From the NCBI GenBank assembly GCA_009843915.1, contig VYCM01000062.1, forward strand, positions 1 through 39,840: a stretch of DNA of 39,840 bases, given 5' to 3'. The DNA comes from Acidimicrobiaceae bacterium (GTDB lineage Bacteria > Actinomycetota > Acidimicrobiia > Acidimicrobiales > Aldehydirespiratoraceae). Position numbers and translations under genes: made by a program. Shown here in pieces: positions 1 through 39,840 of the stretch. The notes under the pieces were generated by a model. That model saw nothing but the letters and a program-made list of their open reading frames with translations, did not search any database and was not told where the DNA came from. Within the stretch, counting starts at the first letter, position 1. Each line of letters starts with the position of its first letter.

Positions 1-916
1 GCACCGATCCCGCCTCGACCGCGAAGTTGTGGTTCTGGCTGGTGATCTCGATGCGTCCGCTGGCGGTGCACCGAACGGGCACGTTGCCGCCGTGATGACC
101 GAAGCGCATCTTGAAGGTGCGCCCGCCGAGGGCCAGGGCGAGCAGCTGATGGCCCAGACAGATCCCGAAGACGGGAACCGTTCCCACAAGACCGCGCAGG
201 GCCTCAATGGCAGGCCCGGCCAGCTCGGGGTCACCCGGCCCGTTGCTGAAGAACACACCGTCGGGTCGGCGAGCGAGCACCTCGTCCGCTGGAGTGTGCG
301 CGGGCACCACGGTCACGGTGGCCAACTCGCCCAGGCAGCTCAGGATGGTGGACTTGATGCCCAGGTCGTAGGCCACAACCCGGCGCGGGCCCGACCCCGA
401 TAGGTACGGCTCGGCCGTGGTGACCTCGCCGACGAGATCCACGCCGCTGGTTCCGGGCTCGGCTCGGGCCGCGGCGAGCAGGGTCGCCTCGTCGGCCGTG
501 CCGAAGGCGCCGGGCATGGCGCCCGCATCGCGGATGTGGCGGGTGAGGCGGCGGGTGTCGATGCCGGTGATGCCACCGATGCCGTGGCGGCGCAGGAAGT
601 CGTCCAGGCTGCCGGTCGCCCGCCAGTTGCTGTGGCGGCGGGCCAGATCGCGCACGATCACGCCCCGGCAGTGGGGCCGGGCCGCTTCCGAGTCGGCGTC
701 GTTGGTGCCGTAGTTGCCGATGTGGGGATACGTGAAGGTGGTGATCTGGCCTGCGTAGGACGGATCCGAGATCACCTCCTGGTAGCCGCTCATCACCGTG
801 TTGAAGACCACCTCGCCGGAGGCGACTTCGACGCCCGGGGCTCCCATCGCCTCGCCCTCGAAGACCTCCCCGTCGCACAGCACCAGCAGGGCCGGCGTGG
901 GCTCCGGCGCGGTCAT
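1..916 (-). CDS. carA: Carbamoyl-phosphate synthase small subunit (partial, C-terminus off the window)
   Basis: This is the glutaminase subunit that feeds ammonia to CarB for carbamoyl phosphate, used in pyrimidine and arginine synthesis. I translated it by hand from the ATG at 916 and got 305 open codons running off the left edge; the family is usually about 370-380 residues, so roughly the last 70 are missing. The N-terminal CPSase domain shows VFNTVMSGYQEVISDPSY (about 37-54). The class I glutamine amidotransferase domain has SNGPGDP (224-230) and the nucleophile elbow GICLGHQLL with Cys253. The catalytic His/Glu pair would lie beyond the edge. The start overlaps the pyrC stop by ATGA, so translation is probably coupled, and the gene is the last visible member of a pyrR-pyrB-pyrC-carA operon. 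carB would be expected just outside the window. Confidence 0.96.
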   Translation of the reverse strand, partial: MTAPEPTPALLVLCDGEVFEGEAMGAPGVEVASGEVVFNTVMSGYQEVISDPSYAGQITTFTYPHIGNYGTNDADSEAARPHCRGVIVRDLARRHSNWRATGSLDDFLRRHGIGGITGIDTRRLTRHIRDAGAMPGAFGTADEATLLAAARAEPGTSGVDLVGEVTTAEPYLSGSGPRRVVAYDLGIKSTILSCLGELATVTVVPAHTPADEVLARRPDGVFFSNGPGDPELAGPAIEALRGLVGTVPVFGICLGHQLLALALGGRTFKMRFGHHGGNVPVRCTASGRIEITSQNHNFAVEAGSV

Positions 917-2241
917 CGCTGCGGCTCGCCGTCGATCACCACCGGCTCGGAGGCCAGCAGGGTGTGGCGGACCCGGCCCCGCAACTCCCGCCCCTCGTAG
1001 GGGGTGTTGCGGCTCGGGCTGGCCATGGCCGCGCCCGACACCGTCCACGTCACGCCGGGGTCGATGACGCACAGGTTGGCGGGCTCGTCGGGCGCGATCG
1101 GCCGACCGTGACGGTCGTCGATGCCGGCGACGGCCGCCGGCTGCCACGCCATGAGGGCCAGCACCCGCTCGATGGGAAGCTCCAGCTCGGTCAGGGCCAG
1201 GGCCAGCGCCGTCTCGAGCCCGAGCATGCCGGGGGGCGCCGCGTCGAAGGGCCTCTCCTTGTCGGCGCTGGTGTGGGGCGCATGGTCGGTGGCGATGGCG
1301 TCGATGGTTCCGTCGACCAGACCGGCCCGGATCGCGTCCACGTCGGCGCCGGTCCGCAGCGGCGGGTGGACCTTGAAGACGGTGTCGTAGTCGGCGCAGC
1401 AGGCGTCGGTGAGGGTGAAGTGGTGGGGCGCAGCCTCGGCCGTCACCGGCAGTCCCGCCTCCTTGGCCGCCCGCACCATGGCCACCGACCCGGCCGTCGA
1501 CAGATGCTGGAAATGCACTCTCGACCCGGTGAGCCGCGACAGGGCGATGTCGCGCATGACCATCAGCTCCTCGGCCTCGGAGGGCTGGCCGCCCAGACCC
1601 AGCCGGCTCGACCATTCCCCTTCGTGCATGGAGCCACCAGCGGCGAGTTCGTCCACCTCGCAGTGCTGGGCCAGCACCACCCGGCGACCGCCAGTGAGGT
1701 GGTCGAGTCCGGCCGCGTACTCAAGGGCCCGTCTCATGACCTGGGCGTCCTGCACGCCGGCGCCGTCGTCGGTGAAGATCCGCACTCCCAGGCGCACCAG
1801 CTCGGCCATGGGCACCAGGTCGGTGCCCCGGCGGCCCACGGTGATGGCGGCCGACGGGTACACGTCGCAGCACGTCCCGGCGCTGAGGTCCTGTACCTCT
1901 CGGACCACCGCCGCGCAGTCGATGGGCGGATCGGTGTTGGGCATGGCGATCATGGCGGTGAATCCGCCCAGGGCGGCGCCACGGGCGCCCGTCTCGACCG
2001 TCTCGGCGTCCTCCCGGCCGGGCTGGCGCAGGTGGACGTGCAGATCGACGAGTCCCGGAGCCACCACGCAGCCGGATGCGTCCAACGTGCGGTCACCCTC
2101 CACGCCGGCGGGATCGACCGCGATGACCCGTCCGTCCCCGACGAGCACGTCGGCGCGGCGGCTGCCTGCGGAGTCCACCACGGTCCCGCCCTTCATGGCG
2201 ACAGTGCCGTGAGCGGGCACCGCGGCCAGCCTGGCGCTCAC
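913..2241 (-). CDS. pyrC: Dihydroorotase
   Basis: Zinc amidohydrolase that cyclises N-carbamoyl-aspartate to dihydroorotate, the third step of UMP synthesis. The 442 residues fit class I dihydroorotases (about 420-440). The metal site is visible: HVH (H68 and H70, in DLHVHLRQPG), a TDDG motif, QHCE, FQHLST and ATDHAPH. MPNTDPP is the usual substrate-loop motif. The start is a GTG whose last two bases overlap the pyrB stop (GTGA), which favours coupled translation. An internal ATG 15 codons later would also give a plausible N-terminus (MKGGTVVD), so the start is slightly uncertain. The stop overlaps carA by ATGA. Its position between pyrB and carA leaves little doubt about function. Confidence 0.97.
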   Translation of the reverse strand: MSARLAAVPAHGTVAMKGGTVVDSAGSRRADVLVGDGRVIAVDPAGVEGDRTLDASGCVVAPGLVDLHVHLRQPGREDAETVETGARGAALGGFTAMIAMPNTDPPIDCAAVVREVQDLSAGTCCDVYPSAAITVGRRGTDLVPMAELVRLGVRIFTDDGAGVQDAQVMRRALEYAAGLDHLTGGRRVVLAQHCEVDELAAGGSMHEGEWSSRLGLGGQPSEAEELMVMRDIALSRLTGSRVHFQHLSTAGSVAMVRAAKEAGLPVTAEAAPHHFTLTDACCADYDTVFKVHPPLRTGADVDAIRAGLVDGTIDAIATDHAPHTSADKERPFDAAPPGMLGLETALALALTELELPIERVLALMAWQPAAVAGIDDRHGRPIAPDEPANLCVIDPGVTWTVSGAAMASPSRNTPYEGRELRGRVRHTLLASEPVVIDGEPQR

Positions 2242-3200
2242 GCGGCCATCACCCTCTCGCCCTCGGCGAGGTCCATGCCCGAGCCGAGCAGCAGGAACAG
2301 GACTGCCATGCGGACCGCCACCCCGTTGGCAACCTGCTCCGTGATCACCGCATTGGGCCGGTCGGCCACGTCCCCGTCAATCTCTACGCCGCGGTTCATG
2401 GGGCCGGGGTGCATGATCAAGGTGTCCGCTCCGAGCCGGTCAGCCCGGGCCGAGTCGAGGCCGTACTCGGCCCGGAACTCGCGCAGCGACGGCACCGACG
2501 CACCGGCCTCGCGCTCGAGCTGCATCCGCAGCAGGTAGCAGATGTCGATGTCGCCCAGGACCGAGTCGAAGTCGTGGGTGACGGCCACGGGCCAGCCTTC
2601 CAGGCTCGACGGCAGGAGAGGCCCGGGCGCGACCAGCGTGACCTCCGCACCCATGGCCGTGAAGGCGAGCACGTCGGAACGGGCGACGCGCGAGTGGCGG
2701 ATATCGCCCACGATGGCCACCCGGGCGCCGTCGAGGCTCCCCAGGCGCGTGCGGGCCGTGTAGAGGTCAAGAAGCGCCTGAGTGGGATGCTCGTGACGAC
2801 CGTCGCCGGCATTGATGACCGAGGCGTCGATCCACTCGGCCACCCGGTGGGGCACCCCCGCGCACGAGTGCCGCACCACGATCGCGTCTATGCCCATCGC
2901 CCCGATCGTTTGCACCGTGTCCCGCACCGACTCCCCCTTGTTGACCGATGAGGACCCCACGGAAAAGTTCACCGTGTCGGCGGACAGCTGCTTGGCCGCG
3001 GCCTCGAACGACAGCCGCGTGCGGGTGCTGTCCTCGTAGAACAGCCACACCACGGTCTTGCCCCGCAGGGCCGGCACTCTGGGGATGCGGCGCTGGCTCA
3101 CCTCGGCGAACGAGTCGGTGAGGTCGAGCACGCGTTCCAGGTCCAGACGGTCCAGGTCCTCGATCGACAGCAGATGACGGCGCGCCGCATCGGTTGGCAT
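2238..3200 (-). CDS. pyrB: Aspartate carbamoyltransferase catalytic subunit
   Basis: Joins carbamoyl phosphate to aspartate, the committed step of pyrimidine synthesis. The 320 residues match the catalytic chain (about 305-320). The carbamoyl-phosphate loop YEDSTRTRLSFE is near residues 55-66. HPTQALLDLYT near 140 and HPGPMNRG near 265 are the other diagnostic motifs. No regulatory chain gene (pyrI) is next to it. I chose the ATG at 3200; a GTG directly before it at 3203 is equally possible, and a GGAG element lies at a suitable distance for both. It begins 37 bases after the pyrR stop and ends in a GTGA overlap with pyrC, so it is an internal operon gene likely controlled through the pyrR leader. 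Confidence 0.97.
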   Translation of the reverse strand: MPTDAARRHLLSIEDLDRLDLERVLDLTDSFAEVSQRRIPRVPALRGKTVVWLFYEDSTRTRLSFEAAAKQLSADTVNFSVGSSSVNKGESVRDTVQTIGAMGIDAIVVRHSCAGVPHRVAEWIDASVINAGDGRHEHPTQALLDLYTARTRLGSLDGARVAIVGDIRHSRVARSDVLAFTAMGAEVTLVAPGPLLPSSLEGWPVAVTHDFDSVLGDIDICYLLRMQLEREAGASVPSLREFRAEYGLDSARADRLGADTLIMHPGPMNRGVEIDGDVADRPNAVITEQVANGVAVRMAVLFLLLGSGMDLAEGERVMAA

Positions 3201-3237
3201 CACTCCGGCTCCGCTCTGTGCATCACAGCTGTGTCCA

Positions 3238-3804
3238 TCACTCCAGCTCTCCTATGTGAACTCCGTCGGACTGCACGTCCACCATCTCGTCGCGGCTGGT
3301 CGGGAGGTTCTTGCCCACGTAGTCGGGACGGATGGGCAGCTCCCGGTGGCCGCGGTCCACCATCACCGCCAGCTGCACGGCGCTGGGCCGGCCCCAGGTG
3401 TGCAGGGCGTCGAGCGCGGCCCGCACGGTGCGACCGGTGAACAGGACGTCATCGACTAGCACCACGGTCTGCTGGTCGAGGTTGATCGGAATGTGGGTCT
3501 CAGCCTGCGGCAGCACGGGTCGCAGGCCGATGTCGTCGCGGTGCAGGGCCACATCGAGGGTGCCGACCGGCACCGCGGCACCTTCGATCTCGCTCAGGGT
3601 GGCTGCGATGCTGCGGGCGATGGGAACACCGCCGGTCTGAAGGCCGATGATCACCAGGCTCTCGGTTCCGTGGTTGCGCTCGATCACCTCGTGGGTCATC
3701 CTGCGGATGGCGCGGTCCACGTCGTCGGCGTTCATCACCTGGCTGCGAGACCGGAACGTGCCGCTGGCGTGGGGCACCGTGAAGCGGCGTTCTCTGTCAG
3801 CCAT
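3238..3804 (-). CDS. pyrR: Bifunctional pyr operon regulator / uracil phosphoribosyltransferase
   Basis: PyrR binds UMP/UTP and a hairpin in pyr mRNA to reduce pyr gene expression, and has some uracil phosphoribosyltransferase activity. The 188 residues match the family (about 180-195). The PRPP-binding motif VVLVDDVLFTGRTVRAAL is near residues 113-130, and IGLQTGGVPIA near 52 is the conserved loop. I start at the ATG at 3804 because a strong GGGGAGG site lies six bases upstream; the frame is open 13 codons further up, but those codons cover this site and the hairpin. It is first in the pyrR-pyrB-pyrC-carA operon and is divergent from the solute-binding protein gene. The hairpin annotated at 3820-3837 is its probable RNA target, so it should autoregulate. 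Confidence 0.96.
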   Translation of the reverse strand: MADRERRFTVPHASGTFRSRSQVMNADDVDRAIRRMTHEVIERNHGTESLVIIGLQTGGVPIARSIAATLSEIEGAAVPVGTLDVALHRDDIGLRPVLPQAETHIPINLDQQTVVLVDDVLFTGRTVRAALDALHTWGRPSAVQLAVMVDRGHRELPIRPDYVGKNLPTSRDEMVDVQSDGVHIGELE

Positions 3805-3819
3805 GCTGTCCTCCCCGTT

Positions 3820-3837
3820 CGGGCCTCGCCGGACCCG
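3820..3837 (-). promoter_or_regulatory. Putative PyrR-binding RNA hairpin upstream of pyrR
   Basis: Read on the minus strand, CGGGUC-CGGCGA-GGCCCG folds into a six-pair stem (four G-C/C-G pairs, then U-G and C-G) closed by the hexaloop CGGCGA. The Bacillus PyrR target has a hexaloop of consensus CNGNGA on a UC/GG upper stem, and this matches at each fixed position. Three bases later comes GGGGAGG, the ribosome binding site of pyrR. A GUCC about ten bases before the hairpin could pair with GGAC overlapping that site. This would give a lower stem with a purine-rich bulge. In mycobacteria PyrR is reported to block translation through such a hairpin next to the Shine-Dalgarno; the same mechanism is inferred here. 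I see no terminator/antiterminator pair. Confidence 0.72.
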
Positions 3838-3952
3838 TTTCACGGTCGGACGGCGACGGTATCACCGGCTTGGGTGAGTCGCGCGCATGGCTCAGACATG
3901 CGCTGTGACGTGCGGGTTCGTCGCTCTATCAGAGAACGGCAACTACAACCGG

Positions 3953-3958
3953 TACGAT
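3953..3958 (+). promoter_or_regulatory. Candidate -10 element for the solute-binding protein gene
   Basis: TACGAT fits the actinobacterial TANNNT -10 pattern. It lies in the 208-bp divergent region between pyrR and the downstream lipoprotein gene, about 55 bases before the first plausible start codon. No convincing -35 hexamer sits 17 bases upstream, so this is only a weak suggestion. Confidence 0.25.
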
Positions 3959-4012
3959 CAGGGCGTGTCGGGGAGGTCGCCCGTCCAGGGACGCGGTCGG
4001 CAGAATCCGTTG

Positions 4013-4834
4013 ATGTATCGTCACGCCATGCTTCACCCGATGCGCTCGCTCAGGGCGCTTCTCCTGGCGGCGCTCGTGGCCCTGCTGGCCGCGTGCAGCG
4101 GAGCAGACACCGTGACCGGAGCGGAGACAGTGACCGGGGCGGAAACGGTGACCGAAGCAGACACGGTGACGATCGCCACCGTCGGCTCGTACCATCCTTT
4201 CGACTTCGTCAACGACGACGGCGAGTTGGACGGCCTCGAGCCCGAATTGGGCGACGAACTGTGCCGGCGCGCCGGTCTCGAGTGCGAGTGGGTCATCAAC
4301 GACTGGGCGGACATGATCCCCGACCTCGTGGCCGGAGAATTCGACGCGATCTTCTCGGGCATGAGCATCACCGACAAGCGAGAGGAGTTGATCGACTTCA
4401 CCGAGGCGTACTACCCGCCGACCCCCTCGGTGTACGTGGCCAGGGCCGGCGCCGGCGACGAAGCCGTCGAGGGCACTATCGGTGCAGCGCCGAACACCAT
4501 CTACTCGGACTACTTCGCCGAGTTGGACAGGCCTGTCGTGCTGCTCGACGGGGACTCGACCAGCCTGAACACCATCAATGCGGTGCTGGCCGGCACGGTC
4601 GACGCCGTCCTCGTGGACCACGGCTACGCCGTCGAGTCGCTCTTGGAGCACGAGGGCCGGCTGGAGATCGTCGGCCCGTCGGTGCTGCTGGACAGGGGCC
4701 TCGGCATCGGCGTCCGCAAGGGCAGTGCGCTGAAGGGCAAGCTCGACGAGGCGCTGGCGTCGATGAAGGCCGACGGCATCGTGAACGACCTCATCCTCAA
4801 GTGGGTGGGCCCCGACGCATCAACGTTCGAGTAG
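4013..4834 (+). CDS. Amino-acid-type ABC transporter solute-binding lipoprotein (SBP family 3), orphan
   Basis: Extracytoplasmic binding protein of the polar amino acid type. The N-terminus has a basic stretch (MRSLR), a hydrophobic core and the lipobox LLAAC, with the lipid-bearing Cys at residue 28. After a repeat-rich linker the family-3 fold begins: YHPFDFVNDDGELDGLEPEL, then DLVAGEFDAIFSGMSITDKREELIDFT, the typical ligand-lobe motifs. NTINAVLAGTVDAVLVD and a GLGIGVRKGS strand complete the two-lobed fold. Length is 273 residues. The frame is open upstream, but starts before the signal peptide make no sense; ATGs at 4028 and 4040 are alternatives, and none has a clear ribosome binding site. 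No permease or ATPase gene is adjacent, so the ligand and transporter partner cannot be told. It could equally be a sensor-type binding protein. Confidence 0.85.
   Translation: MYRHAMLHPMRSLRALLLAALVALLAACSGADTVTGAETVTGAETVTEADTVTIATVGSYHPFDFVNDDGELDGLEPELGDELCRRAGLECEWVINDWADMIPDLVAGEFDAIFSGMSITDKREELIDFTEAYYPPTPSVYVARAGAGDEAVEGTIGAAPNTIYSDYFAELDRPVVLLDGDSTSLNTINAVLAGTVDAVLVDHGYAVESLLEHEGRLEIVGPSVLLDRGLGIGVRKGSALKGKLDEALASMKADGIVNDLILKWVGPDASTFE
4100..4171 (+). repeat. Four tandem 18-bp units after the lipobox
   Basis: Just after the lipidated Cys the coding sequence repeats a six-residue unit four times: GADTVT, GAETVT, GAETVT, EADTVT. The units are in frame and differ at only a few bases. 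They form a flexible acidic, Thr-rich linker between membrane anchor and binding domain. Copy number may vary between strains by slippage. Confidence 0.9.
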
Positions 4835-4886
4835 CCATGCCAACCGGGCAGCCCAGCTCTTGTCCAACCACACGTCTGGAGTGCTG

Positions 4887-5420
4887 ATGACACCACCGAG
4901 CCAAGACACACCCGCCGATCCGGGCCTCGCCGAGGTTGTGGCGTATGTCGAGCTTCAGCGGCTGGAGAGCCGGTATGCCGACGTGGTCACCCGGCGGGCG
5001 CGGGGCGAGTTGACCGAAATCGTGCGGGACGACTGCCCCATCGTGGTGGATGTGCGCCACACCAGGTTCGAGCTCACCGGCCCGACCGAGTACGGCAAGT
5101 TCATGGACGGGGCGATCCAGCGCTTCTCGCTCTTCGAGTTCGTGCTGCTCAACATGGTGTTCCGGGTTGACGCCCAACGCGGCGTGGCGGCGGCCCGGGT
5201 GTACATGCAGGAGATCCGCCAGAACGTCTCCGACAGGCGCCGCACCGACGCCTACGGCGTCTACCACGACCGTCTCGAACGCAGCGAAGACGGCCTCTGG
5301 CGGTTCGCCCGGCGGCACAATCGCAGCTTCGCCCGAACCGCGGAGCCTCGGGTCGACGCCGACTTCGACGTCTTCGACCTGCCGGTGATCCCTCTGGAGG
5401 AGATCCTGGGAGGCAGCTAG
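4887..5420 (+). CDS. SnoaL-like / NTF2-fold protein
   Basis: A 177-residue protein with the alpha+beta cone fold typical of SnoaL-like polyketide cyclase relatives and many uncharacterised ring-hydroxylating-dioxygenase-like proteins. The N-terminal helix has ELQRLESRYADVVTRRARGEL. Next come a strand, a central LFEFVLLNMVFRVD strand and the paired strands AAARVYMQEIRQ and WRFARRHNRSFART. I start at the ATG at 4887 because GGAG lies six bases upstream; an in-frame TTG at 4860 has no such site. It follows the solute-binding protein by 52 bases on the same strand, so they may share a transcript, but no functional link is evident. The fold assignment comes from pattern, and the substrate or enzymatic role is unknown. 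Confidence 0.75.
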   Translation: MTPPSQDTPADPGLAEVVAYVELQRLESRYADVVTRRARGELTEIVRDDCPIVVDVRHTRFELTGPTEYGKFMDGAIQRFSLFEFVLLNMVFRVDAQRGVAAARVYMQEIRQNVSDRRRTDAYGVYHDRLERSEDGLWRFARRHNRSFARTAEPRVDADFDVFDLPVIPLEEILGGS

Positions 5421-5431
5421 CACCCGTTCTG

Positions 5432-5468
5432 TGAGCAGATTTGCCGACTGAGGCGGCTTCATTGCTCA
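5432..5468. terminator. Candidate bidirectional terminator between convergent genes
   Basis: TGAGCA (5432-5437) pairs with TGCTCA (5463-5468), and inside it GCCG (5443-5446) pairs with CGGC (5454-5457). The two stems are separated by a five-base internal loop. It lies between the stops of the convergent SnoaL-like and GNAT genes, where a shared terminator is expected. A T-tract is missing, so the call rests on position and symmetry. Confidence 0.45.
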
Positions 5469-5478
5469 GAGAAAGCTG

Positions 5479-6060
5479 CTACGGCGCGTCGGTTCGGGTG
5501 CGGGCGAACACGAGCATCCGCGGGCCGGCGGGCTCGCCGGACTCGTGGCGCCGGGCATCGACTCTGCGCAGGCCTGCCCGGCAGGCGACCGCCGCCGACA
5601 CGGGGTTGTCGGCCGCGATCTCGGCCATCACCGCCTCCAGCGGCCCCTCCGACAGCGCCCAGTCGACCACCAGCCGGACGGCCTCTCCGGCCCTGCCCTG
5701 GCCCCGCCAATCCTGGGCGATCCACCAGCCGACCAGCGCGGCCCGCCGCACCGGGTCGAGCTGGCTCAGCCCGACCTCCCCGATCACCGTTCCCGACGGC
5801 GGATCGGTGACGGCCAGATCAATCGAGACCCCGTCGGCCCAGGCCCGCTCGCGCTGGGAGATCCAACTTGCGGCTGAAGCCTCGTCCGCAGGCTCGGGCA
5901 CGCTCAACCGGTCCCGGATCACCGGATCACGCCACGCGGCTGCCAGCGCCGGAGCGTCGGTGACGCGCCATCGGCGAAGTTGCGTGGTGGGGCCGGCGAG
6001 ATCAGGCACCGGCAGGACGATCGGGGCCGCCGAACCCCCTGGGCTTGAACCGCCGCTCAT
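5479..6060 (-). CDS. GNAT-family N-acetyltransferase (RimJ/RimL-like)
   Basis: Acetyl-CoA-dependent acetyltransferase of the RimJ/RimL subgroup (Acetyltransf_3 type), 193 residues. The start of the fold is LRRWRVTDAPALAAAWRDP. The strand GTVIGEVGLSQLD and GWWIAQDWRGQGRAGEAVR contain the R/Q-x-x-G-x-G/A acetyl-CoA loop (about 118-124). VMAEIAADNPVSAAVACRAGLRRV is the typical C-terminal helix and strand. The substrate cannot be inferred; relatives act on ribosomal protein N-termini, small molecules or antibiotics. Its ATG overlaps the nusB stop by ATGA, so it is coupled to nusB at the end of the long minus-strand run. The ORF ends facing the convergent SnoaL-like gene. Confidence 0.85.
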   Translation of the reverse strand: MSGGSSPGGSAAPIVLPVPDLAGPTTQLRRWRVTDAPALAAAWRDPVIRDRLSVPEPADEASAASWISQRERAWADGVSIDLAVTDPPSGTVIGEVGLSQLDPVRRAALVGWWIAQDWRGQGRAGEAVRLVVDWALSEGPLEAVMAEIAADNPVSAAVACRAGLRRVDARRHESGEPAGPRMLVFARTRTDAP

Positions 6061-6491
6061 GCCGCCGTGTCTGATCCCCGCACTTCGTCGGCTACGGCTC
6101 TCAGCACGCCGTTGAGGAAGCGGGGAGACTCGGCGCTGCAGTACTGCGTGGCCAGGGCCACCGCCTCGGACAGCACGACGCCCGTCGGCACATCGTCCCG
6201 GCGAATCAACTCCCAGGCCGCGATCCGGGCCAGCGTCCGGTCGACCACCGCGAGGCGCTCGAGGCGCCAGCCGACCAGGTGCCGCCGCAACAGATCGTCC
6301 ACGCTCTCGCGGTCGGCGTCCACGCCCAGGGCCAGTTCAATGGCGTACTCGGACGGCGGCACCGCGCGACGGGCCAGCGCCTCGAAGGCGGACCCACCGG
6401 CGATCTCGGCCTCGTAGAGGACTGCGAGAGCGTCCTCGCGAGCCTCCCGGCGGGTTCCGAAACCGGGCACAGACGTACCGGATCCCGGCAC
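6057..6491 (-). CDS. nusB: Transcription antitermination factor NusB
   Basis: NusB joins NusE (ribosomal protein S10) on boxA RNA to prevent early termination, chiefly in rRNA operons. The 144 residues fit the family (130-160). TRREAREDALAVLYEAEI is the N-terminal RNA-binding helix, and RRDDVPTGVVLSEAVALATQYCSAESPRFLNGVL carries the conserved P-x-x-V-x-x-x-E-A-V and F-[LV]-N-G-V-L motifs. Start is GTG, 17 bases after efp, with a GAGG site before it. The efp-nusB order is common in Gram-positive bacteria. The stop overlaps the acetyltransferase start. Confidence 0.94.
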   Translation of the reverse strand: MPGSGTSVPGFGTRREAREDALAVLYEAEIAGGSAFEALARRAVPPSEYAIELALGVDADRESVDDLLRRHLVGWRLERLAVVDRTLARIAAWELIRRDDVPTGVVLSEAVALATQYCSAESPRFLNGVLRAVADEVRGSDTAA

Positions 6492-6508
6492 TGCGAGCCT
6501 CGCCTACC

Positions 6509-7072
6509 CTACGCCCGGGCGATGTAGGCGCCGGAGCGGGTGTCCACCTTGACCCGCTCCCCCGGCGACACGAACAGCGGCACCTGCACGACCAGGCCCG
6601 TCTCCAGCGTGGCCGGCTTGGTGGCGCCCGACACCCGGTCGCCCTGAATGCCCGGCTCGGTCTCGGCGATGGCCAGCTCCACCGCCGCGGGCAGGTCGGT
6701 CCCGACTATCTCGGCGCCGTGCATCAGCATCACCGCCACCGAGCCCTCCACCAGGAACCGGGCGGCGTCGCCCAACACCTCGGGAGGCACGGTGATCTGG
6801 TCATAGGACTCGTTGTCCATGAAGACGAGGTTGTCGCCCTCCCGGTACAGCAACTGCATCTCACGCTTGTCGATGGTGGCCCGCTCCACCTTCTCGCCGG
6901 CCCGGAAGGTGCGGTCGACCACCGCTCCGGTGCGCGCGTTCTTGAGGGTGGTGCGTACGAAAGCATGGCCCTTGCCCGGTTTGACGTGCTGGAACTCCAC
7001 GACGCTGAACAGGTTCCCGTCGAGGTCGAGAGTCATGCCGTTCTTCAGGTCGTTGGTCGTGATGGTGGGCAA
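6509..7072 (-). CDS. efp: Elongation factor P
   Basis: EF-P binds ribosomes stalled at proline runs and promotes peptide bond formation. The 187 residues match the family. The KOW-like domain I has [21 protein letters not shown], with Lys34 at the loop tip that is modified in some bacteria. The two OB domains follow, with [19 protein letters not shown] and the C-terminal [25 protein letters not shown] signature. Start is TTG at 7072, preceded by GGAAGGGA, and the N-terminus then reads [12 protein letters not shown] as expected. I see no modifying-enzyme gene in the window. A short direct repeat and a hairpin lie in the 96-bp gap upstream. Confidence 0.97.
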
Positions 7073-7096
7073 GTGCGTCCCTTCCGTCCTTCTTGA

Positions 7097-7146
7097 TGAT
7101 GGTTAGTTGGTGATGGTTAGTCGGCGACGGCGCCGGGACTCGCCGA
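7097..7146. repeat. Direct repeat and hairpin between pepQ-like gene and efp
   Basis: TGATGGTTAGT occurs twice (7097-7107 and 7111-7121), 14 bases apart. The second copy abuts an inverted repeat TCGGCGA (7121-7127) / TCGCCGA (7140-7146) with a 12-base loop. Both lie in the 96-bp gap after the M24 peptidase gene and before efp. They could be a weak terminator plus a regulator site, but nothing in the sequence proves this. Confidence 0.4.
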
Positions 7147-7168
7147 TGCGTCGTTCTGATGCGGAGTT

Positions 7169-8320
7169 CTACCGCGCCAGCGGCACGACCGGAGCCTTCG
7201 GGTAGAGCGTGAGCTGCCGGCACCCGTGGTCGGTAACGACCAGCAGGTCCTCCACTCGGGCGCCCCCGACCCCGGGAAAGTACACGCCGGGCTCGACGGT
7301 CAACACGTTGCCGGGCTCGAGCACCGCGGTTGATCCCGACACCACCCTGGGCAACTCGTGAATGTCCAGCCCGACACCGTGTCCCGATCCGTGGACGAAG
7401 GCCTCTCCCATGCCGGCCTCATCGATGACCGAACGGCAGGCCCCGTCGATCTCGCTCGCCTCCACCCCCGGGCGCACCGCCTCGACGCCGGCCGACTGGC
7501 TGCGACCCACGACCTCCAGCACGGCCGCGGCCTGCTCGTCGGGATCGCCCAGCACGAACGATCGGGTCATGTCGCTGCGGTAGCCGTCCACCTCCGCTCC
7601 GACATCGACGACCACCAGGTCGCCGGCCTGCAGCTTCCGGTCGGTTGGTCGGGCATGGGGAAGAGCGCTGTTGGGGCCCGAAGCCACGATGGTTTCGTAG
7701 GCAGGGCCGGACGCACCGGAGGCACGGATGGCGTCGTCCAAGGTCTGCTGGATCTCCGCCTCGGTCACCCCCGGCCGCAGCATCGGCTCAGCTGCGGCCA
7801 GAGCTCCGTCGGCGATCCTGGCTGCGGCCTGCATGCGGGTCAGCTCGGCTGGGTCTTTGACGGCGCGCAGGCCCTCGACGGCCTCGGTGAGCGGCACCGT
7901 GGAGGCATCCACGGCCTCACTCCAGCGGATCTGCTCGGCCCAGGCGACGCTGTCCTCCAAGCCGAGCCGGGTCACCGCTCCAAGCCGTTCGGCCGCCGTG
8001 TGGGCGGCCCGGCGGGCCACCACCACCTCTACTTCGTCCAAGCAGCCCGCCTCTGCAAGCTGTGCAGGCGCCTGTTCGGCGTAACGAGAGTCGGTGACAA
8101 GCAGGGTCTCGCCGGAGCCGAGCACCACGACCGTCCCGTTGGAGCCGGTGAAGCCGGTGAGCCACCGCACATTGGCCGGCTGGGAGATCACCGCCGCATC
8201 GACGTCCTCCTCGGCCAGCCGGTGCCGGAGCCGGCCGAGACGCCCGTCCACCCTCAACGGCGGGAAGCTCGGCGCGGTCGCGGGAACCGGCGAGTCTGCG
8301 GATCCCGCCGAGGACCTCAT
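7169..8320 (-). CDS. pepQ: M24-family Xaa-Pro aminopeptidase/dipeptidase
   Basis: Cytoplasmic metallopeptidase of the creatinase/aminopeptidase P fold that cleaves bonds involving proline; 383 residues. An N-terminal creatinase-like domain (about 25-155, with NVRWLTGFTGSNGTVVV) precedes the pita-bread domain. The five metal ligands are visible: Asp in VVVDVGAEVDG, Asp in YRSDMTRSF, His in FVHGSGHGVGLDIHE, Glu in LTVEPGVYFPG and Glu in GARVEDLLVV. The ATG overlaps the aroB stop by ATGA. A peptidase of this type next to aroB-efp is a widely conserved actinobacterial and firmicute arrangement. Aminopeptidase P versus dipeptidase (PepQ) specificity cannot be settled from sequence alone, so the symbol is tentative. 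Confidence 0.9.
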   Translation of the reverse strand: MRSSAGSADSPVPATAPSFPPLRVDGRLGRLRHRLAEEDVDAAVISQPANVRWLTGFTGSNGTVVVLGSGETLLVTDSRYAEQAPAQLAEAGCLDEVEVVVARRAAHTAAERLGAVTRLGLEDSVAWAEQIRWSEAVDASTVPLTEAVEGLRAVKDPAELTRMQAAARIADGALAAAEPMLRPGVTEAEIQQTLDDAIRASGASGPAYETIVASGPNSALPHARPTDRKLQAGDLVVVDVGAEVDGYRSDMTRSFVLGDPDEQAAAVLEVVGRSQSAGVEAVRPGVEASEIDGACRSVIDEAGMGEAFVHGSGHGVGLDIHELPRVVSGSTAVLEPGNVLTVEPGVYFPGVGGARVEDLLVVTDHGCRQLTLYPKAPVVPLAR

Positions 8321-9339
8321 CGAATGGCCGCCAGCGCTTCCCGGAGGATCTCCTCGGGCACGCCCACCACAGGCTCTACTCCCCGGTCAGAGTCGAGCAC
8401 GAACGTGACGCCGTCGACGGCCTTCTTGTCCCGGCCGAACAGTGCCAGCAACTCGTCGTCCTCGAGCGCCGCAGGCAGCCGGTCCGGCAGGCCATAGCCG
8501 GACACCACCCGGCGGTGGGCGTCCACCCGGGCCTCGTCGATGCGGCCCAGCCGCAGGGCCACCTCGGCCGCGTAAACCAGACCGACGGCCACCGCCTCGC
8601 CGTGGCGCAGGTCGTAGCGTCCAACCGTCTCGATGGCGTGGGCCAGCGTGTGGCCGTAGTTGAGGACGGCCCGGCGCCCCCCTTCACGCTCATCGGCCGC
8701 CACGACCTCGGCCTTGATGCGCACCGCGGCGGCGATCCTCTCGTCGGTGCCGAGAGCGTCGAGGTCGTCGCCGGTCAGGAAGTGGTACTTGGCCAGCTCG
8801 CCCTGCCCGCTGCGCAGCTCCCGGGCCGGCAGGGTGGCCAGCGTCTCGGTGTCGCACAGCACGGCGTGAGGCTGCCAGAACGCTCCGACGAGATTCTTCC
8901 CTTCGGGCAGGTTGACTCCGGTCTTGCCGCCGATGGCTGCGTCCACCTGGGCCAGCAGCGTGGTGGCCACCGAGACGTAGGGGATGCCGCGGTGGTAGAC
9001 GGCGGCCACGAAGCCGGCCAGGTCGGTCACCACTCCCCCGCCGACGGCCACGATCACATCGGAACGGGTGAAGCCGGCCCGCGACATCGCCCGGCAGAGT
9101 CGCTCGACCTCGGCCAGCGACTTCGCTTCCTCGCCGCCGGCAACGGTGAACACCGACTGTTCGAGGCCGCTGTCGACGGTCCAGCCCACGCCCTCCTGGG
9201 TGATGATTGCTGCCCGGCGAGCCCCAGCGGGCATCACCGAGCCGAGCCGGTCCCGCACTCCCGGGCCGACATGGACGTCATAGGCGCGTTCGGTCAGGGC
9301 AACACTCACGACACGGGCTCGGGAAGCGGGCGGCGGCAC
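8317..9339 (-). CDS. aroB: 3-dehydroquinate synthase
   Basis: NAD- and metal-dependent cyclisation of DAHP to 3-dehydroquinate, step two of the shikimate pathway. The 340 residues match. Motifs: VIVAVGGGVVTDLAGFVAA (nucleotide binding, about 95-113), VATTLLAQVDAAIGGKTGVNLPEGKNLVG, GQGELAKYHFL with the metal-binding Glu, and the metal histidines in NYGHTLAHAIE and LRHGEAVAVG. It starts with GTG, about 60 bases after aroE, and its stop overlaps the peptidase start by ATGA. No shikimate kinase or chorismate synthase gene, often present between aroE and aroB, is found here; those must be encoded elsewhere. Confidence 0.96.
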   Translation of the reverse strand: MPPPASRARVVSVALTERAYDVHVGPGVRDRLGSVMPAGARRAAIITQEGVGWTVDSGLEQSVFTVAGGEEAKSLAEVERLCRAMSRAGFTRSDVIVAVGGGVVTDLAGFVAAVYHRGIPYVSVATTLLAQVDAAIGGKTGVNLPEGKNLVGAFWQPHAVLCDTETLATLPARELRSGQGELAKYHFLTGDDLDALGTDERIAAAVRIKAEVVAADEREGGRRAVLNYGHTLAHAIETVGRYDLRHGEAVAVGLVYAAEVALRLGRIDEARVDAHRRVVSGYGLPDRLPAALEDDELLALFGRDKKAVDGVTFVLDSDRGVEPVVGVPEEILREALAAIR

Positions 9340-9400
9340 CCAGAGAGCCTACCGACGCGCCGGTGACGCTCTGAGGCGAACCGGTTCCGGAGTGATCGAG

Positions 9401-10267
9401 CTACCAGGTCCGACCGGCGGTGGCCGCCCGGCGCATCACCTCCACCGGCGCTTCGACGCCGGTCCACATCTCGAAGGCGGCCGCGGCCTGGTAGGCCAGC
9501 ATCGACAGGCCGTTGTGAGCCTCGACGCCCTGACGCCGCAGGGCGGCCAGCCAGGCCGTCTCCAGCGGCTCGTACACCAGGTCCACCGCCACCTGGCCGG
9601 ACCGCAGCAAGGTCGGGTCGCAGGGCATCGCGTTCCTTCGGTGATGGGCGGCGTCTGCACCCATGCCCACCGGCGTCGCGTTCACCACGACGTCGGCGGA
9701 GGCGATGTCGTCCATCGAGCCGATCCGGCCCGGCTGTCCCGCCTTGACGGCCGCATTGGCGATGTCCACGGCGGTCTGCGCGCTGGACGGCGTGCGGTTG
9801 ATCACGGCAACTTCAGCCGCGCCGGCCGCCGCCAGTCCCCAGGCCACCGCCCGGGCTGCTCCGCCCGCGCCCAGCAACGCCACGCGAAGGCCTTCGGGTT
9901 GCAGCCCGGCGTCGGCCCGCAGCCCGGCCATGAAGCCGACCGCGTCGGTGTTGGCAGCCCGGAGCCGTCCATCGTCCAGCGGCAGGATGCAGTTGGCCGC
10001 GCCGAGCACTTCCACTTCGTCGTCGCGCAAGTCGGCAGCCTCGGCCACCTCGGCCTTGAGGGGCATGGTGACCGACAGTCCAGCGAGTTGCAGCACCCGC
10101 ATCGCCTCCAGCGCGGCCGCGCCGCCGCCAGCGGGCACCTCGAACGCGGTGAACAGCCAGTCCATGCCCTTCGCCGCGAAGGCTGCGTTGTGGATGGCGG
10201 GGGAGCGGGAGTGCCGGGCGGGGTCACCGATCACCGCTGCCACCCGCGGGGTCGGATGCCCGTCCAT
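9401..10267 (-). CDS. aroE: Shikimate dehydrogenase
   Basis: NADPH-dependent reduction of 3-dehydroshikimate to shikimate. The 288 residues fit. Substrate-binding residues are in HSRSPAIHNAAF and the catalytic Lys in LSVTMPLK; the catalytic Asp is in AANTDAVGF. The nucleotide-binding domain shows LLGAGGAARAVAWGL, an INRT strand end and VNATPVGM. The C-terminus has the usual G-x-x-ML-x-x-Q motif (NGLSMLAYQAA). The ATG overlaps the mltG stop by one base (TGATG), so initiation probably follows termination of mltG. The mltG-aroE order is common in actinobacteria. Confidence 0.96.
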   Translation of the reverse strand: MDGHPTPRVAAVIGDPARHSRSPAIHNAAFAAKGMDWLFTAFEVPAGGGAAALEAMRVLQLAGLSVTMPLKAEVAEAADLRDDEVEVLGAANCILPLDDGRLRAANTDAVGFMAGLRADAGLQPEGLRVALLGAGGAARAVAWGLAAAGAAEVAVINRTPSSAQTAVDIANAAVKAGQPGRIGSMDDIASADVVVNATPVGMGADAAHHRRNAMPCDPTLLRSGQVAVDLVYEPLETAWLAALRRQGVEAHNGLSMLAYQAAAAFEMWTGVEAPVEVMRRAATAGRTW

Positions 10268-11766
10268 CAGCAGTACCCGCGCTCGCGGCAGACCTGCACG
10301 TTCTCCAGGTGCTCCTCGTAGGTCACCGAGAAGCGGTGGGCGCCGCGCACTCCTCCCTCATCGGTGCGGACGTAGAACATCCAGTCGCCGTCGGCGGGCT
10401 GCAAGGCGGCCTCCAGCGACGCCTCGCCCGGCGCGGATATCGGCGTTGGCGGCAGGCCGGTCACCACCCGGGTGTTCCAGGGCGAATCCCGGGTGATGTC
10501 GGCGGAGGTGAGATCGGCACACGACTTGGCCGCGGCGTAGCAGGCGGTGGCGTCGATGTCGAGGCGCCAGCCCTCGGCCAGCCGGTTGTATATCACCCGG
10601 GCGATCTTGGCCCGGTCCTCGGACACTAGAGCCTCTTCCTCGATGAGGCTGGCCACGATGATCACCTCGTAGGGCGCCAGACCCAGCTCGACGATGTCGG
10701 GGTGGAGTCCGGGATCCTGGAGCAGGCGAGCGAAGCGGCGATCGAACTCGTCAGAGAGGCGCAGCAGGAAACCGTGCTCGTCGGCGAGGTCGTCGGCGTT
10801 GATGTCGTAGGTGGCCGGGAAGAGCATGCCTTCGAGGCTCCTGACGGGCGCTTCGTCGGGAAGGTAGGACGCTTCGCGCACCAGCGAGACGTAGGCCGCC
10901 TCCAGGTCCTCCCACTCGAAGGCGGGATTCTCTTCGATCAGGCGCTCAGCCATCTCGCTCCAGCGCAACCCCTCGGGGATGCGCACGATCTCGAACACCT
11001 CGGGCAGCGGCCCGGCATCGAACACCGTGCGCACCGACGCGAAGTCCATGTTCTCCCAGAGGATGTAGTCGCCCGCCTCCACGGCCACGACCGTGTCGCA
11101 CCCCAAGAACCCGGCGATGGTCAGCTCGCCGTCGCAGCGCAGCCAGTAGCGGAAGACGGTGGCGTTGGAGATGACCGCAGCGTTCTGGAGCTCGCCGGCG
11201 ATCTCGTTCACCGACGCGCCCTGGGGGATGGTCAGCTCGATGGCGTCGCCCGGGAGCCCCTCGGGCGTGATCTGGGTGTCGACCCAGCCGTGGATGCGCC
11301 CCCGGACCCATCCCACCGCCAGCACCAGCACGACGACCAGCACCACCAGGCGGGCGAACCCGCCCCAGAAGGGGCGATAGCGGACCCAGTTGCGGTCGTC
11401 GGCGTCATAGACGGGATCGACAACGAAGTCGTCGTCGAGTTCCTCCTCCACCACGACCATCGAGCCCTGGTCGACCGTTGACCAGCCGCGCCGGGCGGCG
11501 ACGGCGCGCTGCTCGTCGCGGCGGGCTGCTTGGCGCGCTGCCTTCTTGGGACGCTGTCTAGGAGGTCGGGGCACAGCCGGACTGCGCGCTGCCTTCTTGG
11601 GGCGCTTCCTAGGAGGTTGGGGCACAGCCGGGCGAACCCGGCTTCCAGCGGGCGCAGATCGGGACCGAGCCGGAGCGGCCCTCGCGCCGGCACGGCCGTC
11701 GGGGCGACCCGTGATGAAGTTCGACAGCTTCGACGGTCGGCGACGGCTTGCACCGCGGTCAGCCAC
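10267..11766 (-). CDS. mltG: Endolytic murein transglycosylase MltG (YceG family)
   Basis: Membrane lytic transglycosylase thought to cut nascent peptidoglycan and end glycan strand growth. It has a long basic, proline-rich cytoplasmic N-terminus, one transmembrane segment at about 138-155 (RLVVLVVVLVLAVGWV) and an external YceG domain. The catalytic Glu lies in VIIVASLIEEEA (about residue 376). YNRLAEGWRLDIDAT and the closing PWNTR...GLPPTPISAPG...AALQPADGDWMFYV are family hallmarks. The start is uncertain: the GTG at 11766 overlaps ruvX by eight bases and has no clear ribosome binding site, while the frame is open further upstream inside ruvX. The cytoplasmic part carries a 51-bp tandem duplication. 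Two Cys near the end (CRERGYC) are unusual. Confidence 0.88.
   Translation of the reverse strand: MADRGASRRRPSKLSNFITGRPDGRAGARAAPARSRSAPAGSRVRPAVPQPPRKRPKKAARSPAVPRPPRQRPKKAARQAARRDEQRAVAARRGWSTVDQGSMVVVEEELDDDFVVDPVYDADDRNWVRYRPFWGGFARLVVLVVVLVLAVGWVRGRIHGWVDTQITPEGLPGDAIELTIPQGASVNEIAGELQNAAVISNATVFRYWLRCDGELTIAGFLGCDTVVAVEAGDYILWENMDFASVRTVFDAGPLPEVFEIVRIPEGLRWSEMAERLIEENPAFEWEDLEAAYVSLVREASYLPDEAPVRSLEGMLFPATYDINADDLADEHGFLLRLSDEFDRRFARLLQDPGLHPDIVELGLAPYEVIIVASLIEEEALVSEDRAKIARVIYNRLAEGWRLDIDATACYAAAKSCADLTSADITRDSPWNTRVVTGLPPTPISAPGEASLEAALQPADGDWMFYVRTDEGGVRGAHRFSVTYEEHLENVQVCRERGYC
11533..11634 (-). repeat. Two 51-bp tandem repeats inside mltG
   Basis: Units 11533-11583 and 11584-11634 agree at about 45 of 51 positions and keep the reading frame (17 codons each). 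The encoded repeat core is VPxPPRxRPKKAAR, a basic Pro/Arg/Lys segment in the cytoplasmic tail of MltG. It may be expanded or contracted in relatives. Confidence 0.88.
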
Positions 11767-12181
11767 GGGGCATACCAGCGTCAAGCCAGGACTGGAGCAC
11801 CACCGCAGCCGCCACCCGGTCGACAACACCGCGCCTCTGGGGTCCCTTCATCTGCTGCTCCATGAGGCTCCGTTCCGCGATGACGGTCGTCAACCGCTCA
11901 TCGTAGGAAACGACAGGCACCTCCAGGAGCCTCTCAAGACGGTCGATCTCGGCACGGGCGGTTCGAGCGGCCGGCCCCTCGGTGCCGTCGAGGGAGATCG
12001 GCAGCCCGACCACCACGATCTCGGCCTCCCACTGGTGCACCTGATCGGCGATGGCCCGCAGATCGCGGTCGGGATCGCCGGTGCGTACCAGCGTCTCGAC
12101 CGGAGTGGCCACCGTCCCGGCCGAGTCGCACACCGCCACACCGACCCGGCGCTCGCCCAGATCGAGCCCCAGGGCCCGCAC
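11759..12181 (-). CDS. ruvX: RuvX/YqgF family putative pre-16S rRNA nuclease
   Basis: RNase H-fold protein of 140 residues, implicated in 16S rRNA 5'-end maturation and earlier proposed as a Holliday-junction resolvase. The first acidic residue is in ALGLDLGERRVGVAV (Asp7). IVVVGLPISLDGTEGPAA, VVSYDERLTTV and a final VDRVAAAVVLQSWLD helix carry the other conserved positions. It starts with GTG five bases after alaS. The alaS-ruvX-mltG order is conserved in many Gram-positive bacteria. Its end overlaps the probable mltG start. Confidence 0.93.
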   Translation of the reverse strand: MRALGLDLGERRVGVAVCDSAGTVATPVETLVRTGDPDRDLRAIADQVHQWEAEIVVVGLPISLDGTEGPAARTARAEIDRLERLLEVPVVSYDERLTTVIAERSLMEQQMKGPQRRGVVDRVAAAVVLQSWLDAGMPRG

Positions 12182-12186
12182 TGCGG

Positions 12187-14775
12187 CTAATTCTGGCCGC
12201 GGTCAATCCCAGCCGCGGCGCGCGCCAGCTCGAGGGCCTCGTCCAGACGATCGGCGTCCCTGCCCCCGGCCACGCAAAAGTCGGCCGCGGACTTCCCCCC
12301 GCCACCGATGGTCTTCTTGGCCTCGCCGATGAGATCGCCGGCGTGGAATCCGCCGCTCTCGGTGGCGGCCGCGGCCAGGGCCGCTCCCCCGGAGTCGAGC
12401 GCGGTGCCGAGAACCACGGCCTTCACTCCGTCGATTTCGCGTATCGACACCGCCAGGTCGCGCAGGCCGTCCCGGCCCACGTCATCAACACGAGCCACGA
12501 CCACGCCGTCCACGGCCGCGGCCGCCAACTCCGGCGCCCGGCCCAGCGCCACCCGACGCCGCAACTCGGCCACCTCGGCCCTCAGAGCTTTCGTCTCGCC
12601 CTGGCGCTTGACCACGCCGTCGGCCAACTCGGCCGCGGGTACTCCCAGCGACCGGGCCACGTCGTCTATGAGCGACTGCTGGCTGCGCAGCAGGGCCAGC
12701 GTGTCGTGGCCGGTGATGGCCTCCAACCGGCGCATGTTGGCGCCGATCGAGGCTTCAGAAGTGATGTGGAACGCCCCGATGTCGCCCAGGGCCCGCACAT
12801 GGGTGCCGCCGCACAACTCCACCGAATGGCGGCCGGCCTCGAGCACCCGCACCAGCTCGCCGTACTTCTCCCCGAAGAAGGCGATCGCGCCGACCTGCTG
12901 GGCGTGGTCGAAGGTGGTCTCGTAGTGGCGGCACGACTCGTTGCCGAGCACCTCGGAGTTGACCAGGTCCTCCACGTCGGTGATCTGCTCGGCCGTGAGG
13001 GCTTCGTAGTGGCTGAAGTCGAAACGGAGACGGTCGGGCCCGACCCAGGATCCCTGCTGCTTCACGTGGTCGCCGAGCACCTCGCGCAGCGCCCAGTGCA
13101 GGATGTGGGTAGCGGTGTGGTTGCGCCGGATGCCGGCCCGGCGCTCCGCGTCCACCATGGCGGTGACATCGTCCCCGACCCGCAGCTCGCCGTCGATGGG
13201 CTCGACGACGTGAACGTGGAGGTCGGGCACTCCGTAGACGGTGTCGACGACCCGCACCCGAGCCCCGGTCGCCTCGCAGGAGATCTCGCCGGTGTCTCCG
13301 ATCTGCCCGCCGCTCTCGGCGTAGAAAGGCGTGCGGTCCAGAACGACCCGGTCATCGGCGGCGTACAGCACACGGCCGACCGATGTCAGCTCGGCCCGGC
13401 CGGTGAACTCGGTGGGCCCGGCGGCCGAGAAGAGAGCCACGAACGGGGCCACGTCGTCGGCGGCAGCCACCGAGCGGGCACTGCGGGCCCGCTCCTGCTG
13501 CTGCGACATCGCGACCGCGAAGCCTTCGGTGTCGACCTCGACGCCTCTCTCGGCCGCGATCTCGACGGTGACCTCTAGAGGGAAGCCGTAGGTGTCGTGC
13601 AGCAGGAAGGCGACCTCACCGTCGATCGGCCGGCCGGGGCCGAGGGCGTCCAGGCGGCCGTCGAGGATGGTCTGCCCGGTGCGCAGCGTCTGGCGGAAGC
13701 GCTGCTCCTCGCGGTCGATCACGTCGCGCACGTAGCCGTGGTTGCGGACCAGGTCCGGGTAGGCCTCGGCCATCACCTCCACCACCGCGTCGACCATTCC
13801 CCCCATGACCGGCTCCTCCACCCCCAGCAGGTAGGCGTGGCGCACGGCTCGGCGGATGATGCGCCGCAGCACGTAGCCCCGGTCCTCGTTGGAGGGGAAC
13901 ACCCCGTCGCTGACCAGTAGCGACGTGGATCGGGCGTGGTCGGCGAGGATCCGGAGCGACACGTCTCGGGCCTCGGACTCGCCCAGCTTGGCACCGGTAA
14001 GGCGCTGGGCCGCGTCGAGCAGGACGACGAACTCGTCGGTCTCCCACACCGAATCGACCCCTTGGAGCACGGCCACGGTGCGCTCCAGGCCCAGACCGGT
14101 GTCGATCGAGGGCTTGGGCAGCGGGATCTCCTCACCGTCGGAAGTGCTCTCGAACTGCATGAACACCAGGTTCCAGACCTCGATGTAGCGCTCCTCGCCG
14201 CCGTGGGCGGGGCCGCCGCCGGGACCGTATTCGGGGCCCTTGTCCCAGAAGATCTCCGAGCACGGCCCGCAGGGGCCCACATCGGCCATCCGCCAGTAGT
14301 TGTCCTCGCCCAGGCGCTGGATCCGCTCTGCGGGCACGCCGACCTCGTCCCGCCAGATGGCCTCCGCCTCGTCGTCGCTTAGGTGCACGGTCACCCACAG
14401 CCTCTCCGGGTCGAGTCCGAACACTCCGGTGACGAGCTCCCAGGCCCAGGCGCAGGCGTCGGACTTGAAGTAGTCGCCGAAGCTGAAGTTGCCGAGCATC
14501 TCGAAGAAGGTCAGGTGGCGGGAGGTGCGCCCGATCTCGTCGAGGTCGTTGTGCTTGCCGCCGGCCCGCACGCACTTCTGCACGGTGACGGCCCGCGGGA
14601 AGGGCGGCTGCTGCTCGCCGGTGAAGTACGTCTTGAAGGGCACCATTCCGGCCACCGTGAACAGCAGCGTGGGGTCGTGGGGGATCAGGCTGGCCGACGG
14701 ATGGTGGGTGTGGCCCCGCTCGACGAAGAAGTCGACGAAGGCCTTGCGGACCTCGGCCGCGGTCATCGACCTCAT
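12187..14775 (-). CDS. alaS: Alanine--tRNA ligase
   Basis: Class II synthetase that charges tRNA-Ala and edits mischarged Ser/Gly. At 862 residues it is full length. The catalytic core shows RSMTAAEVRKAFVDFF, HHPSASLIPHDPTLLFTVAGM, HLTFFEMLGNFSFGDYFK (motif 2) and GLGLERTVAVLQG (motif 3). The editing domain metal site is complete: H553 and H557 in NHTATHILH, and C655 and H659 in ELCGGTHV. The C-terminal DHHA1 region has GEAKKTIGGGGKSAADFCVAGG. The ATG overlaps the preceding small gene by ATGA; an ATG three codons later is an alternative. No T-box-like leader is possible at this internal position. Confidence 0.98.
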   Translation of the reverse strand: MRSMTAAEVRKAFVDFFVERGHTHHPSASLIPHDPTLLFTVAGMVPFKTYFTGEQQPPFPRAVTVQKCVRAGGKHNDLDEIGRTSRHLTFFEMLGNFSFGDYFKSDACAWAWELVTGVFGLDPERLWVTVHLSDDEAEAIWRDEVGVPAERIQRLGEDNYWRMADVGPCGPCSEIFWDKGPEYGPGGGPAHGGEERYIEVWNLVFMQFESTSDGEEIPLPKPSIDTGLGLERTVAVLQGVDSVWETDEFVVLLDAAQRLTGAKLGESEARDVSLRILADHARSTSLLVSDGVFPSNEDRGYVLRRIIRRAVRHAYLLGVEEPVMGGMVDAVVEVMAEAYPDLVRNHGYVRDVIDREEQRFRQTLRTGQTILDGRLDALGPGRPIDGEVAFLLHDTYGFPLEVTVEIAAERGVEVDTEGFAVAMSQQQERARSARSVAAADDVAPFVALFSAAGPTEFTGRAELTSVGRVLYAADDRVVLDRTPFYAESGGQIGDTGEISCEATGARVRVVDTVYGVPDLHVHVVEPIDGELRVGDDVTAMVDAERRAGIRRNHTATHILHWALREVLGDHVKQQGSWVGPDRLRFDFSHYEALTAEQITDVEDLVNSEVLGNESCRHYETTFDHAQQVGAIAFFGEKYGELVRVLEAGRHSVELCGGTHVRALGDIGAFHITSEASIGANMRRLEAITGHDTLALLRSQQSLIDDVARSLGVPAAELADGVVKRQGETKALRAEVAELRRRVALGRAPELAAAAVDGVVVARVDDVGRDGLRDLAVSIREIDGVKAVVLGTALDSGGAALAAAATESGGFHAGDLIGEAKKTIGGGGKSAADFCVAGGRDADRLDEALELARAAAGIDRGQN

Positions 14776-15089
14776 GGCCGGTCCGTGGTGGTCGGGGGCT
14801 CGTCGTCGCGGCTCAACTCCGACTCGGTGTCGCGCATGGCATCGCGCCCCTCGGCAACCGCCTGACGGATGTCGTCAGCGATGCGCCGGGCCTCCCGGCC
14901 CAGGTTCCTGGCGCTGTCGGCCGCGCTTTGCTGGGCTCGCTGGGCGGCTTCCCGGGACCGGTCGGCCACCGCGTTGCGAACGTTGGCCGGCGCGTAGCGC
15001 TCGGCTGCCTCGCGGGCCTTGCTGCGCAACCAGGCCGCCGTCCCCAGGCCGGCCACATAGCCTGCGCCGAGCCACCACATCCGCCTCAT
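14772..15089 (-). CDS. Small Ala/Arg-rich membrane-associated protein (DUF6167-like)
   Basis: A 105-residue protein with a glycine-rich hydrophobic N-terminal segment (MWWLGAGYVAGLGTAAWL, about 4-21) followed by a long charged Ala/Arg/Glu helix and a disordered acidic tail. The position between a DUF948 protein and alaS matches a small actinobacterial family seen at the same place (DUF6167 in streptomycetes); the assignment rests mainly on context and overall shape. It overlaps both neighbours by ATGA, so its translation is probably coupled to both. Function unknown; a helical membrane-tethered scaffold is one possibility. Confidence 0.7.
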   Translation of the reverse strand: MRRMWWLGAGYVAGLGTAAWLRSKAREAAERYAPANVRNAVADRSREAAQRAQQSAADSARNLGREARRIADDIRQAVAEGRDAMRDTESELSRDDEPPTTTDRP

Positions 15090-15568
15090 CGCCGACGCCT
15101 CCGGGTCCGGCCGGCACCGCCCTTGGCTGGCACGTCTCGGTGGCGGGCAGTAGCGGCCTCCACCGCCGCGGCCGGCCTGTCCGAGGCAGCGACATCGAGG
15201 GACCGGCGATGGCGGCGCCGCTCACGCAGGCGGCGGCCGGCCTGGCCCGCACCCGACACCAGGGACAGGCCCTTTATCAGCGGCGGGGCGAACGCCCGGT
15301 AGGTCAGGCGGCTGGCATGGTCGGCCGTAGCCGCGATGCGCTCCGCCCGCCCGATCACCCGGTCCACCCGGTGAAGTTCCGCGTCGGCCTTGGTGACCGT
15401 GGTGCGGAGATCGTCGACCATGGGCAGCGCCGAGTCCCGCAGGTCGTCAACCACATCGCGCAGCTCGCGCATAGTCCTCACCAGCGACACCACGGCCACA
15501 GTCAGCACGACCACCGTGGCCAGGCAGACCAGGGTCACGATCACGGCGGCTAGATCGACAGCGCTCAC
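15086..15568 (-). CDS. DUF948 domain membrane protein
   Basis: A 160-residue protein with one N-terminal transmembrane helix (about 5-30: LAAVIVTLVCLATVVVLTVAVVSL). An amphipathic stretch then resembles a methyl-accepting-protein-like coiled coil (RTMRELRDVVDDLRDSALPMVDDLRTTV), as is typical of DUF948. The C-terminal third is a basic low-complexity tail ending in RTRRRRR. Start is GTG. It lies 54 bases after rarA and is coupled by ATGA to the next small gene. The rarA-DUF948-small protein-alaS order is conserved in actinobacteria, but no function is established. Confidence 0.82.
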   Translation of the reverse strand: MSAVDLAAVIVTLVCLATVVVLTVAVVSLVRTMRELRDVVDDLRDSALPMVDDLRTTVTKADAELHRVDRVIGRAERIAATADHASRLTYRAFAPPLIKGLSLVSGAGQAGRRLRERRRHRRSLDVAASDRPAAAVEAATARHRDVPAKGGAGRTRRRRR

Positions 15569-15622
15569 GCAGTCAAGATACCGCCAAGCCCGAGGCGTTC
15601 CCGGTCGGGGCGCGACGGCGGA

Positions 15623-17002
15623 CTAGCCGGGTCGGCGCTCTTCGGGCGACGGCGGGCGGTCCAGGCCCGAGCCTTTCTTCCCTCCCCGGTGGGGGCCCGG
15701 CCAGTCCTCGGTGAGAGCGGCCTCGGCGCCGTGCTCGGAGGGCTCGTAGTAGACGTTGCCGGCCACTTCGGCTGGCCGGTGCTCCTGGGCGACCCAGGCA
15801 TCGGGGTCGTCGTGGGGGTAGCGGTACCCCTCGCCGTGGCCGAGGGACCTGGCGCCCTGGTAATGGGCGTCACGCAGATGCATGGGCACCTCACCCGCCC
15901 CCGCCGCCCGGGCGTCAGCTGCCGCCCTGCCAAGGGCCACCGTCACGCGGTTCGACTTCGGGGCGGTGGCCAGGCGCACCACCGCATGGGCCAGGTTGAG
16001 CTGGGCCTCCGGCAGGCCGACGTACTCCACGGCCCGGGCGGCGGCGTCGGCCACCAGCAGGGCGCCGTCGTCCGCCATTCCGATGTCCTCGGAGGCCAGG
16101 ATCACCAGCCGCCGGGCGATGAAGCGGGGATCCTCCCCCGCCTCCAGCATCCGGGCCAGCCAGTACAGGCCGGCGTCGGTATCGGAGCCCCGGATGCTCT
16201 TGATGAACGCGCTGATCACGTCGTAGTGGCCGTCACGGCCGTAGCGCACCGCCTTGGCGTCGGCGGCCGCCTCCGCGTCGGCCAGTGTCACGTGGACCGG
16301 CCCCACCGTCCCGCCGCCGGTGCCGGTCCCGATTCGGCGGCCGGCCAGCGCCACCGCCACCTCTATCCCGGTGAGGGCGTGGCGGCCGTCGCCGCCGCTG
16401 CGGGCCGCGAGGTGCTCGACGGCTTCGTTGTCGGCGGTGGCCTTCTCCTCGGCCAGACCGCGGAGGACCAGCTCGACGAGCGACCCGCTGTCGAGCGGGT
16501 TCAGGCGAAACAGCGTCGAGCGCGACATGAGCGGTGGGTTGACCTCGAAGTGGGGGTTCTCAGTAGTGGCGCCGATCAGCACGATCAGGCCGTCCTCCAC
16601 CGCCGGCAGCAGGGCGTCCTGCTGGGCCTTGTTGAAACGATGAACCTCGTCGAGGAACAGGATGGTGCCGGTTCCCTGGGTGCCGAGGCGGTCCCGGGCC
16701 CGCTCGATCACCGCCCGCACGTCCTTGACCCCGGCGGTCACCGCCGAGAGCTCCTCGAAGGCCTTGGCCGTGGTGAGCGCGACGACGCGAGCCAGCGTTG
16801 TCTTGCCTGTGCCCGGAGGTCCCCACAGGATCACCGATGACAGCCGGTCGGCCTCGATCAGCTCCCGCAGCGGCCTTCCCGGCCCGACCAGATGGCCCTG
16901 GCCCACGATCTCGTCGAGGGTGCGGGGCCTGAGCCGGGCCGCCAGCGGCGCCCGCATCCGCAGGCGCTCGGCCGCAGCCGCATCGAACAGGTCACCAGCC
17001 AC
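15623..17002 (-). CDS. rarA: Replication-associated recombination protein A (MgsA/RarA AAA+ ATPase)
   Basis: Clamp-loader-like AAA+ ATPase acting at stalled replication forks and gaps. The 459 residues match. Walker A GPPGTGKTTL is at 61-70 and Walker B ILFLDEVHRFNK at about 114-125. LIGATTENPHFEVNPPLMSRSTLFRL carries sensor 1 and the arginine finger. The C-terminal tetramerisation region includes YDVISAFIKSIRGSDTDAGLYWLARM and the family-specific RFIARRLVILASEDIG. Residues after about 430 form a charged Pro/Gly/Arg tail. The start is GTG, giving MAGDLFDAA. Confidence 0.95.
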   Translation of the reverse strand: MAGDLFDAAAAERLRMRAPLAARLRPRTLDEIVGQGHLVGPGRPLRELIEADRLSSVILWGPPGTGKTTLARVVALTTAKAFEELSAVTAGVKDVRAVIERARDRLGTQGTGTILFLDEVHRFNKAQQDALLPAVEDGLIVLIGATTENPHFEVNPPLMSRSTLFRLNPLDSGSLVELVLRGLAEEKATADNEAVEHLAARSGGDGRHALTGIEVAVALAGRRIGTGTGGGTVGPVHVTLADAEAAADAKAVRYGRDGHYDVISAFIKSIRGSDTDAGLYWLARMLEAGEDPRFIARRLVILASEDIGMADDGALLVADAAARAVEYVGLPEAQLNLAHAVVRLATAPKSNRVTVALGRAAADARAAGAGEVPMHLRDAHYQGARSLGHGEGYRYPHDDPDAWVAQEHRPAEVAGNVYYEPSEHGAEAALTEDWPGPHRGGKKGSGLDRPPSPEERRPG

Positions 17003-17043
17003 CCCCCGACCCTACGCGCTGGCGCCTCGAGCCAGCACTCCCA

Positions 17044-18822
17044 TCAAGCCGGGGGAAGGACTCGCAGGCCTAGTTCTTGGAGGTGGGTGTCGGCTATGGG
17101 GCTGGGGGCGTCGGTGAGGGGGTCGGTGCCGGACTGGGTCTTGGGGAAGGCGATCACCTCGCGGATGTTCTCCTCCCCCACCAGCAGGGCGGCCAGCCGG
17201 TCCAGACCCACCGCGAAGCCGGCGTGGGGCGGGGCGCCGTAGCGGAAGGCGTCGAGCAGGAAGCCGAAGCGCTCCTGAGCCTCGCCGGCGGCGATCCCCA
17301 GCACTTCGAAGATGCGCTGCTGGACCTCGCGGCGGTGGATCCTCACGCTTCCCGATCCGAGCTCCCAGCCGTTGAGCACCAGATCGTAGGCCTGGCTGCG
17401 GATGTCGAGCAGGGCCTCGCCGGTGGGCGGACTGTCCGGCGACATGAGCACACCCAGATCGTCTTCGTGGGGCATGGTGAACGGGTGGTGCGACGGGATC
17501 GGCTCGCCCTCGGTCGTGAGTGCCTCGAACAGCGGGAAGTCCACCACCCACAAGTAGTTGAAGCTGCCGTCGTTGACCGGTGGACGGCCCAGTTCGAGGC
17601 GGAGCAGACCCAGCACGTGGCGCACCAGCGGGCGCTTGTCGGCCACCAGGAACACCATGTCGCCGGGCCGGGCGTCAAGGGCCTCGATGACGGCCGCGGC
17701 CTCGGCCTGCGACAGGAACTTGGCTACGCCGGCGTCGAGGGCTGAGCCGCCCTTCTCCGCGGCCACAACCCGCATCCAGGCCAGGCCCTTGGCCCCCCAC
17801 CGCTGGCACGTGGCCACCAGCTCGTCCACGCGGCTGCGGGGCAGCGAATCCGCTCCCCCGGTCAGGCATATCCCCTTCACGCAGGCCGCCTGGAACACCC
17901 GGGCCTGGGTCTCGGCGAAGATCGGGGTCAGCTCGGCCAGTTCCATCCCGAAGCGGGTGTCGGGCTTGTCCGAGCCGAAGCGCTCCATGGCATCGTGCCA
18001 GGTCATGCGATCGAACGTGCCGGGATCGTGTCCGGTCACCTCGATGGTGGCTTCGGCCACGGCCCTGGTCACGAAGCCGAGCACGTCGTCGCGGGTCACG
18101 AAAGACGCCTCCACGTCGAGCTGGGAGAACTCGAACTGGCGGTCGGCCCGGAGATCCTCGTCGCGCAGGCAGCGGGCGATCTGGTAGTAGCGGTCGACGC
18201 CCCCCACCATCGTGAGCTGCTTGAAGATCTGCGGGCTCTGGGGCAGGGCGTAGAAGGAGCCGGGCTCCTTGCGGGACGGAACCACGAAGTCGCGGGCCCC
18301 CTCCGGGGTGGAGGCGATCAGCATCGGGGTCTCCACCTCGACGAAGCCCTGGGCGTCCATGGCCCGGCGGATGGCTCCGTTGACTGCGGCCCGGGCCCGC
18401 AGGTTGTTCTGCATGCGGGGCCTGCGCAGATCGACGTAGCGGTGCCGCAGGCGCAGCGTCTCGTCCACCTCCGTGCGCTCGTCTAGGGGGAACGGCGGCG
18501 GCTCGGCCCGTGACAGGAGTTCCACCTCGCAGTCCTGCAGCTCGACCTCGCCGGTGGCCAGTGCGGGGTTGGCGGTGCCCTCGGGCCGCGGCCGGACCGT
18601 GCCGGTGATGCGGACCACGTACTCCGAGCGCAGGTCGCGGGCGCCGTCCACCACGCACTGCAGCACCCCGGAGTGGTCCCGCAGGTCGACGAAGGCCAAG
18701 TGTTCGCTGTGCTCGCGGCGGCGGTCCACCCATCCGCACACCGTCACGTTGCGGCCAGCGTCGGCAGAACCGAGGCGCCCACACAGATCGGTGCGCATGG
18801 CGGTGGCGTCGATCCCGGTCAT
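17044..18822 (-). CDS. aspS: Aspartate--tRNA(Asp/Asn) ligase
   Basis: Class IIb synthetase, 592 residues, with OB anticodon-binding domain, catalytic core and bacterial GAD insertion. GARDFVVPSRKEPGSFYALPQSPQ and YYQIARCLRDEDLRADRQFEF are motif 2, and the C-terminal GLDRLAALLVGEENIREVIAFPK is motif 3. In the anticodon domain the discriminator positions are His38 (RRREHSEHLAF) and Gly82 (RPRPEGTANP). These match non-discriminating enzymes, which also make Asp-tRNA(Asn) for amidation by GatCAB; this reading is inference. The ATG overlaps the hisS stop by ATGA, consistent with a hisS-aspS operon. Confidence 0.97.
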   Translation of the reverse strand: MTGIDATAMRTDLCGRLGSADAGRNVTVCGWVDRRREHSEHLAFVDLRDHSGVLQCVVDGARDLRSEYVVRITGTVRPRPEGTANPALATGEVELQDCEVELLSRAEPPPFPLDERTEVDETLRLRHRYVDLRRPRMQNNLRARAAVNGAIRRAMDAQGFVEVETPMLIASTPEGARDFVVPSRKEPGSFYALPQSPQIFKQLTMVGGVDRYYQIARCLRDEDLRADRQFEFSQLDVEASFVTRDDVLGFVTRAVAEATIEVTGHDPGTFDRMTWHDAMERFGSDKPDTRFGMELAELTPIFAETQARVFQAACVKGICLTGGADSLPRSRVDELVATCQRWGAKGLAWMRVVAAEKGGSALDAGVAKFLSQAEAAAVIEALDARPGDMVFLVADKRPLVRHVLGLLRLELGRPPVNDGSFNYLWVVDFPLFEALTTEGEPIPSHHPFTMPHEDDLGVLMSPDSPPTGEALLDIRSQAYDLVLNGWELGSGSVRIHRREVQQRIFEVLGIAAGEAQERFGFLLDAFRYGAPPHAGFAVGLDRLAALLVGEENIREVIAFPKTQSGTDPLTDAPSPIADTHLQELGLRVLPPA

Positions 18823-20096
18823 TGAGCCTCACCCTCCAGCACCTCGGCGACGGCCGCCACCACCTCTGTCTCCGCCACCCGCCGCTGTCCGCCACCGGGA
18901 CGCATGTCCCGAACGGTGACCGCCCCCTCGGCCTGCTCGTCGGGGCCGATGATCACGGCCGCCGCAGCGCCGGAGCGGTCGGCCCGCTTCATCTGGGCCT
19001 TCATGGACCGGCCGTCGAAGGCCCGGTCCACGCCCAGGCCGGCCTGCCGGAGCCGGTCGCAGAGCACGGCTGCGCTCTGGCCTCCGGCGGTGTCCACCAC
19101 GAACACCTCCACCGGGTCCGCAGCCGCGGCGAAGGCTCCCTCGGCGTCGCAGGCCAGCAGTATGCGGTCCGCTCCGAGGGCGAAGCCAATGCCCGGGGTC
19201 GGGGGGCCGCCCAGCTCCTCGACGAGCCCGTCGTAGCGCCCGCCGCCGCCCACGGCGTTCTGGGCGGTGTCGAGGGCGTCGGCCACGAACTCGAAGGTGG
19301 TCCGGGTGTAGTAGTCGAGGCCGCGCACCAGTCGGGGCGACACCTCGTAGGCCGCGTCGAGGCTGTCGAGGCCGGCCATCACGGCCGCGAAGTGCTCAGC
19401 CGACTCGCCCGACAGGAAGTCGGCCATCAGAGGCGCCTCCGCGATCACCGGCTGGTCCTGCTCCCGCTTGGAGTCGAGCACCCGCAGCGGGTTGCGCTCC
19501 AGGGTGAGTTGGGACTGCTCGGAAAGCTCGCCCCGCCGGCTCTGGAGGTAGTCGGTCAGCGCGGTGTCGTAGGCAGGACGGCTCTCGGAGTCGCCGAGAC
19601 TGTTGATGAGCAGACGCACCTGCTTCATGCCCAGGGCCTCGTAGAAGCGCAGGCCCAGTCCGATCACCTCCACGTCGGCGTGGGGGTCGTCGGTGCCGAG
19701 GGTCTCCACCCCGACCTGCTCGAACTGCCGGTAGCGGCCCGCCTGGGGGCGTTCGTAGCGGAACTGCGGACCGGAGTACCAGATCTTCCACGGAACCGTC
19801 GGCCGGTGCTCGGCGAAGGCCCGGCACACGCTGGCGGTGAGCTCGGGACGAAGAGCCAGGTGTCGGGGCGGGTCGCCCTTGTCGAAGAACTCGAACAACT
19901 CCTTGGTGACCACGTCATTGGACTCACCCAGGCGCTGGAACACTCCGAGGTCCTCGAAGATGGGCGACTCCAGCAGACCGAAGCCGGTCCGTTCGGCCAG
20001 ATCGGCGAACACGGCCACCAGCCGGCGCCGCCGCGCCGACTCCGGCGGCAGGATGTCGCGTGTGCCCACCGGGGCACGGAACAAGGGCTGGGCCAC
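18819..20096 (-). CDS. hisS: Histidine--tRNA ligase
   Basis: Class II synthetase of 425 residues. RAPVGTRDILPPESARRR is the usual N-terminus. Motif 2 reads WYSGPQFRYERPQAGRYRQF, the histidine-A loop is LVRGLDYYTRTTFEF, and motif 3 is GGGRYDGLVEELGG...GIGFALGADRI. A C-terminal anticodon-binding domain follows. The frame is open far upstream into relA sequence, but only the GTG at 20096 gives the conserved N-terminus and a normal length, with a GGGGG stretch before it. It sits 56 bases after relA and overlaps aspS by ATGA. Confidence 0.96.
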   Translation of the reverse strand: MAQPLFRAPVGTRDILPPESARRRRLVAVFADLAERTGFGLLESPIFEDLGVFQRLGESNDVVTKELFEFFDKGDPPRHLALRPELTASVCRAFAEHRPTVPWKIWYSGPQFRYERPQAGRYRQFEQVGVETLGTDDPHADVEVIGLGLRFYEALGMKQVRLLINSLGDSESRPAYDTALTDYLQSRRGELSEQSQLTLERNPLRVLDSKREQDQPVIAEAPLMADFLSGESAEHFAAVMAGLDSLDAAYEVSPRLVRGLDYYTRTTFEFVADALDTAQNAVGGGGRYDGLVEELGGPPTPGIGFALGADRILLACDAEGAFAAAADPVEVFVVDTAGGQSAAVLCDRLRQAGLGVDRAFDGRSMKAQMKRADRSGAAAAVIIGPDEQAEGAVTVRDMRPGGGQRRVAETEVVAAVAEVLEGEAQ

Positions 20097-20152
20097 GACC
20101 CCCGAGGCTACCGCCACCCCATAGGTCCAGATGGGAGTCCGCCGGATGGCTG

Positions 20153-22393
20153 CTAGGTCGCGCGGGCGTTGCGGCCGGGGACGACCCGGTAGGCCTCGAA
20201 GACGGCTTCCAGGGCGAGGACGCTGGACAGCACCGAGTCGAGCTGGGACAGGTCGGCCAGCTCGAACTCGAAGTCCATGCGGGCGATGAAGTCGTCGCCC
20301 GTCTCGGCCTTGGCGCTGATGATGCTCAGCCGGTGCTCGGCCAGCACGTCGGTCACGTCGCGCAGCAGGCCGGGCCGGTCCAGCCCCTGCACTGAGATCG
20401 TCGTCGAGAACTTGCCGGCGAAATCGGCGTCCCACTCGACCTCGATCAGCCGGTCGGTCTGGCCCTCAGCGAGCCCGATGGCGTTGACGCAGTCGTCCCG
20501 GTGCACCGACACGCCCCGGCCCCGGGTCACGAACCCGATGATCTCGTCGGGCGGCACCGGCGCGCAGCATTGCGACAGCCGGATGAGGATGTCGTCGAGG
20601 CCCTCAACGTGCACGCCCACGTCGGAGTCGCTGCGGAGATGCCCGGCACGCCGCCGCGCCGTAGTGGGAAGGCGGTCGCGATCGGCTTCGCCGTCGGCGT
20701 CGTCACCCTGCAGGGCCCGGGCGAACCGGCCTGCCACCGACGATGCCGACTGGTGACCCTCCCCTATGGCCAGGAACAGCAGATCGGTGGAGCTGTAGTT
20801 GAGCTGCTCGGCGATGGTGTCGAGCAGCTTGTCCTTCAGCAGGCGCTGGGCCGGCAGGCCCTCACGTCGCAGGGCCTGGATGAGGTCGTCGCGCCCGTTC
20901 TCGATGGCGTCGGCCCGGCGCTCGCGTGAGTACCACTGCTTGATCTTGTTGGCCGCCCGGCGGCTGGCCACGAATTTGAGCCAGTCCCGGCTCGGTCCCG
21001 CACCCTCGGTCCGTGTCGTGAAGACCTCCACCACGTCGCCCGACAGCAGGCGGCTGTCCAGCGCCACCAGCCGGCCGTTCACCTTGGCCCCGACGCAGGC
21101 GTGGCCCACGTCGGTGTGGATGCTGTAGGCGAAGTCCACCGGGGTGGCCCCCACCGGCAGCTCGATGACCTTGCCCTTGGGCGTGAACACGTACACCTCG
21201 TCGGTGTCGAGCTCCGTCTTGAGGTTGGACATGAACTCCGCTGGATCCGATGTCTCCTGCTGCCAGTCCACGATGCGCGACAGCCAGGCCATCTCCTCCG
21301 ACGGCGACGCGTCCTTGTACTCCCAGTGGGCGGCCACGCCGTGCTCGGCCCGCTCGTGCATCGCCCGGGTGCGGATCTGCACCTCGAGGGCCTTGCCCGC
21401 CGGTCCCACCACCGTCGTGTGCAGCGACTGGTAGAGGTTGAACTTGGGCATGGCTATGTAGTCCTTGAACCGGCCCTGCACCGGCCGCCACGTGGCGTGG
21501 ATGGAACCGAGGGCCGCGTAACAGTCCCGGACCGAGTCCACCAGCACGCGGATGCCGACCAGGTCGAAGATGTCCTCGAAGGACCGGCCCTTGACCACCA
21601 TCTTCTCGTAGATCGACCACAGGTGCTTGGGCCGTCCGGTCACCTCGGCCTTGATCCCCAACTCGGCCAGGCGGGACTCCACGTCGCCCAGCACCTGCTC
21701 CAGGTAGATGTCGCGCTCGGGGGCCCGCTGCTGCACCATCTGGTCGATCTCGGCGTAGCGGCGGGGCTCCAGCGCGGCGAAGGCGAGATCCTCCAGCTGC
21801 TGCCTGAGGTCCTGCATCCCGAGGCGGTGGGCCAGCGGCGCGTACACATCGAGGGTCTCGCGGGCGATGTAGTCCTGCTTGAACGCCGGCAGCACCGCCA
21901 GGGTGCGCAGGTTGTGCAGCCGGTCGGCCAGCTTGATGATCAGGACCCTCAGATCGCGGGCAATGGCGACGATCATCTTGCGCACCGACGCGGCCTGCTG
22001 CTGCTCGCGGGTGTCGTATTGGACCCGGTCCAGCTTGGTGACCCCGTCCACGATGCGGGTGACCTCGGGCCCGAAGTCGGTCTCGATGGTGGCCAGGGCC
22101 ACATCGGTGTCCTCCACGGCGTCGTGCAGCAGCGACGCCGCGATGGTCACATCGTCCAGCCCGAGCTTCGCCACGATGGTTGCGACGGCCAGCGGATGGC
22201 GGATGTAGGGCTCCCCCGACAGGCGCATCTGGCCCTCATGGGCCGCCGCCGCGGTGTCGAAGGCCCGCACGATCAGATCAGGCGAACGATCTCGATGGCG
22301 CTGGCGGTAGCACTCCAGCAGCGGGGCGATCTCGGCCGCCGCAGGCCGCCGGGCTCCGCGCCTCCAGGGCAGGACCCGGGTGACGGTGGCCAC
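20153..22393 (-). CDS. relA: Bifunctional (p)ppGpp synthetase/hydrolase (Rel)
   Basis: Makes and degrades the stringent-response alarmone. The 746 residues show the full Rel architecture. The HD hydrolase domain is intact (H52, H66, H90-D91, E94-D95 in LLHDAVEDT). The synthetase domain has the G-loop GRFKDYIAMPKFNLYQSLHT at about 307-326. A TGS domain (398-460, VYVFTPKGKVIELPVG...DFAYSIHTDVG) is followed by a helical region, a zinc-finger-like QCCAPVP at about 608-614, and a C-terminal ACT domain. The RFKD charge motif and intact HDxxED indicate a bifunctional enzyme rather than a pure synthetase. Start is GTG with GGGGAG upstream, 29 bases after secF. Confidence 0.97.
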   Translation of the reverse strand: MATVTRVLPWRRGARRPAAAEIAPLLECYRQRHRDRSPDLIVRAFDTAAAAHEGQMRLSGEPYIRHPLAVATIVAKLGLDDVTIAASLLHDAVEDTDVALATIETDFGPEVTRIVDGVTKLDRVQYDTREQQQAASVRKMIVAIARDLRVLIIKLADRLHNLRTLAVLPAFKQDYIARETLDVYAPLAHRLGMQDLRQQLEDLAFAALEPRRYAEIDQMVQQRAPERDIYLEQVLGDVESRLAELGIKAEVTGRPKHLWSIYEKMVVKGRSFEDIFDLVGIRVLVDSVRDCYAALGSIHATWRPVQGRFKDYIAMPKFNLYQSLHTTVVGPAGKALEVQIRTRAMHERAEHGVAAHWEYKDASPSEEMAWLSRIVDWQQETSDPAEFMSNLKTELDTDEVYVFTPKGKVIELPVGATPVDFAYSIHTDVGHACVGAKVNGRLVALDSRLLSGDVVEVFTTRTEGAGPSRDWLKFVASRRAANKIKQWYSRERRADAIENGRDDLIQALRREGLPAQRLLKDKLLDTIAEQLNYSSTDLLFLAIGEGHQSASSVAGRFARALQGDDADGEADRDRLPTTARRRAGHLRSDSDVGVHVEGLDDILIRLSQCCAPVPPDEIIGFVTRGRGVSVHRDDCVNAIGLAEGQTDRLIEVEWDADFAGKFSTTISVQGLDRPGLLRDVTDVLAEHRLSIISAKAETGDDFIARMDFEFELADLSQLDSVLSSVLALEAVFEAYRVVPGRNARAT

Positions 22394-22422
22394 CTACACC
22401 CGCTCCCCTTGACGGCAGACCA

Positions 22423-23559
22423 TCACCGCTTCTTCTTTTTCTTTCGAGGACGCGGCGGTATCGCGCCCTGCGCCGACCCTGCCGCGGCTCGAGGAGCCGA
22501 CGCCGACCGCCGGGCCGTGGCCGAGCGCTTGGCGGCAGCCGCTTCGCCCAGCACCGCGTCGTCGGTCGCGACAGTGCGGGTGCCGGCCCCGGCTGCACCG
22601 CCGCGCAGACGGACCCGCTCGGCGATCTCGAGGTAGGCCGGCTCCCGTTCCTTCATCCTGGCCACCACCGCGGCTGCTACGAACAACGAAGAGTACGTGC
22701 CCACGATGATTCCCACCAGCAGAGCGATCGCGAACTCCTGAAGCGTGACCGCTCCCAGAACGAACGAACCGATCACCAGCATCGACGCCACCGGAATCAT
22801 CGACGTGATGGATGTGTTGACCGATCGCATCAGCACCTGGTTGAGCGACAGGTTCATCATCTCGGTGTAGGTGTAGCGACCGGTGGCCGAAACCCGGCCC
22901 ACCACCTCGCGCACCTTGTCGTAAACGACGATGGTGTCGTACAGCGAGTACCCCATGATCGTCAGGAACGCGATGACCGTGGCCGGGGTGATCTCGAACT
23001 GGAACACGGAGTAGAACCCGACCGACACCACGATGTCGTGGATCACCGCCAGCAGAGCGCCGACAGCCATCTTCCACTCGAGCCTTATGGCGATGTAGAC
23101 GGCGATGAGCGCGAAGAAGGCGATCAGAGCGTTGCGGGCCTTGCTGGTGATCTCCGCACCCCAGGAGGGTCCGACCGTGGTCACGCTTACGTCGTTTCCG
23201 GTGACGCCGGCTAGGTCGGCCAACGCGGCGCGCACGCCGTCCACCGCCTCGGGGGCCTCGATATCGGCCCGCACCCTGATGGTGTCGCCGCCGACCGTCT
23301 GGATCTTGGCGTCGGCCGCGCCCGTGCCCCTCAGCGCGTCCCGGGCCTCGGCTACCGACACCCCCGGCGCGGGGACCTCCCAGGAGGTGCCCCCCTCGAA
23401 CTCGATGCCCAGATCGACGCCGCGCAGCCCGAAGCTGGCCACACTCACCACCACGGCCACGAGGGAGCCGATAAGGGCACGCCGCCACAGCCGCGGGAAG
23501 TCGATCTGCTGCTCCCCGCGGTACAACGACGCCAGCACGCCCAACGGCCCGCCCCTCAT
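22423..23559 (-). CDS. secF: Protein translocase subunit SecF
   Basis: RND-type membrane subunit that, with SecD and YajC, uses proton motive force to assist Sec export. It shows a first transmembrane helix (about 28-45), LGIEFEGGTSWEV, then a periplasmic domain. Five helices follow, including AVIHDIVVSVGFYSVFQFEI and FLTIMGYSLYDTIVVYDKVRE, the classic SecF motifs. The tail is basic, ending PRPRKKKKKR. I chose the ATG at 23559 (378 residues), which overlaps the stop of a 12-codon mini-ORF by ATGA. A GTG at 23574 is possible but has no ribosome binding site. Confidence 0.93.
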   Translation of the reverse strand: MRGGPLGVLASLYRGEQQIDFPRLWRRALIGSLVAVVVSVASFGLRGVDLGIEFEGGTSWEVPAPGVSVAEARDALRGTGAADAKIQTVGGDTIRVRADIEAPEAVDGVRAALADLAGVTGNDVSVTTVGPSWGAEITSKARNALIAFFALIAVYIAIRLEWKMAVGALLAVIHDIVVSVGFYSVFQFEITPATVIAFLTIMGYSLYDTIVVYDKVREVVGRVSATGRYTYTEMMNLSLNQVLMRSVNTSITSMIPVASMLVIGSFVLGAVTLQEFAIALLVGIIVGTYSSLFVAAAVVARMKEREPAYLEIAERVRLRGGAAGAGTRTVATDDAVLGEAAAAKRSATARRSASAPRAAAGSAQGAIPPRPRKKKKKR

Positions 23560-23594
23560 GCGGTGGCCCCACACACTGTGACGGTCGCGGTCAT
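23556..23594 (-). CDS. 12-codon mini-ORF at the secD-secF junction
   Basis: The ATG at 23594 overlaps the secD stop by ATGA, and its TGA overlaps the secF ATG by ATGA. It encodes MTATVTVCGATA. The last 15 bases repeat the end of secD (TCATGCGGTGGCCCC on the plus strand at 23556-23570 and 23591-23605), so the mini-ORF looks like the product of a short duplication of the gene junction. It could hand ribosomes from secD to secF. It may have no function as a peptide. Confidence 0.4.
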   Translation of the reverse strand: MTATVTVCGATA

Positions 23595-25030
23595 GCGGTG
23601 GCCCCCGGCTGCTGTGCCCCCGCCATCTTCGCCGGTATGCCGAACCGGCCCGGATGGGAGTACAGGCCCGAACCGCGCGACATGAGGCCGATCAGCGGAC
23701 CCATGAAGAAGTACGTGGCCACCAGATCGAGGATCGTCGCCAGCCCCAGGTACAGGGCGAAGCCCCGGACCTGGCCCACGGTCAGGAAGTACAGCACCGC
23801 GGCTGCGATAAGCGACGCGAAGTCCGCCTTGACGATGGTGGAGAAGGCCACCGGGAAGGCCCGGTCCACGGCGGAGCGCAGCGTCCGGCCCGAGCGGACG
23901 TCCTCCTTGAGATGCTCGAAGTACACGATGTTGGAGTCGACCGACACGCCGATGGCGACGATGAGGCCGGTTACGCCGGCCAGGGTGAGCGCCAGCCCCT
24001 GGGTCTCGCCCAGCCAGGCGATGATCGCCCACAGCATGGCGCCGGACAGGCCGAGGCTGGCTATGGCCACCAGGCCGAGCAGGCGGTAGTAGGTCAGCAG
24101 GTACACCGACACCAGCCCGAGCCCGATGAGCCCCGCGAGGGCGCCGGCGGACAGCGCGTCGGTTCCCAGCGACGCCGACACGATCTGGCTCTGCTGAGCC
24201 TCCAACTCCACCGGCAGGGCGCCGTAGTCGAGCACGAGAGCCACATCGCGGGCCTCCTGCTCGCTGAACCCCCCGGAGATGGTGATGCCCGAACGCTCGA
24301 ACGGCTCGAAGAGGGCGTTGTCGGCCTGGACGGTGGGCGCGCTCACCACCTCATTGTCCAGTTCTATGGCCACCTGACCGGTAGGGCACGAAGGGGCCCG
24401 GCTGTGGCACCGGCGACTCACCTCGTTGAACAGGTCGATGCCCTCGGCCCCCGGCTTGAACGTGGGCGCCACATGCCAGCCGATGAAGGAATGGAACTGC
24501 GCGACAGCCCCCTCGAGCCCGTCACCCGCGACCGCGGTGGGGCCGAGCTGGTAGCGGAACGCGATGTTGCGGTCGTCGTCGTACTGGGGCAGAACGACAT
24601 CCGCTCCGGCGGCGACGTCGCCCTCGCTGAGCGCGAACAAGTCCAGCAGCGTCTCGTCGGTGTCCGCGCCCTCCAGCGAGCTCTCCGCCACCATGCTGAG
24701 CACCGGACGGAAGCGCAGCTCCGCGGTCTGGCCCACCAAGTCCAGGGCCCGCTGCTGCTCGTCGACGCCGGGCAGCTGGACGAGGATGTTGTCGCCCTGG
24801 GTGGAGATCTCGGGCTCGGCCACGCCCAGGCCGTCCACCCGGTTGCGGATGATCTCCACGGCCACGTCCAACTCCTCGGGCTCGGCGACGCGGGTCGGCT
24901 CCAGCACGACGCTGGCACCGCCCTGAAGATCTAGGCCGAGCAGGGGCTCGTTGCCGGCGGCCAGCGTGTAGACCACGCCCGCGACGGCGACCGCGACGAT
25001 GCCGATCACATAGACGAGCTTGCGGCGCAA
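23591..25030 (-). CDS. secD: Protein translocase subunit SecD
   Basis: Large partner of SecF in the SecDF-YajC complex, 479 residues. TM1 is at about 5-25, followed by the D1 hallmark LLGLDLQGGASVVLEP. A periplasmic P1 domain has IIRNRVDGLGVAEPEISTQGDNILVQLPGV. Next is FSEQEARDVALVLDYGALPVELE, and then TM2-6 with the conserved GVSVDSNIVYFEHLKEDVRSGRTLRSAVDRAF. Two Cys in the periplasmic part (RRCHSRAPSCPTG) are close enough to form a disulphide. The start is TTG at 25030 with GGGAGGG upstream. It lies 48 bases after yajC. Confidence 0.96.
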   Translation of the reverse strand: MRRKLVYVIGIVAVAVAGVVYTLAAGNEPLLGLDLQGGASVVLEPTRVAEPEELDVAVEIIRNRVDGLGVAEPEISTQGDNILVQLPGVDEQQRALDLVGQTAELRFRPVLSMVAESSLEGADTDETLLDLFALSEGDVAAGADVVLPQYDDDRNIAFRYQLGPTAVAGDGLEGAVAQFHSFIGWHVAPTFKPGAEGIDLFNEVSRRCHSRAPSCPTGQVAIELDNEVVSAPTVQADNALFEPFERSGITISGGFSEQEARDVALVLDYGALPVELEAQQSQIVSASLGTDALSAGALAGLIGLGLVSVYLLTYYRLLGLVAIASLGLSGAMLWAIIAWLGETQGLALTLAGVTGLIVAIGVSVDSNIVYFEHLKEDVRSGRTLRSAVDRAFPVAFSTIVKADFASLIAAAVLYFLTVGQVRGFALYLGLATILDLVATYFFMGPLIGLMSRGSGLYSHPGRFGIPAKMAGAQQPGATA

Positions 25031-25078
25031 GGACCCTCCCGCCGTCCGACCCGATGGCCCCTCAGGAGTGGGGTGGGC

Positions 25079-25390
25079 CTAGCCGTCGTGCTCCTCGTCG
25101 GCGTCCTCGTCGTCGGCCTCTTCGGGGTCGGCGTCCGACGGGCCGGGGGTACGGCCGTGGATGGCATCCCGGGAGAGCTTCAATTCGACGTTGGGGGCTA
25201 CCTCCAGCCACACGACGGCGTCCTCCACTTCGGCCACGACACCGTGGATGCCGGCGTTGGTAACCACTTCGTCACCCGCCTCAAGGGAGCGGACCAGCTC
25301 CCGGCGAGCCTTCTCGCGCTTCTGCTGGGGGCGCAGCAGCAGGTAGTAGAGCGCGCCGAACATGAGGATGATGATGAGGAACTGTTCCAT
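25079..25390 (-). CDS. yajC: Preprotein translocase subunit YajC
   Basis: Small Sec accessory protein of 103 residues. A single transmembrane helix (MEQFLIIILMFGALYYLLL) leads directly into the family signature RPQQKREKARREL and a compact beta domain (GDEVVTNAGIHGVVAEVED). The C-terminus is strongly acidic (ADPEEADDEDADEEH). It starts with ATG nine bases after tgt and precedes secD, the classic tgt-yajC-secD-secF order. Confidence 0.95.
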   Translation of the reverse strand: MEQFLIIILMFGALYYLLLRPQQKREKARRELVRSLEAGDEVVTNAGIHGVVAEVEDAVVWLEVAPNVELKLSRDAIHGRTPGPSDADPEEADDEDADEEHDG

Positions 25391-25399
25391 GCCGCGAGC

Positions 25400-26512
25400 C
25401 TACGCCCAGATGGACCCCACGCCAGCGCGCAGGTCGTCGAGGGTGCCGGTGCGCACCGCGGTACGCACCTGATCCATCAGCCGCAGCAACCAGGCCAGAT
25501 TGTGCAGGGTGATGAGCCGGGCCGCGGTCGGCTCATGGGTGGCCAGCAGATGGCGGAGGTAGCCGCGCGACCACCGGCCGGCCGGGCTCCCGGGGAACGA
25601 CGGATCGAGCGGTTCATCGCTGCCGGCATGGCGGGCCGCAACCAGGTTGTAGCGGCCCGCGTCGGACAGGACCGTGCCGTGACGACCGAGACGGGCCGGC
25701 AGGACGCAGTCGAACATGTCCACACCCCGCGCCACCGACTCCACAAGGCCCACGGGGTCGCCCAGGCCCATGAAGTAGCGGGGCCGGTCGGCAGGCAGAG
25801 GAGCCATGCACGCATCCAGAGCATCGAGCATCGCCGGTTGATCCTCGCCCACCGACAGCCCGCCCACCGCGTAGCCGTCGAACCCGACCTCCAAGGTGCG
25901 TTGGGCTGACTCCAGCCGCAGGGCCGCGTCCGCTCCGCCCTGCACGATGCCGAACTGGCACTGGCGTTGGGGCGCGTCCGGGTGGGCCAGGAAGGCGTCG
26001 CGGCCCCGCCGGGCCCAGAGGGCGGTGCGGCGGACTGCTTCGGAGAGAACGGGCCGCTCAGCCACCGCGGAGGGGCACACGTCGAGCACCATGGTGATGT
26101 CGGCGCCGATCAGAGCCTGAAGACGCACGGCGTCCTCTGGGGTGAGCCGGCACATCGAGCCGTCGTACACCGACTTGAAGCGGGCCCCGTCGTCGTCCAC
26201 TTCCGGGTCGAGCGAATGGATCTGGTAGCCGCCTGAATCGGTGAGCACATGGCCCGACCAGGCCGCGAAACCGTGGATCCCGCCGAGCTGAGCCACGGTC
26301 TCCGCGCCGGGACGCAGCATCAGGTGGTAGGTGTTGGCCAGCACCACCTCCACGCCCAGTTCCTCCAGGTCGCCCGAGTGAAGGTGCGGAACCGCCCCCC
26401 GGGTGCCGACCGGCATGAAGCAGGGAGTCGAGAACGTTCCCCGCGGCGTGGTCACCGTTCCGGCGCGAGCGGCGCCGTCGGTCGCTTCGACCGTGAAGAC
26501 GGCCGCAGTCAC
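25400..26512 (-). CDS. tgt: tRNA-guanine transglycosylase, zinc-cysteine motif replaced
   Basis: Exchanges guanine-34 for preQ1 in GUN-anticodon tRNAs, the first tRNA step of queuosine synthesis. The 370 residues match the family. Catalytic parts are intact: HVLTDSGGYQIHSL, DITMVLDVCPS, CQFGIVQGG, YAVGGLSVGE and the nucleophile Asp in FDCVLPARLGRHGTV. Where the family has C-x-C-x2-C, this protein has F306-P-G308-S-P-A311 in PLDPSFPGSPAGRWSRGYLRHL. The fourth ligand, His337 in ITLHNL, is kept at the exact 26-residue spacing known from Zymomonas Tgt. The start is the GTG at 26512, overlapping the queA stop (GTGA); a longer open frame runs into queA and is not used. Confidence 0.93.
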   Translation of the reverse strand: MTAAVFTVEATDGAARAGTVTTPRGTFSTPCFMPVGTRGAVPHLHSGDLEELGVEVVLANTYHLMLRPGAETVAQLGGIHGFAAWSGHVLTDSGGYQIHSLDPEVDDDGARFKSVYDGSMCRLTPEDAVRLQALIGADITMVLDVCPSAVAERPVLSEAVRRTALWARRGRDAFLAHPDAPQRQCQFGIVQGGADAALRLESAQRTLEVGFDGYAVGGLSVGEDQPAMLDALDACMAPLPADRPRYFMGLGDPVGLVESVARGVDMFDCVLPARLGRHGTVLSDAGRYNLVAARHAGSDEPLDPSFPGSPAGRWSRGYLRHLLATHEPTAARLITLHNLAWLLRLMDQVRTAVRTGTLDDLRAGVGSIWA

Positions 26513-27549
26513 ATCGGCTCCGGGCACGGCTCGGACCGGGACACGAGCATGGCGTCGCCGAAGGACAGGAACCGGTAACCGTGCTCGAGTGCGGCGTCGT
26601 ACAGCGTTCGCCAGCGAGGCCCGATGAAGGCGTCGAGCAGGCACAGGAGGGTTGAGCGGGGCAGGTGGAAGTTCGTCATCAGAGCATCCACGACACGCCA
26701 TTCATACGACCTGCGGATGAACAGGCTGGTGCGCCCGGACGCCTCGCCGGTGGCTGCCCAGGCCTCCAGGCACCGCACGACGGTCGTGCCCACGGCCACC
26801 ACCCGCTCGGCCCGGTCCAACGCCTGCCGGACGCCGGCGGGCACGTGGTACTGCTCGGTGTGCATGTCGTGGTCGTCGAGACGTTCGGCGGTGATGGGCC
26901 GGAACGTGTCGAGTCCGACCGCCAACTCGACCGCCACCACCTCGGCGCCGGTGTTGCGCACCCGGCCCAGGAGCTCCTCGGTGAAATGCAGGCCTGCGGT
27001 GGGGGCCGCGGCCGAGACAGGACGCCGGCCGTACACGGTCTGGTAGCGCTCGGGGTCGTCGATCCCGGCCGTGATGTAGGGCGGCAGGGGCACGGCACCC
27101 ACCTCGTCCAGCACTTGCAGCAGCGGCCGCCCTCCGGTGTGGACCCGGACCACTCGCCGTCCCTCGCCGAGATCGTCCCGGATCTCCACGGTCGCGCCGG
27201 TGGCGCCGGTGTCCGGTGCAACCACCTCTCCGGGCCGCAGGCGGCGAGACGGCCTTACCAGCGCCTCCCAGTCACCGTCGGCGCGCTCGTGAAGCAGCAG
27301 CACCTCGACCGCGCCACCGGTGACCCGCCGCATCCGCAGGCGGGCGGGCAGCACTCGGGTGTCGTTGACGACGATCACATCACCGGGTCCCAGCAGGTCC
27401 GGCAGGTCGCTGACCCGGAGGTGGGAAATCCCGCCGGCGCCGTCGACCAGCAGGCGGGCCTGGTCGCGTAGCGGTGACGGCGACTGGGCTATGGCGCCGG
27501 GCGGCAGGTCGTAGTCGAGATCGGCCGGAATGGTCGGCGGCGCCGTCAC
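26509..27549 (-). CDS. queA: S-adenosylmethionine:tRNA ribosyltransferase-isomerase
   Basis: Adds the epoxycyclopentanediol precursor from SAM to preQ1-modified tRNA, giving epoxyqueuosine. The 346 residues match. Motifs: DYDLPPGAIAQSP at the N-terminus, VIVVNDTRVLPARL, LPPYITAGIDDPERYQTVYGR, AAPTAGLHFTEELL, VGLDTFRPI and the closing WRVVDALMTNFHLPRSTLL. It starts with GTG 30 bases after ruvB and overlaps tgt by GTGA. The pair acts consecutively in queuosine synthesis. Genes for preQ1 synthesis or salvage and for queG/queH are not in this window. Confidence 0.96.
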   Translation of the reverse strand: MTAPPTIPADLDYDLPPGAIAQSPSPLRDQARLLVDGAGGISHLRVSDLPDLLGPGDVIVVNDTRVLPARLRMRRVTGGAVEVLLLHERADGDWEALVRPSRRLRPGEVVAPDTGATGATVEIRDDLGEGRRVVRVHTGGRPLLQVLDEVGAVPLPPYITAGIDDPERYQTVYGRRPVSAAAPTAGLHFTEELLGRVRNTGAEVVAVELAVGLDTFRPITAERLDDHDMHTEQYHVPAGVRQALDRAERVVAVGTTVVRCLEAWAATGEASGRTSLFIRRSYEWRVVDALMTNFHLPRSTLLCLLDAFIGPRWRTLYDAALEHGYRFLSFGDAMLVSRSEPCPEPM

Positions 27550-27579
27550 GACCCTGGAGGGTACGGCCGGCCCCCGGGT

Positions 27580-28680
27580 TCAGGCGAACAGGCCCGGGTG
27601 GGTGTCCGGGTCCGACTGCGGTGCCTCCAAGCCGAGGTGCACCCATGCTGCTGGGGTGGCCACCCTGCCCCGGGGCGTGCGCATCAGCAGTCCCTGCTGG
27701 ATCAGGTAGGGCTCGTAGACGTCCTCGACCGTCTCGGTCGGCTCGCTGACCGCTATGGCCAGGGTGGACAACCCGACGGGACCGCCGCCGAAGTTGCCGC
27801 ACAGAGCTTCCAGCGCCGCCCGCGAGGCCCGGTCGAGTCCCATCTCGTCCACCCCGAAGAAGGCCAGGCCGTCGGCCGCGACCGTCGAGTCGATGCGGCC
27901 GTCACGGTGCACCTCGGCGAAGTCGCGCACCTGTCGCAGCAGGCGGTTGGCGATGCGGGGCGTGCCCCTGGCCCTCCGAGCGATCTCGGCCGCGCCGCCG
28001 GCGTCGATTTCCACGTCGAGGATCCCGGCGGTGCGCTCGGTGATCGCAACAAGGTCCTCGACGGTGTAGAAGTCGAGCCGGGCCACCAGCCCGAAACGGT
28101 CGCGCAGCGGTCCGGTGATGAGGCCCGTGCGGGTGGTGGCGCCGACCAGGGTGAACGGGGCAAGGTCCAGCGGGATGGACCGGGCCGCGGGGCCCTTGCC
28201 GAGCACGATGTCGATGCGGAAGTCCTCCATGGCCGGATACAGGACCTCTTCGACGGGCCGGGGCAGGCGGTGGATCTCGTCGATGAACAGGACGTCACCG
28301 GGCTCGAGCTTGGTGAGCATGGCTGCTAAGTCACCGGCCCGCTCCAGAGCGGGCCCCGAGGTGGTCTGCAGATGGGCGCCGAGTTCGTTGGCCACGATGT
28401 GAGCCAGGGTCGTCTTGCCCAGTCCCGGTGGCCCGGCGAAGAGCAGGTGGTCGACGGGTTCGCGGCGCTTGCGAGCCGCGCCCAGCAGCACATCGAGATG
28501 GCCCTTCAACTCACCCTGGCCAACGAATTCGTCGAGGCTGCGGGGACGCAGAGCGGCTTCGCCGAGCCGGTCGGCCGGCTGCGGATCCGGCGAGAGCAGC
28601 TCAGCCGGGTCGGCCGCGGGCGGCGGGGCGGCGCCGTTGCCCTCGCCCGAGGGCCGGGCCAGTATCTCGGAGCGGGTCAT
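27580..28680 (-). CDS. ruvB: Holliday junction branch migration ATPase RuvB
   Basis: AAA+ motor that drives branch migration with RuvA. From the ATG at 28680 it is 366 residues. Walker A is GPPGLGKTT (about 83-91) and Walker B is [10 protein letters not shown] (about 128-137). [18 protein letters not shown] carries sensor 1 and the arginine finger. The winged helix has [35 protein letters not shown]. The N-terminus has about 30 extra Ala/Pro-rich residues before the usual [13 protein letters not shown] chose the ATG because GGGGAGGGGAG lies just upstream; an in-frame TTG overlapping the ruvA stop lacks this. Confidence 0.97.
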
Positions 28681-28697
28681 GCTCGGCTCCCCTCCCC

Positions 28698-29312
28698 TCA
28701 AGCGGCCACACCGGCCAGGCGCTGCAGCGCCTCGCGCAGCAGCCGGCCGGCGTCGTCGCCCGCGGGCAGCTCGGCCAGCACGCCCTTGATCTCCTCTGTG
28801 CCGTAGCCCAGCCCGTCGAGCGCGGCACGCACATCGGTGCGGGCGTCGTCGTGGGCAGTGGGCGCGGCCGTCACGTCATCAGCACCGGGCGGTGCGTCCG
28901 CCTCAGGCAGATGCAGGCGGGACTTGAGCTCGACCAGCAATCGCACCGCGGTCTTGGTGCCCACACCCGGCACCAGGCACATCATGTCGACATCGTCCTC
29001 AGCCACGGCCCGGCGCAGGGCATCGGGATGGTGGACGGCCAGGATCGACAGCGCCAGGGTCGGCCCCACACCTCGGGCGCCGACCAGCGCCTCGAATGTC
29101 CGCCGCTCGTCCAGCGTGGCGAAGCCGTAGAGCGTCTGGGCGTCCTCGCGCACGATGTGGCTGACATGGAGGAACACCTCCGAGCCCATCTGAGCCGCGG
29201 CCGCGGCCGTCCGGGGCGTGGCCTGCACCCGGTAGCCGATGCCGGACACCTCCACCAGGAGCTCGGCGTCCGGTGATCGCGACAGCAGTTGACCCCGCAG
29301 CGACCCGATCAT
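28698..29312 (-). CDS. ruvA: Holliday junction DNA helicase subunit RuvA
   Basis: Tetrameric junction-binding protein, 204 residues. The OB domain starts [12 protein letters not shown] and contains [12 protein letters not shown]. The two helix-hairpin-helix motifs are [17 protein letters not shown] and [23 protein letters not shown] variable acidic linker leads to the C-terminal RuvB-binding domain ([23 protein letters not shown]). The ATG overlaps the ruvC stop by ATGA. Confidence 0.97.
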
Positions 29313-29824
29313 CGGGCACTACCTGCGGCCACGGCCCGGCGGCTTGCCGCCGCGGGCGGACCGGTACGGGCCAGGTGACAAAGAGCGACGGCCACCGCGT
29401 CGGCGGCGTCGGCAGGGCGCAGCAGTTCGGTGAGCCCGAGCAGCACCCGCACCATCTCGGCGATCTCCTGCTTGTCGGCGCCACCCCAGCCCGCCACTGC
29501 CTCCTTCACCTCGTTCGGCGAGTACTCCACCACCTCGCAGCCGGCTGCGGCCGACTCGGCCAGCACCACCCCGACGGCTTGCCCGACGGACATGGCCGTG
29601 GCCACGTTGCGCTGGAACAGCACCCGCTCCACCGCGACCACATCCGGCTTCAGTTCCGCGATCAACGACCGGATGTCGGCCTGCAGCTCGGCCAGCCGCG
29701 ACGCCCGGTCGATCTCGGCGGGCGTGACCAGGACGCCGGCCGCCTCAGCGGTGGGTCGGCGCCCGTGCCGGACCGCTCCGTAACCGCAGCGCGAGAGACC
29801 GGGATCGATGCCCAATACGAACAC
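29309..29824 (-). CDS. ruvC: Holliday junction endonuclease RuvC
   Basis: Homodimeric resolvase that nicks Holliday junctions; 171 residues. The four catalytic acidic residues are visible: Asp7 in LGIDPGLSRCGYG, Glu in VVAVERVLFQ, and two Asp in PADAADAVAVALCH. VATAMSVGQAVGVVL is the conserved helix. Start is GTG. No Shine-Dalgarno is seen, but a TANNNT element lies exactly seven bases upstream, so the message may be leaderless. The upstream 115 bases hold one arm of a large inverted repeat, so ruvCAB may form a separate transcription unit from yebC. Confidence 0.95.
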   Translation of the reverse strand: MFVLGIDPGLSRCGYGAVRHGRRPTAEAAGVLVTPAEIDRASRLAELQADIRSLIAELKPDVVAVERVLFQRNVATAMSVGQAVGVVLAESAAAGCEVVEYSPNEVKEAVAGWGGADKQEIAEMVRVLLGLTELLRPADAADAVAVALCHLARTGPPAAASRRAVAAGSAR

Positions 29825-29831
29825 ATGCGCG

Positions 29832-29837
29832 ACTCTA
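29832..29837 (-). promoter_or_regulatory. Candidate -10 element giving a leaderless ruvC mRNA
   Basis: Read on the minus strand, TAGAGT (TANNNT pattern) is followed by seven bases and then the ruvC GTG. A transcript starting at that distance would begin on the start codon. Leaderless mRNAs are frequent in actinobacteria. No recognisable -35 is present, so this remains a suggestion. Confidence 0.3.
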
Positions 29838-29867
29838 TTGGAGACTTGCCGCCGCGCCGCGGATGGC

Positions 29868-29930
29868 CCCAGAGGCCGAACTTGCGAGGCCGTGGCCCGA
29901 GCGGCCCGTGAGCGCAGCGAACAAGAGCGG
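29868..29930 (-). repeat. 63-bp repeat, copy A (inverted relative to copy B)
   Basis: This 63-base segment is the reverse complement of 30721-30783 with a single mismatch by eye. It lies in the 115-bp gap between yebC and ruvC. The copy contains internal GC-rich inverted segments (GGCCGTGGCC, GGGCCGC), so it could form stem structures in RNA. No transposase or target duplication is seen. Confidence 0.9.
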
Positions 29931-29939
29931 GGATCCGCG

Positions 29940-30692
29940 CTAGCCGGCGACCTGCTCCATGATGTCGTCGCCGATGTCGAAGTTGCTGTGCACGTCCTGC
30001 ACGTCGTCGAGATCGTCGATCAGGTCCATCAGCTTCAGCACCGACCGGGCGACGTCCGGCTCGGTCACGGCCACTGCGCTGGTGGGCAGCATGGTGAGGT
30101 CGGCACTCTCGAAGGTGATCTCGGCTGCCGCCAGCGCATCGCGCACTGCGTTGAGGTCGCCGGGCTCGGTGGTGACCCGCCACATGTCGCCTTCGCCCTC
30201 CAGATCCTCGGCGCCGGCATCGAGCACGACCAGCATCAGATCGTCCTCGCTGGCTGCCGAGGACGGGACGAGCACGACCCCCTTTCGCTCGAATTGCCAG
30301 GCCACCGAGCCCGGCTCGGCCAGCGACCCGCCGTTGCGGGCGAGAGTGCTGCGCACCTCGCTGCCGGTGCGGTTGCGGTTGTCGGTGAGGCACTCGATGT
30401 AGAGGGCCACCCCGCCGGGCGCGTACCCCTCGTAGGTGACCGACTCGTAGCTGACCCCCTCGAGCTCGCCGGTGCCCCGCTTAACGGCTCGCTCGATCGT
30501 GTCGAGCGGCACCGAGTTGTCGCGGGCCTTCTGGTACATGGTCCGCAACGTGGGGTTGGCGTCGACGTCCCCGCCGCCCTGGCGGGCCGCCACCTCGACC
30601 TGCTTGATCAGCTTCGCGAACAGCTTGCCCCGCTTGGCGTCAGCCGCTCCCTTGCGGTGCTTGATCGTCGCCCACTTGCTATGGCCACTCAC
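29940..30692 (-). CDS. yebC: YebC/TACO1-family protein
   Basis: A 250-residue protein of the YebC/PmpR/TACO1 family. It was long annotated as a transcription regulator; more recent work ties family members to translation of difficult sequences such as proline runs. The N-terminus SGHSKWATIKHRKGAADAKRGKLF is diagnostic. TIERAVKRGTGE, VTYEGYAPGGVALYIECLTDNRNRT and GSLAEPGSVAWQFERKG follow. The frame is open upstream through a repeat, but the GTG at 30692 gives the conserved start; no good ribosome binding site is visible. The pdxT-yebC-ruvC context is standard for actinobacteria. The gene is framed by 63-bp inverted repeats. Confidence 0.96.
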   Translation of the reverse strand: MSGHSKWATIKHRKGAADAKRGKLFAKLIKQVEVAARQGGGDVDANPTLRTMYQKARDNSVPLDTIERAVKRGTGELEGVSYESVTYEGYAPGGVALYIECLTDNRNRTGSEVRSTLARNGGSLAEPGSVAWQFERKGVVLVPSSAASEDDLMLVVLDAGAEDLEGEGDMWRVTTEPGDLNAVRDALAAAEITFESADLTMLPTSAVAVTEPDVARSVLKLMDLIDDLDDVQDVHSNFDIGDDIMEQVAG

Positions 30693-30720
30693 GGCCCCGG
30701 AGGCTACTGGGCCTTGACAC

Positions 30721-30783
30721 CCGCTCTTGTTCGCTGCGCTCACGGGCCGCTCGGGCCACGGCCTCGCAAGCTCGGCCTCTGGG
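30721..30783 (+). repeat. 63-bp repeat, copy B, abutting the pdxT stop
   Basis: Matches copy A (29868-29930) in inverted orientation at 62 of 63 positions by eye. Its right end touches the pdxT stop codon at 30784. It fills most of the 91-bp gap between pdxT and yebC. Confidence 0.9.
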
Positions 30784-31356
30784 CTACAGATCGTCCAGGA
30801 AGCGGGCGTGCAGTCGGCCGTCGCCCGACAACTCGGGATGGAAGGCCGCGACCGTGGCCCGGCCGGACCGGCACAGCACCGGTCGACCCTCGTGGCGGGC
30901 CAGCACCTCCACTCCAGGGCCGACCCGCTCGACGGCCGGAGCCCGGATGAACACCGCGTGGAAGGGCGTCTCGAAGCCATAGACGGCGATATCAGCCTCG
31001 AAGCTCTCGATCTGCGTGCCGTAGGCGTTGCGGCGCACGGTGATGTCCACCAGCCCCAGGGAGTGCTGATCGGCTCGCCCGTCGACCACCTCCGCGGCCA
31101 GCAGGATCATCCCTGCGCAGGTTCCCAGCACGCCCATCCCGCCATCGAGGCGCTCGGCGAGCGGCTCAAGCAGCCCGGAGCGCTCCAGCAGCATCGACAT
31201 CGTGGTCGACTCGCCGCCGGGCATGACCAGCGCGTCGACCGCAGCCAGCTGCTCCGCCGTGCGGATCTCGTCGACACGGACGTCGAGACGATGAAGGATG
31301 GCGGCGTGGGCGGCGAACCCCCCTTGCAGGGCGAGCACGCCGACGCGGGGCTTCAC
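30784..31356 (-). CDS. pdxT: Pyridoxal 5'-phosphate synthase glutaminase subunit PdxT
   Basis: Glutaminase that passes ammonia to PdxS for PLP synthesis by the DXP-independent route. The 190 residues match. [13 protein letters not shown] is the N-terminus; [11 protein letters not shown] is the oxyanion region. The catalytic triad is Cys80 ([11 protein letters not shown]), His173 and Glu175 (AFHPEL). It starts with a GTG overlapping the pdxS stop (GTGA), so the two subunits should be made in step. A long open frame upstream lies inside pdxS and is not used. Confidence 0.97.
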
Positions 31357-32282
31357 CAACCCCGTTCGGCCATCTTGGTGGTGAGGCCGGCGGTCTCGAG
31401 GCCGGCCATGGCCTCGCCGAGCCCTGAGCTGATCTTGGCCAGGATCCCCGGGTCGCGGTAGTGCGTGACCGCCTCCACGATGGCCGAGGCCATCTTGGGC
31501 GGGTTGGAGCTCTTGAAGATCCCCGACCCGACGAAGGCCGCCTCGGCGCCGAGTTGCATCACCAGCGAGGCGTCGGCCGGCGTCGCGATGCCGCCCGCAC
31601 AGAACAGCGGCACCGGGAGAACCCCGGTATCGGAGATCTCCTGCACCAGCGGCAACGGCGCCCGCAACTGCTTGGCCCACTCGAACAGTTCGGCCTCGTC
31701 GCCGGCAGCCGCGATCCTGCGGATGTCGCCGGTGATCGAGCGGAGGTGGCGGACCGCCTCGACGATGTTGCCGGTGCCGGCCTCCCCCTTGGACCGGATC
31801 ATGCAGGCGCCCTCCCCGATCCGGCGGAGCGCCTCCCCCAGGTTCGTGGCTCCACACACGAACGGCACCGTGAAGGCCCACTTGTCAATGTGATGGACCT
31901 CATCGGCGGGGGTGAGAACCTCCGACTCGTCCACATAGTCCACGGCGAGGGCCTGCAAGATCTGGGCCTCCGCGAAGTGGCCGATCCGGGTCTTGGCCAT
32001 GACCGGGATGCTCACCGCGGCCATGATGCTCTGGATCATCTCGGGATCGGACATACGCGAGACGCCTCCGTGGGCCCGGATGTCGGAGGGCACCCGCTCG
32101 AGCGCCATGACCGAGACGGCGCCCGCGTCCTCGGCTATCCGAGCGTGCTCCGGCGTGACGACGTCCATGATCACGCCGCCCTTGAGCATTTCGGCCAGAC
32201 CGCGCTTGACGAGCGTCGTGCCGGTGGCGGTGCCGCCGGCGGCGGCTGCGTCGGAACTGGGATTGCCGGACATATCCGCCAT
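31353..32282 (-). CDS. pdxS: Pyridoxal 5'-phosphate synthase lyase subunit PdxS
   Basis: Forms PLP from ribose 5-phosphate, glyceraldehyde 3-phosphate and ammonia supplied by PdxT. From the ATG at 32282 it has 309 residues. The active-site Asp40 is in [13 protein letters not shown]. The two lysines that carry intermediates are Lys97 ([14 protein letters not shown]) and Lys165 ([21 protein letters not shown]). [31 protein letters not shown] is the phosphate-binding barrel end. The ATG follows GGGGAAG by a suitable distance and lies one base after the DUF3048 stop. This places the ribosome binding site inside the end of that gene, next to repeat copy C. Confidence 0.97.
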
Positions 32283-32283
32283 C

Positions 32284-33807
32284 CTAACTTCCCCGCTCTT
32301 GTTCGCTCCGCTCACGGGCCGCTCGTGCGTCAGCCAGCAGCTGGTTGCTCTCAGACGCCGTCAACACCGTCACTTCAGCCAGCGGCCAGGGCCTGCTGGT
32401 GTTGGCCAGCAGCAGCCAGGTGGATCCCGTCGACAAGGTGAGCGGATTCCCGGCAGTGTCGGTGAAGCGATAGCCGACACGGTCCTCGGTGCGCTCCCAG
32501 ACGGCTTCGTGAACCGACCCGGCCGTGAGCACGAGCGCTTGGCCGGCGCCGTAGGAGAGGGCCTGCGGCGACCGGCGGTCGGCTGCCGATCGGCCGTAGG
32601 GCATCCACAACACGACCACATTGGCCGGCGCGATCTCCGCCAGGCCGAAGTCGGTCTCGGTTGTGTGCAGGGTGCCGTCCTGGATGCGCACCCAGCCGCC
32701 CAGGATCGGGTCCCAGACGTGGGAGGCCTCGCCACCGTAGAGAATCGTGTAGGCCACGCTGACACCGGCTGCGTCGTCCAGGGGTGGCGAGTTCGACGAG
32801 CCGTACTCGAACAGCGCCGCCGGTGGGGTGTCGGGGATACCGCCGGGCAGCGAGCCCGGATCTCCCCCGCCCAGGTTCTCGTAGTGGAAGTACAGGTTGT
32901 GGGGTGCAGGCCGCGAGCGGTCGCGCCTGTACGGCGCGCCCATCCTCCCGGCCCCGATGTCGATCAGGGTTCCGGATCTGGCCGCTTCGCTCATCTCCCG
33001 CCGCACGGTGCTGTTGGCGCCGGATGTGGCCAGGTAGGGGGTGGCCAAGTCCTCAAGGATGTCGAAGTCGCTGGACCGGGCCGATCGAACCGGCCCGACT
33101 CGGCTGGGGATCTCGGAATGGAGAACGGCGAGGAACCTGGTGAAGCCCGCCTCGACCAGTACCTCGTAGACGATGTCGGCCGCCCCCAGGCCAGCCTGGG
33201 GACGATCCTTGGGATCGCCGTTGCCCACCTTCACGGCCAGGGGTCGTCGCTGGGCCAGGCTCAGGTCGGTGGTTATCGAGCCCGTGAGAGGCGCGATAGG
33301 GCCGGTCACGAAGGGTTCGAGCACCCCGTCCCCAGTTGCGCCATGCCCGGAGGCGGCCGCCCCAGAGGCCGCACGCCCGGAGGATCCCCCGTCAGCGGAC
33401 CCTCCCTCGGATACCCCGTCATCGGCGGCCGCCTGCTCGGACCCGGCACCCTCGGAAGCCTCACCCTCGCCAGCTCCGGGAGCCGCTTCCTCCGCCGCGT
33501 CGGGCGTGTCGTCGTTCGTTCCGCTGCCGGCGGCCCCGTCGCGGACAGCAGATCCCCCTTCGCCTTCCGCGACACCGGCCGTGCCGTCGTCGCTCTCCTG
33601 GTCATCGGCTTCGACAGTCGTGGAGGTGGACTCGCTGGGAGTCTGGCCTGATGCAGGATCGAGCGATGCGACGGTCGGCTCCACGCCCTGCGGGCTGCCG
33701 GAGCACGCCGCGGCCAGCGTCGCCGCGGCTGCCAGTACTGCGACCAATCGCGCCAGCGTTCGGGCTCGGACGGTGCCCACCGGGCTCGCGCCGGGCCGCG
33801 CTGCCAT
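32284..33807 (-). CDS. DUF3048-domain lipoprotein (YerB-like)
   Basis: A 507-residue secreted lipoprotein. The signal peptide ends in TLAAAC-SGS with Cys35 as the likely lipid site. Residues about 45-165 are a low-complexity Ser/Thr/Gly/Ala linker rich in Asp and Glu. The rest matches DUF3048: [58 protein letters not shown] and, in the C-terminal part, [16 protein letters not shown] and WMPYG. The last 13 residues ([12 protein letters not shown] and neighbours) are encoded by a copy of the 63-bp repeat. The function of the family is unknown. The ATG overlaps the stop of the M48-like gene (TGATG), and GAGAGAG precedes it. Confidence 0.88.
32293..32328 (+). repeat. Partial repeat, copy C, inside the 3' end of the DUF3048 gene
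   Basis: Matches the first 36 bases of copy B at 34 positions and stops there. It is read in frame as the end of the DUF3048 lipoprotein. It directly precedes the GGGGAAG ribosome binding site of pdxS. Confidence 0.85.
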
Positions 33808-34541
33808 CAAATCTCTCTCAGAACGTCGATCCGTCGGAGTGTGGACGATCGTGCTCCAGCCTCGGACGCGTCCCGTTGCGGTGCGACCATCCACAGGTGG
33901 GCGCCAGCACGGGATGTGTTCAAGCTGGGCGCATCGGCTGCCTTCTTGAGGGCCGACGCCAGGGCCGGAGGAAAGCTCGTGAGGCGCGCCGCCTCGACAT
34001 CGATGTCGGAGACGGCATCGAAGCCGCCGACCCGGCCGGCGAGCCCGGCGGTGATCGGCCCTGCGCCGGGAAGCCTGGAGACGCTGGCCAGCACGGTGGG
34101 GAAGGCGACGCCCCGCCGGATCGCGCAGAGTTGACGCGCCACCACGGCCTCGAGCTCCAGCCGGTCGAGGCTGGACAGTGCGCCGCGGGTGATGACCAGA
34201 TGGGCCGCAGGCCGCCTGAGCCCGACGGAGGCTGCGTTGATTGCCGGGCTCTCAACGACGTGGACCGAAGGCTCGTGAAATCCGTGGGTGGTGCAGGAGC
34301 CTTCGAGGAGATTCTCCAGCCGTGGATGATCACCCTTGGTGAGCGGGCCGGCGGCCCGCATGGTCCGGAGAGCGGCGCGGGGCGCCCTCCAGTGCAGCAG
34401 CACTGCGATCAGCAGGCCCGCGGCCGCGGCCGGCGCAGCCGCAACCAGTGGCGACATGCCCGCCACCACGAGGGCAGCCCAAACGATGACGGAAACGGCG
34501 AGCGCAGGAGGCGCGACGAGGGCTGCGGGAGAGTACTTCAA
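33807..34541 (-). CDS. Degenerate M48-like membrane protein (probable pseudo-peptidase)
   Basis: A 244-residue protein with two N-terminal transmembrane segments (about 5-29 and 31-50) and a cytoplasm- or surface-facing domain. INAASVGLRRPAAHLVITRGALSSLDRLELEAVVA closely follows the HtpX/M48 pattern that leads into HExxH. Here the motif reads RQLCA (residues 136-140), so both histidines and the glutamate are gone. The usual downstream E-x-x-x-D region survives only as VSDIDVEAARLT before SFPPALASALKKAAD. A metal-dependent activity is therefore unlikely. The start (TTG at 34541) is weak, with no ribosome binding site. It lies between the glycosyltransferase and the DUF3048 gene, which it overlaps by one base. 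Confidence 0.72.
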   Translation of the reverse strand: MKYSPAALVAPPALAVSVIVWAALVVAGMSPLVAAAPAAAAGLLIAVLLHWRAPRAALRTMRAAGPLTKGDHPRLENLLEGSCTTHGFHEPSVHVVESPAINAASVGLRRPAAHLVITRGALSSLDRLELEAVVARQLCAIRRGVAFPTVLASVSRLPGAGPITAGLAGRVGGFDAVSDIDVEAARLTSFPPALASALKKAADAPSLNTSRAGAHLWMVAPQRDASEAGARSSTLRRIDVLREI

Positions 34542-34591
34542 GGGCGTTCTACGGTGGATCGGGGAGGTTCAGGATTGCCGCCATGCCGAAC

Positions 34592-35686
34592 CTACCGGGT
34601 GTTGGAGCGGCTGGTGGACACCGCGATCCGCTCGTAGCGCTCCAGGTACTGGTCGGCCAGGCCCGACATCGAGAAGGCCTTGGCCCGCTCGTGTCCCGCG
34701 GCCACCAGCCTGGACGATTCTGGGGGGTTCGACAGCACTCGACCGAGAGCCGCGGCCAGCTTGGCGGGATCGCCCGGCGGGACCAGCAGAGCATCGTGGC
34801 CGGGCCGAGCGACGTTGCGGTAGCCGGGCAGATCGCTGGCCACGACGGCAGTGCCGGCAGCCATCGCTTCCAGCAAGACGATTCCGAAGGACTCGCCCCG
34901 CAATGACGGGGCGCAGAACACGTCGGCGCCCTTGAGCCGGGCGATCTTCTCGCTGTCGGTGACAGTCCCGAGCCACTCGATGCGGGGATCGGACGCCGAA
35001 CGGGCCTGCAGTGCGGCTGTCTCCGAGCCGGAGCCCGCGATCCAGAGCCTCACATCTCCAGGGAGAATGCGCAGCGCCTCGAGCAGTACGCCGAGACCCT
35101 TGCGGGGCTCGTGCCGTCCGATGAACAGGATCGTCGGACCGGAGGCCTGTACCGGCTCGGCGATCCGGTAAGGGGCCAACTCCACTCCGTTGTAGAGCAG
35201 ATCGTAGGTTCCGCCCAGGGCGTCGGCCGCCATGTCGCGTGCGTCGCGCGAGACCGCCGCCCGGTGGTCGAGACGGGCGGCCAGAAAGCGGGTTGCTCGA
35301 GGGAGGAAGTCGTAGGCCAGCGAGCCTCCCGCGGCGTGGAAGGTGCCGATGAGGGGAGCGGGCCTCACCAGCAACGCGGTCATGGTCGGACCGGGCGCCA
35401 GCGGCTCGTGGAGGTGGATCACGTCGAAGGACTCGTCCCGCATGGCTCGGATCGCCCGCAGCTGGCACGAGGGGTCGGGGGCCACCGGAGCGATGGAGCC
35501 GTTGGCGATCGTCGGCAGGCTGTTGCCGAGCGGCGTGACGTTGGTGTCCGGCGGCGGGCCGTCGCACGGTCCGAGCACCCGCGTCGGATGCCCGCTGCGG
35601 CTCAGCGCTCGGGCCAGCCCGAGCACCTGCATCTGGACACCGCCGGGCACGGTGAGGCTGTACGGGCAGATGATTCCGATCCGCAC
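34592..35686 (-). CDS. pimA: GT4 glycosyltransferase, PimA-like phosphatidylinositol mannosyltransferase
   Basis: GT-B glycosyltransferase of 364 residues, expected to transfer mannose from GDP-mannose to phosphatidylinositol at the inner membrane face. The N-terminal GGVQMQV loop, His117 in GTFHAAGG, FIGRHEPRKGLGVLLEAL (Arg191, Lys196) and E-x7-E (Glu265 and Glu273 in GESFGIVLLEAMAAG) fit PimA and related GT4 enzymes. It starts with GTG ten bases after an acyltransferase gene and belongs to a pgsA-acyltransferase-pimA cluster, which in mycobacteria makes PIM lipids. The exact acceptor is inferred from that context. Confidence 0.85.
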   Translation of the reverse strand: MRIGIICPYSLTVPGGVQMQVLGLARALSRSGHPTRVLGPCDGPPPDTNVTPLGNSLPTIANGSIAPVAPDPSCQLRAIRAMRDESFDVIHLHEPLAPGPTMTALLVRPAPLIGTFHAAGGSLAYDFLPRATRFLAARLDHRAAVSRDARDMAADALGGTYDLLYNGVELAPYRIAEPVQASGPTILFIGRHEPRKGLGVLLEALRILPGDVRLWIAGSGSETAALQARSASDPRIEWLGTVTDSEKIARLKGADVFCAPSLRGESFGIVLLEAMAAGTAVVASDLPGYRNVARPGHDALLVPPGDPAKLAAALGRVLSNPPESSRLVAAGHERAKAFSMSGLADQYLERYERIAVSTSRSNTR

Positions 35687-35696
35687 GCAACAAAGG

Positions 35697-36608
35697 CTAG
35701 ATGTCCCGTAGGGACTCTGGTACGGGCAGTCCGAGCGCCTCGTAGTCGCTGGGCCAGTTGGGTGACATCAGATGCCACTGCTCGGGCGCGACCCTGATGA
35801 GACCCTCCAGCGCGGCGGCATAGTCCTGGACGACTCGGAACGTGTCGCTGCGGATGCCTCCTGATCGTCGAGTGTCGACCGGAGGCCCGGCGAGGGCGTG
35901 ACGGGTCCTGCCCCGCCAGTACACCGCGGCGGGGATCAGGGGCGCGCCGGTCCGCAGAGCCAGCACGGCGGGACCGGCCGGCAGCCTGGTCCGCTCGCCG
36001 AAGAACTCCACCGCCACGCCGGTGCCGGTGACATCTCGATCGGCGAGCAAGCACACGACGTCCCCCCGCTTGATGGCCGCAACCAGACGCCCGCCCGCGT
36101 CCGGTCCCACCGGAATGATGTCCATGCCCAACCGCTGCCGGAATGAGGTGAACCACTCGAACACCTCGGGAGGCTCGAGCGGCTCCACCACCGCCGTCAC
36201 CTTCATGCGCGGGACCAGCGCGAGCCACCAGGCGGCCCATTCCCATGTGCCGAGATGCGGCATCACCAGGATCGGACCGACGCCGGAGCGGACCGAGCGC
36301 TCGATGGTGTCGACACCCTCGTAGCCGAAGCCGGCGTCGATGGTCGATGCGTCCAGCCCCGGGAGCTGGAAGCTCTCAAGGTAGTAGCGGGCGTACCAGT
36401 CGAACGTGGCCGTCACCCGCACGGACGCCTCGCGGCGTCCCATTGGTCGGCCCAGCGCCCTCTCGAGATTGCGCCGCACCAGCAGGCGCCGGTCGCGGCT
36501 CGCGATCGCGACCCCCACCCCGCCGGCCAGCGCGGCAGCCCGGGCAACCGGCGAGGGCGCGTGGCGAGCGAAGAACTCGGCGACCCGATACGCCGAGGCC
36601 GACGGCAT
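35697..36608 (-). CDS. LpxL/HtrB-type acyltransferase, PatA-like
   Basis: Lysophospholipid acyltransferase-family protein, 303 residues. The HX4D/E active-site motif is His118-LGTW-Glu123. The second conserved block is LLADRDVTGTGVAVEFFGERTRLPAGPAVLALRTGAPLIPA. Its place between pgsA and the PimA-like gene matches the phosphatidylinositol mannoside acyltransferase of mycobacteria. The role would be to add a fatty acid to a PI-mannoside, which is inference from synteny. It starts at the ATG at 36608, 15 bases after pgsA, so the three genes are probably one operon. Confidence 0.85.
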   Translation of the reverse strand: MPSASAYRVAEFFARHAPSPVARAAALAGGVGVAIASRDRRLLVRRNLERALGRPMGRREASVRVTATFDWYARYYLESFQLPGLDASTIDAGFGYEGVDTIERSVRSGVGPILVMPHLGTWEWAAWWLALVPRMKVTAVVEPLEPPEVFEWFTSFRQRLGMDIIPVGPDAGGRLVAAIKRGDVVCLLADRDVTGTGVAVEFFGERTRLPAGPAVLALRTGAPLIPAAVYWRGRTRHALAGPPVDTRRSGGIRSDTFRVVQDYAAALEGLIRVAPEQWHLMSPNWPSDYEALGLPVPESLRDI

Positions 36609-36623
36609 CTCGGCCTCTCAGGC

Positions 36624-37331
36624 TCAGCCGGCGTCGGTCGGCGGGCGGTTGCGCATCCGCGCCCGCCGAGCGGTCTCGGCGACGCGGCCTTGAGCCCGCG
36701 TTGTGCGGGTGCGGCGGAAACGGCGACGGGAGCGGGGACGGACCGGCCGGCCCTCCGACGCCTGCCTCCAGATCTTCACGAACCGCTGCACCGCGGTGAC
36801 CGCGGTGAGCACGGCCATCACCCACAGCGTCCATATGAGCAGTTCGCTGAAGAGCAGACCGAATGCGAGCACGACGAAACGCTCGGCCCGCTCCATGATG
36901 CCGCCCTTGGCCTCGTAGCCCAGGGACTCGGCCTTGGCCCGCTGGTAAGACACCAGCATGGCCAGGCTCATCACCGCCACCGGCAGCATCATGATGTGCC
37001 CGGGCTGGGTGTCGGCGAGGTACCAGGCAATGCCACCGAACAGCAGGGCGTCGGTGAGACGGTCCGACACCGAGTCGAAGAAGGCGCCTCGCAGCGAGGA
37101 GGTGCCTGAGGCCTTGGCCACCGCGCCGTCGAGGGCGTCGGGTATCCCGGCGAGTATCAGCAGCAGGAAGCCCACCCGCAGGTAGCCGGTGGCTATGGCG
37201 ACGGCTGCGCCGGAGGCCATGACGATGCCGGTGATGGTGACCATGTCGGCGGTCACTCCGGTGCGGCGAAGCGAGACGCCGATCGGTGTGAGGCCCCGGT
37301 CCACTGCCTCGCGCCAGTTTCCGTCGAACAT
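36624..37331 (-). CDS. pgsA: CDP-alcohol phosphatidyltransferase (PgsA-like, phosphatidylinositol(-phosphate) synthase)
   Basis: Integral membrane enzyme of 235 residues that exchanges CMP of CDP-diacylglycerol for an alcohol. The signature is D65-x2-D68-G69-x2-A72-K73-x8-G82-x3-D86-x3-D90. Position 73 is Lys instead of the usual Arg (AR becomes AK). About five or six hydrophobic helices are seen, and the tail is very basic (RPRSRRRFRRTRTTRAQGR). With the acyltransferase and PimA-like genes next to it, the alcohol is probably inositol phosphate; cardiolipin or phosphatidylglycerol-phosphate synthesis cannot be excluded. GGAGG lies before the ATG at 37331. Confidence 0.86.
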   Translation of the reverse strand: MFDGNWREAVDRGLTPIGVSLRRTGVTADMVTITGIVMASGAAVAIATGYLRVGFLLLILAGIPDALDGAVAKASGTSSLRGAFFDSVSDRLTDALLFGGIAWYLADTQPGHIMMLPVAVMSLAMLVSYQRAKAESLGYEAKGGIMERAERFVVLAFGLLFSELLIWTLWVMAVLTAVTAVQRFVKIWRQASEGRPVRPRSRRRFRRTRTTRAQGRVAETARRARMRNRPPTDAG

Positions 37332-37403
37332 TCACCAGCCTCCGGTTCGGCTGAGGTTGAACGCTACCAGCTTGCCGCAGTGTGCCCCCGGCGGGCGCTG
37401 CAA

Positions 37404-37473
37404 GTGTCCGCTTGCTCGCACGGGCTTCGCCCTACTCGCTCGCAAGCGAACACCTGCATCCCCCGCCTGGGGG
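37404..37473. repeat. Large imperfect palindrome in the pgsA upstream gap
   Basis: GTGTCCGCTTGC (37404-37415) pairs with GCAAGCGAACAC (37442-37453) with one mismatch. Inside it, GGGC-TTC-GCCC (37422-37432) forms a second small hairpin. CCCCC/GGGGG (37460-37464 and 37469-37473) forms a third. All lie in the 165-bp gap between the membrane-protein gene and pgsA. Likely roles are terminator, insulator or a repetitive extragenic palindrome. Confidence 0.6.
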
Positions 37474-37496
37474 TCGCGGTGCCGCCGGCTGGGCAC

Positions 37497-38057
37497 TCAT
37501 GCGTCGAGGCCGGTCCAGTCTTCGGGGTTGTCCTCTACGAAGCAACCCATGATCTCGCCGTCCACGCCGTCCACCAGGACTAGGCCGCGGCGGTCGGGGG
37601 GCGCCTGGTTGGAGTACAGGAGTATGCGCCACGTCGGGCGGCTCCTCAGACCCCGCCACGCCAGCTGCGCCGAGGCGTGCCCCACGGGGAAGCCCACCTC
37701 CCTGATGGCGGCGACCAGGGCGTCGTTCTCGTCGACGGCGAGATCCCAGCCGGCTTGCATGCAGTACAGGCCGAACAGGATTAGGGCGGCGCCGCCCACC
37801 CCGAAGCCGCCGTTGACGAGCACGGCATCGCTACCGGCGACCAGCAGGATCACGATGGCGGCCGCCCCTATCAGCAGGTAGAGCGCACCCGCGATGCGGC
37901 GCCTGCTGTTGTTGGGGAACAGGTAGGGCCCCACGTATCCGGCCGCATCGAGATCGGCAGGGAGCCGGTCGCGCACCTCGGCGTCGGGCCCCGGGTCAAG
38001 AGAGGCTGCCACGTCGTCCCTCCCGGCCGGGTCGCCTTCGGCGGTGGAGTCGTTCAC
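37497..38057 (-). CDS. Membrane protein of unknown function
   Basis: A 186-residue protein. A disordered acidic N-terminus (about 1-45) precedes two transmembrane helices (IAGALYLLIGAAAIVILLVAG and GGFGVGGAALILFGLYCM). A cytoplasmic C-terminal part then starts LAVDENDALVAAIREVGFPVGHASAQLAWRGLRSRPTWRILLYS, with a repeated DG-x-DGE turn near the end. I do not recognise the family; the soluble part could be a small alpha/beta domain. Start is GTG. It is separated from pgsA by a palindromic gap, so it may not share that operon, and lies 37 bases after the SDR gene. Confidence 0.78.
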   Translation of the reverse strand: MNDSTAEGDPAGRDDVAASLDPGPDAEVRDRLPADLDAAGYVGPYLFPNNSRRRIAGALYLLIGAAAIVILLVAGSDAVLVNGGFGVGGAALILFGLYCMQAGWDLAVDENDALVAAIREVGFPVGHASAQLAWRGLRSRPTWRILLYSNQAPPDRRGLVLVDGVDGEIMGCFVEDNPEDWTGLDA

Positions 38058-38094
38058 GACCGGCAGAATAGGGCGACTAGCGCGAATCTGAGCG

Positions 38095-38877
38095 TCAGGC
38101 CGGGGGCCAGGCCAGGCCGCCGTCGACCTTGAGGATGGCGCCGGTGGTGTAGCTGGAGGCCGGTGAGGCCAGGTACAGCGCGGCGCCCACGATCTCGTCG
38201 GGCTGTCCTCCCCGCCCCAGCGGAATGCGTTCGCGGGCCGTCTCGGCGAACGCCTCCAGGTCCCAGGCCTTGGCGATGTCGGTCAGGAACGGCCCGGGCA
38301 TGATGCAGTTGACCCTGATCTTCGGTCCCAGCATGTGGGCCAGGGCGACGGTCAGGTTGTTGAGCCCCGCCTTGGCCATCCCGTAGGGCACCTCGATGGC
38401 GGAGGGCTGCACGGCCGCGATGCTGGAGACGTTGATGATGCTGCCCTCAGCGTCACGGGCCTGCATCTGAGCAGCCACGAGTGCGCACAGCCGGAAGGGG
38501 CCTTTCATGTTGAGCCCGATCACGCTGTCGAAGAGCCCTTCGGACACGTCGGCCAGCGACGGGTACAGCGGCGAGCTTCCCGCGTTGTTGACCAGCACAT
38601 CGATCGGTCCGAGCCGATCCGCCACCTCCTCCACGAATATCTCGCACTGCTCCCAGCGGCCGACATGCAGTCCCAGGCCGACCACGTCCGATCCGCAGGC
38701 CGCCGAGATCTCGGCCGCGGCCGCCTCGCATGCCTCTCGCTTGCGGCTCGCTATGGCCACGCGGGCCCCGCGACACGCGAAGGCTTCGGCCATCTGCCGT
38801 CCCAGTCCGCGGCTGCCCCCGGTGATGGCAACCACCTTGCCGGACAGTTCGAACAACGGATCGGTGCCTGTGGTCAT
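38095..38877 (-). CDS. SDR-family NAD(P)-dependent oxidoreductase
   Basis: Classical short-chain dehydrogenase/reductase of 260 residues. The cofactor motif is TGGSRGLG (19-26), then DVLVNNAG (93-100) and N124. The catalytic set is Ser151/152, Tyr165 and Lys169 (PYGMAKAG). VNCIMPGPFLTDI and a C-terminal YTTGAILKVDGGLAWP are typical of the FabG-like/glucose dehydrogenase group. I prefer the ATG at 38877; an in-frame GTG at 38922 would add 15 residues lying over the divergent control region. It is transcribed away from the acetoacetate decarboxylase-family gene. The substrate is unknown. Confidence 0.9.
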   Translation of the reverse strand: MTTGTDPLFELSGKVVAITGGSRGLGRQMAEAFACRGARVAIASRKREACEAAAAEISAACGSDVVGLGLHVGRWEQCEIFVEEVADRLGPIDVLVNNAGSSPLYPSLADVSEGLFDSVIGLNMKGPFRLCALVAAQMQARDAEGSIINVSSIAAVQPSAIEVPYGMAKAGLNNLTVALAHMLGPKIRVNCIMPGPFLTDIAKAWDLEAFAETARERIPLGRGGQPDEIVGAALYLASPASSYTTGAILKVDGGLAWPPA

Positions 38878-38945
38878 AGAACCAGTCTGCCGGGAGTGCT
38901 CGGCTCCAATACGCTGAGCCACCTTCCGCGAGGACAGGAGACAGA

Positions 38946-39710
38946 GTGACCGAGACTCCTATGAGCCGTCCCGGCGAGGTGGCCGGATGGCCGAAGCTGG
39001 TAGTGACCTATCGAACCGACCCGACCGGAGTAGAGCAGCTCGTGCCGCCCGGACTTGTTCCGGGCGAGCCGGTGGTGACCGTGGGCGTCTATTGCGTACC
39101 CATCCTCGGGGAGCCGGAGTTCGGCATCAGCATCAAGGTTCCGGCCTCCTGGCGAGGCACCCCCGGTCTATACAACCTCGGCATGGGCATCGACCAGGAG
39201 GCGGCCGTGTCCATCAGCCATGAGACCAACGGCCAGCCCAAGTTCCTGTGCGAGATCGACTTCTACCGCCTGGGCGACCACGTGGCGGCTCGGGCCACCC
39301 ACCAGGGCTACACCTTCGTCGAGTTCACCGGCGACGTGACCGGGGCAGTCGACGTAGCGCCCGGCGATGTGAGCGACCACGAGTGGTGGATCAAGTATTC
39401 CCGGGCCATAGGCGGAGCCGACGGCTCCTACGACTTCCCGCCCCACGTGGTGGACGTGGCCACCACCTTCGAGCAGAAGCACATCGAGAGCGTCGACGGT
39501 GAGCTGAAGCTGCTGGACAGTCCGTGGGATCCGGTCGCTCGCTATCTGCCGATCCGGGAGCAGCTGTCGGCCCAGCTCGTAACCCACCAGGCCAAGGCCC
39601 GCAGCATCACCAACGCCGGCCCCCTAGATCCAGCCGCCTTCTGGCCGTATGCCGACACCATCGGCGCCTCCCGCTGGCCCGGCACCCGAGGCGGTCCCAG
39701 AGCCGACTGA
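38946..39710 (+). CDS. Acetoacetate decarboxylase-family protein
   Basis: A 254-residue protein of the ADC-like fold. Conserved stretches are VTYRTDPTGVEQLVPPGLVPGEP, LGEPEFGISIKVPASWRG, GLYNLGMGIDQEAAVSI and GQPKFLCEIDF. Lys99 aligns with the Schiff-base lysine of clostridial acetoacetate decarboxylase, but the following residue is Phe, whereas the clostridial enzyme has a second Lys that lowers the pKa. The true reaction may therefore differ from acetoacetate decarboxylation; other members of this superfamily act on different keto acids or as aldolase-dehydratases. A GGACAGGAG site precedes the GTG start. It is divergent from the SDR, and a hairpin follows its stop. Confidence 0.85.
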   Translation: MTETPMSRPGEVAGWPKLVVTYRTDPTGVEQLVPPGLVPGEPVVTVGVYCVPILGEPEFGISIKVPASWRGTPGLYNLGMGIDQEAAVSISHETNGQPKFLCEIDFYRLGDHVAARATHQGYTFVEFTGDVTGAVDVAPGDVSDHEWWIKYSRAIGGADGSYDFPPHVVDVATTFEQKHIESVDGELKLLDSPWDPVARYLPIREQLSAQLVTHQAKARSITNAGPLDPAAFWPYADTIGASRWPGTRGGPRAD

Positions 39711-39720
39711 AGACAAAGAC

Positions 39721-39772
39721 CCGAATTGGCAGCGGCGAGTGCCGTTTCGGGCGTCCTGGGCTGCCAATTCGG
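39721..39772. terminator. Strong hairpin after the acetoacetate decarboxylase-family gene
   Basis: CCGAATTGGCAGC (39721-39733) and GCTGCCAATTCGG (39760-39772) are perfect reverse complements over 13 bases. The loop itself contains CGGC-GAGT-GCCG (39733-39744). It starts 10 bases after the stop and may serve both this gene and a convergent gene on the other side. There is no long T-run, so the mechanism is uncertain. Confidence 0.6.
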
Positions 39773-39778
39773 TTCGGC

Positions 39779-39840
39779 TCAGGTGGCGAGGTTGTGGCCC
39801 GGAGGCATCTCCGCTCGGCCGATGGCATCGGCCCGGGAGT
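39779..39840 (-). CDS. Possible 3' end of a further minus-strand gene (partial)
   Basis: From the right edge a minus frame is open for 19 codons and ends with TGA at 39779; it would end SRADAIGRAEMPPGHNLAT. It starts just beyond a candidate shared terminator and would be convergent with the acetoacetate decarboxylase-family gene. The segment is too short to assign a family and could be chance. Confidence 0.3.
   Translation of the reverse strand, partial: SRADAIGRAEMPPGHNLAT

Follow-up and report, generated by a model that had tools for sequence, protein, structure and literature searches.

A tRNA-guanine transglycosylase of Acidimicrobiia without its zinc cysteines: a clade-wide and recurrent loss in an enzyme that is most likely metal-free and active

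Bacterial tRNA-guanine transglycosylase (Tgt) is said to require zinc (PMC9508795, citing E. coli work of 1995) and its zinc-binding residues are called highly conserved (PMC4425180), both according to the accessible parts of these papers. Whether zinc is needed at all is the question raised by a tgt gene of an Acidimicrobiaceae bacterium (assembly GCA_009843915.1, contig VYCM01000062.1) whose product has lost the three cysteines of the zinc site. The gene lies in a stretch of 39,840 nucleotides, hereafter the window, and a first-pass annotation had left three options for the enzyme: folding without zinc, use of another ligand set, or altered partner or substrate use. No report of a zinc-less Tgt was found in the open-licence literature; a subscription journal or a database may hold such a note. 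Zinc terms were absent from PMC13416341.

The window protein belongs to the bacterial Tgt family, as it matched TIGR00430 with 366.5 bits (cut-off 306.75) and PF01702 with 398.9 bits. The PF01702 match was the only one in the genome, showing that tgt is single and that there is no second, zinc-type Tgt. Counted from the first ATG, the open reading frame has 433 codons (25400-26701, minus strand); translation probably begins at codon 64, a GTG (26510-26512) that shares bases with the queA stop codon (26509-26511). The genes of the locus are arranged in the order queA-tgt-yajC-secD-secF on the minus strand (Table 1). The same window codes at 17044-20435 (minus strand) for a class II synthetase of the D/K/N type with a GAD domain (aspartyl type) and for a histidyl-tRNA synthetase; the tRNAs of these two carry queuosine, and the co-location with queA-tgt probably reflects mere gene order of the clade.

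Table 1 Coordinates of the tgt locus and of functional positions in the window protein
Feature	Coordinates	Strand	Basis
tgt coding sequence, 370 aa, likely GTG start to stop	25400..26512	-	4-base overlap with queA stop codon and homology
Former zinc knuckle, F306/G308/A311 replacing C-x-C-x2-C	25580..25597	-	phmmer alignment to Z. mobilis Tgt
H337, fourth zinc-ligand position, kept	25502..25504	-	26 residues past A311
Post-knuckle helix (model), carrying dimer hot-spot Y318 and H321	25541..25567	-	alignment, predicted structure
Catalytic Asp (Z. mobilis Asp102), D155 of the 433-codon ORF	26237..26239	-	alignment; PMC4425180, PMC6165067 (accessible parts)
Catalytic Asp, nucleophile (Z. mobilis Asp280), D331 of the 433-codon ORF	25709..25711	-	alignment; PMC4425180 (accessible parts)
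queA, next queuosine-pathway enzyme, directly upstream of tgt	26509..27549	-	NF001140 351.8 bits, cut-off 324
yajC, directly downstream of tgt	25079..25390	-	TIGR00739 89.5 bits, cut-off 44.2
secD	23591..25030	-	TIGR01129 304 bits, cut-off 244.4
secF	22423..23574	-	TIGR00966 271 bits, cut-off 160

In a phmmer alignment, the three zinc cysteines of Z. mobilis Tgt were opposite to Phe, Gly and Ala of the window protein and the flanks were conserved. In the numbering of the 370-aa protein these are F306 (TTC, 25595-25597), G308 (GGG, 25589-25591) and A311 (GCC, 25580-25582); instead of the three Cys and one His of zinc-binding Tgts, the window protein has F, G, A and H. The first-pass annotation had named the same four residues; its residue numbers are right when counted from the GTG start, its coordinates are right as well, and the alignment to Z. 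mobilis also confirmed its spacing of the histidine (26 residues after the third position) and its conserved flanks. Its statement that the catalytic motifs are intact applies to the catalytic aspartates and not to the usual P-T-R, which is P-A-R in the window (25691-25699, after MFDCVL). This Ala is common to the window and six other Tgts, all of the same family; the remaining rows counted have Thr at that position, rarely Ser.

A trivial explanation would be that one contig was wrongly assembled or base-called. Genomes were taken from the neighbourhood (61) and from the order (148), two overlapping sets with 146 distinct genomes having a Tgt match. The zinc region was readable in 140 of these 146, namely in the window and in 139 further Tgts from as many genomes. 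Not counted were L138 and L137 (a second fragment and a truncated Tgt of genome G031) and five order genomes with partial Tgts only (G097, G133, G134, G156 and G164). L085, which ends at a contig edge before the His, was scored as His absent; it is without positions 1 and 3 anyway. C, C, C and H were found in 65 of the 140 Tgts, and the other 75, window included, were without the full set. The three cysteines were missing from each of the 33 further Tgts readable in the window's family, 14 of which belong to the window's own genus and 19 to other genera. The nearest relative, L129, comes from a separate genome and has a protein 98% identical and a site identical to that of the window. Since 33 of 33 family Tgts from separate genomes share the loss, chance and local sequencing error are excluded; the assembly error is refuted by independent genomes and its probability is negligible. 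Of the 48 families of the order, 32 had all four ligands, 16 had at most two and none was mixed. Alignment of Tgts from related Acidimicrobiia, the check proposed in the first-pass annotation, showed that the loss is clade-wide. Its argument against a simple base error was borne out by the 33 family members, and what it had treated as a singular case is a recurrent trait, found clade-wide and in several phyla.

The occurrence outside the class was analysed with 80 related loci from species-representative genomes, a biased sample since they had been selected for their resemblance to the window protein. The full ligand set was missing in 32 of the 80, four of these being Acidimicrobiia-like rows. 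The other zinc-less loci include Caulobacter, Bradyrhizobium, Mesorhizobium, Devosia and Pelagibacteraceae and one member each of Balneolaceae, Chlorobiaceae, Verrucomicrobiales and Falkowbacteria. In the Hyphomicrobiales family around L075, Tgt was present in 116 of 119 genomes, and all 50 Tgts read, the best-scoring 30 of the 116 and 20 picked among the remainder, were without positions 1 and 3. The record of L075 (CAMDOY010000217.1) bears the title Rhizobium sp., which is doubtful given the 92% identity between one Tgt of the family and an Alsobacter Tgt; hence the group is named here only as a Hyphomicrobiales family. Alphaproteobacteria are not uniformly affected, as CCCH was found in Paracoccus and in five of the six Sphingomonadales read. 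A search for phage Tgts added nothing; the match H36 resembles bacterial DNA labelled as phage. Two labels call for caution: L033 (CAMCTW010000008.1) is titled Bifidobacterium breve, a doubtful name since its Tgt falls among the Acidimicrobiia rows, and L256 (CAKLQH020000002.1), filed as an Acinetobacter phage, looks bacterial; its genes include queA, tgt, yajC, secD and secF, and the Tgt is of the zinc type.

The number of losses was estimated from trees built without the zinc columns. FastTree with 250 rows required at least 12 state changes, of which well-supported branches enforce 9, compared to 82 with shuffled labels. A more careful IQ-TREE tree under a mixture model, with 97 rows after omission of 12 long-branch or cut rows, gave 10 changes with a bootstrap range of 10-12 from a bootstrap that had not settled; 6 changes were forced by starred branches and the shuffled mean was 26. 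With zinc regain disallowed, 12 to 16 losses were obtained. Fewer losses inside Acidimicrobiia, together with gene transfer, are possible because the branching order there is only partly resolved. The Hyphomicrobiales rows of the tree, which does not contain S. meliloti, group far from the window's group. These findings show that the loss is real, clade-wide and recurrent. Among L016 (genome G060) and L007, L141 and L171, one family has C-H-S-H and its tree sister F-H-S-H; C-H-S-H, with Cys still at position 1, is possibly an intermediate of ligand loss.

The way the ligands were replaced bears on the question of whether a metal is still bound. In the 250-row alignment, counted with the window and without the truncated L137, four ligands were kept in 113 rows, three in none, two in 15, one in 115 and none in 7, which gives 137 zinc-less sequences (79 Acidimicrobiia and 58 others). 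Position 1 of the 79 zinc-less Acidimicrobiia is Phe (47), Trp (15) or Leu (8) in 70 rows, position 3 is Ala in 55, and the residue before the His is Leu in 77. A Pro precedes position 3 in 67 of the 79 and in 0 of the 69 zinc-type Acidimicrobiia rows. The His is kept in all 79, with a hydrophobic residue at position 1 in 72 and another residue there in 7. Position 2 is variable, being Gly in the window, Ala, Asn, His, Lys, Gln or Thr in relatives and Asp or Glu in 33 of the 79. The 58 zinc-less rows outside the class have Ser at position 1 in 46 cases and kept the His in 14; Hyphomicrobiales have mostly Ser at position 1, often Cys at position 2, Ala, Ser or Thr at position 3 and usually no His. 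As read from these residues, two replacement recipes are visible, neither of which has an obvious tetrahedral metal site. The second option of the first-pass annotation was that a metal is still bound by other ligands, for example by His337, an Asp or Glu at position 2 and a backbone or partner ligand. The strictly kept His of the Acidimicrobiia leaves room for a weak or non-tetrahedral metal site, and the acidic residues at position 2 would suit such a set. Against it stand the Gly at position 2 of the window and the free variation there in others, the Phe, Trp, Leu and Ala that dominate positions 1 and 3, the shortened or lengthened loop of some relatives (L168, L218 and L222) and the frequent loss of the His outside the class, including most Hyphomicrobiales read. 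We consider this option very unlikely.

A different possibility is that the Tgt is decaying, or that it has lost the transglycosylase activity and taken over another role, for example as an inactive QTRT2-like partner subunit. Catalytic positions were counted in 133 of the 137 zinc-less sequences, namely those whose four ligand columns contain no gap. Asp stood at the positions of Asp102 and Asp280 in 133 of 133, the base-pocket Val was likewise kept in all 133, and only one of the 133 deviated from Gln at the position of Gln203. The labels Gln203, Gly230, Leu231, Arg286 and Arg289 follow what we take to be the Z. mobilis numbering. The pocket of the window protein is GGLSVG (GGLAVG-like), and its Val and the next Gly were invariant in the 246 sequences counted; by the rule given in the accessible text of PMC11570991 a pocket with Val is of the preQ1 type. 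QTRT2 has the opposite pattern, as it lost the catalytic Asp, replaced by Glu at the position of Asp280 (PMC6165067), and kept the zinc (PMC6165067, PMC4425180; accessible parts of both), whereas the window protein kept this Asp. Pairwise dN/dS of the window tgt with ten relatives (dS 0.26-1.22) was 0.16-0.25; an eleventh relative, the 98% identical L129, gave 0.32 from very few changes. The gene is under purifying selection.

Residues of the dimer hot spot are conserved as well. In the homodimer of Z. mobilis Tgt, Phe92, Trp326, Tyr330 and His333 form an aromatic hot spot (PMC5395182, as far as accessible). Three of these, Trp326, Tyr330 and His333, follow shortly after the third cysteine, where the next helix begins or within it, and correspond to W314 (25571-25573, just before the helix), Y318 (25559-25561) and H321 (25550-25552) of the window protein. 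Every zinc-less row had the equivalents of Tyr330 and His333 (79 of 79 Acidimicrobiia and 58 of 58 others), and the position of Trp326 was Trp, Tyr or Phe in 78 of the 79 Acidimicrobiia. The AlphaFold model of the window protein had a mean pLDDT of 96.1, with 96 and 98 in the two knuckle blocks, and a TM score of 0.95 to Z. mobilis Tgt; the best matches had an rmsd of 1.3-1.4. A prediction made likewise for L013, a relative of the zinc type, shows a short loop helix which is absent in the window protein. These models speak only for the fold, since AlphaFold includes no metals and zinc-type and zinc-less sequences were mixed in both alignments.

The gene content allows a further look at decay. 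No Tgt match was found in 33 of the 148 order genomes, so the queuosine pathway is dispensable in the order; among the 114 order genomes at least 90% complete and with low contamination, 26 were without Tgt and, therefore, the whole queuosine step is often lost. Moreover, QueF, QueH, QPTR and QueT had no match in the 16 genomes of the genus, which leaves the genus without a known preQ1 transport family. QueC matches reached the Pfam cut-off in 15 of the 16, and in 15 of the 16 they spanned only about 50-58 of 210 positions. The match in the own genome was rejected as QueC, the protein being TilS, and only G014 had a full-length QueC match (3.6e-26). The order genomes without Tgt and the lack of QueF and of a known preQ1 transport family in the genus would fit decay or a lost function. 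On the other side, the Tgt is the sole one of its genome and is accompanied by QueA and QueG. QueG of the own genome scored 237.7 bits (NCBIfam cut-off 200) and just below the Pfam cut-off; the Pfam QueG domain was detected in 14 of the 16 genus genomes, in 10 above the cut-off. QueA was present in 13 of 15 probed genomes with Tgts short of the full ligand set and absent from the Pelagibacteraceae and Falkowbacteria genomes. With the low dN/dS and the invariant aspartates, decay or a new role appears very unlikely. A switch to queuine was rejected in view of the retained preQ1-type pocket and the presence of QueA and QueG; for the same reasons the third option of the first-pass annotation, altered partner or substrate use, had no support. 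Judged from the gene content of these draft genomes, preQ1 is likely salvaged through some transporter and then processed by QueA and QueG.

An indication of function comes from S. meliloti. Tgt of strain Ak57 has S, C, T and N at the four positions, that is one ligand, and queA is directly upstream. According to the accessible text of PMC3568095, a tgt insertion mutant of strain 1021 and mutants of queC and queF all fail to produce one and the same host-cell effect and show a symbiotic impairment; preQ1 restores this effect in queC and queF mutants and not in tgt or queA mutants. The queA mutant has little or no symbiotic defect, which speaks against a simple reading; furthermore, the evidence consists of phenotypes, not of queuosine in tRNA (PMC3568095, same parts). 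With the Tgt read in Ak57 and the mutants made in 1021, the reported pattern is that predicted by a working Tgt. The 2013 paper places tgt and queA of S. meliloti on the main chromosome (PMC3568095, accessible text); the entry L253 (CP090106.1), titled pSymB, is 3.7 Mb in size, carries tgt and queA and is probably mislabelled. As a lead only, Tgt of B. henselae is reported in the accessible part of PMC11570991 to partially complement E. coli without tgt; we make no claim on its zinc state.

The loss could also be adaptive, selected under scarce zinc as in the case of zinc-free ribosomal protein paralogues. The alanyl-tRNA synthetase encoded in the window (12187-14775, minus strand) keeps the editing-domain motifs HTATH and CGGTH, which we take to be zinc motifs; thus, zinc ligands were not lost wholesale in this genome. 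Besides, tgt is single copy here rather than a paralogue used under stress. Both points weaken the idea of zinc sparing, which would fit the repeated loss, fixed by family, and the zinc-free forms known of other translation proteins (PMC3087516, PMC13343924, as far as accessible). We regard it as unlikely.

Among the three options of the first-pass annotation, folding without zinc is best supported, by the family-wide loss, the purifying selection, the conserved residues and, as far as a prediction goes, the model fold. It is highly probable, judging from the sequences, that the window protein is a working bacterial Tgt that exchanges guanine-34 for preQ1 in tRNAs with GUN anticodons and no longer uses the structural zinc. 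The metal may once have anchored the helix that builds the homodimer interface. In Acidimicrobiia a hydrophobic plug at the first cysteine position (Phe, and Trp or Leu in many sister groups) would pack at the former place of the metal, Ala at the third position and the Pro-Ala before the next helix would join in this packing, and plug and Pro-Ala would hold loop and helix now. Hyphomicrobiales would have found another recipe, mostly with Ser at position 1, Ala, Ser or Thr at position 3 and usually no His. Because the ligands were lost in the family and in several unrelated groups and the enzyme looks fully functional, zinc is probably optional for Tgt, and the zinc-less enzyme is most likely metal-free and active. 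We lean, with some reserve, towards a wider reading: Tgt would have become zinc-independent at least 10 times in several phyla by at least two structural recipes (in Acidimicrobiia an aromatic or aliphatic plug beside a retained His, in Hyphomicrobiales a core of small residues, usually without the His), zinc would be a replaceable scaffold of the dimer helix and not an enzyme requirement, and a considerable proportion of the Tgts from the environment would not be metalloenzymes.

This suggests that the stated zinc requirement is contradicted, since entire families apparently manage without it, as do rhizobia like S. meliloti, and zinc is weakened as a general argument that ties queuosine to metal status. 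The rules behind curated protein databases may already attach conditions to the zinc note of Tgt; automatic annotation may copy "zinc cofactor" to every member, which calls for a warning. The natural zinc-less enzymes could be used for testing the role of the knuckle in dimer formation and tRNA binding. Moreover, they have an altered loop beside the dimer interface, which is a target of work on Tgt inhibitors.

Compared to the Tgts of Z. mobilis and E. coli (TIGR00430), the fold, the catalytic aspartates, the base pocket and the dimer hot-spot residues are the same, and the operon with queA, yajC, secD and secF is shared with bacterial Tgt; the difference is that the three zinc cysteines are replaced in the window protein, which is probably metal-free. 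Like the window protein, the Tgts of S. meliloti and other Hyphomicrobiales have at most two of four ligands left and the catalytic residues kept, but their replacements are mostly Ser, Cys is often found at position 2 and the His is usually gone. In glutamyl-tRNA synthetase, too, a structural zinc was lost in many bacteria and other side-chain contacts substitute for it (PMC4381286, accessible part); this is another enzyme with another fold, and its zinc dispensability was tested at the bench (same source), whereas that of Tgt is read from sequences. Zinc-free versions of translation-related proteins are also described for the ribosomal proteins S4, L31 and L36 (PMC3087516, PMC13343924, accessible parts), but those of L31 and L36 are alternative proteins made under zinc limitation, whereas Tgt is one orthologue that changes its state.
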